Shown here piece after piece: positions 1 through 64,000 of a DNA stretch of 64,000 bases (position 1 is the first letter of the stretch; each line of letters begins with the position of its first letter). The position numbers were made by a program, and so were the translations under genes. The notes beneath the pieces are model-generated. The model worked only from the letters and a program-made list of their open reading frames with translations, did not search any database and was not told the DNA's origin. Source of the DNA: Methanosphaera stadtmanae (lineage in GTDB: Archaea; Methanobacteriota; Methanobacteria; Methanobacteriales; Methanobacteriaceae); NCBI GenBank assembly GCA_015062805.1, contig SUTQ01000007.1:1-64000 (forward strand). Direction: 5' to 3'.

Positions 1-3000
1 CCTGAAGGTTACACGGTTAAAGTTGTATTCTGTGAAGGTGTCTTTAAAGTTGTTAACTCTTATGTGCCTGAAAATACCAGTATTGATATAAGTAAGGTTT
101 GGGACGATGCTGATAATCAAGATGCTATAAGACCAGAAAGTATATTCATATCCATTTTAGCTAATGGTGAAGAATACAAACTTGTGAAACTTACCAGTGA
201 AAACGATTGGTCCATAACAGTTACAGGCTTACCTAAGTACAGTAATGGTGAGGAAATCGTTTACACGGTTGAAGAAGCAAGTGTTCCTGATGGTTATGCT
301 GCAGTCGTTGATGGATTAACAATTACCAACACTCACGTTCCGGAAGTTACTTCTATTAACGTGACAAAAGTATGGAAGGACAATAACAACAACGATGGCG
401 TAAGACCAGAATCAGTTACTGTAAACTTATTGGCTGATGGTGTAAAATATGCATCCGCTACTTTAAATGAAGGAAATAATTGGAAATACACTTTCGATAA
501 TTTACCTCTAAATAAGGAAGGCAGAAAAGTAATTTATACCGTAACTGAAGATGGTGTTGAAGGTTATATTACCACTCTTGTAAATTGTAATGGTACATTC
601 AAATTCATCAACACACATGATGATAGTAAAGTAAACATTACAATCAACAAAGTATGGGAAGATAACAATAATCAGGATGCAATCAGACCAAATAATGTTA
701 CTGTTGAAGTTCTTGCTAACGGAGAACGTTATGATGTTGTTGTGATTAACAGTACAAGTAACTGGAAAATCACTGTTGAAGACTTGCCTGAGTTTATTGA
801 TGGTCAGAAAGTTGTTTACACTGTTTGTGAAATCAGAGTAGAAACTGGTTACACAAGCAGTGTGGATGGATTAACCATTACAAATACTCATGAACCATTT
901 ACTAAAGAAATCAACGTTACAAAAATATGGAATGACAACAATAACAATGCCTTAAGACCTGAATCAGTTACTGTTCATTTAATGGATGGAAATAAAGTTG
1001 TGGCAACAGCCATTTTAAGTGCTGATAATGATTGGAAGGTTACTTTCAAAGATTTACCAGTAAATAAAGATGGTAAAGCAATAGTTTACACAGTCAAAGA
1101 GGTTGAAGTACCTGATTACAGAACTGAAGTTAAAGATTGTTGTGGAAACTTCAAAATAGTTAACACACCTATCGCTGTTCCTATCAATATAACAGTTAAC
1201 AAAGTCTGGAATGATAACAACAATAATGATGGAATCAGACCGGACAGTGTAACTATCCGTTTATTAGCAGATGGTGAAATGGTTGAAGTTGCAGTGATTA
1301 CTGGTGATGATTGGACTTACACTTTTGAAAATTTACCTGAATACAAAGATGGTAAAAAAGTGATTTATACTGTTGAAGAAGTGGAAGTTCCAAGTGGTTA
1401 TGTTGAAAGTGTTGATGGTTTAACAATTACCAATACTCATGTGGACATTACTAAAAACATCACAGTATCCAAGTTCTGGGATGATGACAACAATAATGAT
1501 GGAATCAGACCTAGCAGTGTAACTATCCGTTTATTAGCAGATGGTGAAATGGTTGAAGTTGCAGTGATTACTGGTGATGATTGGACTTACACTTTTGAAA
1601 ATTTACCTGAATACAAAGATGGTAAAAAAGTGATTTATACTGTTGAAGAAGTGGAAGTTCCAAGTGGTTATGTTGAAAGTGTTGATGGTTTAACAATTAC
1701 CAATACTCATGTGGACATTACTAAAAACATCACAGTATCCAAGTTCTGGGATGATGACAACAATAATGATGGAATCAGACCGGACAGTGTAACTATACAT
1801 TTACTTGCTGATGGTAACGAAGTTGAAACCACTACTTTAAGTGCTGATAATGATTGGAAGGATACTTTCAAAGATTTACCAGTAAATAAGGATGGTAAGG
1901 CAATTGTGTACACAGTTACCGAAGATTCTGTTGATTCATATGCTACTTCAATTACAAACGTTGGTGATGAGTTCATAATAACAAACAGTTACAACATTAC
2001 TAAAATCAATTTAACTGTTAACAAAGTTTGGAATGATTCCAACGATAATGATGGTATCAGACCAGATAACATAACTGTAATATTGTACGCTGATGGTGAG
2101 GAATTAGTGGCTGCTGTTGTAAATGAGGATGATGACTGGACATACACATTCAGTGATTTACCAAAATACAACAATGGATATTTAATAGAATACACTATTG
2201 ATGAACTCCCTATTGAGGAATATTATGCAGTTGTTGATGGATTAACCATTACAAACACACATAATAACATCACTAAGGATATCCCTGTATCCAAAGTTTG
2301 GGTCGATGATGATAACAATGATGGTGTAAGACCGGATTCAGTTACATTTAACTTGTATGCTTTTGGTAAAAAAGTATCTTCTATTGTCATTACGGAAGCT
2401 GATGGTTGGGAAGGAGTATTCAAAGATTTACCTGTATACATAGATGGTAATGAAATTGTTTACACAATTGTTGAAGAATCTGTTCCTGATTACTGGGTTA
2501 CCTATAATGGCAATGTGATTATTAACACTCATGACTTGGTAAATACTAGCGTGACTGTTACTAAAGTATGGAATGACAGCAGTAATAATGATGGTGTAAG
2601 GCCTGATAGTGTGTCCGTAAACTTATATGCAAATGGTGTCAAAGTAAATTCAACCTTGTTAAGCTCCAATAACAGTTGGACATATACTTTTGATAAATTA
2701 CCAAAATATGATGATGGACAAATTATTGATTACACAGTAGATGAAGAAGTAGTTGATGCTTATACTACAACAATTACTGAGGATTCTAATTATTTCATTA
2801 TTACAAATAATCATGAAATAGAACTAATAAATTTAACAATTAATAAAGTTTGGGATGATAAAGACAATTTATATGGCAAACGACCAGTTAATGTAACAAT
2901 TAATGTCTTTGTTGATGGTGAACAAAATGATTCAGTTGTTTTAAGTGAAGAAAATAATTGGACATGTGAACTTACTGATTTACCAAAATATAATAATGGT

Positions 3001-3639
3001 GAATTAATCAAGTATAATGTTGATGAAGTGAACATAACCTATTATCATTATTCTATTGAAGCAAATGATGATTATTCATTCACTGTTACAAATACTTTAA
3101 ACAATGTCCGTGTATTTAAATGGGCATGGAAATTAATTGGCTGGAATGAATCATACTATGAACATGTTGAAGAAGAATATGATTATAAAGTTCCTGTTGT
3201 TAAAAGAAGTTCAAAAGTCTTATATAAAGGTAAAGGAATTGGTAAATATCAACCAAGACATAAAGTACCATATAAGAACAAAAACTTAAGAAACAAAGGA
3301 AAATACTCATATGAACGTTTAATGTTCAGAGAACATTACCGTTTATTCATATACTTGTATAATGAATATCTTTATGGAAACATGACTTATAGTGAATTTG
3401 TTGCTATACTTCAACTAAATGGTATTCAAATAGACGAAAGTAACGCTTGGGATTCCAACGGAACTTTAATATTTGATTACGATGATCTTGAAGATGTTCC
3501 GGATTCTATTGGATTACATGATAATGGTGGACATGTTAAAGATTCTAGTGATAGCGTTGAAAAACATAAACCAATCAGTAATTCTGGAGTCATAGATTCC
3601 GGTGAAGTTGTAGCAGAAGTGGTTGATGTAGAAGAATAA
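1..3639 (+). CDS. Cna-B-repeat adhesin-like surface protein (5' end cut by window)
   Basis: The reading frame is open from base 1, so the N-terminus and any signal peptide lie outside the window. The visible 1212 residues hold eleven complete Cna protein B-type modules of 89-94 residues plus the tail of another. Each module starts with a KVW(x)D(x)NNxDGxRP core and ends with a (Y/F)-TVEE ... TNTH core. Conserved Trp codons recur at about 97, 370, 652, 928, 1204, 1474, 1744, 2026, 2299, 2566 and 2848. Such modules act as rigid stalks in bacterial and methanogen adhesins. After about base 3100 follows a roughly 180-residue C-terminal part. It is first very basic and aromatic (RHKVPYKNKNLRNKGKY) and then acidic. 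There is no C-terminal membrane segment and no LPxTG motif, so the anchoring mode is unknown. Binding to pseudomurein through the basic part is only a guess. Confidence 0.9.
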   Translation, partial: PEGYTVKVVFCEGVFKVVNSYVPENTSIDISKVWDDADNQDAIRPESIFISILANGEEYKLVKLTSENDWSITVTGLPKYSNGEEIVYTVEEASVPDGYAAVVDGLTITNTHVPEVTSINVTKVWKDNNNNDGVRPESVTVNLLADGVKYASATLNEGNNWKYTFDNLPLNKEGRKVIYTVTEDGVEGYITTLVNCNGTFKFINTHDDSKVNITINKVWEDNNNQDAIRPNNVTVEVLANGERYDVVVINSTSNWKITVEDLPEFIDGQKVVYTVCEIRVETGYTSSVDGLTITNTHEPFTKEINVTKIWNDNNNNALRPESVTVHLMDGNKVVATAILSADNDWKVTFKDLPVNKDGKAIVYTVKEVEVPDYRTEVKDCCGNFKIVNTPIAVPINITVNKVWNDNNNNDGIRPDSVTIRLLADGEMVEVAVITGDDWTYTFENLPEYKDGKKVIYTVEEVEVPSGYVESVDGLTITNTHVDITKNITVSKFWDDDNNNDGIRPSSVTIRLLADGEMVEVAVITGDDWTYTFENLPEYKDGKKVIYTVEEVEVPSGYVESVDGLTITNTHVDITKNITVSKFWDDDNNNDGIRPDSVTIHLLADGNEVETTTLSADNDWKDTFKDLPVNKDGKAIVYTVTEDSVDSYATSITNVGDEFIITNSYNITKINLTVNKVWNDSNDNDGIRPDNITVILYADGEELVAAVVNEDDDWTYTFSDLPKYNNGYLIEYTIDELPIEEYYAVVDGLTITNTHNNITKDIPVSKVWVDDDNNDGVRPDSVTFNLYAFGKKVSSIVITEADGWEGVFKDLPVYIDGNEIVYTIVEESVPDYWVTYNGNVIINTHDLVNTSVTVTKVWNDSSNNDGVRPDSVSVNLYANGVKVNSTLLSSNNSWTYTFDKLPKYDDGQIIDYTVDEEVVDAYTTTITEDSNYFIITNNHEIELINLTINKVWDDKDNLYGKRPVNVTINVFVDGEQNDSVVLSEENNWTCELTDLPKYNNGELIKYNVDEVNITYYHYSIEANDDYSFTVTNTLNNVRVFKWAWKLIGWNESYYEHVEEEYDYKVPVVKRSSKVLYKGKGIGKYQPRHKVPYKNKNLRNKGKYSYERLMFREHYRLFIYLYNEYLYGNMTYSEFVAILQLNGIQIDESNAWDSNGTLIFDYDDLEDVPDSIGLHDNGGHVKDSSDSVEKHKPISNSGVIDSGEVVAEVVDVEE
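1245..1781 (+). repeat. Perfect tandem duplication of one 270-bp Cna-B module
   Basis: Bases 1245-1511 and 1515-1781 are identical over 267 bp, with an exact 270-bp (90-codon) period. The other modules of the gene differ from each other at many sites. The duplication is therefore recent or kept identical by gene conversion, and the reading frame is preserved. Confidence 0.95.
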
Positions 3640-4048
3640 ACTTCTTTATCGCTTCTAATCCCTTATTTTTTTTTTAAAAGGCTTGTATTATTTTCTACGT
3701 AAGAAACCACATTAATTAACAAATAACTTTAAAAACATTTAATAATAATCTCCATAAATTATGACCTCTAAATTAAAAACTATTTTTTTAAAAATCATTA
3801 AAAATTATTCTTATCATATACATATTATTACTCAAATTATAAAAGTAGGAAATATCTTTTATAATTGTAATATTAGTATTAATATTTCTAAAATTTTAGT
3901 AAATAAATATAATTATAATCATATCTATTTTTAAGAATTTTATTAGATGATAATTTGCTAAAAGTTCATTAAAAAAAATTGAATTCAAAATAAATTTTAC
4001 AACAAAATCTCTAAAACAAATTAAAAAAAGGGAGGGTGGTTAAATTTA
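3640..4048. other. AT-rich gap, no gene seen
   Basis: A T-run at about 3665-3676 follows the adhesin stop and may end its transcript. The rest is very AT-rich with only short chance reading frames. It separates two convergent units (adhesin on +, metal transporter on -). Confidence 0.6.
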
Positions 4049-4339
4049 TTAATTACTTTTAATTATGTAGAATACACCATAAGCTAGAGCTACGGTCATC
4101 AAAGCACCTATTATAAGACATACAACACCAACTAAAGGATTTTCTTCCATACCTTCCAATGTGTAATCAGGCATAATGGGGCTGATAACTTGTTCTGCTT
4201 CTAATGCATCAGGGTTTATATGTTCGGCTGAAGCTTCCAATCCATCAGGATCTCCTGAAGCTAAAAATGGTGATAATAGACATATAATTAAAGCTATGGC
4301 AAATATTCCAACGTACATTTGTTTGTTATCTAATTCCAT
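4049..4339 (-). CDS. PDGLE-domain subunit of a nickel/cobalt ECF-type transporter
   Basis: This 96-residue protein has two membrane segments (about residues 9-26 and 68-92) around a soluble loop that carries the signature GDPDGLE near residue 29. The PDGLE domain is known from the small accessory subunit NikN, or as a C-terminal fusion to CbiM/NikM, of energy-coupling-factor nickel or cobalt importers. The gene lies 4 bases after cbiM and has a clear AGGTGAT ribosome site 2 bases before the ATG, so the two form one unit. The transmembrane CbiQ and ATPase CbiO partners are not nearby and must be encoded elsewhere. Whether the metal is nickel or cobalt cannot be told from sequence. Both are needed by methanogens (F430, hydrogenase, corrinoids). 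Confidence 0.85.
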   Translation of the reverse strand: MELDNKQMYVGIFAIALIICLLSPFLASGDPDGLEASAEHINPDALEAEQVISPIMPDYTLEGMEENPLVGVVCLIIGALMTVALAYGVFYIIKSN

Positions 4340-4343
4340 ATTA

Positions 4344-4967
4344 TCACCTGTTCCAACTAAGTAAATCTGGACGTACTGAATCGATACCTTTAATAATCAC
4401 TACAGTTATTATTGCTTCAATAAATCCTATCATTGCATGGTATCCACCCATGTAGAATAATCCAAGATCCAATGGGAAAGTACCGCTTAATGCCATTTCA
4501 ACTGCAGCAACGAGGGATGCTATGAAACAACCAGCCCATGCTGCAACAAATATGCTTGGGTATAATCCGATTTTATCTTTAAGTCCACTGAATCCATAGT
4601 ATCCTACAAATCCACCAACTATTGCCATGTTGACTATGTTTGCTCCTAAAGCAGTTATTCCACCATCTCCGAAGAATAATGCTTGTAATATTAATACCAC
4701 ACTTAATACAATAATTGCAGCATATGGACTACAGAATATAATTGCAACGAGTGCTGCACCTAATAAGTGTCCACTTGATCCGAAAGGTACAGGTAGGTTA
4801 AATGATTGGATTGCAAATATTCCTGCTGCAAGTACTGCAAGTAATGGTATGTATTTTTCATCTAAATTTTCTCTACTCCATTTTGTTGAGAAGTATAATG
4901 CTATTATTGCAATAATATATAAAATCACACATAATGGGATAGAGATAAAACCATCAGGTATATGCAT
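4344..4967 (-). CDS. cbiM: CbiM/NikM substrate-binding membrane subunit of a Ni/Co transporter
   Basis: This 207-residue multi-spanning protein begins MHIPDGFIS. That is the hallmark N-terminus of CbiM/NikM, in which the free amino group and His2 take part in metal binding. The start is supported by a GGAGAT site 4 bases upstream. At least six hydrophobic segments follow, as expected for the S component that gives substrate specificity to an ECF transporter. It is followed directly by the PDGLE subunit. The upstream intergenic region carries repeated inverted elements (about 4987-5198), which suggests control by a metal-responsive repressor. Cobalt versus nickel is unresolved; the PDGLE partner slightly favours nickel. 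Confidence 0.92.
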
Positions 4968-4986
4968 GTTATCTCCTTAAATTTTA

Positions 4987-5198
4987 TTTTACAAAAGTAA
5001 TACTATTTTATATTTTTTTATTATTACTTTGTATAAAATTATAATTCTTATACTATTTAAAATATTCGTTAAAATAAGGGTAATTATTGCTTTATGGGGT
5101 GTATAAATTATTATAAAGTATTACATTTAAATATAACACTTTATAAGGGTGTATTATTGTATTACTGTTATATATATTTAAACTTACAAAAGTAATAC
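4987..5198. promoter_or_regulatory. Candidate metal-regulator operators upstream of cbiM
   Basis: The 14-mer ACAAAAGTAATACT occurs at 4991-5004 and again at 5186-5199. Each copy is paired with an inverted partner: TATTACTTTGT at 5022-5032 for the first and GTATTACTGT at 5159-5168 for the second. The inverted pairs are about 17-19 bases apart, a geometry typical of tetrameric regulators such as NikR. Placement just upstream of a metal transporter makes a nickel or cobalt repressor plausible, but the regulator is not in the window. Confidence 0.45.
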
Positions 5199-5356
5199 TT
5201 TTTTCTAATAAAATATTAAAAATTATTTAAGTTTTTTTAATTATTTTTTTAATAATGTCTGTTGATAAAATCATTTGAGAAAGACAAAAATATTAAAAAA
5301 ATAAAATGTATCACTACTTATTTTCTTTTACATTTTTTAAAAAAAGAAGGGAGTAA

Positions 5357-8300
5357 TTATACTAATTGGATGTTCCTTTCCCAACTAGTACAAACAGGTT
5401 TGTTGTTCAGGTAATAAGTGGCTTTTAAATTATAATTTCCTTTGATGTTTGGTAATTTGTACTTTAAAGTGTAAGAATTGCCAGTAACAGTTACATTGGT
5501 TATGATTTTTCCATTTAAAGTATAAACTATGTTGCCCCCACTAATCTTATTGTTATTGGTAGTATATAATACAGTTTTTAGTGAAATTGTACTATTATTC
5601 TTAATTTCTTTACTGACAGTACCTCTATATAATCTAATTAATGAGTCTGCTACGTATTGTCCTGTTAAATCATTTCTTTCATAGACTATTTTTATACCAT
5701 CCCTCTCCATAGTTTTTCTAGGATTGGATATACCTCCTTTTCCGGAATAGTTATCATCCCAAGCCTTTTTTAAATAGTAATAATATTCTCCATCAGGATC
5801 ATAGATATTTCCGGCACCATAAAACCAACCTAATACTATGTCATTTCCACGTTTACGTACCGCTGTTAATATTCCATCGTTTCCGTATAAGTATTCCCTA
5901 ATAACATTTGCATCAACACCATTGCACAAAATAAAGCAGATACTATTTTTTATCTTATTGTTGTACATATACCTGGCAGTATTATATGTTTCACCGGGAC
6001 CATTGCGAACAGTTTTCACATTAAATCCGTTGGTTCGTAAAGTATTGGCAATACCATTCATGATTTTCATATCATTCGGACTGTAATCTTTATTTGAATT
6101 AGTGGTTCTATCCATTGCAAAGTAAACATCTTTTTTGGCACTGGTAATCAATGAATTTGTTATTAGGTCAGATGATAAAGTTATGTATGTGTTTTGACTA
6201 ACTTGTGGGTCTTGTTTTCTTATGTGAATAATTTCACTATCGCTACCCATAAACTTGCCTCCATTGTAATAGTCTATTCTTGCACTATAGTCACCATTTG
6301 GATAAGTTACATTAAAACGTACATAACTAAGATTATTTTTTACACTATCCTTACCCAGATATTTATCGTTTAAATAAAATTTGACTTCGCCACTGTTGAG
6401 GGTGCTGGCACTACCTTTAACTCTTATATGGCCGCTAATTTTAGTTAATAAATTGTTGGTTATTGCAGGATTCCATAATAGTTTGATGTTGTAATTGTTT
6501 TTTGGATTTATACTTAATTTAACAATTTTATTGGAAGTATTATAATAGTCTGAGGAATAAACTACTTTTAAGTCATAAACACCAATGCTTTTTGGAGGTA
6601 TGTTCATAATATTCTTTGATCCAAAAACATTTTTAGTTTCAATCAACTTATTATTAAGGTATAATGATATTTTTCCGGACTTGACACTATTATTCAATTC
6701 ATCAGTAACATTCACTTCTAAAGCAGTACTTTGATTAACAACTCCTTGAATACTGTTAACAAATAATCTGGATTTGCCCTTATTGACAGTTTTAACTTCA
6801 CTGCTATTTGCACAATATCTTTGATTGCCATTAAAAGATACTTTCGTTGTATAAATACCAGAATCACTTATTTTGCAATTATATTTGAAATAACCATCAG
6901 CATCTGTTAAAACTCTAGTTCTTGTAATAACCATGGATTTAACATAGTTGCTTTCAAAACTAATTATTATGTTTAGGGGAGTGTTTCTAAGCCTATAATT
7001 GTTTGTATCCGTAAATCTTCCACTAACATATAATCTGCTGTTATTTATGGTGGATTGATTCAATTTAATCTTTGTTGATTTTGGCGTTACATTAAAAGAA
7101 AAATTCCTTTTTGTAGTGTTATAACGTATATTGCCCTTAAAATATATTTGTCCTTTATTTATTCCAATTTTATTTGTCTTTATTTTATAATTGAAAATAC
7201 CATTGCCGTCTGTTGATGTAAGATAATTCTTGTTATTTATTTCAATATTTAAAGGAGTATATCTTAAATTATTTCCATCTTTATCAGTATATTTTCCACT
7301 TAAAACTACGTAATCAGCATATTCAATAGTATTTATTTTGTTTATAGTTAAAATAGTGTCTTTTGCGGAAACAGTAAGTGTTTTAGTGGCAGTTGTACCA
7401 GCATATCTTGTATTTCCGGGATATGAAATGCTGATGTCATTATTTCCTATTTGTGTTGCTTTAATTACGAAACTAAACTTACCTTCTTCATTAGTGGAAT
7501 TAACAATCTGTTTATTTCCATATCTTAAAATCAAGGGTGTATTCCTTAAATTGTTATCACTAATGTCTGTATATTTTCCTGTGACAATAACAGTATCATT
7601 ATACTGGCAAGTGTTGATGTTATTTATTGTTAGTTTAGTGTTCTTAGGAATTACTATGAATGTTGAGTTAAACTTATCATTTTGATATCTATTATTGCCG
7701 GGATAAGATACACTAATGTTATTTACACCAACAACCCTTGTTTTATAATCTAAGTTGTATAAACCATTTTTATCTGTATCTGTAGTAAATTTTTGATTAT
7801 TTATTATGATACTTATCGGTGTAAAACGTAGAACAACATTATTTTTATCAGTATATCTTCCACTAATGGTTACTACATCACTAAACATGGTTTTAGGGAT
7901 GCTGTTTAACGTGATTTTTGTCACCTGTGGAATTACGTTAAACGAAGTGGTGGTGCTGGAACTTTTATAGTAATTATTTTCATTAAAGGAAATACTTACA
8001 TTATTTTTACCTACTGTTCTGGTAATATATTTTAGACTAAATTTACCCTCGTTATTTGTAATGTTTTTATATTTGGCCCCATTCACATCAATATTCACAT
8101 AAGTATTTGTTAAATAAGTGCCATCATCACTTTTCAAAGTGCCTTGAATATTGGCCTTATCAGTATAGCATGTATCTTGTATAGGATCGATAGACAACAC
8201 AGTGCTACTTGGTTTGACCCCACTTTTCAATGAATTAGAGTCATCTTTAATCAAACATTTTTCAGAAATGTTCTTTTGTTCATAGTCATCGGTTATGTTT

Positions 8301-8374
8301 GAAGCGCTAACAAAACCTACTAATAAAACTAATAACATTATGAGAAAAGATATTTTTAATTTCTTATTTTTCAT
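5357..8374 (-). CDS. Adhesin-like protein with Ig-like repeats and an embedded alpha/beta domain
   Basis: About 1005 residues. I place the start at the ATG at 8374, which follows GGAAT and gives a textbook signal peptide (MKNKKLKISFLIMLLVLLVG, cut near VSA-SN). An in-frame start 63 bases further upstream would bury the signal. After a short linker come five Ig-like modules of about 88 residues, each with a YxGNxRY-like element near its end. Two further Ig-like modules of the Big_3 sort follow. Then comes a domain of about 170 residues (from about DVYFAMDRTTNSNKDYS to the NDLTGQYVADS region) that reads as an alpha/beta fold, and a last Ig-like module. I recall similar inserted domains in Methanobrevibacter adhesins but know no function. 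There is no C-terminal membrane anchor. Confidence 0.85.
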   Translation of the reverse strand: MKNKKLKISFLIMLLVLLVGFVSASNITDDYEQKNISEKCLIKDDSNSLKSGVKPSSTVLSIDPIQDTCYTDKANIQGTLKSDDGTYLTNTYVNIDVNGAKYKNITNNEGKFSLKYITRTVGKNNVSISFNENNYYKSSSTTTSFNVIPQVTKITLNSIPKTMFSDVVTISGRYTDKNNVVLRFTPISIIINNQKFTTDTDKNGLYNLDYKTRVVGVNNISVSYPGNNRYQNDKFNSTFIVIPKNTKLTINNINTCQYNDTVIVTGKYTDISDNNLRNTPLILRYGNKQIVNSTNEEGKFSFVIKATQIGNNDISISYPGNTRYAGTTATKTLTVSAKDTILTINKINTIEYADYVVLSGKYTDKDGNNLRYTPLNIEINNKNYLTSTDGNGIFNYKIKTNKIGINKGQIYFKGNIRYNTTKRNFSFNVTPKSTKIKLNQSTINNSRLYVSGRFTDTNNYRLRNTPLNIIISFESNYVKSMVITRTRVLTDADGYFKYNCKISDSGIYTTKVSFNGNQRYCANSSEVKTVNKGKSRLFVNSIQGVVNQSTALEVNVTDELNNSVKSGKISLYLNNKLIETKNVFGSKNIMNIPPKSIGVYDLKVVYSSDYYNTSNKIVKLSINPKNNYNIKLLWNPAITNNLLTKISGHIRVKGSASTLNSGEVKFYLNDKYLGKDSVKNNLSYVRFNVTYPNGDYSARIDYYNGGKFMGSDSEIIHIRKQDPQVSQNTYITLSSDLITNSLITSAKKDVYFAMDRTTNSNKDYSPNDMKIMNGIANTLRTNGFNVKTVRNGPGETYNTARYMYNNKIKNSICFILCNGVDANVIREYLYGNDGILTAVRKRGNDIVLGWFYGAGNIYDPDGEYYYYLKKAWDDNYSGKGGISNPRKTMERDGIKIVYERNDLTGQYVADSLIRLYRGTVSKEIKNNSTISLKTVLYTTNNNKISGGNIVYTLNGKIITNVTVTGNSYTLKYKLPNIKGNYNLKATYYLNNKPVCTSWERNIQLV

Positions 8375-9184
8375 ATTTAAATTCCTATCTTGTTTAATAT
8401 AATATTTATAAATCATATAATTTATTAATTTTATCAAAAACTATTTTACTTTAAATTTATTGAAGATTAAAAAATCAAATATCATTTTCAATGTTTTAAT
8501 GTTCTTTCAACTTTTTTAAAATATTGGACTTATTATTATAAAATTAATTGTCGTGTTATACAATCATTTATTCAATTCTTTTTCCATATTGTCTGATTAA
8601 AAAGTTTAAACAACAGTATTTCATTTAATAAAATTTTTCCTATTTAAATAAATAGTTTTACTCGTTTTATGCATATTTTTTGTAATTTTTATTACACATT
8701 TCAATCAAAAGACAAAAAAGTAATACTTTTTCATAAAAAAGTATTTATTATACTACATACAAATAGTATTTTGTAGTAAGTAATAATAAAATAACAATAA
8801 GTATTATCATATTATTTGCTACATATATAAAGAAAAATTATACAGTATACTTATCCCTTCTGTATTAAATAAATAATTTAAACGAATATGCAAAAACTCC
8901 AAGATTAGAAATTTAACTGAATCATTTTTCTAAGTGTTAATTTAAATAATAATTATAATAAAACCAATTTAAGGAATTAGCCTCCCTTAAAATATTAATT
9001 AGATTATCTCATACTAAAAAAATAATACTGTATAATTTTATTTATAAACTCAAATAAAAAATTAAATCCATAATTTAATTAGATATTGTGTTCAAATAAC
9101 TAAAATAAGTAATAAATAATAGGAATTAGACTTTATTTTCATAGTCTAATAATTCTTTTTTTAAAAATAGAAAAAAGGAATAAA
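8375..9184. other. 810-bp AT-rich gap with inverted repeats
   Basis: No gene is evident. A perfect 10-bp inverted repeat, AATACTTTTT/AAAAAGTATT, lies at 8722-8745. It overlaps a block (8712-8731) that closely resembles the ACAAAAGTAATACT element ahead of cbiM. This is the promoter-side region of the minus-strand adhesin, and its unusual length leaves room for an unrecognised RNA. Confidence 0.45.
9125..9162 (+). terminator. Hairpin plus T-run oriented for plus-strand transcription
   Basis: ATTAGACT (9125-9132) pairs perfectly with AGTCTAAT (9143-9150), followed by AATTC and seven T on the + strand. No + strand gene lies upstream in this gap, so it may end an unannotated transcript. Confidence 0.45.
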
Positions 9185-10378
9185 TTACTCCCTATCGTAT
9201 TCTATAAGTAGTTTCTTTGCGGCACGTATTGTTTCATCATCATCATTAGTTACTGCTTGCTTAAGATTTTTAATAATGTTAAACAACATTTTATCTACGA
9301 TACTATGAGTCAAAGCATCTAATTTTTTAGCATCTTTGTCAGACAAATCAAGCATGTGTAATGTTTTATCCAGTTCTGATTTCCTGATTTTTTCAGCTTC
9401 AACATTTAATGAGGAGAGGATAGGGGTTATTTCCATCTGTTTAAGAGCATCTTTTAACAGTACCGTTTCCTCGGCAATAATGACTTCCGCTTTTTCAGCT
9501 TCTTTCACACGTTTTTCAACATTCTTGTCACGGATGTATCTTAAGTCATCCAAGTTATATAACTGTACTTTTAATTCTTTTACATCCTCTTCGATGTCAC
9601 GGGGATTTGCCAAGTCAAGCATTATCATGTTTTCAAGATGTTCTGGTGGTAAAAAAGATAATCGTTCCTTGTTAATTAAAGGGTGTGGTGCTCCTGTTGC
9701 ACTGATAAGTATGTCAATCTTATGTAATGATTCATCCATCTTCTTGAATTTGATTGCTATTCCATCAAGGTCTTGTGCCAGTTGTTGTGCTTTATCGAAC
9801 GTCCTGTTTGCCACTACTATTGCATTGGTTTGTTTGTCTAGCAATGCCTTAGCAACTACAGTTCCCATTTCACCTGCACCTACTATGAGGACATTTTTAC
9901 CCTTAAGAGTTCCATATTTTTCTTCAATAAGTTCTACGGCACCACTACCAACAGACACTCCACCCTCATTAATGTGGGTATTTTTTCTAATTGACTGACC
10001 TACATGTATGGCTTTAGTGAATACTTTTTCAAGTTTTGGGCCAATTGTTTCCTCTTTAATTGCTTTTTTACGCGCATTTTTTATCTGTCCAAGAATCTGA
10101 TCTTCACCCATTATCATAGATTCAAGACCTGATGCTAGTCTTAACAAATGATTTATTGCATTATCCTCTTTTTCCACTATGAATGTTGTTGTAGGAATGT
10201 TAATGTCTTCTTCCGTAATTAAATATATCTCATATCTATTGCAGGTTTTAAGTGTTACTTCTTCCAGTACTTTAACATTGTCGTGTATTTTTTCATTTAG
10301 GGCATCTAGTTTAGCATATGAATTTTCCATTGATCCTACATCTGCTATTTTAAAGTCTATTCTAATGTTAACAAGCAT
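9185..10378 (-). CDS. hemA: Glutamyl-tRNA reductase
   Basis: This enzyme makes glutamate-1-semialdehyde from Glu-tRNA with NADPH, the first committed step of C5-pathway tetrapyrrole synthesis. In this organism that would feed F430 and corrinoids. The 397 residues contain the catalytic Cys46 in TCNRYE, the conserved SGLESMIMGEDQILGQ block (83-98), the NADPH-binding GAGEMG (167-172) and a C-terminal helical dimerisation region. The ATG at 10378 is chosen because GAGGAG stands six bases before it; a TTG one codon upstream is too close to that site. It is the last gene of an operon after the marker-9 protein and the siroheme-type dehydrogenase. Confidence 0.96.
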   Translation of the reverse strand: MLVNIRIDFKIADVGSMENSYAKLDALNEKIHDNVKVLEEVTLKTCNRYEIYLITEEDINIPTTTFIVEKEDNAINHLLRLASGLESMIMGEDQILGQIKNARKKAIKEETIGPKLEKVFTKAIHVGQSIRKNTHINEGGVSVGSGAVELIEEKYGTLKGKNVLIVGAGEMGTVVAKALLDKQTNAIVVANRTFDKAQQLAQDLDGIAIKFKKMDESLHKIDILISATGAPHPLINKERLSFLPPEHLENMIMLDLANPRDIEEDVKELKVQLYNLDDLRYIRDKNVEKRVKEAEKAEVIIAEETVLLKDALKQMEITPILSSLNVEAEKIRKSELDKTLHMLDLSDKDAKKLDALTHSIVDKMLFNIIKNLKQAVTNDDDETIRAAKKLLIEYDRE

Positions 10379-10500
10379 CAATATCTCCTCGTAAAATTGT
10401 TTATTTACTTATATCGAATCCCTTTAAAAATATAGTTATCTTACTTTATATTTCACTTTAATAATACTTAAATTTTACAATACTTTAATTTCAACTAAAA

Positions 10501-11130
10501 TTACTTATTAATAAGTTCTTTTTGAACATATTCAGTTGCTGATTCAATATCATTTTGTTGAATGAATTTTTGAATGTTTTCATCTTCGTTTATTTTAATC
10601 ATATATTTCTTACGTTCAACTTGTGAATCTATATTTTCCTTCAATAATTCACGTACTCTCTCCTGAAGTTCTATTTTCAGTATATCCTCTGGAGTTATAA
10701 TACTTTGAATTTTTTTCCTCAATTCTTTTGCCATTAGAGGACTGCGTGAACCTGTGTATAATGATACTGTAACATTGCCTAGCTGAAAAGTCGAAGGAAC
10801 TATAACATTACTTAATGAGATATCACTAGCGCAATTAACCAGTTTATCTTTAGCCTTATGTGCGATTTCCTCATTTAATTCAAGATTATTTGTTGCTACA
10901 ACAACTAAATCACATTCATCAAGTAACCTATTTCTATCTTCATCGGAATAAAAGACAGCACCTTTTTCAATAAATTCTTTTTTAATATCCTGATTTATGC
11001 TGTGTGCAATGATACTAACTTTCGCCTCAGCATCTAGAAAACGTCGAGCTCTACGGATGCCTACGCTTCCAGTACCAATTATTAAAACGTGTTTATCTTT
11101 CATATCTAGAAATAATGAAGTAAGTCCCAT
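10501..11130 (-). CDS. Precorrin-2 dehydrogenase (siroheme synthase N-terminal type)
   Basis: This is a NAD-dependent enzyme that oxidises precorrin-2 to sirohydrochlorin, the precursor of siroheme, cobalamin and F430. The 209 residues show an N-terminal Rossmann fold with GTGSVG (19-24), an Asp103 in VNCASD, which corresponds to the acidic residue used in Met8/CysG, and TGSRSPLMAKELR (126-138), the SP-x-x-A-x-x-LR block of the family. The C-terminal methyltransferase half of CysG is absent, as usual in archaea. It lies between the marker-9 gene (47 bases upstream) and hemA (122 bases downstream), a natural tetrapyrrole operon. No strong ribosome site precedes the ATG. Confidence 0.9.
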   Translation of the reverse strand: MGLTSLFLDMKDKHVLIIGTGSVGIRRARRFLDAEAKVSIIAHSINQDIKKEFIEKGAVFYSDEDRNRLLDECDLVVVATNNLELNEEIAHKAKDKLVNCASDISLSNVIVPSTFQLGNVTVSLYTGSRSPLMAKELRKKIQSIITPEDILKIELQERVRELLKENIDSQVERKKYMIKINEDENIQKFIQQNDIESATEYVQKELINK

Positions 11131-11177
11131 GATAACAACTCTTAGTGTGTAATAAAAAAAGTATTGAAAAAGTTTAA

Positions 11178-11660
11178 TTATAAACTTTTAAGTCTTAGAT
11201 TTTTAATAGCCGCTTTTAAATCATTTCCTGAATCATCTAAAGCTTGTTTAGCTTCATCAAATGAAATATCAAATGTTGTTGCTAATTTTTGTATGTCTTC
11301 ATCGGAATATTCAACTTTATTCAAATTTGTATTTTTAAGAATTTCTTCGGATAACTGTTTTTTTAGTGTCATGTATTCATCATGACTAATTCCGTTTGCT
11401 GACAGTTCCATGTCCCTAAGTGGACAAGGTTTTGATGCTTTACAACACCATACTAGTGAGCCAAAACAAGTTGCAGCTCCTACTCCTAATTTTGTTTTAC
11501 TTCCAAATTCTTGTTTAATGTTAACAAATTCTTGGGGACTCATTCCTATTTCTGCTAGTTTGGTATGTACTGGACATGGTTTTACTGGTGGACAACAGAA
11601 TGCAAGTCCTCGGGCATCTCCTCCTCTACATACATGAGCCGGTGCATCATCCCATCCCAT
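11178..11660 (-). CDS. Methanogenesis marker protein 9 (Cys-rich, UBA-like C-terminus)
   Basis: This 160-residue protein is built as an internal duplication. Half one has Cys11, Cys22-Cys23 and Cys29 in GDARGLAFCCPPVKPCP. Half two has Cys65, Cys72-Cys73 and Cys79 in CFGSLVWCCKASKPCP. Each half is followed by a similar helix (GMSPQEFVNIKQEF and GISHDEYMTLKKQL). Eight cysteines arranged as C...CC-x5-CP suggest metal or iron-sulfur binding. Residues about 117-158 look like a UBA-type three-helix domain. I recognise it as the methanogen-restricted marker 9 family; its function is not known to me. The start has GGAGTGAT upstream. It is the first gene of the operon with sirC and hemA, which suggests a role linked to F430 or other tetrapyrroles. 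Confidence 0.82.
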   Translation of the reverse strand: MGWDDAPAHVCRGGDARGLAFCCPPVKPCPVHTKLAEIGMSPQEFVNIKQEFGSKTKLGVGAATCFGSLVWCCKASKPCPLRDMELSANGISHDEYMTLKKQLSEEILKNTNLNKVEYSDEDIQKLATTFDISFDEAKQALDDSGNDLKAAIKNLRLKSL

Positions 11661-11845
11661 AATATCACTCCTTTAAATTATGTAATTATAGTATATTTTT
11701 AACTTTATCAAAATTTGATTAATTTTTTTATATATAAAATTTATTATGTTTATTGTATTATAATAATTTTACGAATATCCTAAAAATAATGTTTCATATT
11801 ATTTAAAAAGTAAATCCTAATCAAAAAAAGAAAAATGAGTAATCT

Positions 11846-12580
11846 TCACATAAAAATATGGTCAATATCTCCTTCAAGTGCCGCTCTAGCCACAGAAACA
11901 CTATCTGCTCCGTTATCTATCATTTTTAGATAATCTTCACGAGTTCTAACAGAATTATTTCCTATGACATGTATGCTTGTTTTGCCACAGATTCTATTGA
12001 GAATATCGTAATCTGCTTCATCGACACCAGGATTCATTGCATCAACATGTAAATAATCAACGTTGTAAGATTCGATTAATTCTATAATTTCTAGAATGTT
12101 TACGCCTTCAACATTGGATCTTATTTTAACACTTATTTCCTTACCACTGTTTGTGGTAACTTCCTCCAACATATCTCCTAAAATGTCAGGATTTGTTAAT
12201 AGCACTTGTCCTGTTTTTGCTTCTATCATGGGGGCTTGCCTACAATGTGCATTGATTTCCAGAATATCAATATCCTCATTTTTATATAATAAAGCAAAAG
12301 GTTCGGGGGTGGTTGCCCGTAAATTGACACTAATTTTTCCATTCCATTTAGGGTTATATCCTCTTATGATGTCAATAAATTGGCTCAAATCTTCTGAAAT
12401 ATGGTGGGGACATGTGAAAAATTCTTTACGATCATACTTGCTTATATTTTCTAATCCTGCTTTAAATGTTGGTACATCCATGTTGAAGCCACCAAGAGTA
12501 ATTATATCAACACCTTGTTTTGTAAATTTTTTACAAAATTCACCATCATTTATTCCAGCCATTGCTGATAATACATTCAT
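11846..12580 (-). CDS. TIM-barrel flavoprotein-like protein (dihydrouridine synthase/DHOD-like)
   Basis: About 244 residues from the ATG at 12580. The sequence from there (MNVLSAMAGINDGEFCKKF) matches the usual start of this family. A more upstream in-frame ATG at 12637 would overlap the preceding gene and adds a hydrophobic stretch unlike homologues. Features are AMAGINDGEF, VNLRATTPEPF, LEINAHCRQAPMIE and HVIGNNSVRT, which resemble the phosphate- and FMN-binding strands of dihydroorotate dehydrogenase and Dus-like TIM barrels. The Dus catalytic Cys context is not clear, so I do not call it a tRNA modifier. It is the last gene of an operon with cofE, cofD and GTP cyclohydrolase III, so a role near deazaflavin or flavin synthesis is possible. 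Confidence 0.75.
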   Translation of the reverse strand: MNVLSAMAGINDGEFCKKFTKQGVDIITLGGFNMDVPTFKAGLENISKYDRKEFFTCPHHISEDLSQFIDIIRGYNPKWNGKISVNLRATTPEPFALLYKNEDIDILEINAHCRQAPMIEAKTGQVLLTNPDILGDMLEEVTTNSGKEISVKIRSNVEGVNILEIIELIESYNVDYLHVDAMNPGVDEADYDILNRICGKTSIHVIGNNSVRTREDYLKMIDNGADSVSVARAALEGDIDHIFM

Positions 12581-12629
12581 AATTAACACATCTTTAATTG
12601 TTAAAAAAATAGTAGGGGTTTTGATAAAT

Positions 12630-13385
12630 TTAATCATGGAATATGAGAACTGAATCTTCAGTTAAGCCTGCTCTTATATCTTCTAAACCTAAATCTGCTA
12701 AATCGGCAGCACGTCCACCTGTTTTAGCAATACCTACTCCTGCTTTTAATGTTACGCCAGTATTTTTATCCACATTTTTAAGAGCTTCTCTTAAGTCATT
12801 TTTCGTAATTCCATTTGAAGGTGCCATATAATTGTCACCTCCAATAAAGAAACATAATCCTCCCAGCTTTTTAAGTTCTTTCATTAATTCTACTAAAACT
12901 TCATAAACTTTTATGGAAGTATCGTAAGCTGTTTCAACATCTGTCAATGTTTTTGTAATGTTATTAATATCTATGTGTGATATCTGTACTCTTGATTCTT
13001 CTTCATTTGCAAGTGAATCAATATTTAAAATTTCACGTCTCTCGGAGGATTGGGCACCTCCACCTTTTTGTATCATTTCTGTTGCAACACGTTGTGCTTC
13101 TAATGCTGTTTTTCTTGTTGCAATACCCATACTAATTGTTATTGGATATCTATTACGTATTGATTCTTGTATTTTTCTATGTTCTTCTTCTCCAATTCCA
13201 TTACTTATAGCAATTAGATTGTCAAACCTATTGTAAAATACAATTCCGCCATGAGAACCAAATTCCCTTTCTAAATCAGCATATAATCTTGATTGTAATG
13301 TTTGTAAATCCGGTTCAAATCTTGGACTTGGTGTAACAGTCCAAGGTCCATAGTTATCAATTTGTATCAACGTAATTTGTATCAT
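12630..13385 (-). CDS. arfA: GTP cyclohydrolase III
   Basis: This enzyme hydrolyses GTP to 2-amino-5-formylamino-6-ribosylaminopyrimidinone phosphate, the first step of archaeal riboflavin and F420 (deazaflavin) synthesis. The 251 residues have two tandem palm-like halves, as in the Methanocaldococcus enzyme. The N-terminus (MIQITLIQIDNYGPWTVTPS) is strongly conserved in the family. The second half carries GGDN at 182-185, related to the metal-binding motif of GGDEF and polymerase palm domains. The preceding base run GTGATTAA serves as ribosome site. It sits 39 bases after cofD, which joins the head of the deazaflavin pathway to the tail-forming enzymes. Confidence 0.93.
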   Translation of the reverse strand: MIQITLIQIDNYGPWTVTPSPRFEPDLQTLQSRLYADLEREFGSHGGIVFYNRFDNLIAISNGIGEEEHRKIQESIRNRYPITISMGIATRKTALEAQRVATEMIQKGGGAQSSERREILNIDSLANEEESRVQISHIDINNITKTLTDVETAYDTSIKVYEVLVELMKELKKLGGLCFFIGGDNYMAPSNGITKNDLREALKNVDKNTGVTLKAGVGIAKTGGRAADLADLGLEDIRAGLTEDSVLIFHD

Positions 13386-13424
13386 TTAATCACTTATCAT
13401 TATTCCATGTTTTTTTAAAAGAAT

Positions 13425-14324
13425 TTAACCAAAAATGATTTTTCTTGCTAAATTAATTCTATCATCCATTTTCTTTAAAATAATGTTATCTAAAGAGACT
13501 TTAGGAATAAATTCTTCTATACTACTTTTATATTTGTTATCGCTACTATTTATTATATAATGGTCTAAGAATTCTTCATAAATTTTTGCAACACCTACTG
13601 GAGTAACATCAAATCCTTTTGCTTCCATGAATTTGCTGGCAGGTCCACTCACAGCATCTTTTCCAATTATTGGAGAAATGCATGTAACATATTTTTTCCT
13701 TAATATTTTTCTAATTCCATTCATACTGATAATTGGATTTATGGAGGTAATCGGATTTGAGGGGCCGATAATTATCTGCTCAGATGTTTTTAAACATTCA
13801 ATTACTTCATCTGTTGGTGTAACATTGTTGTACACAACATCTTTTACATTTGGTTCGGATTTATTTGTAACTAAAAATTCATGGAATGACATTTCACCAT
13901 TATCAGTTATTATGCTAACTTTGGATTCTTCATTACTCATGGGTAAAATTGATGATTTAATTCCTAATCTTTCTTTCTGAATTTTAACAGCATCAGTTAA
14001 TGAATATTCTTGAAGTAACATAGTTTTCTGTATTTTTAATGCACGATCTTTGTCACCTAATCTAAGGGTTTCATGAAATCCTAACTTTTTTAGTTCATCA
14101 TGTGTATAAAACGAATCATCTTTTCTACCATACCATGTTTTTTCATTTATCATGTCACTCATAGTATAGAGAACAGTATCTATATCTGCAGAAACATAAA
14201 CTCCACTAAAATAATTGTTCTCCAAAGTATTTACTATAATGCACAACTCTTCTTCAGGCACTATTGTTTTTATGCCCTGCAATAATTTTGGGGTTCCAGT
14301 TCCACCAGACAACACAGTTATCAT
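13425..14324 (-). CDS. cofD: 2-phospho-L-lactate transferase (F420 biosynthesis)
   Basis: CofD joins the phospholactyl (or related) moiety from an activated guanosine diphosphate donor to the deazaflavin FO, giving F420-0. The 299-residue length matches the family. The N-terminal nucleotide-binding loop reads VLSGGTGTPKLLQG (residues 4-17); VSADIDTVLYTMSDMI and IIIGPSNPITSINPI are further family blocks. It starts behind AGGAGAT and lies nine bases after cofE, so the two are co-translated or nearly so. The product works directly with CofE downstream in the pathway. Confidence 0.95.
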   Translation of the reverse strand: MITVLSGGTGTPKLLQGIKTIVPEEELCIIVNTLENNYFSGVYVSADIDTVLYTMSDMINEKTWYGRKDDSFYTHDELKKLGFHETLRLGDKDRALKIQKTMLLQEYSLTDAVKIQKERLGIKSSILPMSNEESKVSIITDNGEMSFHEFLVTNKSEPNVKDVVYNNVTPTDEVIECLKTSEQIIIGPSNPITSINPIISMNGIRKILRKKYVTCISPIIGKDAVSGPASKFMEAKGFDVTPVGVAKIYEEFLDHYIINSSDNKYKSSIEEFIPKVSLDNIILKKMDDRINLARKIIFG

Positions 14325-14333
14325 ATTATCTCC

Positions 14334-15098
14334 TTATCTAAATGCATCTTCATTTTCATCTCTCAATATTTCAGAAATGCTTGCTTCAGTGCTGGAACAT
14401 GTTGTAATCGATGAATCATATCCCCTAATTAAAACAAGACAAATTCCACTATCGGATTGTCCCATAAGCAAGGATGCGGCACTTGCCAATTCATCGGCAG
14501 TTCCTTCAATAGTGCTCATAAGTTCTTGACCATACAGGTCATAAGTCCCTCTAAAATCTGTTATGGGGTGCATCCCACTAATTCCTACAGCAATTCCAAT
14601 AGCACCAACACGCCATGCACGACCATGGGTATCAGAAATAATAACTTTGCAGTTACTTCCAAACTTTTTATCTAAAAATTCTTTAATTTTTCTAGCACTT
14701 CCATCAGGATTTACAGGAAGGGGAGTAACATATCCCTTTTCACAGTTACTATTATCAATTCCACTATTTGCACATACAAATCCATGAGGTGTTTCAGTAA
14801 TAATTAAACCTTCTTGACATCTTATAATTTTTTTTGTATGATCCAAGATAATTTGGCACTGTTTGGCATCTTTACCACTTTTTTTAGATAATTCAATCGC
14901 TTCATCACCAGGTACAATACTTTCAATTTCTACATAATTGCCTTCAGCTTTACTAACTACAGTTTCAGCCAGAACCAATATATCATTATCATTTAAAGTT
15001 ATATCATTTTTTATTAGGCTTTCATAAACAATATTTGGGAGGTCATCACCTTTTTTAATAATGGGAAAATCTTTTATACCTATCAATTCGATACTCAT
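14334..15098 (-). CDS. cofE: Coenzyme F420-0:L-glutamate ligase
   Basis: CofE adds glutamates to F420-0 with GTP to give the polyglutamyl tail of F420, the hydride carrier of methanogenesis. The 254 residues include family blocks VLAETVVSKAEGNYVE, CANSGIDNSN, ISDTHGRAWRVG (metal and nucleotide site) and AVGISGMHPITDFRG. The start follows GGGATTGAT. It is the promoter-proximal gene of cofE-cofD-arfA-TIM barrel. The bacterial FbiB-type C-terminal nitroreductase half is absent, as expected in archaea. Confidence 0.95.
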   Translation of the reverse strand: MSIELIGIKDFPIIKKGDDLPNIVYESLIKNDITLNDNDILVLAETVVSKAEGNYVEIESIVPGDEAIELSKKSGKDAKQCQIILDHTKKIIRCQEGLIITETPHGFVCANSGIDNSNCEKGYVTPLPVNPDGSARKIKEFLDKKFGSNCKVIISDTHGRAWRVGAIGIAVGISGMHPITDFRGTYDLYGQELMSTIEGTADELASAASLLMGQSDSGICLVLIRGYDSSITTCSSTEASISEILRDENEDAFR

Positions 15099-15311
15099 TA
15101 AATCAATCCCTTGTTTTATATAATATAATTTGTTATTTTTTTATATTATATTCTCTTTTAGATAATCAATGATTTAAATTTATATCTTTTATTAGATATT
15201 GTATAAACTAATATTTGTAATTCTATCACATCACTAATTAAACATAATGTTTTGAATTCATAAATTATTGTAAAACTAGGAAAATTGATGGGGTTTAAAA
15301 AAAAATAAAGT

Positions 15312-15920
15312 TTATGGGTTTTTGAAAGCAATATCCCATTTTTCTTTACCAAATACAGCACAAGATGTAACCGGATTTGTAAATTCTTCGAATGCACCTT
15401 CACCATAAATGTAATCGGCAGCTTCTTGAGCGTTACGTGCTTCAAACTTAACCACTCTAGGGCTGTTGTGTTCATAAGTGGACACGTAGTATACTTCTCC
15501 AGGATTTACTTTTATCACTTCCAATCCATCATCACGAACAATTCCTATAAATCCTTCACCTTCTAAATTAATAGCTCCACCAATTCTGGGAGTGTTATAA
15601 TCGTCTTTTTCATAGTCCATTGCCAGTAAACTTAATGCGACAGCATCTCTCATATTCATGCCTTCACGTATTTTACCTGCAATAATATCTGTATGTGAAC
15701 CGTTTGTAATAACACATATGTCATCAATGATATCTACACAGTTGTAACTTATATATGGATTTTTATAGATATCATCTTCTGAACCTGCTGTAGGTACAAT
15801 TGAAGCTTTTTCTCCGTTCACTACAGTTTGTCTATTTGGAAAGGATCTGCTTGATACTCTGTATGCTGCAATACTTCCGTTTTCATTACTTCCAATTGAT
15901 ATGATTCTTCCTAAATACAT
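15312..15920 (-). CDS. purO: IMP cyclohydrolase, archaeal type
   Basis: This enzyme closes FAICAR to IMP, the last step of purine synthesis, in archaea that lack the PurH cyclohydrolase domain. The 202 residues match the family length. Typical segments are MYLGRIISIGSNENG at the start, YRVSSRSFPNRQ and TNGSHTDIIAGKI. It follows exbD by 26 bases and may share its transcript. The link between an ExbBD-type motor and purine synthesis is probably just positional. Confidence 0.94.
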   Translation of the reverse strand: MYLGRIISIGSNENGSIAAYRVSSRSFPNRQTVVNGEKASIVPTAGSEDDIYKNPYISYNCVDIIDDICVITNGSHTDIIAGKIREGMNMRDAVALSLLAMDYEKDDYNTPRIGGAINLEGEGFIGIVRDDGLEVIKVNPGEVYYVSTYEHNSPRVVKFEARNAQEAADYIYGEGAFEEFTNPVTSCAVFGKEKWDIAFKNP

Positions 15921-15946
15921 TTTTAATTTTCTCCATATTTTTTTTA

Positions 15947-16354
15947 TTATAGTACAGGGGGTTTAACTGCTACATCCACCAGATCTTCTGGTGCATTTAT
16001 TGTAATGCTTCCCGTTGAAGAGTCCATCATTATTTGGCCTTCATCCATTACTCTTGTATGCACGGCTATAGATCCACTTCTAATGTCAGAGGAATGATCT
16101 ACTCCATTTACAGTTACTTTTCTAAGACCATTTAATGGTAGTAGATAATACTCGGAATCTCCCGTTGATGTTGTTGGTTTTGCAGATATTTGTTCTGGTG
16201 AATAATCATCAGGTAACGTGTCTACCGGATGTTGACTTAACATAACAAGAAGAAATATCATTATTGTAAATATTACATCCAGTAGAGGTACTAGATTAAT
16301 ATTGGGTGTTTGGTGTTCTACTTTATCCTTGAATCGTTTAGTATCTATTGCCAT
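15947..16354 (-). CDS. ExbD/TolR-like biopolymer transport protein
   Basis: This 135-residue protein has one N-terminal membrane helix, NLVPLLDVIFTIMIFLLVML (about 20-39). It contains the conserved protonatable Asp26 of ExbD/TolR that lines the proton path. The rest is an extracytoplasmic domain. A ribosome site AGGTGTG precedes the ATG. It lies 11 bases after exbB. In bacteria ExbB-ExbD power TonB across the periplasm. A pseudomurein archaeon has no outer membrane and no TonB is seen here, so the partner that uses the proton-motive force is unknown. Confidence 0.9.
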   Translation of the reverse strand: MAIDTKRFKDKVEHQTPNINLVPLLDVIFTIMIFLLVMLSQHPVDTLPDDYSPEQISAKPTTSTGDSEYYLLPLNGLRKVTVNGVDHSSDIRSGSIAVHTRVMDEGQIMMDSSTGSITINAPEDLVDVAVKPPVL

Positions 16355-16365
16355 TTAGAACACAC

Positions 16366-17208
16366 CTATTGTTTTAATTTACTTTCAACTATACGGTTTT
16401 GTGTATCAGATTTTTCTCGTATAATTGTTTTTATTCCTTTTTCAAGCATGTTTGGTTTTAGGTATATCTTGAGGTTTGCTTGTTCATCATTAATCTGTTT
16501 TACTTGAATAATTCCAGGTGATTCCTGCAGTGCTTCAATTACCTCATCAACATCTTTTTCTATCCACACTTTCATTTCTGCATTTCTCCAGTTACTCATT
16601 TTCTTAGCGATTTCAATGTTATCTAACTGGATTTCTATCATGCTTTTTATATGCGTATATAATGGTAACAAAATAATTGCTACAGCTAACCCGAAAATAG
16701 TTGTAATTATCGCAATGTATATACCGTTAGCCATAAGGGTTATGTCACTGTTTACTCCCAAATCCTTGAATGTATACCACATACCAATTACTGTACCTAT
16801 AAGTCCAATTAGTGGTGATACCTCAATTATTGTTTGTAAGGTGGATAAACCTTTCATCATTTTACTCATTTCTACAATGAATACTTGTTCCATGTTGTCT
16901 TCTACTTCGGATTTGCTTCTGTAACCTATTTTTAAAGCTTCGGATATGATTCTTGAGATAGGTGTTTTAAAGTTACCTATTGATCTTAATGCTTCTAAAG
17001 ACCCACCATGAGCCATTGATTCGTTTACAATAATCATTATTTCTGATAAATCAACTTTGGAAGCACGTCTAAGATATAATATCTTCTCTATTGCTAAAAA
17101 TAGTCCATATAGTCCAATGATTGTTAGAATATATACTATTGCTCCTCCACTCTGGAACATTGTAATAAAATCATTACCTGTAGAAAAGATTGTTCCTATA
17201 ATGTCCAT
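16366..17208 (-). CDS. MotA/TolQ/ExbB-family proton channel protein
   Basis: This 280-residue protein has three membrane helices at about 21-44, 131-155 and 163-190. The signature ISPLIGLIGTVIGM-type block appears as VSPLIGLIGTVIGMW (130-144) and the third helix as TTIFGLAVAIILLPLY. The order helix, long cytoplasmic loop, helix, helix is that of ExbB/TolQ. An unusual C-terminal cytoplasmic tail of about 80 residues follows the last helix. AGGAG stands upstream of the start. It is co-transcribed with exbD. Confidence 0.92.
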   Translation of the reverse strand: MDIIGTIFSTGNDFITMFQSGGAIVYILTIIGLYGLFLAIEKILYLRRASKVDLSEIMIIVNESMAHGGSLEALRSIGNFKTPISRIISEALKIGYRSKSEVEDNMEQVFIVEMSKMMKGLSTLQTIIEVSPLIGLIGTVIGMWYTFKDLGVNSDITLMANGIYIAIITTIFGLAVAIILLPLYTHIKSMIEIQLDNIEIAKKMSNWRNAEMKVWIEKDVDEVIEALQESPGIIQVKQINDEQANLKIYLKPNMLEKGIKTIIREKSDTQNRIVESKLKQ

Positions 17209-17320
17209 TTCATTAGCTCCTTGCTATAATTTAGAGAGTTTATTTGTTAATAATATATATGTAAGTTTTTTCTAGTATATATTTTTAAGTAATACTAAAA
17301 TATTCATAAATAGAATATTT

Positions 17321-17956
17321 CTATTTATTTTCTTCAATATTTTTTATAGTATTCCATGTTTGTCTTACTATTGGAGGATATTCTCCATTTAATGATTTTA
17401 AATATTCAATGGTATATTTATCACTCGGATATCCTGATCCTACAGCACCATATTCATTTCTGATTATTGCTAACTCCTTGTCTCTTTTTACTTTAGCAAT
17501 TATTGAGGCTGCAGATACTATTTTGTATGTATCGTCCGCCTTGTGTTCTGTTATTACTTTCATCTTATGGTTTATATGCTGTATTCTATTGTGAAATCGT
17601 TCCTCATTTACGTCAATACAATCGATGCAACACAAATCTGGATTGAAATCTCTGATAATTTCACTCATTGCATTTGTTTCTATTTTGTTCAGGTTTGTGC
17701 CGTTGTTACGTAGATTGTCTATTTCTTTGGCAGTAATTGTAATGGTTTTGAATTCGGTAATCTTTTTAATCTTTCTTGAAATAGTTGTTCTGGTTTTTGA
17801 TGATAATTTTTTAGAGTCTTTTACACCAATTCTATCCAAAAATCTTAATTTTTTTCTTTTCATAAGAACTCCACCGATTACAAGTGGACCTATTACAGAA
17901 CCTCTCCCAGCTTCATCTATTCCTAAAACCAAACTATCATCATTTAATGTTTCCAT
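17321..17956 (-). CDS. rnhB: Ribonuclease HII
   Basis: This enzyme cleaves the RNA strand of RNA-DNA hybrids and nicks at single ribonucleotides in DNA. The 211 residues begin with the conserved LGIDEAGRGSVIGPLVIGG, giving catalytic Asp14 and Glu15. Further acidic residues come from LCCIDCIDVN and the HKADDTYKIVSAASIIAKV block. An AAAGGAAT ribosome site precedes the ATG. It stands alone, divergent from the archaetidylserine synthase gene. Confidence 0.96.
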   Translation of the reverse strand: METLNDDSLVLGIDEAGRGSVIGPLVIGGVLMKRKKLRFLDRIGVKDSKKLSSKTRTTISRKIKKITEFKTITITAKEIDNLRNNGTNLNKIETNAMSEIIRDFNPDLCCIDCIDVNEERFHNRIQHINHKMKVITEHKADDTYKIVSAASIIAKVKRDKELAIIRNEYGAVGSGYPSDKYTIEYLKSLNGEYPPIVRQTWNTIKNIEENK

Positions 17957-18199
17957 ATTTTAATTCCTTTTATTGTTACTCTTTATTTTATGTTAAGAAT
18001 TATTTATTTATTTGTATCTAAATATAAATATTTATATATTATTTTAAACAATGTTTAATTATAACGATTAAATATTACTATATGAAAAACAATCATATAA
18101 ATATTATGTAAAAAAAAGTATTATGAGGTTATATGGAAGAAATATTATGTATTTTGTTAAATAAATATTATTAATATAATATAATGGAAATGATTTGTT

Positions 18200-18877
18200 A
18201 TGGAAACAAACATAGTTAAAATGGTGGGAGTAGCTGATTTTGCTTCATTATTAAATGCAACATCCGGAATGTTGGCAATAATCATGGCTTTCTATCAAAA
18301 TTCTTTATTGGCTGCATTATTTTTAATATTAGCAGTAGTATTTGATGCTATTGATGGACCATTAGCTAGACGTTTTCCCAGTCCCACTAAGGATGTTTTT
18401 GGAGAAACAATGGATTCACTTGCAGATGCCATATCCTTTGGACTGGCTCCAGCAATAATATGTTATGAATTGTTCAATACACCTCTAATGATTATAGCAT
18501 CTATTTTGCTTTTATGCTGTGGTATATTAAGATTAAGCAGGTATAATACAATAATCACAGAACAGGATGGACCTACAAAAACTTTCATTGGATTACCTAT
18601 TCCTGTATCTTCATTTATGTTATCATTGCTATTGTTATCTCAGATTAATCAACCTTCATTAATCTTAATAATCATGGCTGTAATTGCTATATTAATGATT
18701 TCTTCGTTGAAATATCCAAAAATTAAAAACATTAAGATTTTTGGGGTTTGTGGACTTTTATTAATAATGACACTGATACTTCCACTTAATCAAATGTTGA
18801 TGCACATTCCATCAATTATATTGATAGTATTTGTAATAGGGTATATGATTCTTCCTTTTACAAATATTGAGATATAA
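18200..18877 (+). CDS. CDP-alcohol phosphatidyltransferase, probably archaetidylserine synthase
   Basis: This 225-residue integral membrane enzyme has the family signature D49-x2-D52-G-x2-A56-R57 ... G68-x3-D72-x3-D76 (FDAIDGPLARRF and GETMDSLAD). The spacer between AR and G is slightly longer than the textbook eight residues. About six hydrophobic helices follow. The short form and the sequence around SFGLAPA fit the serine-transferring subgroup (PssA), which in archaea makes archaetidylserine from CDP-archaeol. The exact start (18200 or the ATG at 18221) is not fixed by a strong ribosome site. Confidence 0.85.
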   Translation: METNIVKMVGVADFASLLNATSGMLAIIMAFYQNSLLAALFLILAVVFDAIDGPLARRFPSPTKDVFGETMDSLADAISFGLAPAIICYELFNTPLMIIASILLLCCGILRLSRYNTIITEQDGPTKTFIGLPIPVSSFMLSLLLLSQINQPSLILIIMAVIAILMISSLKYPKIKNIKIFGVCGLLLIMTLILPLNQMLMHIPSIILIVFVIGYMILPFTNIEI

Positions 18878-18910
18878 TCTCTTATTATTCTTTTTTTAAA
18901 TTAGACTATT

Positions 18911-19990
18911 ATGAAAGATATTAAAGATAAACTACAAGACTATTATACCGATTTAACTAAAATTTTTGAAACTGAAAATCATTCACCTAAGTTATTACAT
19001 AAACAAAATAAAATCAGGAAAAAAGAAAATGAAGAACTTCTTACGGGAATAATTGTTGTATTTTTAATTATAAGCATTTTATTATCATTTGGATACTATT
19101 TCTTAGTTTTAGCTCCAAATCAGGAAGAGTTCAATAATTTAAAGCAAGAAAAAATTAATAGGGTAAATTCTTTACTTGTTGAAGATGAAAATCACAATAA
19201 AGAAGCTATAATCTCTGAAATTGAACGATGTGATACTACTGAAAGTTTAGAAAATTTTGATGTTGATGCTATGGCATATCCAATATTAAAAAATACTCTG
19301 CTTGAACAGTTGAATCAATATAAAGATAAATACAATAGGGTGGAAGTCCGCACGGATAACTCTACAGACATAATGAACGTAAACAATGCTACTAACTATA
19401 TTAATTCAAAGGATTCTTCCACATTGTCTGCAGTTTCAATTGAACCTGTTGATTCAGTTATAGTTCCATTAAGCATTAACCGTAAACAAGCGGCAAGTGG
19501 TTTAATTTCTGTTGGTAATGTTGTGGATATTTATAACACCAACACTTATTCTCAGGATGAATCTCAAAACATGGAGAATCAAAGCAATAATGATACATTA
19601 ACTCAGAGTTATACTACTAAAATTGTTGGGGGTTCTACAGTAGTATCTATATTAAGATCTAAAGATTCTGCCAGTATTAACCAAAATCTTGAATTGTCTG
19701 AATCTCCAAAAAATAGGAATTTATCACAGTCCTCGACTTTAGATGTTCAACAGATTTTATCATCAAAGGCTGCAGGAACTTATGATGATAAGCAGATTAA
19801 AATATTACTAGATGATTATGGAACACGTTTATCCAATTATGAAAGAACATCCAATATTGGTGAATTGGATGTAGAATATATAATTATGTTGGAAGTTCCA
19901 AGGGATAGTGTAGAATATTTAATAAATAATATGGATAATATTATATTAACTATTCCAACCTATGATGCACCATCATGGGTAAAACTGTAA
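18911..19990 (+). CDS. DUF515-type single-pass membrane protein
   Basis: This 359-residue protein has a cytoplasmic N-terminus with charged residues, one membrane helix at about 44-67 (LTGIIVVFLIISILLSFGYYF), and a large exterior part. The exterior begins with a short coiled coil. A SAF/CpaB-like stretch follows, with VSIEPVDSVIVPLSINRK ... LISVGNVVDIY and a later ELDVEYIIMLEVPRD. That order recalls the RcpC/CpaB domains of type IV pilus assembly proteins, but the match is my reading and weak. The family is restricted to Methanobacteriales as far as I know. It overlaps the region of possible starts of the following mptD gene and is 33 bases downstream of the lipid synthase. Confidence 0.75.
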   Translation: MKDIKDKLQDYYTDLTKIFETENHSPKLLHKQNKIRKKENEELLTGIIVVFLIISILLSFGYYFLVLAPNQEEFNNLKQEKINRVNSLLVEDENHNKEAIISEIERCDTTESLENFDVDAMAYPILKNTLLEQLNQYKDKYNRVEVRTDNSTDIMNVNNATNYINSKDSSTLSAVSIEPVDSVIVPLSINRKQAASGLISVGNVVDIYNTNTYSQDESQNMENQSNNDTLTQSYTTKIVGGSTVVSILRSKDSASINQNLELSESPKNRNLSQSSTLDVQQILSSKAAGTYDDKQIKILLDDYGTRLSNYERTSNIGELDVEYIIMLEVPRDSVEYLINNMDNIILTIPTYDAPSWVKL

Positions 19991-20001
19991 TGGATGATAT
20001 C

Positions 20002-20364
20002 ATGAATGAAGATGATTACTTTAAGAATTTAACTGATAGGGAAAGAGCAATTTTTGAGGGGGGTATCAGTATGGGGGCATTGTTTCACCAATTTGTTGGA
20101 ACGCCAGTTAGTGTTGATACTATGGTTTCTTTAGAAAAAGCTATTGAAGAAAGTATTTTACTTCAACCAGCCATTGTTGATGTAACCGTAAAATTAGATA
20201 AAAGATTGATTGAAAATAATAGTGGAGTTATGGGTTATACTTCTCTTACAGGGGAAATGTTATCTGTTAAATTGACCACTCAAATTAATAAAAAATCAAT
20301 TACTACATGTATATCTTATGATGATAATTTACAATATCCTATAATGTATGTTGAGGATAAATAA
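20002..20364 (+). CDS. mptD: Archaeal dihydroneopterin aldolase
   Basis: This enzyme cleaves 7,8-dihydroneopterin to 6-hydroxymethyl-dihydropterin in methanopterin synthesis. The motif FEGGISMGALFHQFVGTPV is the hallmark of the archaeal type, unrelated to FolB. About 120 residues, as usual. Starts are possible at 19975, 19990 (TAATG overlap with the previous stop) and 20002. I choose 20002 because GGATGAT stands five bases before it and homologues begin near MNEDDYF; the earlier starts only add up to nine residues. The gene forms a unit with the DUF515 protein. Confidence 0.88.
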   Translation: MNEDDYFKNLTDRERAIFEGGISMGALFHQFVGTPVSVDTMVSLEKAIEESILLQPAIVDVTVKLDKRLIENNSGVMGYTSLTGEMLSVKLTTQINKKSITTCISYDDNLQYPIMYVEDK

Positions 20365-20376
20365 TAAATTATTAAC

Positions 20377-21105
20377 TCATTCTTCAATCTTATCTTCTTC
20401 TTTTCCTGGTTGTAACTCTTTAATTTCTTCAGGTAATCTATTAAATAGTCTATCAATAAAACTCATATTCTTAACTTGTCCTATTGCAAAACTATATTTT
20501 TCTAAACGTTTGAGTGTATCGTTTAATTCATCTTGTGTTTTATTAAGACGTTCTTGAGTATGTTCTCGTTTATTTTTAATTTTATTGTTTTCTTTAACTT
20601 GTTTATTTGTTTCTTCAACTTGTTCTATATATTTATCTTCTAAACGTTTATTTTCCCTTTTTAAAGTTTCATTTTCATTGGAAATATTTGTATTTTCTTT
20701 GTTTAATCTTTGAATTTCTTTTTCAAGAGATTCTATTTTGTTTTCACAAATATTTTTTTTATTGTCTGTGGAATTCAACGCATCTTCTAAATTTTTTATC
20801 TTATTTTCATCTTTTTTTGAATTGGTTATATTTTCTAACAGTTCATTTCGTATTTTTTCGTTGTCTTTCTGTAGTTTATTAACTTTTTCTTGAAGATTTT
20901 TGTTTTCAACATTTAAATTGTTGATTTTTGTTTTTGTTTTTTCAATGTCCAACACATCGTTATCAACATAATTTTCAATAGCTTTTTCAAGTTCTTCTGA
21001 GGTATGTTTGTATGTTGTTCCATATTCTTTTTCTATTTTTTCTTGAAATGCATTCCATATTTTTATACTTAATTTAATGGTTTTTCTAACATATTCTTCC
21101 GCCAT
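20377..21105 (-). CDS. Coiled-coil protein with ribbon-helix-helix-like N-terminus
   Basis: This 242-residue protein starts at the ATG at 21105, which has GGAGTT upstream. Residues about 5-50 (RKTIKLSIKIWNAFQEKI ... SEELEKAIENYV) resemble a short strand plus two helices, as in ribbon-helix-helix or AbrB-size DNA-binding dimers. Residues about 60-205 form an almost unbroken heptad coiled coil rich in Lys, Glu and Asn. A short C-terminal tail contains FIDRLFNRLPEEIKEL. The design (small DNA-binding head plus long coiled coil) recalls partition or chromosome-organising proteins. No enzyme motif is seen. It converges on mptD with a gap of only 12 bases. Confidence 0.7.
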   Translation of the reverse strand: MAEEYVRKTIKLSIKIWNAFQEKIEKEYGTTYKHTSEELEKAIENYVDNDVLDIEKTKTKINNLNVENKNLQEKVNKLQKDNEKIRNELLENITNSKKDENKIKNLEDALNSTDNKKNICENKIESLEKEIQRLNKENTNISNENETLKRENKRLEDKYIEQVEETNKQVKENNKIKNKREHTQERLNKTQDELNDTLKRLEKYSFAIGQVKNMSFIDRLFNRLPEEIKELQPGKEEDKIEE

Positions 21106-21698
21106 AGAAAACAACTCCTTAATACTATTTTTACTTGGAAGTAATATATAAAATGTTGATTTTTGTTTTTACTTTTATGTTTTTTGAAACCTTAAAAAAT
21201 TCCATTTTTTCAAAAATTTTGTTTTCATCTTTTCAATTTCAACATTTTTTATCCTTTTCGCACATTGTTGTTTTTCAATTTATGATTTCATACATTGTTC
21301 AAATAATAAAAATTTTCAAATGATAAAACTATGTTTTTGAATTGTTGATTTTTGATTTTTATTTTTAATAAGTATATTCTATATTCTTAAAATAACCTAA
21401 TTTGCAAATTTTTCTAATAATTTATAATTATTTCAAAATTTATCTAAATTCACTAATTATGATAATTTATAACAATTTATGATATACAATGTATAAACTA
21501 TTAAGAATCATGATAAATTCTACAAACTTTTAATATTATAAAAAATATATATTTTAAATAATGTGAGATAATGGATGATAATAAAATCATTCAACTTACA
21601 CATCATGATAACAAATTCATGAAATTATTACAAAATATATTATAACAAAAATAAGGAAGAAAATATCAAATCTTCACTTAACAATCAGGGTAATAAAA
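21106..21698. other. Gap between divergent genes, T-rich then AT-repetitive
   Basis: Bases 21150-21370 are strikingly T-rich on the + strand. From about 21410 to 21540 short variants of AATTTAT/ATAATTT recur many times. A TATA-like TATATATTTTA lies at about 21546-21556 and probably drives the korD operon. A 24-codon frame at 21571-21645 is too short to call a gene. Confidence 0.45.
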
Positions 21699-21896
21699 AT
21701 GATATACATCAATGAAGATTTATGTAAAGGATGCTTTATTTGTGTAGATTGTTGTCCGATGGATGTGTACACTCCATCCAAAGAAATAAACCAAAAAGGA
21801 GTACATATTCCAATACCAGAAGTAGAAAAATGTGTTAAATGTCGACTCTGCACATTGATGTGTCCTGATCAAGTAATTTCTATAGAGGATGATTAA
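21699..21896 (+). CDS. korD: 2-oxoacid:ferredoxin oxidoreductase delta subunit (2x[4Fe-4S])
   Basis: This 65-residue ferredoxin subunit has Cys9, 12, 15 and 19 in CKGCFICVDCCP and Cys45, 48, 51 and 55 in CVKCRLCTLMCP, enough for two [4Fe-4S] clusters. It carries electrons between the thiamine site and external ferredoxin. It is the first gene of korDABC, ahead of sucC. Pairing with a succinyl-CoA synthetase gene points to 2-oxoglutarate as the acid. Confidence 0.93.
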   Translation: MIYINEDLCKGCFICVDCCPMDVYTPSKEINQKGVHIPIPEVEKCVKCRLCTLMCPDQVISIEDD

Positions 21897-21897
21897 A

Positions 21898-23022
21898 ATG
21901 GCAGATAAAGAATTGTTTGTACAAGGAAATGAAGCTTGTGCATTAGGAGCATTAGCAGCAGGATGTACATTCTTTGCAGGTTATCCAATTACACCTTCAA
22001 CAGAAATTGCAGAAGTAATGTCCAAAAAATTACCAGAAATAGGTGGACATTTCATACAGATGGAAGATGAAATCTCTGCAGTAGGAGCAATCATAGGAGC
22101 ATCATGGGCAGGACAAAAAGCCGTCACAGCAACAAGTGGTCCGGGAATCTCACTTATGCAGGAAAACATTGGATATGCAGTCATGACAGAAACTCCAATA
22201 GTTATCATAAATATGCAAAGAGGTTCACCATCCACAGGACAACCAACAAGATCTGCTCAGGCAGATATGATGCAAACTAAATGGGGATCTCATGGTGACT
22301 ATGAAATAATAGCCTTAGCACCTTCAAGTGTACAGGAATGTTTTGACTACACAGTAAAAGCATTCAACCTAGCGGAAAAATACAGATGTCCAGTATTTGT
22401 AATGGCTGATGAAATTGTGGGACATATGAGAGAAAAAATCACAATACCTGAAAAGGTAGAAATAGTTCCAAGACAAATGCCAGAAAAAAGTGAAAACTAC
22501 TTGCCATATGATGCAACAGAGTATGGAACAACACCTATGCCATCATTTGGACAGGGATTTAATATTCATGTAACTGGATTAACACACGATAAACGAGGAT
22601 ACCCAAGTACGGATGACGAGGAAACACACATTGACTTGGTTACACGATTATGTGACAAAATCATCAAAAACACCAATGAAATTACATCGTTAGAATCACA
22701 GTTCCTGGAAGATGCCGAAACAATTGTATTGTCCTATGGAATCCCCTCAAGAAGTGCTTTAACAGCAGTAAAAGAAGCAAGAAATCAGGGACTAAAGGTC
22801 GGTTACATAAAAATGGGTGTTGTCTGGCCATTTGCCATGGACACATTACTTGCTTTAACAAAAGATGCTAAACGAATAATAGTTCCAGAGCTAAACCTGG
22901 GACAGGTTTACTTGGAAGTGGACAGGGTTCTGGGAAAACATGCAAAAGTAGAATTGTTATCAAAAATTGGTGGAGCATTGCACACACCACAAGAAATACT
23001 TGATAAAATAATGGAGGAATAA
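21898..23022 (+). CDS. korA: 2-oxoglutarate:ferredoxin oxidoreductase alpha subunit
   Basis: This 374-residue subunit of KGOR has the family landmarks GYPITPSTEIAE, QMEDEISAVGAIIGASWAG, TATSGPGISLMQE and RGSPSTGQPT. The ATG at 21898 is chosen; an ATG nine bases upstream is in frame but sits right on its possible ribosome site and overlaps korD. In methanogens of this order KGOR works reductively, making 2-oxoglutarate from succinyl-CoA for glutamate synthesis in an incomplete reductive citrate cycle. Confidence 0.95.
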   Translation: MADKELFVQGNEACALGALAAGCTFFAGYPITPSTEIAEVMSKKLPEIGGHFIQMEDEISAVGAIIGASWAGQKAVTATSGPGISLMQENIGYAVMTETPIVIINMQRGSPSTGQPTRSAQADMMQTKWGSHGDYEIIALAPSSVQECFDYTVKAFNLAEKYRCPVFVMADEIVGHMREKITIPEKVEIVPRQMPEKSENYLPYDATEYGTTPMPSFGQGFNIHVTGLTHDKRGYPSTDDEETHIDLVTRLCDKIIKNTNEITSLESQFLEDAETIVLSYGIPSRSALTAVKEARNQGLKVGYIKMGVVWPFAMDTLLALTKDAKRIIVPELNLGQVYLEVDRVLGKHAKVELLSKIGGALHTPQEILDKIMEE

Positions 23023-23025
23023 CTT

Positions 23026-23889
23026 ATGGCAGATCATGAACATCGATTTATGAAATACTTAAGAAAAGAAAGATTACCTCACATTTTCTGTCCGGGTTGT
23101 GGAGACGGAATAGTATTAAATACATTATTCAATGCAATAGAAATGTCAAGTGTAGACTTTGATAATATTAGTATGGTATCAGGTATAGGCTGTTCCTCAA
23201 GAATCCCTGGATATGTAAAATGTGACTCACTTCACACAACACATGGAAGAGCATTGGCATTTGCAACAGGTTTAAAAACTGCAAATCCAAAACAGGATGT
23301 AATAGTTGTGACTGGTGATGGTGATGCCACAAGTATTGGTGGAAACCACCTTATACACGCAGCAAGAAGAAACATAGATCTTACAGTAATATGTATAAAC
23401 AATGATATCTATGGTATGACTGGAGGACAAATAAGTCCAACAAGTCCTAAGGGAAGTTATGCAACAACCGCACCATACGGTTCCACAGATAAGCCTTTTA
23501 ATATATCAGAAGTTGCAAAAGCAGCCGGAGCAACATATGTAGCAAAATATACTACAGCCCAACCTATACAAGTATCAAATGCAATTAAGGAAGGTTTGGA
23601 AAACAAAGGATTTTCATTCATAGAAGTAGTTGCCCAATGTCCAACATACTATGGAAGAAAAAACAAAATAAGAAGTCCTGTTGAAATGCTCAATTGGTTA
23701 AAAGACAACACAATAACCATAGAACAGGCAAAAGACATGAGTGATGAAGAATTGGAAGGAAAAATCATCACAGGAGTATACATAAACAAACCACGAAAAG
23801 AGTTTGTAGAAGCAATAGAAGAACTATCAGCACAACACTCTGACGTAGATCCGGATACAAATATAAACAGAGCATACAGGAGTGAATAG
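23026..23889 (+). CDS. korB: 2-oxoglutarate:ferredoxin oxidoreductase beta subunit (TPP-binding)
   Basis: This 287-residue subunit binds thiamine diphosphate. It shows CPGCGDG near residue 22, the TPP motif GDGDATSIGGNHLIHAARRN with the closing NNDIYGMTGGQ, and SGIGCSSRIPGY. GGAGG precedes the ATG by seven bases. The reading frame begins three bases after korA stops. Confidence 0.95.
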   Translation: MADHEHRFMKYLRKERLPHIFCPGCGDGIVLNTLFNAIEMSSVDFDNISMVSGIGCSSRIPGYVKCDSLHTTHGRALAFATGLKTANPKQDVIVVTGDGDATSIGGNHLIHAARRNIDLTVICINNDIYGMTGGQISPTSPKGSYATTAPYGSTDKPFNISEVAKAAGATYVAKYTTAQPIQVSNAIKEGLENKGFSFIEVVAQCPTYYGRKNKIRSPVEMLNWLKDNTITIEQAKDMSDEELEGKIITGVYINKPRKEFVEAIEELSAQHSDVDPDTNINRAYRSE

Positions 23890-23891
23890 CT

Positions 23892-24449
23892 ATGAGAACC
23901 GATTTAAGAATAGCAGGTTTTGGTGGACAAGGAGTATTAATGTGTGGAATTGTAATTGCAAAGGCAGCATCATTATTCGATAATAACTATGCAGTACAAA
24001 CACAATCATATGGGCCAGAAGCTAGAGGTGGTGCAAGTAGGACAGAAGTTGTAATAAGTGATGAACCAATAGACTATCCAAAGGTAGACAGTCCACAAAT
24101 ATTTGTAGCAATGAGTCATGAAGCACTTCTAAAATACATTGATGATATAAAGGAAGAAGCAATATTGCTGATAGATCCGGACCTTGTATACCAGGATGAA
24201 ATTAAGGATATTATAGAAGACAAAAAATTACAAGTATACACATCTAAAGCAACAGAAACTGCAGAAGATACATTAGGAAAAAAAATTGTGGCAAATATAG
24301 TGATGTTGGGTTCATTTGTAGAATCAACCGGACTAATATCAGTAGATGCAGCAAAACAATCAATTCTTGACAGTGTTCCTCCAGGAACTGAAGAACTTAA
24401 TATGAACGCTTTCGAAGAAGGAAGAAAAATAGTAACAAGAATAAATTAA
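23892..24449 (+). CDS. korC: 2-oxoglutarate:ferredoxin oxidoreductase gamma subunit
   Basis: This 185-residue protein has the gamma-domain hallmark GFGGQGVLMCGIVIAKAA and the YGPEARGGASRTEVVIS block. It completes the four-subunit enzyme. The gene starts two bases after korB with CAGGAGT as ribosome site. Confidence 0.95.
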   Translation: MRTDLRIAGFGGQGVLMCGIVIAKAASLFDNNYAVQTQSYGPEARGGASRTEVVISDEPIDYPKVDSPQIFVAMSHEALLKYIDDIKEEAILLIDPDLVYQDEIKDIIEDKKLQVYTSKATETAEDTLGKKIVANIVMLGSFVESTGLISVDAAKQSILDSVPPGTEELNMNAFEEGRKIVTRIN

Positions 24450-24461
24450 GGTGAAAATACA

Positions 24462-25571
24462 ATGAATATACATGAATATGTAGCAAAATCAATTTTTGAA
24501 AAATGTAACATAAGAATACCAAGAAGTTACATGGCATACTCACCAGAAGAAGCAAAAATAAAAGCAGAAATGATTGCTAAGCCAGTGGCAGTAAAATCAC
24601 AGGTACTTTCAGGAGGTCGTGGAAAAGCAGGAGGTATACTCTTTGCTGAAACTCCAAAAGAGGCAGAAGAAAAAACTGCAGAACTCTTCCAAAAAGTCAT
24701 TAAAGGAGAACAGGTCTCCAAAGTATTAATTGAAGAAAAAGTAGAGGGAATTCTTGACGAATATTTTGTTTCCATAATTCTGGATAGAAACGCAAAAAAA
24801 CCTTTAATAATGGCAAGTATGTCTGGTGGAATGGACATAGAAGAAGTAGCAAAAGAAACACCAGAAAAAATTGTAAAACAATACATTGAACCATTGGAAG
24901 AATTCATGCCATATCAGGCAAGAAATATTGCACTAAAAATGGGAGTAGACACAAGCGAAGTGTCAGCAGTCGGAACATTTATCTGGAGATTATATCAGGT
25001 GTTCCAGGAATATGATGCAACAGTAGCCGAAATAAATCCATTGATGAAAACAGAAAGTGGATTCATTGCAGCAGATGCAAAAATGGCAATTGATGACGAT
25101 GCATTATTCAGACACACAAAAATCAAAGAATTTGATGACTTCAAAGATGAAGAATTTGCATATGTAAAACTCGATGGAAACATTGCAGTAATAGGAAACG
25201 GTGCTGGATTAACACTTACTGGTATGGACTTAATCGAATACTATGGTGAAAAACCGGCAACATTCCTTGATGTTGGTGGGGGAGCATCAGAAGAAAACAT
25301 CACAAAAGCAATAAATCTTGTACTGCAAAATCCAAATGTAAAAGTAATCTTCCTCAACGTATTAGGAGGAATTACAAGAGCAGATGATGTGGCAAATGCA
25401 GTAGTAAATGTGTCTAAGGAAGCAGGACACAAAGTTCCTATAGTAATTAGACTCACAGGAACCAACGAAGAGGAAGGACAAAGAATACTTACAGAAAATA
25501 ATATTCCATTTGAAACATCAATGGAACGAGCAGCACAAAAAGCTGTTGCAATAATGCAAGAGTTAGAATAG
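24462..25571 (+). CDS. sucC: Succinyl-CoA synthetase beta subunit
   Basis: This 369-residue ATP-grasp subunit has the N-terminal MNIHEYVAK, the nucleotide-grasp segment SGGRGKAGG, VAEINPLMKTESG and the succinate/CoA-side GGGASEENITKAI and FLNVLGGITRADDVA. With the alpha subunit (not in the window) it interconverts succinate and succinyl-CoA. Following korC by 12 bases, it supplies the substrate for reductive KGOR. A strong hairpin terminator overlaps its stop codon. Confidence 0.95.
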   Translation: MNIHEYVAKSIFEKCNIRIPRSYMAYSPEEAKIKAEMIAKPVAVKSQVLSGGRGKAGGILFAETPKEAEEKTAELFQKVIKGEQVSKVLIEEKVEGILDEYFVSIILDRNAKKPLIMASMSGGMDIEEVAKETPEKIVKQYIEPLEEFMPYQARNIALKMGVDTSEVSAVGTFIWRLYQVFQEYDATVAEINPLMKTESGFIAADAKMAIDDDALFRHTKIKEFDDFKDEEFAYVKLDGNIAVIGNGAGLTLTGMDLIEYYGEKPATFLDVGGGASEENITKAINLVLQNPNVKVIFLNVLGGITRADDVANAVVNVSKEAGHKVPIVIRLTGTNEEEGQRILTENNIPFETSMERAAQKAVAIMQELE

Positions 25572-25597
25572 TCCTTCTATTCTAAACTTTTTTTTAT
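25563..25597 (+). terminator. Terminator of korDABC-sucC
   Basis: TTAGAATAG (25563-25571) pairs perfectly with CTATTCTAA (25577-25585) across a five-base loop, followed by eight T. The left arm includes the sucC stop. Confidence 0.8.
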
Positions 25598-25639
25598 ATA
25601 ATAATCTTAACGCCACAAAAAAATAAGTAACTAATTTTA

Positions 25640-25673
25640 AGAAAAAAAGAAAAGTTCTATAAAATAATAGAAC
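25640..25673 (-). terminator. Terminator of the DUF1002 gene
   Basis: Read on the minus strand, GTTCTAT pairs with ATAGAAC (25654-25660 with 25667-25673), followed by TTTTCTTTTTTT. It lies right after the DUF1002 stop. Confidence 0.7.
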
Positions 25674-25678
25674 AATTT

Positions 25679-26539
25679 TTATGAAGATGAACCTCCATGA
25701 AGTATGGAATTAATAAAATTCATCACCATATCAATAATGGACTGACCTTCTTCAGAATTTACAATTTCAACTATTTGGTCTTGATATTCAACTGCCTGAT
25801 CTTTAACAGCCTGAGTTTGCTGTACACTGTCAACAATGTTATTAATATCACTATCGGATATGTTGATATTATAATTGTTTACAACGTTGTTTACGATAGT
25901 GATGATTGTATCTCTATCAGTAGTGTTCTGACTGGCAACTTGTTCCTTGACTTCAGTCATAATTTTAGCAACATCATCAGCACTTGCACCAGTATTTTCT
26001 ACAATTTCTGTTTCAGTATAAATTTCGGTATTGGCCGCATCCTTAACCTCTTGAGGAATTTCCACTCCTGTACTTTCCTCATAGGATTTCATGACACCTG
26101 CCAATGCACTTTCACCGGTAGCTACAACAGGGCTGGTAATTTTTACATAACCCTTGGAAATACCTGCTGAATCCAGTGCTGATTTGTACATGCTGGGAGT
26201 AACTGTTGTAATCTTGGAGGAATCAACCTCGATACGGATATTGTTACTGCTACTCAAATCTACCATAGCACAGGAATAAATTTGATTTGAATTGTATTTC
26301 TTGTTACTGATTCCTGATGAAATCTTATTTACGTCACTGGCTGTGATGACGGTTTCTTTAGCATCATAAACATTAAAATAACTGTCTACAATGCTCTTGT
26401 AGTTCGCATTGTTATAAGTTGTTTCACCATATGTTACAACAACATTTGCACTATCGGCTTGACTTGATGAAGCGATAGGTACAAAAATTACAACAGCAAT
26501 AATTAATAGAATTATTGCACCTATAGTTTTTCTACTCAT
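25679..26539 (-). CDS. Secreted or membrane-tethered DUF1002 protein
   Basis: This 286-residue protein has an N-terminal hydrophobic segment (about 6-24, GAIILLIIAVVIFVPIASS) followed directly by the DUF1002 start ADSANVVVTYGETTYNNANYK. The body has many Ser/Thr/Asn and an amphipathic helical C-terminus ending in GGSSS. The family also occurs in Firmicutes and is thought to be exported; no biochemical role is established. GAGGTGA precedes the ATG. It stands alone between sucC and taw1. Confidence 0.85.
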   Translation of the reverse strand: MSRKTIGAIILLIIAVVIFVPIASSSQADSANVVVTYGETTYNNANYKSIVDSYFNVYDAKETVITASDVNKISSGISNKKYNSNQIYSCAMVDLSSSNNIRIEVDSSKITTVTPSMYKSALDSAGISKGYVKITSPVVATGESALAGVMKSYEESTGVEIPQEVKDAANTEIYTETEIVENTGASADDVAKIMTEVKEQVASQNTTDRDTIITIVNNVVNNYNINISDSDINNIVDSVQQTQAVKDQAVEYQDQIVEIVNSEEGQSIIDMVMNFINSILHGGSSS

Positions 26540-26573
26540 ATGTAATGTTCACCTCTACATATAATTAGAAGTT

Positions 26574-27521
26574 CTAATTATTATACTTTATTGGTTTTTT
26601 ATCACCCAACAACAACACCCTACTTTTCTCAACTTCATCTATAACCTCAAGACCAGCATGTTTTGCTACACTATTGGCAAATTCCTGAATGTCAACGGTC
26701 TTAGGCATGTTGTTCCATTCAAGTCTATTCCTGGAATCACCAACAAACATATATGCCTTAATTTCCACATAATCAATATCACATTTTGATATGATTCTGG
26801 CATACTTCTCAGGATTATTCATATTTAAGTCTTTAACACTGGTGATACGTAAAACTTTACGCGTATCTAAAGTAGATAATAATTCAAGACTTTCATTAAG
26901 TTTTTCCCAACCATTTTCAACTTGGGGAAGACAAACACGTTTATAAGTGTCCTTATCAGGTGCATCTAATGAAATATAAAGTTGAGTAGGCTCTTCTTCT
27001 TCAAGAGCAGCTATTTTTTCAGGATTTTCACCGTTACTAACTAAAAATGTGGTGAAATTCTTTCGTTTAAACTCATGGATTAACTGGTTTATTTCAGGAT
27101 AAAGTAATGGCTCACCAGCAAGACTCATTGCAGCATTATTGGGTTCCACACACTCCTCTAACTTCTGAGGATTGGCATTATCATTACCAAAATAACCACA
27201 TAACAATTGTTTCTGATTGGCTATACAATCCTCAATAATGGTTTTAGGATCATCATAATCATCACTATCCCATGAAGTCTTAGTTATATCAGTATCTCTC
27301 CAACAAAATAAACACTTATGTTGACAATAAGGGATGGCTGGAGACATTTGAAGACATCTGTGGCTTTTAATACCATAAAACTGCTCTTTATAACAAACAC
27401 CATCATCAACAATGCTCTTTCTAGTCCAGTGGCAAATCTTGTTTGCAGCATGAGCAAAGTCACCGGCAAATCTATATCCTTTTTTTTCTAAATTTTTACG
27501 TTGTTCATCTGTAATTATCAT
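26574..27521 (-). CDS. taw1: tRNA 4-demethylwyosine synthase (radical SAM)
   Basis: This radical-SAM enzyme condenses pyruvate carbons with 1-methylguanosine-37 of tRNA-Phe in wyosine synthesis. The 315 residues contain the SAM cluster Cys66, Cys70 and Cys73 in CQHKCLFCWR and three further cysteines at 30, 43 and 56. That spacing (13, 13, 10, 4, 3) is what the two-cluster Taw1 family shows. LVSNGENPEKIA and YISLDAPDKDTYKRVC are typical. No ribosome site is seen before the ATG, so the mRNA may have a very short leader. Confidence 0.95.
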   Translation of the reverse strand: MIITDEQRKNLEKKGYRFAGDFAHAANKICHWTRKSIVDDGVCYKEQFYGIKSHRCLQMSPAIPYCQHKCLFCWRDTDITKTSWDSDDYDDPKTIIEDCIANQKQLLCGYFGNDNANPQKLEECVEPNNAAMSLAGEPLLYPEINQLIHEFKRKNFTTFLVSNGENPEKIAALEEEEPTQLYISLDAPDKDTYKRVCLPQVENGWEKLNESLELLSTLDTRKVLRITSVKDLNMNNPEKYARIISKCDIDYVEIKAYMFVGDSRNRLEWNNMPKTVDIQEFANSVAKHAGLEVIDEVEKSRVLLLGDKKPIKYNN

Positions 27522-27642
27522 ACTAAATAATATATATGTAAATACTCGTTAAAAAAATACTACCAAAAAATAAAAACAAAATTTACTATAATGATTATTA
27601 AGATAACTATATATTAATAAAATATTTAGTAGGTAAAAAATT

Positions 27643-28314
27643 ATGAGTAAAACACCAATAATAATACTTAACTATAAAACTTATACAGAATCCACAGGGA
27701 AAAATGCAGTACAATTATCAAAATATGTGCAGGAAGCTAGTGAAGAATCAGGAATAAACATGGCAATAGCACCACAGGCAGTGGACCTCTATCCCATAAT
27801 CAGTGAGGTTGATATACCAGTATATTCTCAGCATATGGATGCAATTACACCTGGAGGACATACAGGGTCAACATTACCTGAAGCAATCAAGGAGACGGGA
27901 GTGACAGGAACACTAATTAACCATTCAGAACAGAGATTAACAATCGCCGACATAGATTCTATAGTGGAAAAAACAAAAGAAATGGAATTAACTAGCGTAT
28001 TATGTACGAACAATGTAAAGACAAGTGCAGCGGCAGCATCATTCAATCCGGACTATATAGCAATAGAACCACCTGAATTGATAGGAACAGGAATACCAGT
28101 ATCCCAGGCAAATCCTGAAATTGTAGAAAATACAGTAGAAGAAATACACAAAATCAACAAAGAAATAAATGTACTCTGTGGAGCAGGAATATCTACTGGT
28201 GAAGATATGAAAGCAGCATTGGAATTAGGTTCACAAGGTGTACTCTTAGCATCAGGAATAATTAAAGCTGATGACCAAAAACAAGCATTATTAGATTTAG
28301 TAAGTTTAATATAA
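27643..28314 (+). CDS. tpiA: Triosephosphate isomerase, archaeal type
   Basis: This enzyme interconverts dihydroxyacetone phosphate and glyceraldehyde 3-phosphate. The 223 residues are the short archaeal form. Landmarks are LNYKTYTEST (substrate Asn and Lys), NHSEQR (catalytic His), AIEPPELIGTG (catalytic Glu) and LCGAGISTGED (phosphate grip). It starts behind GGTAAAAAATT and precedes pgk by 25 bases. Confidence 0.95.
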   Translation: MSKTPIIILNYKTYTESTGKNAVQLSKYVQEASEESGINMAIAPQAVDLYPIISEVDIPVYSQHMDAITPGGHTGSTLPEAIKETGVTGTLINHSEQRLTIADIDSIVEKTKEMELTSVLCTNNVKTSAAAASFNPDYIAIEPPELIGTGIPVSQANPEIVENTVEEIHKINKEINVLCGAGISTGEDMKAALELGSQGVLLASGIIKADDQKQALLDLVSLI

Positions 28315-28339
28315 TAAAAATCTGAAAGGGGTATTTAAC

Positions 28340-29569
28340 ATGGAATATAATTTTGACACAATGGACGACTTCGACTTTGAAGGAAAAACAGTACTACTGA
28401 GAGTGGATGTAAATTCTCCAGTAGACCCATTAAGTGGGGAGTTACTGGATGATACAAGGATGGTATTGCATTCTTCAACAATATCAGAACTATCCGAAAG
28501 AGGAGCAAAAGTAGTAATATTAGCACACCAAAGTAGACCTGGAAAATCTGATTTTACAACATTAAAACAACATGCACTAGCATTATCAAATATCATCGGA
28601 AAAGAAGTACAATATGTGGACTCAATATTTTCAAGTGAAGCACTAAAGATAATCTCTAATTTGGTTAATGGAGAAATAATATTATTGGAAAATGTAAGAT
28701 TCTTCTCAGAAGAGATGTTAAAACTATCATCAGAAGAGCAGGCAAATTCAGTATTGGTTCAAAAATTATACCCATTGGCAGACTATTTTGTAAATGATGC
28801 GTTTGCTACAGCACACAGGTCACAAACAAGCATTATTGGTTTTTCACAAGTACTTCCTTCAATTGCTGGAAGAGTAATGGAACTTGAACTTACATCATTG
28901 TTTGGAATATTGGACAATGCACAAGAACCAAGAGTATATGTATTGGGTGGAATTAAAGCAGATGATTCAATAAATGTAATGGCAAATGCTCTCAGATCAA
29001 ACCAGGCAGATTATGTATTAACAACAGGATTGGTAGCAAACATATTTTTGGTAGCTAAAGGTTATAATTTACAGGAATATAACTTAAAATTCATTAAAGA
29101 AAGAGGATATGAAGATTTTATTGACATAGCCAAAGAACTTCTTGAAGACTTTGATGAAAAAATAATATTACCTATTGATTTAGCAATTCTTGAAAATGAT
29201 AGTAGAGTAGAATATGCAGTGGATGAAATACCAAATCTGCCAATCTATGATATAGGCTCAAAAACAATAGAGATGTATAAAGAAAAAATATTGGAAGCAA
29301 AAACATTATTTGCAAATGGACCTGCAGGAGTATTTGAGAAAGAAGGTTTCAATTTAGGAACCGAAGATTTATTAAATGCAATTGCTCAATCAAATGGTTT
29401 TTCAATTATTGGTGGTGGCCATCTTGCAGCAGCTGCTAGTACAATGGATTTAGATGATGATATTACTCATATCAGTAGTGGTGGTGGAGCAAGTATAAAT
29501 CTAATTGCTGGTGAAGAATTACCTGCTGTAAAAGCTTTAATTGAATCTGCTAATGGAAATAGACATTAA
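28340..29569 (+). CDS. pgk: Phosphoglycerate kinase
   Basis: This enzyme transfers phosphate between 1,3-bisphosphoglycerate and ADP. The 409 residues have an N-domain RVDVNSPVD and AHQSRPGK and a C-domain VLGGIKADDS, NGPAGVFEKEGF and GGGHLAAAAS. It forms a gluconeogenic/glycolytic pair with tpiA. AGGGG precedes the ATG. Confidence 0.95.
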   Translation: MEYNFDTMDDFDFEGKTVLLRVDVNSPVDPLSGELLDDTRMVLHSSTISELSERGAKVVILAHQSRPGKSDFTTLKQHALALSNIIGKEVQYVDSIFSSEALKIISNLVNGEIILLENVRFFSEEMLKLSSEEQANSVLVQKLYPLADYFVNDAFATAHRSQTSIIGFSQVLPSIAGRVMELELTSLFGILDNAQEPRVYVLGGIKADDSINVMANALRSNQADYVLTTGLVANIFLVAKGYNLQEYNLKFIKERGYEDFIDIAKELLEDFDEKIILPIDLAILENDSRVEYAVDEIPNLPIYDIGSKTIEMYKEKILEAKTLFANGPAGVFEKEGFNLGTEDLLNAIAQSNGFSIIGGGHLAAAASTMDLDDDITHISSGGGASINLIAGEELPAVKALIESANGNRH

Positions 29570-29744
29570 TAAATTTTTATAAAATATTTAACTGCTAAAT
29601 AAGGGGAATTTTCTAATAAATTCTCTTAAAAATTATTTTTGAAATTGTAAAAATATATACCCAAACATTTATATATTATGAACTAATTAAATAATAAATG
29701 ACTTCTAACTAATTATGTCTAAATTAGTTGGGATTATAACGGGT

Positions 29745-29817
29745 GCCTCAGTAGCTCAGTCGGTGGAGCGCTTGACTTGTAATCAAGCGGTCGGGGGTTC
29801 AATTCCCTCCTGAGGCT
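29745..29817 (+). tRNA. tRNA-Thr (TGT)
   Basis: GCCTCAG (29745-29751) pairs with CTGAGGC. The anticodon loop CTTGTAA lies between CTTGA and TCAAG, giving anticodon TGT. The T arm is GGGGGTTCAATTCCCTC. There is no encoded CCA. A perfect 8-bp hairpin AACTAATT/AATTAGTT stands just upstream (29707-29729). Confidence 0.96.
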
Positions 29818-29836
29818 CTGATTTTATTTATGCATT

Positions 29837-29911
<75 letters not shown>

Positions 29912-29915
29912 TTTA

Positions 29916-29989
<74 letters not shown>

Positions 29990-30124
29990 TAAACCTTTTT
30001 TATAAATAAACATAACTATGAACATATCTCTTATAGTATATTGATAATAAACTATATATACTATGAAATATAAAGTATTAAATAGTGCTTTGTTGCAAAT
30101 ACAAAGTATCACAAGTTTTCAAAT

Positions 30125-30196
30125 GCCGTGGTAGTGTAGAGGCTATCATGCAGGCCTGTCGAGCCTGCGACTCGGGTTCAAATCCCGGCCACGGCG
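30125..30196 (+). tRNA. tRNA-Asp (GTC)
   Basis: GCCGTGG pairs with CCACGGC. The loop CTGTCGA between CAGGC and GCCTG gives anticodon GTC. The T arm is CGGGTTCAAATCCCG. Confidence 0.96.
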
Positions 30197-30210
30197 TACA
30201 CTTTTTATTG

Positions 30211-30284
30211 GGGCTCGTAGCTCAGTCTGGGAGAGCGCCTGGCTTTTAACCAGGCGGTCGCGGGTTCAACTCCCGTCGGGCCCG
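30211..30284 (+). tRNA. tRNA-Lys (TTT), copy 1
   Basis: GGGCTCG pairs with CGGGCCC (one G-T pair). The loop CTTTTAA between CCTGG and CCAGG gives anticodon TTT. It is identical over its whole length to the copy at 30352-30425. Confidence 0.96.
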
Positions 30285-30351
30285 CTTATTACTATTTATG
30301 TTAAAATTTATTTAGAAGAATTTAATTTATATAAAATTATATTTTGCATTG

Positions 30352-30425
30352 GGGCTCGTAGCTCAGTCTGGGAGAGCGCCTGGCTTTTAACCAGGCGGTC
30401 GCGGGTTCAACTCCCGTCGGGCCCG
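30352..30425 (+). tRNA. tRNA-Lys (TTT), copy 2
   Basis: An exact duplicate of the preceding tRNA-Lys, 141 bases downstream. The identical part is limited to the tRNA and about four bases before it; the downstream flanks differ. Confidence 0.96.
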
Positions 30426-30526
30426 TTAATCTTATTTTATGATATACTATTTTTCATGTTTCTATCAAATTTATTAATTAAGATGAATAAATAATATAAT
30501 AAGATATTTTCATTGGAGGATATATT

Positions 30527-30760
30527 TTGAAAATCGATATTTTACAACATAATTTAGTTCCAGAACACGTTATTTTATCTGATGAAGAAGCAGAAAAAGT
30601 TTTTTCAGAGAATGACTTTGAGGAAGATGAACTTCCTAAAATATTACCTAACGATCCTGTTGTTAAAGCAATTGGTGCTAAAGAAGGAGATATTATTCAA
30701 ATTACTGGTAAAAGTGAAACAGCAGGTATTTTTACAAAATATAGAATTGTTAGAAAATAA
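30527..30760 (+). CDS. rpoH: RNA polymerase subunit H (RPB5-like)
   Basis: This 77-residue subunit matches the C-terminal assembly domain of eukaryotic RPB5. It begins KIDILQHNLVPEHVILSDEE and ends DIIQITGKSETAGIFTKYRIV. It starts at TTG, with GGAGGA six bases upstream. In most methanogens it is followed at once by rpoB''; here an unusually long gap of about 840 bases intervenes. Confidence 0.95.
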   Translation: MKIDILQHNLVPEHVILSDEEAEKVFSENDFEEDELPKILPNDPVVKAIGAKEGDIIQITGKSETAGIFTKYRIVRK

Positions 30761-31604
30761 CTATGTTTAAACTATTTTTCTAAATATTTTTTTTATTTTA
30801 TAATGTATTATTTAAAAGAAACCTCTAGTATATAAACCTATAGGTTTTTATTAGATTAAGTACATACATAATGTATACGTATTAATTTATAGAATTAAAT
30901 TATAAATCATGTTTCTTTCATTCATTTTTAAATTCAATAATTGTACTTATTGGATTGAATGAAATATTTTGTTCTAAAATTAATTATGGTTGAAATAAAT
31001 TTTTCAAAGCTTTATATTCTGTTTTAACTGAATTTAAGCATTGAAATTAGAAATGGTATTTGATATATAATAAATTTGTAAAAATGTCTAATAATGCTGT
31101 AAATGATTATCATTAACTTTTTTCATTAAAATAATTTTGTTAACGCTTATTTTATTGAATAAAGCTATTTAGTTTTATTAGATAAGTGATGGATTGTTTA
31201 TAAATTTAGGATTTTATTAAATTCATGTATAATTATTAATTAAAGTATAAATCTTAATATGGCACTATATTTTTTTCATATGAGAGGACTCTCTGTTTCA
31301 ACATGTAGTCTTGCTGTAAAATTAATTAATTATGCTAATTTGTTTTCCTTTTTTTATTTAATCTGTCTCTTGCTAAAAGTTCGTAGATATGATATGGTAT
31401 TTTGACTTTGATTGTTTATTACCATCACTTAAAAACAGTCGATAGTTTGATTATTTTTTCAAAGTTATTGTTTAATCATTTAACATTCAGTAATCCCTTT
31501 TTTTGGGAGTATAGTAGTTGACTAAAACTTGGAAAAGAATTTTTATAATACAGTAGTGTGTAGTATTATAAATGAATTATTCTTTTCAATTGGGAGATGG
31601 ATAT
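30761..31604. other. Long gap between rpoH and rpoB'' with several inverted repeats
   Basis: No protein gene is visible. There is a 14-bp perfect palindrome AAACCTATAGGTTT at 30834-30847. A long imperfect hairpin with 9-bp outer arms (TTTCATTCA 30916-30924 / TGAATGAAA 30956-30964) and an inner TTCAATAA/TTATTG stem follows. The last 60 bases hold a likely promoter for the RNA polymerase operon. Confidence 0.5.
31544..31570 (+). promoter_or_regulatory. TATA-like box inside a perfect inverted repeat ahead of rpoB''
   Basis: TATAATAC (31544-31551) and GTATTATA (31563-31570) are perfect inverted arms 11 bases apart. The left arm, with its preceding T-run (TTTTTATAATA), is a good archaeal TATA box placed about 60 bases before the ATG at 31605. 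A protein bound to the repeat would block TBP. Confidence 0.45.
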
Positions 31605-33116
31605 ATGACGAAAAACGCATGGTCATTGGTTGATTCATTTTTTGATGAATATGATATTGTAGATCACCACATCCGTTCATACAATGATTTTTTAGATAAT
31701 AAGATTCAGGAAATTGTTGATATTACTGAACCTATTACTTTGGATCATGGTGAATATACTATCAAAACAGGTGATGTTGAAATAGTTAAACCTTTCATCA
31801 AAGAAGCTGATGGATCAAAAAGTATCATTGAACCTGCAGAAGCAAGATTAAGAAATCTTAATTATTCTGCTCATATGTATCTTGACATGGCTCTTGTAAA
31901 AGGGAATAGTGAAGATTATGAAATGGAAAAAGTTTATATTGGTGAGTTACCTGTCATGCTCAAATCAAAAGCATGTCACCTTAATGGACTTAATGATGAA
32001 GAATTAGAAAAAATGGGTGAAGATCCACAAGATCCTGGAGGATATTTCATTGTAAACGGTTCAGAAAGAGCTATTGTTACAATGGAAGAAATTGCTCCAA
32101 ACAAAATAATATTGGAACAAAGTGAAAAAGACAAAGCTGATCGTAGAGCTAGAGCTGTTGTTACATCTATTAAAAGTGGATTCCGTGCAAGGATTACTTT
32201 AGAATACAGAAAACCTCATAAAAAAGGTGTATTTTTAAGAATTTCATTCCCGTATGTTCCTGGTGAAATTCCTCTTGTAATTTTATTAAGGGCATTAGGA
32301 TTTGAAAAAGATGTAGATCTCGTTAACAGTGTTTCAGAAGATATAAACACTCAATTCTTATTAATTGATGATATTCAAACCACTGGTATTAACACAAGAT
32401 ATGATGCTGTTAAATACATAGGTAACAGAGTGGCTAAAGGAATGACTGAAGAATACAGAATTAAACGTGCAGAAGATGTTATTGACAGATATCTTTTACC
32501 ACACGTTGGTGTAGATCCGGAAGATCGTATTGATAAAGCAGTATATTTGGCTGAAATGACTGAAATGCTTTTACAAGTAATTAACGGTGAACGTGAACCT
32601 CACGATAAGGACCACTATGCAAATAAAAGATTAAGAGTTTCTGGAGATCTTATGGAAGACTTATTCAGAGTTGCTTTCACAAGTCTTACCCGAGATATGA
32701 CTTATCAATTGGAACGTAGTTTGTCACGTGGAAAAGAACCTTCAGTTAAACAGGCAGTAAGGTCTGATGTAATAACTGAAAATATTAAACACGCAATTGC
32801 AACTGGTAATTGGGTTGGTGGAAGAGCTGGTGTAAGTCAGTTATTGGACAGAACCAGTTACATGGGTACTTTATCACACCTTAAACGTGTAGTTTCACCA
32901 TTATCAAGAAGTCAACCTCACTTTGAAGCAAGAGATTTACATCCAACTCAGTTTGGAAAAATATGTCCTAACGAAACTCCGGAAGGACCAAACTGTGGGT
33001 TAGTAAAAAATCTAGCTATAGTTACAAAAATATCTGAAGGATATCCGTTAAAAGATATTGAGAAAGATATTAAAGCTTTAGAACACATCACACCATTAGA
33101 TCATAATTTAGAATAG
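31605..33116 (+). CDS. rpoB2: RNA polymerase subunit B'' (N-terminal half of B)
   Basis: This 503-residue protein corresponds to the first half of bacterial beta/eukaryotic RPB2. It includes the protrusion, lobe and fork regions and the end of the fork loop (FEARDLHPTQFGKICPNETPEGPNCGLVKNLA). The ATG at 31605 follows GGGAGAT and gives the usual start MTKNAWSLVDSFFDE. An upstream in-frame ATG (31572) lies too near the predicted transcription start. The split from B' is the normal state in methanogens of this group. Confidence 0.96.
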   Translation: MTKNAWSLVDSFFDEYDIVDHHIRSYNDFLDNKIQEIVDITEPITLDHGEYTIKTGDVEIVKPFIKEADGSKSIIEPAEARLRNLNYSAHMYLDMALVKGNSEDYEMEKVYIGELPVMLKSKACHLNGLNDEELEKMGEDPQDPGGYFIVNGSERAIVTMEEIAPNKIILEQSEKDKADRRARAVVTSIKSGFRARITLEYRKPHKKGVFLRISFPYVPGEIPLVILLRALGFEKDVDLVNSVSEDINTQFLLIDDIQTTGINTRYDAVKYIGNRVAKGMTEEYRIKRAEDVIDRYLLPHVGVDPEDRIDKAVYLAEMTEMLLQVINGEREPHDKDHYANKRLRVSGDLMEDLFRVAFTSLTRDMTYQLERSLSRGKEPSVKQAVRSDVITENIKHAIATGNWVGGRAGVSQLLDRTSYMGTLSHLKRVVSPLSRSQPHFEARDLHPTQFGKICPNETPEGPNCGLVKNLAIVTKISEGYPLKDIEKDIKALEHITPLDHNLE

Positions 33117-33138
33117 GTAATTAAGTGGGAGAATAATA

Positions 33139-34950
33139 ATGGTAACAGTTAAAATATATATAAACGGTAAATTAATTGGAACTACTGATGAACCGGAAGC
33201 ATTTGTAGAAGAAGTTAAAGCTAAAAGACGATCTAATGAGTTAACCCATGAATTGAATATTACGTACTATGAAGAAAATAATGAAATATTCATATTCACA
33301 GATCCGGGTAGAGCAAGAAGACCAGTAGTTATTGTTGAAAATGGTAAATCAATGCTATCTGATGAAATCATTGATAAAGTAGCTGAAGGTAAAATGAAAT
33401 GGTTCGACCTTATTCATGAAGGTATCATAGAATATATTGATGCTGAAGAGGAAGAAAATGCTTTTATTGCAATGTTTGAAGAAGATTTAACACCTGAACA
33501 TACACATTTGGAAATCGATCCTTCAACCATGTTGGGTATTTGTGCAGGAATTATTCCTTATGCAAACCATAACTCTTCTCCAAGGAATACAATGGAAGCA
33601 GGTATGACAAAACAGGCATTAGGTCTTTATGTATCAAATTATAATTTAAGAACTGATACAAGAGCACACCTTTTACACCAACCTCAAATGCCTATTGTTA
33701 AAACCAAAAGTATGGTTTCAACTGAATACGATAAACGACCATCTGGTCAAAACTTCGTAGTAGCAATTTTATCTTACCAGGGATGTAACATGGAAGATGC
33801 TCTTGTTATGAACAAAGCAGCATTGGAAAGAGGTTTAGGTAGATCTTCCTTCTTCAGGTCTTATGAAGCATCTGAAAGAAGATATCCTGGAGGTCAAGAG
33901 GATCATTTTGAATATCCTGAAAACATGGTAAGAGGATACAGATCAGAAGAAGTTTACAAAAACTTGGATGAAGATGGATTAATTAATCCAGAAGTTACAG
34001 TAACTAGTGGAGATGTACTTATAGGTAAAACATCACCTCCAAGATTCCTTGAAGATGTAGATGAATTTGGTACTGTAGCTGAAAGGAGACGTGAAACAAG
34101 TGTAACCGTAAGACATGGTGAACATGGAATTGTTGACAAAGTAATGTTAACCGAAACCATTGAAGGAAGTAAATTAGCAAAAGTCAAAGTTCGTGATCAC
34201 AGACAACCTGAATACGGGGATAAATTTGCATCACGTCACGGACAGAAAGGAGTGCTTGGTTTAATAGTACCACAAGAAAACATGCCTTTCAACGAAGAAG
34301 GTATGTGTCCTGATTTAATGATCAACCCTCATGCTATCCCATCAAGGATGTCTATCGGACAGATTATTGAGATGTTAGCAGGTAAAGCAGGTTGTATGGA
34401 AGGACAACGTATTGATGGTACACCATTTACAGGAGTTCCTGAAGATGAAATCAAACGCTTACTTAAAGAAAACGGTTTCGAAACTCATGGTCGTGAACAA
34501 TTATACAACGGTATAACTGGTGAAAGATTCAATGCAGAAATATTTGTTGGAGTAGCATATTACCAAAAATTACACCACATGACCTCAGACAAAGTTTATG
34601 CTAGAAGTAGGGGTCCAGTACAAGTTCTCACTCGTCAACCTACAGAAGGTAGAGCAAGAGAAGGTGGTTTAAGATTTGGAGAAATGGAACGTGACTGTTT
34701 AATTGCACATGGCGCAGCACTTGCTTTAAAAGAAAGATTACTCGATGAATCAGATAAATATGAAGCATTGATATGTGGTGATTGTGGAAGACTTGCAGTA
34801 AGAGACAAAATACGTGATAGAACTTACTGTGCTATCTGTGGTGAAACAGAAACTTTCCCAATCGAAATTTCATATGCATTTAAATTATTATTAGATGAAT
34901 TGAAATCTCTATGTATTTCACCAAACTTAGTATTAGAAGACAAAGCATAA
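33139..34950 (+). CDS. rpoB1: RNA polymerase subunit B' (C-terminal half of B)
   Basis: This 603-residue protein carries the hybrid-binding and catalytic-side blocks AILSYQGCNMEDALVMNK and GDKFASRHGQKGVLG, the MINPHAIPSRMSIGQ motif and, near the C-terminus, a zinc ribbon (CGDCGRL ... CAICGE). It begins 22 bases after B'' behind GGGAG. Confidence 0.97.
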   Translation: MVTVKIYINGKLIGTTDEPEAFVEEVKAKRRSNELTHELNITYYEENNEIFIFTDPGRARRPVVIVENGKSMLSDEIIDKVAEGKMKWFDLIHEGIIEYIDAEEEENAFIAMFEEDLTPEHTHLEIDPSTMLGICAGIIPYANHNSSPRNTMEAGMTKQALGLYVSNYNLRTDTRAHLLHQPQMPIVKTKSMVSTEYDKRPSGQNFVVAILSYQGCNMEDALVMNKAALERGLGRSSFFRSYEASERRYPGGQEDHFEYPENMVRGYRSEEVYKNLDEDGLINPEVTVTSGDVLIGKTSPPRFLEDVDEFGTVAERRRETSVTVRHGEHGIVDKVMLTETIEGSKLAKVKVRDHRQPEYGDKFASRHGQKGVLGLIVPQENMPFNEEGMCPDLMINPHAIPSRMSIGQIIEMLAGKAGCMEGQRIDGTPFTGVPEDEIKRLLKENGFETHGREQLYNGITGERFNAEIFVGVAYYQKLHHMTSDKVYARSRGPVQVLTRQPTEGRAREGGLRFGEMERDCLIAHGAALALKERLLDESDKYEALICGDCGRLAVRDKIRDRTYCAICGETETFPIEISYAFKLLLDELKSLCISPNLVLEDKA

Positions 34951-34971
34951 TTACTCAAGGAGGATTAATAG

Positions 34972-37593
34972 TTGAAAGGTATAATAAAAAAAGTATCTGA
35001 AATAGATTTTGGTTTAATGTCACCAGAAACTATAAGAAAGATGTCTGTAACAAAAATTGTAACACCAGATACCTATGATGAAGACGGTTATCCAATTGAA
35101 GCTGGATTGATGGATCCTAGACTTGGAGTAATTGACCCTGGACTTAAATGTAGAACTTGTGGTTCAAAAGGTGGAGATTGTCAAGGTCACTTTGGACACA
35201 TAAATTTTGCACGTCCGGTTATACATGTAGGATTTGCTGATACTATTCATAAAATATTAAGATCAACCTGTCGTAAATGTGGCAGGGTCTTATTGAATGA
35301 AACTGAAAAACTCGAATATCATGATAGGCTTCAATCAAGAATTGATGCTGGTGAAGATATTTCAAGAATATTGAAACAAATTCATTTATCTGCTAAAAAA
35401 GAAAAATGTCCTTACTGTGAAGAAGAACAAGAAGAAATTAAAATTGATAAACCTATTTCTCTTGTTGAAGGAAATTATAAGTTAACAGCTAGTGAAGTAC
35501 GTGAAAGATTGGAATCAATTCCTGAAGAAGATTATATTTACATAGGCATAAACCCTAAAGTAGCTAGACCTGAATGGATGGTATTAACAGTATTGCCAGT
35601 ACCACCTGTAACAGTAAGACCTTCAATTACTCTTGAAACCGGTGAAAGATCAGAGGATGACTTAACACATAAACTTGTGGACATTTTACGTATTAACCAA
35701 AGGTTAAAAGAAAACATGGAAGCCGGTGCACCTCAACTTATTGTTGAAGATTTATGGGAATTATTACAATACCACGTAACAACTTATTTCGACAATGAAG
35801 CTAGTGGAGTTCCTCCAGCAAGACATAGGTCTGGAAGACCACTCAAAACTTTAGCACAACGTCTTAAAGGTAAAGAAGGTCGTTTCAGAAGTAACCTTGC
35901 AGGTAAGCGTGTAAACTTTTCAGCACGTACTGTAATATCTCCAGACCCTACTTTAAGTATTAATGAAGTGGGTGTTCCAGAAATGATTGCTAAAGAGGTT
36001 ACAGTACCAATAGCAGTTACCGAATGGAACATTGATAAAATGAAAGAATACATCATGAACGGTCCTGATGTACATCCTGGAGCAAATTATATTATACGAC
36101 CGGATGGACGTAAAATAAGAGTCTATGATGAAACTAAAGAAACAGTTATAGAAAACTTAGAACCAGGTTATATAGTCGAAAGACATATTATTGATGGAGA
36201 TATTGTTTTATTCAATCGTCAACCTTCACTTCACCGTATGTCCATGATGGCTCACGAAGTAAGAGTATTACCTTACAAAACATTCAGACTAAACTTATGT
36301 GTATGTCCTCCATACAATGCAGACTTTGATGGGGACGAAATGAACATGCACGTATTCCAAACTCCTGAAGCACGTGCAGAAGCAAATGACATCATGAAAG
36401 TACAGGAACATATTCTTTCACCTCGTTATGGTGGTCCAATTATTGGAGCTATACACGATCACATCACTGGAGCATACTTGCTTACACACAAAGACACAGT
36501 CTTTGAAGAAGATAAAGCATTCCAAATAATTAAACGTTCTAAAATGGAATTGCCAGAAGCTAAAGGAAGACCTTGGACTGGTAAGGAAATTTTCAGTTTA
36601 CTATTGCCTGACAAATTAAATTTAGTTTACAAAGCTGAAATTTGTCGTAAATGTGAAGAATGTAAACAACGAGATTGTGAATACGATGCTTATGTGGTAA
36701 TTAGTAACGGTGAATTATTACAGGGTGTAGTAGATGATAAAGGATACGGTTCAGGTAGTGGAAAAATTTTAGATGCAATCGTAAAACAATTCAGTCCAAG
36801 TGATGCAAGATACTTCTTAGATCATGGAACAAAACTTGCAGTATTCGGTGGTGTAATGCAAAGAGGATTCACAACAGGTACTGCAGATGAAGAAATTCCT
36901 AAAGAAGCCGAAGATAGAATTGCAGAACTACTTGAAAGATCTGACCGTCGTGTGGAACAACTAATTGAAGCATATGAAAACAATGAGTTAGAAGCATTAC
37001 CAGGACGTAGCTTACGTGAAACACTTGAGATGAAAATCATGCAAGTGCTTGGGGAAGCTAGGGATAATACAGGGGTTATTGCAGAACATTATTTCACAAC
37101 AAATAACAGTGCAGTAATCATGGCACTAACTGGTGCTCGTGGATCCATGCTTAACTTAACCCAGATTGCAACATGTGTAGGACAACAAGCTGTTCGTGGT
37201 GGACGTATTAATAGGGGTTATATTGACAGAACATTACCTCATTTCCACAAAGGGGATGTAGGTTCTAAAGCTAGTGGATTTGTACACAGCAGTTATAAGA
37301 AAGGTCTTGACCCATTGGAATTTTTCTTCCACGCTATGGGAGGTCGTGAAGGATTGGTAGATACAGCTATTCGTACAGCACAAAGTGGTTACATGCAGAG
37401 ACGTCTTGTAAACGCTTTACACGATTTAAGTGTTCATGAAGATGGAACCGTAAGGGATAACAAAGGTACAATCATCCAATTTAAATATGGTGAAGATGGT
37501 ATTAATCCAGCTAAAAGTGATTATGGGGCTGTTGCTAATTTAGATCGTCTAATTGAAGAAATGAGACTTGAAGATTCTCGGGCTAGTAAATAA
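34972..37593 (+). CDS. rpoA1: RNA polymerase subunit A' (N-terminal part of the largest subunit)
   Basis: This 873-residue protein starts at TTG behind AAGGAGGA. An N-terminal zinc-binding clamp ([18 protein letters not shown]) and a second Cys cluster ([14 protein letters not shown] ... CPYCEEE) are present. The active site [13 protein letters not shown] places the magnesium-binding aspartates at about residues 451, 453 and 455. The bridge-helix region is near [22 protein letters not shown]-like sequence. It ends before the trigger-loop part, which A'' supplies. Confidence 0.97.
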
Positions 37594-37607
37594 GTGGGGT
37601 AGTAAAT

Positions 37608-38777
37608 ATGAATGTAGAACAAGTTCAAACAGTAGTTAATGAAGTTGGAGCAGATTATTTCCCTATTAAACTAGTAGAGGAAATTGCAGAAGCTAGTGAA
37701 CGAAATAATTTAACAGATGAAGAACTTGAAAAATTAGTTCTCAAAGTTAAAGAAGCTTATGAACGTGAAGAAGTAGAACCTGGAGAATCAGTAGGAACTA
37801 TTGCTGCCCAGTCCGTTGGAGAACCGGGTACACAGATGACAATGCGTACTTTCCACTATGCAGGGGTAGTAGAATTAAACGTAACTTTAGGGCTTCCTCG
37901 TCTTATTGAGGTAGTTGATGCTCGTAAGAAAATATCCACCCCTACAATGGATATTTACTTCACAGACGAATTTAAGAATGATGAAGAATTCATCAGAAAA
38001 ATGGGTAACAAAATTGGTAAAATTACCTTGAATGATGTTATTAAAAATTTCAATGTAAATTATATGGATAACATTATTACCGCTGAGATTGACCAAGATA
38101 TTCTTGATGAAAGAAGACTTGACATTTCAGAAGTTACAGGTGAAATAGAAAAAACATTTAAACAGGTAACAATAAATAATAATTTACTGAGTTTTGAAAC
38201 CACATTTTCTAATGATGAAGAAAAAATTCAACAAGGTATTCGAGAATTAAGATTACTTGCTGATAAAATCAGAGATCTACAGATTAGTGGTGTTAAGGGC
38301 ATAGGTAAAGTTGTTATCCGTCATGAACAAAATGAATGGGTAATACATACCGAAGGTTCTAATATTGGAGCTATTCTCAAAATTCCGGGTGTAGATATAG
38401 TTAGAACTACAACCAACGATATATTTGAGATAGAAAAAGTTCTTGGTATTGAAGCTGCAAGAAATGCTATTATTCATGAGTTATACACAACCATGGAAGA
38501 ACAAGGGCTTAGTGTAGATATTAGACACATTATGCTAGTTGCTGATATGATGACTTCAGATGGTATTGTAAAATCTATCGGAAGACACGGTATCAGTGGT
38601 GAAAAATCAAGTGTACTTGCACGCGCAGCATTTGAGGAAACTGGTAAACACTTACTTAACGCCAGTATTCGTGGAGAAGTTGATCATTTATCAGGTATAA
38701 TTGAGAATGTAATTGTTGGACAACCAATACCTCATGGAACGGGGTCTGTTGGTATTAATATGAAAAAAATAGATTAG
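37608..38777 (+). CDS. rpoA2: RNA polymerase subunit A'' (C-terminal part of the largest subunit)
   Basis: This 389-residue protein begins the conserved part with [18 protein letters not shown], followed by MRTFHYAG (trigger-loop region), and ends with the cleft/jaw segment [18 protein letters not shown]. It completes the A' subunit. It follows A' by 14 bases behind GTGGGGT. Confidence 0.96.
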
Positions 38778-38787
38778 GAGGCACTTA

Positions 38788-39084
38788 ATGGATATAGAAA
38801 GAGGGATACGTGTAGCCGTAGACACTGGTAAGGTTATATTAGGATCCAATAAATCAATCCAAGCAATTAAACTTGGAAATGGAGAATTAGTTGTAATGGC
38901 AGCAAATGCTCCAAAAAATTTAAAAGAGGATGTTGAAGTTTATTCAAAATTATCCGAAATGCCAGTATATGTATTTGATGGTTCAAGTGTAGACTTAGGT
39001 TCTATCTGTGGTAAACCTTTCACAGTATCAGTTCTAGTCGTACAAGAACCTGGAGACTCTAATATATTAGAGCTTAAGGAGTAA
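38788..39084 (+). CDS. rpl30e: Ribosomal protein L30e
   Basis: This 98-residue protein of the L7Ae/L30e fold has VILGSNKSIQAIKLGNGELVV and PVYVFDGSSVDLGSICGKPF. It is located, as in most Euryarchaeota, between rpoA'' and nusA. AGGAGG precedes the ATG. Confidence 0.94.
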   Translation: MDIERGIRVAVDTGKVILGSNKSIQAIKLGNGELVVMAANAPKNLKEDVEVYSKLSEMPVYVFDGSSVDLGSICGKPFTVSVLVVQEPGDSNILELKE

Positions 39085-39093
39085 ATAGATACT

Positions 39094-39525
39094 ATGTCCG
39101 TCAAACTCACAATTAATGAAATCAGATATATAAGTTTGTTTGAAACAATAACAAACGCCACAGTCAAAGACTGCATTGTTGATGACGAACATAATAAGGT
39201 AACTTTTTTGGTAAAAAAAGGAGATATGGGATTAGCAATAGGAAAGCGTGGAAGTACTATTGGTAAGATGCAAAAATCAGTCGATAAGAGTGTTGAAATT
39301 ATTGAACATTCCGACGATCCCGGCGAATTTATAAAAAATTTATTATCTTCATCTAAAATAAATTCAATTGAATTTTCAACTGATGAGAATGGTAATAAAA
39401 TCGCCACCTTGGATGTCGACTCAAAGGATAAACGTAATGCTATTGGAAAAAATGGTCATAATATCCAGCGAGCTAGACAATTTGCTAAAAGACAATTTGA
39501 AATTAGTAATATTATCATAAAATAA
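39094..39525 (+). CDS. nusA: NusA-like transcription factor (KH domains)
   Basis: This 143-residue archaeal NusA consists of two KH domains only. GLAIGKRGSTIGKMQK and NAIGKNGHNIQRARQFAKRQ are the two GxxG loops that bind single-stranded RNA. The bacterial N-terminal polymerase-binding and S1 domains are absent, as usual. It is linked to L30e by nine bases. Confidence 0.93.
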   Translation: MSVKLTINEIRYISLFETITNATVKDCIVDDEHNKVTFLVKKGDMGLAIGKRGSTIGKMQKSVDKSVEIIEHSDDPGEFIKNLLSSSKINSIEFSTDENGNKIATLDVDSKDKRNAIGKNGHNIQRARQFAKRQFEISNIIIK

Positions 39526-39661
39526 CCATATTTATGATTAACATTTGGGATTAACAAAATAGTGATATTTTATATCCTAAATTCTTTAAAAAACTCAGTT
39601 AATACTACAAACTATAATGATAAGTATGTGAATTATTTCACGTAAAATATGTAATATTAAA

Positions 39662-39709
39662 CAGGTACTGTAAGTCATATTATTCATCGTATGATAGCTA
39701 CATGTACTG
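39662..39709 (+). promoter_or_regulatory. Nested hairpin in the gap before rps12
   Basis: CAGGTAC (39662-39668) can pair with GTACTG (39704-39709) around an inner hairpin TCATA (39675-39679)/TATGA (39690-39694). The whole lies about 50 bases before the TTG start of rps12 in an otherwise empty 230-base gap. It could be a leader RNA structure or an operator. Confidence 0.35.
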
Positions 39710-39758
39710 ATTAAAAAACTTAGAATAGCTTAAATATAAGTATAATGGAGGAATAAAT

Positions 39759-40184
39759 TTGCCAGGATTATTCGCAGCAAAAAAATTAAAAGATAACAGA
39801 CAAAATTTCCGATGGAAAGACACTCAATACAAACGTAAAACTCTTAGATTAGATATTAAGGCAGATCCACTAGAAGGATCACCTCAAGCAAGAGGAATTG
39901 TAATTGAGAAAGTAGGTATTGAAGCAAAACAGCCTAACTCTGCAATCAGAAAATGTGTAAGAGTTCAATTAATTAAAAACGGTAAACAAATTACTGCATT
40001 TGCACCAGGAGATGGAGCAATCGGTTTCATCGATGAACACGATGAAGTAATGATTGAAGGAATCGGAGGACCATCAGGTAGGTCTATGGGTGATATTCCT
40101 GGAGTAAGATGGAAAGTTACAAAAGTAAACAACGTAGCTTTATCCGAAATGGTAAGTGGAAAAATTGAAAAACCAGTAAGGTAA
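39759..40184 (+). CDS. rps12: Ribosomal protein S12
   Basis: This 141-residue decoding-site protein starts at TTG behind [26 protein letters not shown] and the [18 protein letters not shown] region are the archaeal/eukaryal S23 form of the family. It is the first gene of the str group. Confidence 0.95.
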
Positions 40185-40213
40185 GTAATTTATTTCAAAG
40201 GAGATTTAATTAA

Positions 40214-40777
40214 ATGAGCTTCAAATTATTCGACAAATGGGATGTAACAGAAGTTACAGTAGAAGATATGGGATTACAAAACTACGTATGCTTAGATGAA
40301 ATTGTTGTACCACACACAATGGGTCGTCATGTAAAAAGACAATTCGCAAAATCTAAAGTATCTATCGTAGAAAGACTCATGAACAAAATTATGAGAACAG
40401 AAAGAAACAGTGGTAAAAAGAATAAAGCATACTCTATTGTGGAAGATGCTTTAGAAATAATCAACAAAAAAACAAACGAAAACCCTGTACAAGTTTTAGT
40501 AAAAGCTGTAGAAAACACAGCACCTAGAGAAGAAACTACACGTATTAAATACGGTGGTATAGGTTACCAAATTGCTGTAGATATTGCTCCACAAAGAAGA
40601 GTAGACCTTTCATTAGGATTCTTAACACAAGGTGCAATGCAATCAGCATTCAAAAACACAAAATCAGCAGCACAATGTTTAGCTGATGAAATATTATTAG
40701 CAGCTGACGAAGATTCTAGAAGTTACGCTCTACAGAAAAAAGAAGAAAAAGAAAGAGTAGCAAGATCCGCACACTAG
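40214..40777 (+). CDS. rps7: Ribosomal protein S7
   Basis: This 187-residue protein of the small-subunit head has GRHVKRQFAKSKVSIVERLMNKIM, PVQVLVKAVENTAPREETT and SFxNTKSAAQCLADEI-like ends of the archaeal family. GGAGAT precedes the ATG. A hairpin with T-rich tail overlaps its 3' end. Confidence 0.96.
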   Translation: MSFKLFDKWDVTEVTVEDMGLQNYVCLDEIVVPHTMGRHVKRQFAKSKVSIVERLMNKIMRTERNSGKKNKAYSIVEDALEIINKKTNENPVQVLVKAVENTAPREETTRIKYGGIGYQIAVDIAPQRRVDLSLGFLTQGAMQSAFKNTKSAAQCLADEILLAADEDSRSYALQKKEEKERVARSAH

Positions 40778-40800
40778 ATTTTCTACAAAATCTTTCTTTA
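40776..40800 (+). terminator. Hairpin after rps7
   Basis: AGATTTT (40776-40782) pairs with AAAATCT (40787-40793) across CTAC, followed by TTCTTTA. It is a weak-to-moderate terminator or attenuator before EF-2. Confidence 0.5.
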
Positions 40801-40882
40801 AATCTTTTAAATATTTCAACATAAAAATTTAAAATTTAACAATTAATTAAAAAAATATTATTATAACATTTAGGTGATTTAT

Positions 40883-43075
40883 TTGAGTCGAAGAGATCAA
40901 ATGGTAGATAGAATCAAAAAGTTAATGTATGAACCAGATTATATCAGAAATATTGGTATTGTAGCACACATCGACCACGGAAAAACAACATTATCCGATA
41001 ACCTTTTAGCAGGTGCTGGAATGATTTCCGCTGATTTAGCTGGTGATCAAAGACTCTTAGATTTCGATGAACAGGAACAAGAAAGAGGAATTACTATTGA
41101 TGCAGCAAACGTATCAATGGTTCACACTTATGATGATGATGAATACCTTATTAACCTTATCGATACACCAGGACACGTTGACTTTGGTGGAGACGTAACA
41201 CGTGCAATGAGAGCAGTAGATGGTGCTGTAGTAGTTGTATGTGCAGTAGAAGGTATTATGCCTCAAACAGAAACAGTACTCAGACAAGCATTAAAAGAAA
41301 ATGTTAAACCAGTACTTTTCATTAACAAAGTAGACAGACTTATCAACGAATTAAAACTTGATGATACTGAATTACAAAACAGATTCATTAAAATCATTGC
41401 TGGTGTTAACAAACTCATTAAAAACATGGCACCAGAACAATTCAAAGATGATTGGCAAGTAAGAATCGAAGATGGTTCTGTAGCATTCGGTTCAGCATAT
41501 CACAACTGGGGTATTAACGTACCACACATGTTAAAAACCAACATTACTTTCAAAGATATTATTGCTTACTGTAATGAAGATAACCAAAAAGAATTAGCTC
41601 AAAAAATTAAAATTGAAGATGTTATCTTAGGTATGGTAGTAGAACACTTACCAAGTCCAAAAGTTGCACAAGCATACAGAATTCCTAAAGTATGGTCTGG
41701 AGATATCGAAAGTGTTGAAGGTCAAGGTATGATAAACACTGATTCAACCAGTCCATTAGCAGTAATGGTTACTGATGTAAGTATCGATAAACACGCAGGT
41801 GAAATTGCAACCGGTCGTGTATATGGTGGTTCAATTGAAAAAGGTTCTGAAATATTCTTCGTAGGTTCAATGAGTAAAGCAAGAACCCAACAAGTAGGAG
41901 TATATATGGGTCCTGAAAGAATCAACACTGATGCAGTTCCAGCAGGAAACATAGTAGCTATTACCGGAGCAAGAGGGGCAGTTGCTGGGGAAACCATCAC
42001 AGATGCAGATCACAACATTGCACCATTCGAAAGTTTAGAACACATTTCTGAACCAGTAGTAACCGTTGCAGTAGAAGCTAAAAACACAAAAGATTTACCA
42101 AAACTTATCGAAGTATTAAGACAAGTTGGTAAAGAAGATCCTACCATCAGAGTAGAAATTAACGAAGAAACCGGTGAACACTTATTAGCTGGTATGGGTG
42201 AATTACACTTAGAAGTTATGATTTACAGAATTAACGATAAAGGTGTAGAAGTAGAAACTTCAGAACCTATTGTAGTATACAGAGAAACTATTGCCGGAAC
42301 TTCAACTAACGTTGAAGGTAAATCACCTAACAAACACAACAGATTCTACATTGATATGGAACCATTATCCGATGAATTAATGAATGCTATTAATGAAGGA
42401 GAAATTAAAGAAGGAAGAGTTAAAGGTAAAGAAGAAGCTAAAGTATTCCAAGATGCTGGTATGGATAAAGACGATGCAAAACGTGTATGGGATGTATACA
42501 AAAACTGTATATTCGTAAACCAAACTCGTGGTATCCAATACTTAGCAGAAATCAAAGAGTTATTACTTGAAGGTTTCGAATCAGCTTTAGAAAGTGGACC
42601 TTTAGCAAACGAAAAAGCAATGGGAATCAGAATAAACCTCATGGATGCAAAACTCCACGAAGATGCAGTACACAGAGGACCTGCACAGATATTACCTGCT
42701 ATCAGAAAAGCAGTATACGGTGCTATGATGTTAGCTCAACCAACATTAATGGAACCTATGCAAAAAGTATTCATCAGTGTACCTCAAGATTACATGGGTG
42801 CAGCAACTCGTGAAGTACAAAACAGAAGAGGACAAATTGTAGAAATGGGTCAAGAAGGAGATATGGCAACCATTGAATCCAAAGTACCAGTAGCAGAAAT
42901 GTTCGGATTTGCAGGAGATATTCGTTCAGCTGCAGAAGGACGTTGTATCTGGTCAACTGAAAACTCTGGTTTCGAAAGAATCCCTAGAGAATTACAAAAC
43001 CCAATTGTAAAAGAAATACGTGAAAGAAAAGGATTAAGTCCAGAACCATATGGACCTGATCACTATTTAGGATAA
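40883..43075 (+). CDS. fusA: Translation elongation factor 2
   Basis: This 730-residue ribosomal translocase has the GTPase motif AHIDHGKTT (residues 28-36), [10 protein letters not shown] and NKVDRL. In domain [11 protein letters not shown] carries the histidine that becomes diphthamide in archaea and eukaryotes. I start it at TTG 40883, because GGTGAT stands four bases upstream and homologues begin MSRR; the GTG nine bases earlier is part of that ribosome site. A terminator hairpin follows at once. Confidence 0.97.
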
Positions 43076-43107
43076 GTATACTTTTCATGTATACTTCTTT
43101 TTTTTTA
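43074..43107 (+). terminator. Terminator of the EF-2 gene
   Basis: AAGTATAC (43074-43081) pairs perfectly with GTATACTT (43089-43096) across TTTTCAT, followed by C and a run of T. It ends the S12-S7-EF-2 transcript and so makes EF-1A a separate unit. Confidence 0.8.
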
Positions 43108-43120
43108 TTAATAAAATATT

Positions 43121-43380
43121 AAAGTATATAAAGGAGAACTAACATATACTTTAATTACTATAATACAATTAACTTGTACTAGATTTCAATATGGAAATTT
43201 AGATTAAATGTAATTAAAGATTATAAGGAGAGATATATTAATTACAAGGGAATATAACTATTCCCTGTTATATTTCTTTGTAGTACTAACTCAGTACAAT
43301 ATATTTCTTTATTACAATGTTAGAGGACGCACTCTAGATAAATATATCTAGCAATCGGCTTGCTAACGCTTATAAATCAC
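43121..43380 (+). promoter_or_regulatory. Structured leader or sRNA region ahead of EF-1A with alternative hairpins
   Basis: AAAGTATAT (43121-43129)/ATATACTTT (43144-43152) is a perfect 9-bp inverted repeat that overlaps a TATA-like box. Downstream, AGGGAATA (43247-43254)/TATTCCCT (43259-43266) competes with AATATAAC (43251-43258)/GTTATATT (43267-43274); only one can form. Then follow GTACT/AGTAC (43283-43297), CTAGATA/TATCTAG (43334-43351), TAGCAA/TTGCTA (43349-43365) and GTTAG/CTAAC (43319-43367), again partly exclusive. A second TATA-like CTTATAAAT is at about 43369. Confidence 0.5.
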
Positions 43381-43450
43381 ACTATTAAAAAAATAGTACT
43401 TGATTTATAGATTATATTCAAATACATGTTTTATATATGGAGGAAATATA

Positions 43451-44692
43451 ATGGCAAAAGATAAAACTCACATGAACTTAGCAGTAATTGGTCACGTAGA
43501 CCACGGAAAATCAACATTAGTAGGACACCTTTTATTATTATCAGGTGCAATTGCAGAACAGCAATTAGATGAAGGAGAAGACAAATTCAGATTTGTTATG
43601 GACAAACTCGGAGAAGAAAGAGAAAGAGGAGTAACCATCGACCTCGCTCACGAAAAATTCGAAACCAAAAAATACGAATACACTGTAGTAGATTGTCCAG
43701 GTCACCGTGACTTCGTTAAAAACATGATTACAGGTGCTTCACAAGCAGACGCAGCTGTATTAGTTGTTGCAGCAAACGACGGTGTAATGCCACAAACAAA
43801 AGAACACATCTTTTTATCCAGAACATTAGGTATCAACCAAATTATCGTTGGTATTAACAAAATGGATTTAGTAGATTACTCCGAAGACAAATACAACGAA
43901 CTCAAAGAAGAAGTTGGAAACTTAATCAAAACCATCGGATTCAACCCTAAAGATGTACCTTTCATCCCATTATCTGCATTTGAAGGAGATAACATCACTG
44001 AAAAATCAGCAAACACTCCATGGTACAAAGGTAACACTTTAATTGAAGAATTAGATTTATTCAAAGAACCAGATAAACCAATCGACTTACCTTTAAGATT
44101 ACCTATTCAAGATGTATACTCCATTACTGGTGTAGGTACAGTACCTGTAGGAAGAGTAGAAACTGGTATCTTAAAAACTGCAGAAACTATTGCATTTGAA
44201 CCAGCAGGTGTAACCGGAGAAGTTAAATCTATCGAAATGCACCATGAAGTATTACCAACCGCAGAACCTGGGGACAACGTTGGATTCAACGTAAGAGGTG
44301 TAGGTAAAAATGATATTAAACGTGGAGACGTAGCTGGTACAACCCAAAACCCACCTAGTGTAGCAAAAGAATTCAAAGCACAAATTGTTGTATTACAACA
44401 CCCTGGTGTTATCACAGTTGGTTACACACCTGTATTCCACGCACACACATCACAAGTTGCATGTACTTTCTTATCCTTAGATGCAAAATTAGATCCAGCA
44501 ACTGGTCAACCTAAAGAAGAAAACCCTGACTTCCTTAAAACAGGGGATGCAGCTTACGTAACAATTAAACCTACAAAACCTATGGTTATCGAAAAAATTA
44601 AAGAAATCCCTCACATGGGAAGATTCGCTATCCGTGATATGGGTCAAACCGTAGCAGCTGGTATGTGTATCGACATTACCGACGCAAAATAA
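43451..44692 (+). CDS. tuf: Translation elongation factor 1A
   Basis: This 413-residue factor delivers aminoacyl-tRNA. It has GHVDHGKST near the N-terminus, [15 protein letters not shown] and NKMDLV for GTP binding, and the beta-barrel domains II and III. The ATG at 43451 follows GGAGGAAA and gives [14 protein letters not shown]; an upstream in-frame ATG at 43400 precedes the ribosome site and is not used. It has its own promoter region behind the EF-2 terminator. Confidence 0.97.
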
Positions 44693-44724
44693 GTAAATAA
44701 TAATTTACTTATTACATTTTTTTT

Positions 44725-44812
44725 ATCGACCCATATTAACTAATTTTATCAATGTTATTCAAATTACATACTTAAGTCATGTGATATTTGAATATATAGT
44801 TATTTGGTCGAT
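44725..44812 (+). promoter_or_regulatory. Nested inverted repeats ahead of rps10
   Basis: ATCGACC (44725-44731) and GGTCGAT (44806-44812) enclose an inner pair TTCAAAT (44758-44764)/ATTTGAA (44786-44792). That pair in turn encloses ACAT/ATGT around the palindrome ACTTAAGT. The block fills most of the gap between tuf and rps10. Its 3' arm ends 28 bases before the rps10 ATG. Confidence 0.4.
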
Positions 44813-44839
44813 TTTAGATTATTTATAGGGAGATTTTTA

Positions 44840-45148
44840 ATGAATAAAGCTAGAATCAAATTAACTGGTACTGACCCAGAAAAAATTGCTGATGTTTGTA
44901 ATCAACTTAAAAAAATAGCAGAAAGAACTGGTGTCGATTTATCAGGTCCTATTCCTTTACCTACTAAAAAATTAGTTGTACCAACCAGAAAAAGTCCTGA
45001 TGGTGAAGGTAAAGCAACATGGGAAAAATGGGAGTTAAGAATTCACAAACGTCTTGTAGGTATTGAAGCTGATGAAAGAGCTATGAGACAAGTAATGAAA
45101 GTTAACGTTCCTGATAACGTAAGTATCGAAATAGAACTTAAAACATAA
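44840..45148 (+). CDS. rps10: Ribosomal protein S10
   Basis: This 102-residue protein starts at the ATG at 44840 behind [27 protein letters not shown] and [22 protein letters not shown] are the archaeal S20-type family; [20 protein letters not shown] follows. It closes the str-type cluster as in other Euryarchaeota. Confidence 0.96.
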
Positions 45149-45225
45149 TTTTATAAGAAAACTATATATGTTATTACTATCTAATATAGTAATAGATTAT
45201 AGTATTTATTTTTTTTAGTTTACTT

Positions 45226-45309
45226 GCCGAGATAGCAAAGCCAGGTAATGCGCCGGACTTGAGATCCGGTGGGCAGTCGCCCGCATGGGTTCGAATCCCA
45301 TTCTCGGCG
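45226..45309 (+). tRNA. tRNA-Ser (TGA)
   Basis: GCCGAGA pairs with TCTCGGC. The loop CTTGAGA between CCGGA and TCCGG gives anticodon TGA. A long variable arm (GGGCAGTCGCCC) identifies a class II tRNA, here serine. 84 bases. Confidence 0.95.
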
Positions 45310-45509
45310 CTATTTTAATTATATTATTTTATTATTTTTAATAGATTTTTTTTCATGTTAGTAACTTCTATCTTTTTTTACAACATTTTGTTTATTTTTT
45401 TTCAAATTTTTATTAATTCTTCCATATTTTATTATTATAGTTATTTTTTTTATCAATTTAATTAATTTAGTATAAAAATTTTTTATTATTTTTAAACATT
45501 ATACATATA

Positions 45510-45518
45510 TTTATATAA
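45510..45518 (+). promoter_or_regulatory. TATA box of the candidate RNA gene
   Basis: TTTATATAA lies about 26 bases before 45541, where the structured sequence begins. That is the expected archaeal spacing from the box centre to the start of transcription. Confidence 0.5.
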
Positions 45519-45540
45519 TATATTGAACAAAGTATAATTT

Positions 45541-45924
45541 GAACAAGATTATTTTGTTCAAACCTATAGAGAATGGGGGTTTGCTTTGTAACTATTGTTA
45601 CATGGAAGCATGTTATATGCATCTCAAGAGTTGATACCTGTGATGATGATATCACCTCGAACCCTTCGAGATCTTAACCCATAGTGGATGGGGGTTTGCT
45701 TTGTAACTATTGTTACATGGAAGCATTTTTATGCATCACAAGGACTTGAGATTAGTACTAAGGGGTGTAAGCTCCTAGAAAACCTGCGGGACGTGGGGGT
45801 TAGCATTTATTTTGAATTATCAATATTTAATTCGTTATATATTGAAAAGGATTATACTTGAAGTACTTTAGTACAGTCCATTAAATGATTGGTAGAATCT
45901 ATTTTGATAGATTTTACCTTTTTT
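45541..45924 (+). ncRNA. Candidate free-standing structured RNA with tandem modules (family unknown)
   Basis: A motif of 24 bases recurs at 45561, 45676 and 45781. Its shared parts are an AACC(C/T) start and a (A/G)TGGGGGTT(T/A)GC end, able to pair as AACCY with GGGTT. Copies one and two continue identically for 39 bases (45573-45611 and 45688-45726). That stretch folds as TGCTT-GTAAC-TATT-GTTAC-...-AAGCA. Next comes GCAT-loop-ATGC, whose loop is GTTAT in copy one and TTTT in copy two, and then a small hairpin (TCAA-GAG-TTGA or CAAG-GA-CTTG). Extra hairpins are CTCGAA/TTCGAG and GTAC/GTAC. A TATA box at 45510 and a strong terminator at 45891 bracket it. I cannot match it to SRP RNA (no helix-8 core), RNase P RNA, or box C/D or H/ACA guides. 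Confidence 0.6.
45891..45924 (+). terminator. Strong terminator of the candidate RNA gene
   Basis: GGTAGAATCTAT (45891-45902) pairs over 12 bp (one G-T) with ATAGATTTTACC (45907-45918) across the loop TTTG, followed by six T. The T-run is on the + strand, so it does not serve the minus-strand aRF1 gene. Confidence 0.8.
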
Positions 45925-45967
45925 ATAAATATTTTAAAAAAAGAATAATTGTTGGAGGTTATTTTTT

Positions 45968-47203
45968 TTATTTAACTTTGTATCTTAATAAGGCGGCAAT
46001 TCCACCGAATGCTTTGTCTAATTGAGTTCCTTCTTCCGTTTCTATTGAAATTACTTCAACATCAGTGTTTACTTCTTCTGCTAATTCAATTAGTTCTTCT
46101 GCTGTTTCTTGTGTTTTAATGATTTTCATTAATTCTCCACATTTAGGGCATTGTTTTTCGGGAGCTTTTTGATGTTGTTTTGTAGTAATTACATCTAGTG
46201 TTCCACATGCTGGACATTCGTATGTTTGTCTGTTTGTTTTCAGATTTTCGGATATGAGTAACGTTTCAACAGCGCCCATTTGGAGGTTTGTTCTTACTTC
46301 GTTTTCTCCGTATGAGGATAATCCACTGTCTGAAATAAGGCCTGATAGGAATTTTCTCATGAATTTCTTTTCTTTCATGATGTCCATTTCTTCTAATGTG
46401 TCTGATGATTCATCAAGCACTTCTCTTATTCCGAAGTCACCAGTGTATGATGTGTCTACTATATTGATTACTTTGTCTTTAATTTCATAGTGAAGGTAAT
46501 CTCCTTCTACAAAATCGTTCTTTGTGTGTCCCGGTCCACCAATCAATACTCCTTTTAGTTCATCTTTTAATGGTAGGAATGCTTCGTCCACATATCTTCC
46601 GATACGTTTTAGGAATTCGTGTGCTGCTAATTCAATTACACGATCGAACCTTCTTTGTGATTGTCCCCCTGCTTTATGTTTTCCAGGCACTCCGCTGGTT
46701 AGTGTTTTAACTATGTCAATTCTTTTTCCTCTTACTGTTGCGATAGTTGCTTCTTTTCTGTCGAGTACTACTGCTCCGTATACTTCCTTGTATTCTATAA
46801 TCTGTTTTAATGGTTCTATGAAGAATTGGCTGTCACAGTGGTATATGTAAGTCTGTACAGTTTCAGGCGGTTCAAATATGTATGTTTCCATTTTTTCGGT
46901 TCCCGGACCTCCTTTTGGAATCATACCTACAAACATTACTAATCCTTTTGGTGGTGCTTGAGGATATAGTTTTGTTCTTTGAATGATTACTTCTATTGCA
47001 GATTGCACGTTTTTTCTTGTGGTTTTACTTTTGATGTTTGAACTTTGTCCTATTTCATCCACCATTTGTTTTCTTACATCACTTATTTGTTTGTCTGGTG
47101 GTATGTATACACTAACTAGTTCTGTTCCTCTTCCTTTTTTATTTTCTAGTTCTTTTAGTGTTTTTTTAACTTCATACATTTCCTTTGATGATATTTCACT
47201 CAT
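45968..47203 (-). CDS. prf1: Peptide chain release factor aRF1
   Basis: This 411-residue protein reads all three stop codons and releases the peptide. Domain 1 has NIKS at 56-59 for stop recognition, and domain 2 has GGQ at 179-181 in [13 protein letters not shown] for peptidyl-tRNA hydrolysis. Domain 3 has a small zinc-type insertion with CPAC ... CPKC, seen in many archaeal aRF1 proteins. It is divergent from pyrH across a 311-base gap. Confidence 0.96.
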
Positions 47204-47514
47204 ATATAGTCTCCTAGAAATTTTTATGAATATATTATAATGATGATATCGGATTGTTCAACTTTTATAATTCCGATATTTTTTTAATAATTAAATAGTA
47301 TGTTTTTATTTTTGTTTTTCATCTTTTTAGTATTTTGTTGTTGTGTTGCTTTTTATTGGTTGTTGTGTTGATTTTGTGAGGGGTATTCTTATTTGTTTCA
47401 TTTTAATTTCATAGATAATTATAAGAATAATTTCATAGATAAATAGATATTAGTAAAATAATTTTTTTAGAGTTAACTGATTATCTTTTAATCATTTAAT
47501 GGAGAATGTTATTA
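47204..47514. promoter_or_regulatory. Divergent promoter region with two kinds of direct repeat
   Basis: AATTTCATAGATAA occurs twice, at 47405-47418 and 47429-47442, exactly 24 bases apart. GTTGTTGTGTTG occurs at 47337-47348 and 47359-47370, 22 bases apart, inside a G/T-rich stretch. Both could be operator pairs for prf1 or pyrH. No gene is seen. Confidence 0.5.
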
Positions 47515-48186
47515 ATGCGAATAGTTATTACAATAGGTGGATCAATACTTCTTAAAGAGTATGATAATAAGAAATTTGAAGCTTATGCAGAAATTATCAA
47601 AGAAATAAATAAAGAACATGAAATATTCATTGTTGTTGGTGGTGGGCGTCCAGCTCGTGAGTATATTGGTGTTGTAAGGGACATGGGTGAAAGTGAGTCT
47701 ATTTGTGATGAAATCGGAATTCAGGTTACAAGAATCAATGCACGTCTTTTACAATTAGCTCTTAAAGATTGTTCTTATCCAGCAATTCCTGAAAATTTCC
47801 AGCAAGCACTTGAGTTTTCTGCTACGGGTAAGATAGTTATTATGGGTGGTACTGAACCAGCTCATAGTACTGATGCTGTTGGTAGTATTTTGGCAGAATA
47901 TGTTGGTGCAGATTTGGTAATTAACGCAACTAGTGTGGATGGATTATATGATAAGGATCCAAATAAATTTGATGATGCAGTAATGTTTACTGAGGTAACT
48001 ACTTCTAAGTTGTTGGAAATAGTTTCAGGGAATGAAACTAAGGCTGGTACTTATGAGTTCATTGATAAGACGGCTATAGAAATTATTAAACGTTCAGCTA
48101 TTAAAACTGTCATAGTCAATGGTAATAATCCTGAAAATGTTCGAACTGCAATTACAGAACCTATTGGTACATTAATAACTAATTAA
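47515..48186 (+). CDS. pyrH: UMP kinase
   Basis: This enzyme phosphorylates UMP to UDP. The 223 residues are of the amino-acid-kinase fold, archaeal type. [43 protein letters not shown] and [16 protein letters not shown] are typical. The ATG at 47515 is preferred, since GGAGA stands nine bases before it; an ATG three codons upstream abuts that site. The DUF2116 gene follows by 16 bases. Confidence 0.94.
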
Positions 48187-48202
48187 TTATGGAGGATACT
48201 TT

Positions 48203-48394
48203 ATGGTTGTAGAAGCTCATAGGCATTGTGCTATTTGTGGTAAACCTATTCCAATGTCTGAATCTTTTTGTTCTGATCAATGTCAAGAACAGTTTCAATT
48301 GAAACAGAAACAGGTAGCTAAACAAAGAAAGATTTTATATGCTCTTATTGCTGTTTTTGTTGTTGTATGGTTAGCTTTCATGTTTCTTAGGTAG
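48203..48394 (+). CDS. DUF2116 zinc-ribbon membrane protein
   Basis: This 63-residue protein has Cys9, Cys12, Cys23 and Cys27 in HCAICGKPIP ... FCSDQC as a zinc knuckle, a charged Gln/Lys-rich helix, and one C-terminal membrane segment (about 44-62). It is thus a tail-anchored protein with a cytoplasmic zinc head. GGAGGAT precedes the ATG. Its function is unknown; pairing with pyrH is common in Methanobacteriales to my recollection. Confidence 0.85.
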   Translation: MVVEAHRHCAICGKPIPMSESFCSDQCQEQFQLKQKQVAKQRKILYALIAVFVVVWLAFMFLR

Positions 48395-48513
48395 TTAACC
48401 TTTTTTTATCTTTTTTTTATCTTTTTTTTTTAAAATTTGTTATAAAATATATCTTATATTAGAAACATATTTATATCTAGTATGATTAATAATAATCGGA
48501 GGAATTTATACAA

Positions 48514-48804
48514 ATGAAAAATGCATTAATTAGAGTTGTTTTAGATATACTAAAACCACATTCACCATCTTTACCATCATTTTCTTTGTATTTGAGTAGT
48601 CTTGATGGTGTCGATGGAGTAAATATTACTTTAATGGAAATCGATAAAGATACGGAGAATGTAAAAATTACTATGGAAGGACAAGATCTTAACTATGAAA
48701 AAATTAAGGAAGCTATAGAACATTATGGGGCTTCTATTCATAGTGTGGATGAGGTTGTTGCAGGAAGAAAATTAGTTGAAGAAGTTACAACACCTCAAGA
48801 TTAA
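48514..48804 (+). CDS. DUF211 protein
   Basis: This 96-residue protein has the DUF211 profile: RVVLDILKPHSPSLPSFSLYL, a GVDGVNITLMEIDKDTENVK strand pair and a helix IKEAIEHYGASIHSVDEVVAG. The family adopts a ferredoxin-like fold that assembles into rings. It is found in Euryarchaeota and I know no established function. GGAGGAA precedes the ATG. Confidence 0.9.
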   Translation: MKNALIRVVLDILKPHSPSLPSFSLYLSSLDGVDGVNITLMEIDKDTENVKITMEGQDLNYEKIKEAIEHYGASIHSVDEVVAGRKLVEEVTTPQD

Positions 48805-48841
48805 TTTAACCTTCTTTTTATTTTTTTTTGGATTTGATAAC

Positions 48842-49534
48842 ATGTCTAATGGGAAAATAACACCGCAGAGTATTTTACACTTCAATAAACATCAAAAAGA
48901 GAATGAGAATGCAACAGATTTTGAGATAACTTTGGATAACATTGTGGATAATGTTAGCAGTGACAATGTTTCCGATGCCTTAAAGAATTTGTATTCTAGT
49001 TATGGATTACTTAAGGATGTTAAGCCACTCAATTCTAAACATAAAATTGCAGGTTTTGTCAGAACAGCTGAAACTGGATCCAATGATTGGGGAACGGGTA
49101 TCAAGGGAATATATAAATGTAAAGAGAATGAAATATTGCTTATAAAATGTTCAGATAATGATTATGCAATTTGGGGTGGTATTGCTTCTTGTGCTGCTAA
49201 AGAATATGGTCTTCAAGCTACTGTAATTGTTGGTTCCTCACGTGATACTGAGGATATTCTCGAATTGGATTATCCCGTTTTTTCTCAAAAAATCCAATCC
49301 CGCGCTGGTTTGCCTTTAAATAATGGTACTTTAGAAGGAACGTTGCTTGTTGGTGATTTGGTTATTAAAAACGGTGACTTTATTGTTGGGGATGTTGATG
49401 GTGTTGTTGTTATCCCCCAGGATAAGTTGGATGAAGTTCTTATTGAATTAAATAGGCTTAAAAAATTTGAAACATCTGTTCTTGAGAAATTATTGGATGA
49501 TAATCAACGTATGGATGAAATCATTGGTTTTTAA
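48842..49534 (+). CDS. RraA-family protein (HMG/CHA aldolase-like)
   Basis: This 230-residue protein starts at the ATG at 48842; an upstream in-frame ATG would overlap DUF211 and adds a Phe-rich tract that is really intergenic T-run. GGIASCAAKEYG and VIVGSSRDTEDI are the G-G...R-D motifs that form the metal and oxalate/pyruvate site of the RraA/4-hydroxy-4-methyl-2-oxoglutarate aldolase family. GDVDGVVVIPQDKLDEVL is also conserved. The family's role in methanogens is not known. Confidence 0.82.
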   Translation: MSNGKITPQSILHFNKHQKENENATDFEITLDNIVDNVSSDNVSDALKNLYSSYGLLKDVKPLNSKHKIAGFVRTAETGSNDWGTGIKGIYKCKENEILLIKCSDNDYAIWGGIASCAAKEYGLQATVIVGSSRDTEDILELDYPVFSQKIQSRAGLPLNNGTLEGTLLVGDLVIKNGDFIVGDVDGVVVIPQDKLDEVLIELNRLKKFETSVLEKLLDDNQRMDEIIGF

Positions 49535-49852
49535 TTTTTTTCTATTTTTTCTATTTTTTTTTAAATATTTTTTTACATGTTATTATAAATTAGTATATAA
49601 AGATATCCAAAAGTATTTATATTAAGTCAATCATATTTATTATTATAATTATAGTTAAATATATATAAGAGCATTAAAATCGCTGTTAAAATAATAGTGG
49701 TTTCAAAAATATTTGTTAAAATAATCACCAATATCGTAAACATTGAACTCCGAAACAAGAATTGAACTAATTTTGAAGCAAGGATTAATGAATTTAAAAT
49801 TGAAATACGTGTTTATTTTAATTAAAGTATTTATAAGATTAATATAATAAAA
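49535..49852. other. AT-rich gap before gar1
   Basis: Nothing firm is seen. A TATA-like ATTTATAAG stands 16-24 bases before the gar1 ATG, with no ribosome site between, so the gar1 mRNA probably has little or no leader. Confidence 0.4.
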
Positions 49853-50158
49853 ATGTCGAGTAATAAAGTTAAATTAACTGAATTGGGTATAATTAGTCAT
49901 ATTACAAGCACAAATAAATTAATTGTACCTTCAAACAAGACTCCTCGGATTGGATCATTATTGGTTAATGCTAAAAAACAGCCAATAGGTAAAATACATG
50001 ATATATTTGGCAGCACCAAGAAGCCATATATTTCTATCAAGACCAGTAATAAGTTTAAAAAAGCTAATCCGGGCGAAATAGTTTATCTTTCACCCCAAAA
50101 TAAAAAAAGGAGGATAAGGCATGGCAGGTATTCTAAAAAGAAAAAAACGATTAGGTAG
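49853..50158 (+). CDS. gar1: H/ACA RNP protein Gar1
   Basis: This 101-residue core protein of the H/ACA pseudouridylation particle contacts Cbf5 and helps RNA release. The beta-barrel has [42 protein letters not shown] and a PYISIK strand, then a basic tail. Its last 38 bases overlap the start of tfb, the conserved downstream neighbour in many Euryarchaeota. The ribosome site for tfb lies inside gar1. Confidence 0.92.
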
Positions 50159-51914
50159 ACCAAGGAAAAGTGTAAAGGATACACGAACTAAAAAAACAGA
50201 TACTAAAACAAAGACAACAAGATCTAAAACCACTAAAACTAAATCTACTAAAACTATGGATAATAAATCAGTGAAAACTAAAACTTCAAAAACCGCCACT
50301 GTGGAAACACCTCAGGAAGAAACTACTAAAGTAGAAAATAAAGAAGAGACAACCATTCCAAAAACTAAAAAAGTAGCAAAATCCAAAAGAGGGCCAGGCA
50401 GACCTAGAAAAACTAAAAAAGTCACTTCTGAAAACTTAACTGAAGATGATAAGCATACCACAACCATTCTAGAAAAAGAAGAACCTCCTAAAAAACGAGG
50501 TCCGGGAAGGCCACCTAAAAGTAAAAATAAATCCACAACAGAAGAAAAACCTCCTAAGAAGAGAGGTCCTGGAAGACCACGTAAAAGTGATGCCTCCAAG
50601 AATAAGGAAGAAGCAACAAGTGAAGAAGTTCCTAAGAAGAGAGGTCCTGGAAGACCACGTAAGAAGAAAGAGGATAAAAAAGAGGAATCCTCTGAAAAGT
50701 CCAAAACTTCCAAAAAACAACCTAATCCATTACTTGAAATTATGGATAACTTTAAGGATGACAAAAGTGATGATGATGATTCTTCCGATGATGAATTAGG
50801 AGATTTCATGTCTGATACTATGGGGGATGCTGATGTTATCATGCAGGAAGATTCAGATATTGAGTTGATGTCTAATTCTGATTTGGATGTGGAAGAAATT
50901 ATTAAAATCGATAACACTGATTCAGAAGAACTTGAACGTGAACTTGAAAATATTTCCGGTTTATCCGAAAAAGAGCAAATGAAAGAAGATGTTGCAGAAA
51001 TGGAAAAACAGGAAACTATATGTCCTGAATGTGGTTCTACAAAACTTATTAATGATCATGAACGTGGAGAAGTTGTTTGTGGAGCATGTGGTTTGGTAAT
51101 TGACGATAACATTGTCGATATGGGTCCTGAATGGAGGGCATTTGACCATGAACAAAGGGATAAACGTACTCGTGTAGGTGCTCCTATCACTTATACAATT
51201 CACGATAAGGGATTATCTACCATGATTGACTGGAGAAACAAGGATATATATGGTAGGGATATTCCTGCTAGAAACAGGGCTCAATGGTACAGGTTAAGAA
51301 AATGGCAACGTAAAATTAGAATTAGTGGTGCTACTGAACGTAACCTCGCATTTGCTCTTAGTGAACTTGATCGTGATTCTTCAAGACTTGGACTTCCAAG
51401 AAGTGTACGTGAATCCGCTTCAGTTGTCTACAGAAATGCAGTAGAAAACAAGCTTATACGGGGTCGTAGTATTGAAGGAGTTGTAGCAGCTTCATTATAT
51501 GCTGCTTGTCGTAGATGTAAAGTTCCTAGAACATTGGATGAAATTGCTGATGTTTCAAGAGTCAGTAAAAAGGAAGTTGGAAGAACATACAGATTCCTTA
51601 CTCGGGAATTGCACATCAGATTACCTCCTACCAGTCCTATAGATTATGTGCCTAGGTTTGCTAGTGAACTAAACCTTTCAGGTGTGGTTCAATCTAAAGC
51701 TATTGAAATTATTAACCAAGCTATGGATAATGGTTTAACCAGTGGTCGTGGACCTACAGGTGTAGCTGCAGCTGCTTTATACATTGCAAGTGTTCTTTTA
51801 GGAGAACGTAAAACTCAGCGTGATGTTGCGGATATTGCCGGAGTAACCGAAGTGACTATACGTAATAGGTACAAAGAGCTTACCGAGCAATTGGATGTTG
51901 GGGTAAACTTATAA
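50121..51914 (+). CDS. tfb: Transcription initiation factor B with an AT-hook and acidic N-terminal extension
   Basis: 597 residues, against about 310 for normal archaeal TFB. The core (287-597) is complete. It has a zinc ribbon with Cys301, 304, 320 and 323, a B-reader region around [19 protein letters not shown], and two cyclin folds with the DNA-binding end [13 protein letters not shown]. In front lie residues 1-205, rich in Lys and Thr, with GRP cores of AT-hooks at 12-16, 90-97, 126-133, 148-155 and 174-181 (RGPGRPRK type). Residues about 211-285 are acidic. GGAGGAT six bases before the ATG at 50121 supports the long start. The ATG at 50979 (residue 287) is where ordinary TFB proteins start, but no ribosome site precedes it. 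Confidence 0.95.
50154..50663 (+). repeat. Array of five AT-hook codon blocks in tfb
   Basis: Blocks coding for (RGP)GRP(R/P)K begin at 50154, 50388, 50496, 50562 and 50640. The last two are copies: 50553-50584 and 50631-50662 are identical over 32 bases. The array therefore grew by recent in-frame duplication with a 78-base period. Confidence 0.9.
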
Positions 51915-52387
51915 TTACCTTTTTTTATTTTTTTTATTTGTTACATGTATATCTATTTTTAATTATTGTCTAGAATTATTGGTCTGAATGGAATAAACAC
52001 TTTTTGTTTTAATTATTTTAATGTATTTATTTTTTTTATCATGTTTAATGTATGGTATTTTTATTTATTTTATATGATTTTTTTGTTCTAAGTATCCTTT
52101 TATTTTTATATTATTTTTCAAAATGTTCAAAATAATTGTTGGTTATGGCTTTATTTTTTTTTAAGAAAGTCATATGATTATTTTATAGTCAATATTTTAG
52201 TATTTTAATAATTATGTTTCAATATTACTTTAATTGGAAAAATACAAAAAGTTATATGTCTTTAAAACAAATAGTATATCGTATTTACTATTTTGTAAAT
52301 TATCAAATCTTTGTATTCAGATTAATTTAAGAAAAAAACAGATAATAATATACAGAGATTTTTTTATTTATCAAATGAGGTTTAATC
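51915..52387. promoter_or_regulatory. AT-rich gap with a candidate operator before bioY
   Basis: ACAAATAGTA (52267-52276) and TACTATTTTGT (52286-52296) form an inverted repeat with a nine-base spacer, about 90 bases before bioY. A biotin repressor site is possible. The rest of the 473 bases is T-rich without gene-like features. Confidence 0.4.
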
Positions 52388-53008
52388 ATGATTATAACAT
52401 CAAATTTTAATAAACTTCATGAGATGCAAGATTCTTGGTATAACTGGAGAAACAATGCAAGTACTTTGACAATGGTACTATTGTCATTTTTAGTTGCATG
52501 TTTTACTGGTTTAATGGCACAAGTTACTCTTGCACTACCATGGACTCCAATATTAGTTACTTTCCAAACATTTGCAGTACTGACTGCCGGTGTTTTGTTA
52601 GGAAGTAAATATGGTGGATTCAGTATGATATTGTATACTGGATTGGGTATTGTTGGAATGCCTTGGTTTACTAGCATGAATCATGGATTATCATACGTAT
52701 TATCCGCTACGGGAGGATATCTTCTCGGATTTGTTATAGCAGCAATGTTTATTGGATACGTATTTGATCATTATGTCAATGCTAGAAAACCTAAGCAATG
52801 TGTACTGTTAATGTTAATTGCAAACTTTGTATGCATATATGTTCCTGGATTAATTGGATTGTACTATGCAACACTTGTAAAAACAGGTACATCATTAGGT
52901 CTCATAGAACTATTGGTAATGGGTTTAATTCCGTTTATAGTTGGGGATTTAATTAAAATTGCATTAGCATCTGGAATCACAATATCCATTTTACCAAAAG
53001 AAGAATAA
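52388..53008 (+). CDS. bioY: BioY biotin transporter substrate-binding subunit
   Basis: This 206-residue membrane protein has six helices. VTLALPWTPILVTFQTFAVL and the GGFSMILYTGLGIVGMPWF and GGYLLGFV blocks are the BioY signature. It captures biotin, with or without the ECF module (not in the window). GAGGT stands six bases before the ATG. It is monocistronic. Confidence 0.93.
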   Translation: MIITSNFNKLHEMQDSWYNWRNNASTLTMVLLSFLVACFTGLMAQVTLALPWTPILVTFQTFAVLTAGVLLGSKYGGFSMILYTGLGIVGMPWFTSMNHGLSYVLSATGGYLLGFVIAAMFIGYVFDHYVNARKPKQCVLLMLIANFVCIYVPGLIGLYYATLVKTGTSLGLIELLVMGLIPFIVGDLIKIALASGITISILPKEE

Positions 53009-53105
53009 TTTTTCTTCTTTACACTTTTTAAGACTATTTTTGTTATTGATTTAAATTTTTAAAAAAAAAGATTTTTTTATAAAAGGGGATTAAATGGTAA
53101 GACTA

Positions 53106-54983
53106 TTATATTGTCATTGTGACATTTTGTCTTACACTAAGATGAGCTCTAAGTTCTGGAATAACAAAGGTAAATGTATGATTTCCTTTTTTATAGTTTG
53201 CTGTGAGTGTGAAATTAAAGTTAATTACTCCACCAGTAAAGTTGAAAATCATTGTATTGTTGTTTGAATCACGTATGGTTTTACCGTTTATTTTAGCGGA
53301 CATATATGAATCGTATACAATAACTTTGTTGTTGGTATCAACGAACTTAGCTTTAACTGAAACTACCTTATTTTTTACAGTCACACTAGGTGAAATAACT
53401 TTTGCAGGAATTTTGTTTATTTTAACAATTGTATTGCTTTCTTCTCTGCATGCCCCATTTGCATAAACTACAGTAATATTATATTCCTTAGGTGAATATT
53501 TGTAATCCAGTATTAGATTGTATTTGGCAGTTCCATTTTTAACATCCACAAGGTATGTACTTCCATCATCATTTCTAATGGTTTTTCCATTTACCTTGAA
53601 TAGAACTTTTCCACTATCTACATTGGAATTGTTTAATTTATATTTTACTTTTGCAGTAATTGTCAGATTGCTGCCAAAGATTGTCGTTTTAGCATGGGTT
53701 GAAGTAAGATTTACTATATTGGCAAGTGTAATTACAGCTTTGTTACCTAAGTTTGATTCATAATTTGATTTTCCATAATATCTGAATTGGTAAGTGTAGT
53801 TTTTTCTTTTCCATAGATCGCTTATTTTAAGTTTAACTAAAACACTTCCATTTTTTACATTAAAGTAAGCATCGGTACCATTAGGATACTTTAATGTTTT
53901 ATCATTGATTAATAAGGATACAAAACCATAGTTGATAGGGTTTCCATATTCATCTTTAATTGATGCAGTTAAATTCACAAGTTGGTTGTTTGTAGTGAAA
54001 TTCTTTGAAGTAATAGTGGTGTTTGTTTTTTTGCTTATTAATGTAATGTCATCTATCACTACTGAATTTGGGACAGTAGGTATGGAACTTGCTGGGAAAA
54101 ATTTACTGTTTGTTTGTATACTGTCAACTAATTTTCCTGAACTTTTATTTGCATAACTTCCATCATCGTTACATGCATAGACTTTTACTTGTGTGTATGT
54201 AGGATATTTTTTTATGTAGTATGTTATTATGTCACGTCTATTGTCATTATACTTGTCTTTTGCAGCAATAATTCTTGAAGCGGTACTGATGTTTGTTGTT
54301 GAAATTACATCCTGGAAATAACCTTTTTGGAAATATGTTGAATCGTTAGGTACAACCAAATATTGTCCTGGTAACAGGGTACCCGTTTCTTTTTTAGTGT
54401 TTCCATAATAAGTTATGTACAATGCATAATTACCGTTAGGTGCTTTGATAACGAAATGGCCTTTACTCGTATTTTTCTTAAGATTACATATGCTGTTGAA
54501 TGTAGTATTATTCATGACTTGATTACTCATCATTGACAGAGCATAATTCTCTATTTCATGATTGTTTTTTGTATCATCTAGGCCTCCATGTCCTACAATC
54601 CATCCATCCTTACTTACAAGAACGTGGAAGAAATAATTTCCAGAACCCTTACATTGTTTTACATAGCTAGAGTTATGGGTAACATTAATAGTTACAGCAG
54701 ATATGCTGTCTCTTCTAAATGATATTGCACTGTTATTGTTGTAACCCTGAATAATGGCCGAACAACAATCATCACCAACAGGTTCACTCTTTGTTTCTGA
54801 CTTTGTTTGTGTGTTTTTTTCAATTGTTGGAGAGTCAATATCATCTGTAGCAATATTGCTTTCCTGAGAAATTGTTGTTGAATCAGTTAATTCTTGGGTA
54901 GTATCTATATCTTCTGCTGAAACGGCAGTTAAACAAGTTGCCACTACTAAAAGACCAACTAACAAAATTAAATATTTTCTCAT
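53106..54983 (-). CDS. Secreted adhesin-like protein with N-terminal CCS-type domain and Ig-like repeats
   Basis: This 625-residue protein has a signal peptide (YLILLVGLLVVATCLTAVSA) and an acidic Ser/Thr linker. A domain at about 70-310 starts DDCCSAIIQGYNNNSAISFRR and contains GWIVGHGGLDD, GHFVIKAPNGNYALY, PGQYLVVPND and RRDIITYYIK. I recall this domain from many Methanobrevibacter and Methanosphaera surface proteins; its fold and ligand are unknown to me. The C-terminal half has three Ig-like modules (about 90 residues each) with VKNGTAKYNL-type strands. No membrane anchor follows. GGAGATGA precedes the ATG. Confidence 0.85.
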   Translation of the reverse strand: MRKYLILLVGLLVVATCLTAVSAEDIDTTQELTDSTTISQESNIATDDIDSPTIEKNTQTKSETKSEPVGDDCCSAIIQGYNNNSAISFRRDSISAVTINVTHNSSYVKQCKGSGNYFFHVLVSKDGWIVGHGGLDDTKNNHEIENYALSMMSNQVMNNTTFNSICNLKKNTSKGHFVIKAPNGNYALYITYYGNTKKETGTLLPGQYLVVPNDSTYFQKGYFQDVISTTNISTASRIIAAKDKYNDNRRDIITYYIKKYPTYTQVKVYACNDDGSYANKSSGKLVDSIQTNSKFFPASSIPTVPNSVVIDDITLISKKTNTTITSKNFTTNNQLVNLTASIKDEYGNPINYGFVSLLINDKTLKYPNGTDAYFNVKNGSVLVKLKISDLWKRKNYTYQFRYYGKSNYESNLGNKAVITLANIVNLTSTHAKTTIFGSNLTITAKVKYKLNNSNVDSGKVLFKVNGKTIRNDDGSTYLVDVKNGTAKYNLILDYKYSPKEYNITVVYANGACREESNTIVKINKIPAKVISPSVTVKNKVVSVKAKFVDTNNKVIVYDSYMSAKINGKTIRDSNNNTMIFNFTGGVINFNFTLTANYKKGNHTFTFVIPELRAHLSVRQNVTMTI

Positions 54984-55156
54984 TGTTCATCTCCATTTCT
55001 TTTATTTTGTATATATTTATTTATTAATTATCAATTAAATAGTTTTTATTTAATCCAGAATTATAATTTCAATATATTTTGGATAAATAATTCAATATTT
55101 TAAAAAATAGTGTCGTTTTTTTTTATTTTAAAATAAAAATGGTAGAATAATCTAAG

Positions 55157-58100
55157 TTATTCTACTTTTAAAACATTATTCGTGGTGGCATGATAATATC
55201 CACTACTTTCTCCGGCTTGAATTAACAAATCATACATTCCTGTTTTTAGATTTTCTGGAAGAATATAGTCATAATCTATTATTCCATCATCAACGGTTAT
55301 GTTGGCAATGCTTGTTTCACCTAATTTTATGTTCACTTTGTTAGTCTTATTGATTAAATGATTGTTTAAATCTAATATCTTGGCATAAATTCTGATTTTG
55401 TCTTTTGCTTTGGCTGAGATGTTGTTGCTTTCTATATGTTTGTAATTTTTTGTAACAATTAATTCAATTGTAGTCATATTGTGAAGGTATCTTCTGGAAT
55501 CTCCTACTATAATTGTGAGGTTATACTTTCCTGATCCTATTTCATCCGGCAATTTGTAGAGGAAGTTAATGTTTCCACCAGTAATATTTTCTTCAATTAT
55601 CGTTTTGTTATTTATTTTTATGGCTGTTTTGATTATTCCGGTTGCTATCTCATTTGCATCCAGTATCTTTGCTTTAATGTTTATAGTTGAATATGCAGGG
55701 GCATTAATATTGCTCGTTACTATATTTAATGGATTTGGTTCTATTGTTAATCGTCCTTCCCATTTGGAGGAGTTATAGATTCCTGTTTCTCCATAGATGA
55801 TTGTTATGCTGTAATTTTTAGCCGAATAATCATTTATGTAGGAATACAATATGTGTCCATTAGTTACATTGATATTTTCCAATGTGACTTCATTGATTTT
55901 TATACATGCCTTTGCTGTACCTTTAACGTAATCTCTTGTTATTCTATCATAGATATTTGCTTCAATAATTATTCTTTCCCCATTTTTAGAAACAATATTT
56001 TTTGAAGTAATGTATGTGTTTCTGGAGTTCAAATTCAGGGAAATTGTTTTTTCTGCTGAATGATAATAGGAAGTTTCTTGAGATTTTATTGTAATTTTGT
56101 AATAATCGTTTTTATAATTCTCATTTAATACTAAATTGTATTCTAATATACCATCAATGAATTTTCCTTGATATACTGTTTTGTTGTTTATTTTGACAAT
56201 TCCGGTTATGTTCTCATTTACTCTTTCTTTGTTTAGTGTTAAGGTTGCATTGATTTGTACTGTTTCATATTTGTTTGATCTTATAATGTTGGGTGCTGTT
56301 ATGTATGGTGATTCCTTTGTAATTGTTAATCTGATTAGTCGGGTGTTATTTTTATAGTACTTGGTTTGTGGAACTTCAATTATAATGTCTGATGTTCCTT
56401 CTAAGCTTTTTGGATTTATTGTGTATTCATAATTCAATTCACCTTCAAAGAATTCTTGGTAAATATTTTCATCAAATATTCGCAATGTTGAATTTGTTGT
56501 TAAATTTAAAATGTTTCCTTCATAATCGGTTAATTTGGCATTTATAATGATAGTTTTTCCAGGATTTGTTCTAATACTATTGTTTGTCGTGATATATAAA
56601 GTTTTACGATTCATTTGGAAAGTAATGTTTGTGGAGTTTTCTGAATTTTGATATAATTTTGTCCCAACATATTCTGTTTTTAAGGTGTATTCCTTTTCTT
56701 CCATATTTTCCATGTTATACAATAAATTTGCCTGATTTTCTTCGACATTGACTGTGGCGATTAATGTCTCATTTATGTAGAAGTTGACTGTTCCTTCATT
56801 AATTGTCGAATATCTTGTTGAATAAATGTAACTGCTTATGTTAAGTATGTTTTGACTGTTTATGTGGCTTAAAATTCGTGTAGTCGTGTTGTACTTTTGG
56901 GGATGTATGTTAAATGTTAAATTTGCATCTTCAAATTTCTCTGAATTTTTATATTTTAAATCAAGTACATATTCGTTCTCGGCAGAAAATTCTTCAGGTA
57001 ATTTTATGCTTGTGATGTTCTCTGTAACATTGCTTGTAGAAATCCATTTTCCATTTACATATAATTCCAATTCTCCATCGTTGACAGTGTTATTGTATGA
57101 GTATGATTTAACGTTTATGACAATATTTCCATCATCATCAAGAGTATAATTGTTTATGGATAATGAATTTGAATATTTTATTATATTGAGTATGGAGTGT
57201 GCTTGGCTATCCTGATATTTTTGACTTCCGTGATAGATGATTTTTATGTCGTGTTCTCCATATGACATAGAATCTGGAATTAAGTAGTTTTCTATTATTG
57301 TACTGTTGTTTAATATTGCTGTTTTGATACTTTCATTGTCTATTAAAAATTCAAGCATTCCTTCATCAGTTTCATCAACAGGGTTATAGACATATGCTCT
57401 TAAGTTAATTATATGGTTTTTATGTGTTGTAATATTATAAGTATAAGTGCTTGTTGCAATCTGTTTGACTGTTAATGTTGTTTCGTAATGGCAATCTGAA
57501 TAAACATCACTATCCACATATTCTATGTATACCAAATAATTTCCATTCACATAATTGTTGGTGTCAATGATAATCTCGACTTCTTCATTTGTTACTGGAA
57601 GTTGATTTACTAATATTCCATCGATGTAAACTTTTATTTTACCGTCGTTTATGGGACTTTCACTATAAAATGTCAGATTTTGGTTGATTATGGTGGATTG
57701 ATATGCTGTCAAATAGGGTAAATACATGTTCAATTTGGATTTTTCTATGTATATTAATTCGTTAATCAATACATTAGAATAATACTCATCGCCTAGATAT
57801 TCAAATCTCAGGACTTCCTGGTTATATTTTTTATCCAGTGTAAATTCAACATTATACTCTTCTATTTCAACACTTGTAATTAGTTTCTCGTTATTGTAAA
57901 TATTCAAAGTTCCAAAATCCAGTTTTTCCTGATTTTTTCCGACAATATTTAAAGTAACTACTATGTTGTTTTCACTGTTAAAATGCATGGTGATGTTTTT
58001 TATTTCACTTGCTACCTTGTTTATTTTCAGTGTTGATAAGGTATGGTTATTTGCAAAGTTTAAGCTTGCACTGTAGCTAACTAACAATTCATAAGTTCCG

Positions 58101-58537
58101 GGCATATAACTATCAGTTCTTAAGGAATAACTGGCAGCAGAATTTGATAAATTTTTTGCACCAACTAACCTTTCATTTACATAAAACGATAAAACACCTT
58201 CCTCAACTTCGGGAGTTGTTACAACATTAATGTCTACAATATCTCCATAATCACATTCAATATTTTCTACCTCCAAGGATATATCATGTAATTTGTCGCT
58301 TTCTTTTGTATTTTTGGTAGTGTCTGTTTTAACAATCTTTTTTTCATCAGATTTTTCTTCAATTTTTTTATCTTCAATTTTAGCATAAGAAATATCACTA
58401 TTTTCAATTTCATGATCAGATGTATCGGTTAAATTATTTTCATCTAAATTGGTAGCATTTACAGAATTGCTACATATTATTAATATTAGCACAGCTAAAA
58501 TTAAGAGACAATATATTATTTTGTTTATTTTTAACAA
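55157..58537 (-). CDS. Large adhesin-like surface protein of Ig-like repeats
   Basis: About 1126 residues. I place the start at TTG 58537, because AGGAGAT lies five bases upstream and the product then starts MLKINKIIYCLLILAVLILI, a proper signal sequence. ATG 58555 and TTG 58636 have no ribosome site. After an acidic linker follow about ten Ig-like (Big_3-type) modules of 85-95 residues, each with an NDGxLxxYVNGxx or KINNKTIxxxNITGGxxxY strand pair. There is no C-terminal anchor and no enzyme domain. It is a neighbour of the 625-residue adhesin but is a separate unit. Confidence 0.85.
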   Translation of the reverse strand: MLKINKIIYCLLILAVLILIICSNSVNATNLDENNLTDTSDHEIENSDISYAKIEDKKIEEKSDEKKIVKTDTTKNTKESDKLHDISLEVENIECDYGDIVDINVVTTPEVEEGVLSFYVNERLVGAKNLSNSAASYSLRTDSYMPGTYELLVSYSASLNFANNHTLSTLKINKVASEIKNITMHFNSENNIVVTLNIVGKNQEKLDFGTLNIYNNEKLITSVEIEEYNVEFTLDKKYNQEVLRFEYLGDEYYSNVLINELIYIEKSKLNMYLPYLTAYQSTIINQNLTFYSESPINDGKIKVYIDGILVNQLPVTNEEVEIIIDTNNYVNGNYLVYIEYVDSDVYSDCHYETTLTVKQIATSTYTYNITTHKNHIINLRAYVYNPVDETDEGMLEFLIDNESIKTAILNNSTIIENYLIPDSMSYGEHDIKIIYHGSQKYQDSQAHSILNIIKYSNSLSINNYTLDDDGNIVINVKSYSYNNTVNDGELELYVNGKWISTSNVTENITSIKLPEEFSAENEYVLDLKYKNSEKFEDANLTFNIHPQKYNTTTRILSHINSQNILNISSYIYSTRYSTINEGTVNFYINETLIATVNVEENQANLLYNMENMEEKEYTLKTEYVGTKLYQNSENSTNITFQMNRKTLYITTNNSIRTNPGKTIIINAKLTDYEGNILNLTTNSTLRIFDENIYQEFFEGELNYEYTINPKSLEGTSDIIIEVPQTKYYKNNTRLIRLTITKESPYITAPNIIRSNKYETVQINATLTLNKERVNENITGIVKINNKTVYQGKFIDGILEYNLVLNENYKNDYYKITIKSQETSYYHSAEKTISLNLNSRNTYITSKNIVSKNGERIIIEANIYDRITRDYVKGTAKACIKINEVTLENINVTNGHILYSYINDYSAKNYSITIIYGETGIYNSSKWEGRLTIEPNPLNIVTSNINAPAYSTINIKAKILDANEIATGIIKTAIKINNKTIIEENITGGNINFLYKLPDEIGSGKYNLTIIVGDSRRYLHNMTTIELIVTKNYKHIESNNISAKAKDKIRIYAKILDLNNHLINKTNKVNIKLGETSIANITVDDGIIDYDYILPENLKTGMYDLLIQAGESSGYYHATTNNVLKVE

Positions 58538-58770
58538 ATCTTTATCTCCTGTCATATTGTTGAGAGGTAATATTATTAAAACGTAATAAGTGAAATTTAA
58601 TGGAGTTTCTGTTATAATATTTTTTTTACCTCTCAAACTTTATTATGTTTGAAGGTTAGAAATTAGTCTAAAATTATATGACAAGAATAAAATATTAGAA
58701 AAAATATATCTTAAGATGTACTAAAAAACATAAAAAATAAGAAACAATTAATTTAATAAGGATTGATATT

Positions 58771-59262
58771 ATGGAAATTAAAGAAAAAAGAATTCCTGAT
58801 CAAAAAGTAGCATATGTTCCACACACTGATAGTTTCAGCAAATTACCCGAATTTATTGAAGAAGTCGGAGAGTTAATTGCTGAAAATAATTTGGAAGCAG
58901 TAGGATATCCGTATGGATCTTATGATAATGATTTAGAAGAATATGCAGAAAATCACCAGATATTTGAAGTTGGAATGCCTATTAAATCTTTTGATATGGG
59001 TGGAAAACCTGCAGGTAGGCTTGGAAAGTTAGGTCTTAAGGAAGTAACTAGTCACACTGTTTTATCAGCTATACATAAGGGATCCCATAAAAATTTCAAC
59101 GATTCAATAAGAGAAATGGTTAATTTTGCAGTGGAAAATCAGTATGATATTGTTGGACCAATAACTGAAATTTATCTTCCAGCAACTCCAGAAACACCAG
59201 TTGAAGAAACAAAAACAGAAATTCAGTTGCCTGTAATATATATGGGTCCAAAAAGAGATTAA
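58771..59262 (+). CDS. GyrI-like small-molecule binding domain protein
   Basis: This 163-residue stand-alone GyrI/AraC effector-binding domain begins IKEKRIPDQKVAYVPHTDSF and shows YPYGSYDNDLEEY, FEVGMPI and a C-terminal PITEIYL strand. Such domains bind hydrophobic or amphipathic small molecules. AAGGAT precedes the ATG. It is monocistronic, function unknown. Confidence 0.8.
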   Translation: MEIKEKRIPDQKVAYVPHTDSFSKLPEFIEEVGELIAENNLEAVGYPYGSYDNDLEEYAENHQIFEVGMPIKSFDMGGKPAGRLGKLGLKEVTSHTVLSAIHKGSHKNFNDSIREMVNFAVENQYDIVGPITEIYLPATPETPVEETKTEIQLPVIYMGPKRD

Positions 59263-59748
59263 ACTCATTTCTATTTTTTTTAAATCTTTGTAATTTTATT
59301 AAAAAAAGTTATGTAGTATAAATAGAACTTATCAATAAAATTCTATTAATCATTAGCTATATCACTTAAGCTCAGGATTTGGTTGTGTAGATTAATTCCC
59401 TTTTTTTTAAGAAGAATAATTAAGTATTTAAAATATTAGGAAAAGTTTCAAAAATTCTTTAAAAATAAAAAAATTTTGAAAGTTTATACTATATATCTTT
59501 TTCAAGTTTTGCAGAGCTTTTCTTAATTAAATTTTAAATACTATATCATTCTCATATAGCTAATTAACTAATTATTATATTTATATGTTCTTATATATAA
59601 ATCGTTACAATTTTTTTTATTAAAGTTATAACTATAAAATTTTATAAAAATAGCTTAATTTTCATTTTTTTAAACAGGGGTGGTTAATCTTTTTTTGTTG
59701 GAATCGAACTTAAAATAAAAAAAGAATTTGAGGATAAAGGTTAAGTAA
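59263..59748. other. AT-rich gap between convergent genes, nothing firm seen
   Basis: The region lies between the ends of the GyrI-like and aIF5A genes. It contains T-runs on both strands and an imperfect TTTCAAAAATT/AAATTTTGAAA repeat, but no gene or convincing RNA. Confidence 0.4.
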
Positions 59749-60147
59749 TTAGTTACCACCTTTGGTTCTCATGATTTTCATGTTACCCATTGCTTCAATG
59801 TATTCTACTTCTTTACCTTCAACGATTTCATCTTTTAAATCTTCTGGTATAGGTAAATCTATAGTTTCATAGGTTTCTAAGTCCATAAGTTGTACTTCGT
59901 CACCCATTAAAGCAATAACTTGTCCTACTCTTTTATCAATGATAGGTACATCTACTTTTGCGTTTACAGGTTTTACAAGACTTCTTTTTTGGCTGTCGAA
60001 TAAACCTACAGCTTCAATACGTGCTTTTGCAGCTCCATGTTTACCAGGGGATGATGTTGAGATACTGATAATTTTTGAAGCTTCTCCATCTAATACTAAG
60101 TATTTTCCTTGTTTTAAAGTTTTAATTTCTACTACTTTAGTTGCCAT
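59749..60147 (-). CDS. eif5a: Translation initiation factor 5A
   Basis: This 132-residue EF-P-like factor helps peptide bond formation at difficult sequences. [10 protein letters not shown] carries the lysine (residue 36) that is modified to hypusine or deoxyhypusine. The N-terminal SH3-like and C-terminal OB domains are both present. It is divergent from dnaG across 433 bases. Confidence 0.96.
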
Positions 60148-60580
60148 TAATTTCCCTCAAAGAATTTTATATATTGTAAATTTTGTTCTAATTTTTTTAT
60201 AGAACTGTCTTACTTAATTGTGATTAATAAGTAAAAATCATATTAAAAAAATAAATTGTATTTCATATACAATTAGCTATGAAATAATTTATATCTATTC
60301 TAATTAATATATCTTTCTTTTTAATATCATTAGTCAAAAATATATAACATGACATGAATAAATAATAATTGTGTATGATATAACGAAGTGTTATAAAATA
60401 TACTTATTAAATAATAATAATTTATATTAAATAGTACTGTTGAGTCAGTAAGACTTATAATGATTCAACAGGATGGATATCAGTTATGATATCATTCATT
60501 TATAATAATAAAAAAATCAAATGTATTAACGTTTTTTCATCTCTTCGCTTAAAAATAGATTAAATCTAAAGGCGATATAT
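60148..60580. other. Divergent gap with paired hairpins
   Basis: TGTTGAGTC (60438-60446) pairs over 9 bp (one G-T) with GATTCAACA (60462-60470), and GATATC (60476-60481) with GATATC (60488-60493) right after. The two adjacent hairpins could be a small RNA or part of the dnaG leader. TATA-like AT-rich tracts precede them. Confidence 0.4.
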
Positions 60581-61987
60581 ATGACTCATAAAAATGCTAA
60601 ATATCATGATGATGAAGAATATATTTATGTGTTTAAGGATGAAGTTACAACTACAAAATATTTGATACATTCCCAAATAAATGCCAAGGGGTTTGTTGAA
60701 AAACCTGACGTTGTTGGTGCAATATTTGGACAAACAGAAGGTCTGCTTAGTGATAGTCTTGATTTACGAGAATTACAGAAGACTGGTAGGATAGGCAGAA
60801 TAAAAGTAGACATGACTAATAAATCAGGTAAAACAAAAGGTGAAGTAATAATTCCATCAAGTTTGGATAGAATAGAAACAACAATTCTTGCAGCATCATT
60901 GGAAACTATCAACAGGGTAGGTCCTTGTGAAGCAAGTTTAAGAGTAACTTCTATTGAAGATGTCCGTGCAGTTAAACGACGAACTATTGTTGAACGAGCT
61001 AAAGAATTATACAAAAATATGATGGAAGAATTTACACCTGAAAGTTCCAGAATGATTGATGAAGTTAAAGAATCAATCAAAGTACCTGAAATTATTGAAT
61101 ATGGTGAAGATAATTTGCCTGCAGGTCCTAATACTCCAACTTCCGATGCAATTCTTATTGTTGAAGGAAGATCTGACGTATTAAACCTACTAAAATATGG
61201 TATAAAAAATACTATAGCAGTTGAAGGGGTAAATGTACCAAAAACTGTGGCAGATTTAACAAAAGAAAGAACTGTTACAGCATTTCTTGATGGTGATCGT
61301 GGAGGAGACTTAATTCTCAAAGAATTACTTCAAATTGGAGACATAGATTATGTTACACGAGCTCCGAGAGGTCAAGAAGTAGAATATCTTAATAGAGATC
61401 AAGTAATCTATGCATTAAAGAATAAAACTTCTGTTGATAAAATTACTCAACATGCAAATTACAATCACAATCAACACAATTATCATAAAACTACAAAAAG
61501 AGATAACAAAAAACCTGATGTAATGGTCGGGTATGAAAAAACAGTAGTAACTAATGATAATGAAAAGGATAAAGATTTTGCAGATTTTACAACAGAATTA
61601 AAAGAACAACTTGAAAAAGAGATTAAACAATCCGAACAGGATACTACTGTTCTTAAAAAAGAATCTATTGAAGAAAAATCAGAAAAAAGACTAGGAGAAC
61701 CTGTTAAAAAACAAAATAAGTATTTGACATTATTGGATGATGTTAAAGGTACAGGTAAAGGTAATTTATTTGATGAAAATTTCAATGTTCTTAATCAAGT
61801 TAAAGTTGAAAATCTTTATAATGAAATCAAAAATTCAGAAAGTAATATAAAAACTGTTGTATTTGATGGTATTATAAGTCAAAGATTGGTGGATTTATCT
61901 AAGGAAAAGAATATTGAATGTTTAGTAGCAGTTAAAATGACTGAAGTTGTAAAAAAACCTGAAACCATAAAAATTATAACTAAATAA
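60581..61987 (+). CDS. dnaG: DnaG-type protein with TOPRIM domain
   Basis: This 468-residue archaeal DnaG-like primase is also found in the exosome as an RNA-binding subunit. The TOPRIM domain shows ILIVEGRSDVLNLL with Glu195 and AFLDGDRGGD with Asp237 and Asp239. N-terminal residues 1-180 are the archaeal DnaG domain. After about 290 comes a long low-complexity, Asn/His/Lys/Glu-rich linker before the C-terminal domain. GGCGAT stands upstream of the ATG. Confidence 0.94.
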   Translation: MTHKNAKYHDDEEYIYVFKDEVTTTKYLIHSQINAKGFVEKPDVVGAIFGQTEGLLSDSLDLRELQKTGRIGRIKVDMTNKSGKTKGEVIIPSSLDRIETTILAASLETINRVGPCEASLRVTSIEDVRAVKRRTIVERAKELYKNMMEEFTPESSRMIDEVKESIKVPEIIEYGEDNLPAGPNTPTSDAILIVEGRSDVLNLLKYGIKNTIAVEGVNVPKTVADLTKERTVTAFLDGDRGGDLILKELLQIGDIDYVTRAPRGQEVEYLNRDQVIYALKNKTSVDKITQHANYNHNQHNYHKTTKRDNKKPDVMVGYEKTVVTNDNEKDKDFADFTTELKEQLEKEIKQSEQDTTVLKKESIEEKSEKRLGEPVKKQNKYLTLLDDVKGTGKGNLFDENFNVLNQVKVENLYNEIKNSESNIKTVVFDGIISQRLVDLSKEKNIECLVAVKMTEVVKKPETIKIITK

Positions 61988-62038
61988 ATTAAAGAATTAC
62001 TTTTCTTTATATTTTTATAAAAACGTGGAGGAAATTAT

Positions 62039-62992
62039 ATGTCTGAAGGATATCTTGAAGAAATAGAATTTGAAGATCAAATTGAAGATTACATTCTTGA
62101 AATGGATATACAAAGTTATTCTTCCAATACTCTGAAGACATATTCTTCTATTCTTCACAGTTTTTATAATTATTTATTGACTCAAAAGACAATTAAAGAT
62201 GAAAAAGGTTTATTACGTTCTTTTAAAAGATATTTACAACATTTAAAAAGAGATAATGAAGTCTCTCAAAATTATTTATATCTTGTTGCTGTTGTGATTA
62301 AAAAATTTTTTGCATTTGCTGAAATATCTATTTATGACGAAATCAAAGCACCAAAAAGAACAAAATCTTTACCTAAATCTTTAAATGAACAGGAAGTTTA
62401 TAATCTTATACATGCTAAGGATGGTGAATATAATCCTGAAAAATCAAATCCTCAAAATATTTCCCGTTTGCGAAATAAATTAATTCTAACTCTTTTATAT
62501 TCAACAGGATTAAGGGTTTCGGAATTAATTAAACTTCAAATAAAAACTATTGATTTTGAAGAACGTACTATACGAGTTCGTGGTAAAGGGGAAAAGGATA
62601 GAATTGTCATATTTGATAATGCAACACTTGATTTGATTGAGGAATACCTTGAAAAAAGAGGTGTTCAAAATGAATACTTGTTTGTCAATCAAAAAAATAA
62701 CACTTTGACTTCAAGATATATACAGTATATGATTAAAGAATATGCTGAAAAAGCCGGAATAAAAAGAAGGGTTACACCACACATATTAAGACATTCTTTT
62801 GCAACACACCTCTTGAAAAATGGTGTGGATATAAGAGCAATTCAACAGTTATTGGGTCACAGTAATTTAAGTACTACACAGATTTATACTAGTGTTGACA
62901 TGCATACACTTAAGGATGTTTATGATGATGCTTGGTTAAGCAGGGATCAAAATGTCCGTAAAAATAGTGAAATGGAAACCTTTACAGAATAA
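62039..62992 (+). CDS. xerA: XerA-type tyrosine recombinase
   Basis: This 317-residue recombinase has all the active-site residues: Arg159 in STGLRVSEL, Lys183 in RGKGEKDR, His248 and Arg251 in TPHILRHSF, His274 in LLGHSN and nucleophile Tyr283. The N-terminal part is a SAM-like core-binding domain. Genes of this form resolve chromosome dimers at dif in archaea. It follows dnaG by 51 bases in a housekeeping context, with no sign of an integrated element. GGAGG precedes the ATG. Confidence 0.93.
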
Positions 62993-63021
62993 TCTTTTTA
63001 GATTATCAAACTTTTTTTTTT
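62989..63021 (+). terminator. Terminator of xerA
   Basis: ATAATCT (62989-62995) pairs with AGATTAT (63000-63006) across TTTT, followed by CAAAC and a run of ten T. Confidence 0.7.
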
Positions 63022-63085
63022 AAAATAATTTTTTCATGTAAAAATAGCATTTTTTAGTTATTTAATTAAAAAAAAATAATGGGGA

Positions 63086-64000
63086 TTAGTTTCGAAGTAT
63101 TATGTAAATCATATATACTATGAATAATCCAATTAACAATAAACCATCTTTTCTGTCGAAATCAGTATGTTTATATGCTAAAAGGTAGGAAATGATGATT
63201 ATTACCAGCATAATCAGGGTATCTGTGAACATTATTCCTGTAGTTGGAATAGGACTTATGGAATCTGTTAAACCGAGAATGAAAAGAATGTTGAATATGT
63301 TACTACCCATAGCGTTTCCAATTGCGATATCTGTTTTTTTATTATATGCTGCAGTTAAACTTGTTATAAGTTCGGGTAAACTCGTACCTATGGAAACTAT
63401 AGTTAAACCAACAAGTGTTTCACTCATACCTAAACTCAATGCAATATCTTTTGAGGATTCTACTACAAAGTTTCCACCCAGCGCAATTCCTATAATACCA
63501 ATAATGATATATAATCCTATGCGTGTTGGTGTTAAATGGGTTGTACCTACAGGCATATTTTTACTTTCCTTTCTGGATTTGGATATTAAGAAAGCTATAT
63601 ATAGAATAATTAGGATTAATAATATTATTCCTTCAATTCGACTAATTTGGCTACCTGTGAATATGAATAATAGTAGTAGTAAAGAACTTCCTATTAGAAT
63701 TGGGTAATCTTGTTTTAATGTATCTTTAGTAACGCTAAGGTTAACCATTATTGCTGTTGCACCGATTACCACTAAAGTATTAAATATATTACTTCCAACA
63801 ATATTACTGACGGCTATAGCATTACTTCCAGTTAATGCTGAGGTTACTGAAACTGCTGCTTCGGGAGCACTAGTACCCAATGCTACAATAGTTAAACCAA
63901 TAATCATTGCAGGTATCTTAAGTTTTGTAGCTAAATCACTGGCTCCTTCCACAAATAAATCTGCTCCTTTTATAAGAAATACAAATCCTACTAACAGGAG
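63086..64000 (-). CDS. Na+/Ca2+ exchanger-family antiporter (N-terminus beyond window)
   Basis: The frame stays open to the right edge, where LLLVGFVFLIKGADLFVEGA, the usual family start region, is read; only some N-terminal residues are missing. The two alpha repeats are GLTIVALGTSAPE ... VSNIVGSNIFN and GLTIVSIGTSLPE ... GNAMGSNIFN, with the acidic residues that bind the cation. About ten membrane helices. The family (YrbG/CaxA type) exchanges sodium or protons for calcium. It is convergent with xerA. Confidence 0.93.
   Translation of the reverse strand, partial: LLLVGFVFLIKGADLFVEGASDLATKLKIPAMIIGLTIVALGTSAPEAAVSVTSALTGSNAIAVSNIVGSNIFNTLVVIGATAIMVNLSVTKDTLKQDYPILIGSSLLLLLFIFTGSQISRIEGIILLILIILYIAFLISKSRKESKNMPVGTTHLTPTRIGLYIIIGIIGIALGGNFVVESSKDIALSLGMSETLVGLTIVSIGTSLPELITSLTAAYNKKTDIAIGNAMGSNIFNILFILGLTDSISPIPTTGIMFTDTLIMLVIIIISYLLAYKHTDFDRKDGLLLIGLFIVYMIYIILRN

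What the first reader, a model, noticed from the sequence alone, without database searches (positions are those of the whole stretch)
45541..45924. Free-standing, modular non-coding RNA gene of unknown family
Between tRNA-Ser and aRF1 lies a unit with its own TATA box (45510-45518), an expected start near 45541 and a 12-bp hairpin plus T6 terminator ending at 45924. Inside, a 24-base motif occurs three times, and 39 bases are identical between copies one and two. Several perfect stems are present. Between the copies a one-base length change falls in the loop of GCAT/ATGC, which keeps the stem but would break a reading frame. That argues for RNA rather than protein. It lacks the landmarks of SRP RNA and RNase P RNA that I can test by eye.
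Basis: partly seen in the sequence, partly recalled or inferred. Interest (0 to 1): 0.85.

Follow-up and report, generated by a model that had tools for sequence, protein, structure and literature searches.

The report
Tandem array of TnpB guide RNAs
The stretch is a small RNA gene made of three head-to-tail guide-RNA modules of the kind used by TnpB, the transposon-derived ancestor of CRISPR-Cas12, here strung together like a CRISPR array far from its nuclease gene and kept at the same place in several methane-forming archaea, which looks like the intermediate that has been proposed between single TnpB guides and CRISPR arrays.

Summary
In detail: a TATA box, a 24-base motif three times, a terminator, no Rfam match. 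The family can now be named. Each motif copy opens an omegaRNA scaffold (TnpB guide RNA). Across 23 modules from 8 arrays, the loop of the first hairpin and the four bases just before the guide pair in every case, with compensatory changes at three of four pairs; pairing collapses if the register slips by one base. This is the pseudoknot shared by TnpB and Cas12 guide RNAs. The window therefore holds scaffold-guide, scaffold-guide, scaffold-terminator. Syntenic units lie behind tRNA-Ser in three other species. A TnpB with an intact RuvC site, kept at one locus across species, lies on another contig and is followed by a second array; orthologues are followed by 2 to 5 modules. Among 139 family genomes, tandem copies occur only with this TnpB clade (100/100 support). 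Conserved guides of 11-16 nt, mostly capped by hairpins, fit the ~12 bp that TnpB reads. No target was found; transcription, processing and use by TnpB are not shown. The papers searched describe no tandem omegaRNA array, but a condensed, duplicated omegaRNA has been proposed as the precursor of CRISPR arrays.

The parts
45510..45518 (+). TATA box of the unit
   Evidence: sequence; TTTATATA at a like distance in the syntenic units of G009, G016 and G007
45540..45560 (+). 5' leader hairpin TGAACAA..TTGTTCA
   Evidence: inverted repeat; also in G009, changed in G016, not seen in G007
45561..45627 (+). omegaRNA scaffold 1 (67 nt): stem 1, P2 (45587-45592/45597-45602), P3 (45608-45611/45617-45620), pseudoknot 45569-45572 GAGA with 45622-45625 TCTC
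45628..45639 (+). guide 1, GAGTTGATACCT (first 11 nt identical in G016)
45640..45670 (+). two hairpins that cap guide 1
   Evidence: fold, shuffle p=0.017; G016 has a hairpin of different sequence there
45676..45741 (+). omegaRNA scaffold 2 (66 nt); pseudoknot 45684-45687 GTGG with 45736-45739 TCAC
45742..45757 (+). guide 2, GGACTTGAGATTAGTA (16/16 identical in G009)
45758..45778 (+). hairpin that caps guide 2
   Evidence: shuffle p=0.013; same stem with different sequence in G009, p=0.007
45781..45881 (+). omegaRNA scaffold 3 (101 nt, long P2); pseudoknot 45789-45792 GGAC with 45876-45879 GTCC
45882..45924 (+). no conserved guide; terminator hairpin 45891-45918 and T6
   Evidence: terminator of differing sequence in all four syntenic units
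45226..45310 (+). tRNA-Ser(UGA), syntenic landmark upstream (not part of the unit)
45968..47203 (-). aRF1 gene, landmark downstream (not part of the unit); named from the finding and from reading, not checked by a family search

Best explanation
The unit is a tandem array of three omegaRNA modules, transcribed from its own promoter and used in trans by the TnpB nuclease encoded elsewhere in the same genome (contig C15, 41280-42368). That TnpB no longer behaves as a mobile gene: it stays at one chromosomal place across species, under purifying selection. Each module folds into the compact TnpB scaffold (stem 1, P2, guide-side hairpin, pseudoknot) and presents an 11-16 nt guide, closed off by a hairpin before the next module. 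TnpB, which can trim the 5' end of its own omegaRNA, would cut the transcript at each scaffold and so split the array into single guides. The complexes would then bind and cut DNA matching the ~12-nt guide next to a short motif. As no match to the guides exists in the host genomes, foreign DNA is the likelier target. Shown here: the RNA architecture, its covariation, synteny, and the linked TnpB clade with intact active site. Inferred: transcription, processing, use by TnpB in trans, foreign targets.
For: Pseudoknot: 23/23 modules pair in one fixed register, 92/92 cells standard pairs, compensatory changes at 3 of 4 pairs; 97% of all cells paired in register against at most 52% when slid by 1-3 columns; 19/23 perfect 4-bp Watson-Crick against a shuffled mean of 3.7, maximum 13 in 100,000. 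Same topology as the ISDra2 omegaRNA pseudoknot (PMC10097598). Guide-side hairpin after GAA in nearly every module, with different stem sequences. Same motif 0-64 nt behind tnpB on the same strand in cis loci. TnpB: NCBIfam guided_TnpB 208 bits against a cut-off of 100; D191, E278, D361 and the zinc-finger cysteines of ISDra2 TnpB conserved; dN/dS 0.16 between G000 and G009; one clade at 100/100. Tandem copies only in genomes of that clade among 139, reversed-pattern control almost empty. Guides conserved although TnpB dS is 0.6, hairpins behind them changed in sequence but kept. TnpB reads ~12 bp and barely the distal pairs and trims the 5' end of omegaRNA.
Against: No transcript or protein-RNA data. 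No target or TAM found in 20 genus genomes, viral contigs or phages. Module ends were set by hand with the expected structure in mind, and the 23 modules come from five species only. G016 (72% complete) has only one clear module and no TnpB seen; its other modules look degenerate. The last module in the free arrays has no conserved guide. Guides of 11-16 nt could support binding without cutting. Most scaffolds here (56-78 nt) are shorter than the 79-466 nt processed omegaRNAs surveyed (PMC10278001).
Confidence: 0.8

Rival explanations
1. A fossil: right ends of non-autonomous IS605-type elements inserted one after another, no longer used.
For: Solo single-copy modules without tnpB are common in the family; G016 modules are partly degenerate (reading); the last module lacks a guide.
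Against: All window modules keep the pseudoknot by different base pairs; guides, promoter and terminator are conserved at one place in several species; never tandem elsewhere in 139 genomes; presence goes with an intact TnpB under selection.
Confidence: 0.1
2. A regulator: the TnpB with short (11-12 nt) guides binds without cutting and silences host promoters, as TldR does.
For: Short guides capped by hairpins and conserved between species; TldR precedent (PMC13418256).
Against: RuvC residues intact, unlike TldR; no 11-nt match of guide 1 or of the TnpB-side guide and no 14-nt match of guide 2 elsewhere in the host genome; concatenated guides find only themselves above chance. Shorter or mismatched targets are not excluded.
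Confidence: 0.25
3. A structural or riboregulatory RNA that borrowed TnpB-type modules but no longer needs TnpB.
For: It has its own promoter and terminator; tRNA-Ser shares 11 nt with guide 2.
Against: Pseudoknot conserved as TnpB binding requires; array and TnpB clade co-occur; the tRNA match is not seen for other guides.
Confidence: 0.05
4. A known RNA (RNase P, SRP RNA) overlooked because of divergence.
For: Length of 300-400 nt would suit RNase P or SRP RNA; no tool result supports it.
Against: No Rfam match at gathering or relaxed threshold; three-fold modular make-up and location of relatives behind tnpB.
Confidence: 0.01

Closest known systems
TnpB omegaRNA / reRNA (ISDra2; PMC8612924, PMC10097598)
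   Same: Stem-1 loop to pre-guide pseudoknot, guide-side hairpin, end ..YCA(A) before the guide, relatives directly 3' of tnpB.
   Different: Several scaffolds in one transcription unit, own promoter and terminator, away from tnpB; guides of 11-16 nt followed by hairpins and the next scaffold rather than by transposon-flanking DNA; most scaffolds only 56-78 nt.
CRISPR array of type V (Cas12)
   Same: Alternation of repeat-like scaffolds and different guides; effector of the same protein superfamily; in G015 spacers of 31-33 nt.
   Different: Repeats are whole omegaRNAs that differ from each other in sequence; no cas genes at the loci read; no sign of spacer acquisition.
TldR (nuclease-dead TnpB repressors, PMC13418256)
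   Same: TnpB relative settled in the genome, with conserved guides.
   Different: Here the RuvC catalytic residues are present and no promoter target was found.
TIGR array / Tas (PMC12045711)
   Same: Tandem interspaced guide RNAs outside CRISPR-Cas.
   Different: Different protein and RNA; resemblance of layout only, not tested further.

Membership tests
TnpB omegaRNA (reRNA) | Pseudoknot between the loop of stem 1 and the bases just before the guide | tested here: met
   23/23 modules, covariation and register control
TnpB omegaRNA (reRNA) | Hairpin directly before the pseudoknot strand and guide | tested here: met
   Stem after GAA in nearly all modules, stem sequences differ
TnpB omegaRNA (reRNA) | Homologous RNA lies at the 3' end of tnpB | tested here: met
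   Same motif directly behind tnpB in G000, G009, G007, G015 and others
TnpB omegaRNA (reRNA) | The unit itself lies at a tnpB gene (usual context, not a requirement of function) | tested here: not met
   The window unit lies between tRNA-Ser and aRF1; the TnpB is on another contig. Hence filed as a new variant, not as an ordinary omegaRNA
TnpB omegaRNA (reRNA) | Binds TnpB and guides it to DNA next to a TAM | not testable with these tools
   Needs RIP-seq and an interference assay; no target found by search
CRISPR array | Near-identical direct repeats with unique spacers | tested here: not met
   Scaffolds keep structure, not sequence
CRISPR array | cas genes nearby | tested here: inconclusive
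   Neighbours read are EF-1alpha, S10, tRNA-Ser, aRF1 and, at the TnpB locus, a UbiD-like gene (names from reading); no cas family search was run
TldR | Inactivated RuvC site | tested here: not met
   D, E, D conserved in the TnpB of this genome
RNase P RNA / SRP RNA | Rfam covariance-model match | tested here: not met

The most novel reading that the evidence does not exclude
A natural link between TnpB and CRISPR-Cas12: a settled, nuclease-competent TnpB served by condensed, tandemly duplicated omegaRNAs with several guides at two loci, giving RNA-guided defence or control without cas genes, with the array processed by TnpB itself.
Probability: 0.5. Interest if true: 0.95.

Novelty: new variant of a known kind. 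Interest (0 to 1): 0.86.

Why it matters
Nakagawa et al. [quoted passage not shown] These arrays look like that step, still present in methanogens beside close relatives with ordinary single-copy omegaRNAs. That opens the origin of CRISPR arrays to direct test, and offers very short scaffolds that may be multiplexed from one transcript.

Tried and rejected
tRNA targeting: guide 2 shares 11 nt with the tRNA-Ser(UGA) anticodon arm next door, but no other guide matches a tRNA well, and G007 and G016, with the same tRNA, have changed guides; taken as probable coincidence (rough expectation over all guides about 0.15, my own estimate). Self-targets: none. The GAGTTGATACC matches in G005, G006, G008 and G015 lie in or beside unrelated reading frames; G005 and G008 hit the same gene, on its reverse strand. 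Viral and phage targets: a few exact or weak matches at about chance level. Plasmids: no match to the unit. TnpB of this clade in viral contigs: none; the genome-contig scan returned only G015 itself. MAFFT alignment of whole modules misplaced the guide-side hairpin, so no covariance model was built from it; pairs were counted on spliced module ends instead (one search was a register slip of mine, a length error; the first tail extraction was also off by one and was corrected). Reading frames: none convincing across the unit.

Full report
What is there. Window 45510-45924 holds a TATA box, a leader hairpin, three copies of a 24-base motif (45561, 45676, 45781) and a terminator. Rfam has no model for it. 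Fold energy is low but equally so on the other strand, so it is not evidence.

Relatives. By DNA similarity only G009 matches over most of the unit. By synteny (EF-1alpha, S10, tRNA-Ser) the unit is at the same place in G009, G016 and G007 and was not seen there in the other 13 genus genomes whose S10 locus was found, one of them cut short by its contig end. One hit led elsewhere: in G015 the motif stands five times, about 95 nt apart, directly behind a tnpB gene. A pattern search found the motif 42 times in 20 genus genomes and never for the reversed control, several copies directly behind tnpB.

Identity. Each motif opens a scaffold: stem 1 (CC...GG around a G-rich loop), P2, then GAA, a hairpin, usually one base, four bases, A, N, and a variable stretch. 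In ISDra2 the bases before the guide pair with the loop of stem 1 (PMC10097598). Here the same two places pair in all 23 modules (window: GAGA/TCTC, GTGG/TCAC, GGAC/GTCC; elsewhere GTAC/GTAC, GAGC/GCTC, GGGC/GCCC and others), 92 of 92 cells, compensatory at three of four pairs, with total pairing falling from 97% to at most 52% when the register is slid. The hairpin next to the guide also changes sequence while keeping its stem. In my judgement this is decisive for homology to TnpB guide RNAs. Caution: I set module ends by hand, and the 23 modules come from only five species, so they are not independent.

The nuclease. This genome has one close TnpB of the clade (contig C15), with orthologues at 83, 63 and 51% identity in G009, G007 and G015, beside a UbiD-like gene (name from reading). 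Its RuvC triad and zinc finger match ISDra2 TnpB, dN/dS is 0.16, and the four form one clade at 100/100. Behind it stand two modules in G000 and G009, two pairs and a single in G007, five in G015. The nearest TnpBs outside the clade, at 40% identity, have no array. Among 139 family genomes tandem motifs occur only in these four; close orthologues were found in no other genus. G016 has the syntenic unit but no TnpB was seen; its genome is 72% complete and its later modules look degenerate, which would also fit loss of the nuclease.

Guides. Guide 1 GAGTTGATACC is shared with G016, guide 2 GGACTTGAGATTAGTA with G009, and the TnpB-side guide GATCTCGCGGG by G000 and G009, although synonymous sites of tnpB differ at about 40% between G000 and G009. 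Behind most guides of the G000, G009, G016 and free G007 arrays a hairpin follows whose sequence changes (six of eight have shuffle p below 0.07; the two G007 hairpins have p = 0.10 and 0.12), whereas G015 spacers (31-33 nt) and the TnpB-side spacers of G007 show none. ISDra2 TnpB needs about 12 bp and barely reads beyond, which fits a guide cut short by a hairpin. TnpB trims the 5' side of omegaRNA (PMC10278001); in a tandem array that would also set the 3' end of the module before it.

Targets. None was found in the host genus beyond the arrays themselves, nor convincingly in viral contigs or phages. A nuclease-active TnpB should have no perfect target at home, so foreign DNA is likelier, but regulation through short or imperfect matches is open.

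Literature. Searches of the held open-access library found no natural tandem omegaRNA arrays; most subscription papers and preprints are missing, so priority is not shown. TnpB joining CRISPR arrays or adaptation modules has been inferred in about 50 independent events (PMC12669027); tandem whole omegaRNAs are a different layout and match the 'condensed and duplicated' precursor proposed in PMC10097598.

Verdict. Not an unknown RNA but a new layout of a known one: a trans-encoded array of TnpB guide RNAs. Identity of the modules about 0.93; use by this TnpB about 0.8; defence rather than regulation about 0.6 to 0.4. The host genus is probably Methanosphaera, which I infer from the gene set and A+T content and did not test; the G015 contig is an uncultured Methanobacteriaceae archaeon.

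Noticed in passing
L102 3480-4510 (G007:C147): TnpB of G007 is followed by two successive two-module arrays with different guides, a single-copy module of another TnpB type, and one more solo module; looks like duplication of whole arrays.
   Followed up: partly
L012 1100-1524, minus strand (G015): Spacers of 32, 33, 31 and 32 nt between five scaffolds, very even in length and without hairpins: the most CRISPR-like of the arrays.
   Followed up: partly
L010 (G016), first 400 bases: Syntenic unit with one good module, a second lacking a recognisable stem 1 and a third with a broken pseudoknot loop; may be decaying.
   Followed up: partly
45255-45265 and 45742-45752: Eleven bases of guide 2 equal the anticodon arm of the tRNA-Ser(UGA) gene next door, starting exactly at guide position 1; probably coincidence but worth keeping once a TAM is known.
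   Followed up: partly
L222, L231, L236, L239, L243 and others (genus g10): Many solo single-copy omegaRNA-like modules without detectable tnpB upstream, some in several copies per genome: probable non-autonomous IS605-type elements.
   Followed up: partly
L042 1501 minus strand, also L105 around 400 (G006:C228): A compact solo module of the array type (short P2) in a genome without the array-clade TnpB.
   Followed up: no
30211-30285 and 30352-30425: Two near-identical tRNA-Lys(UUU) genes in one tRNA cluster.
   Followed up: no
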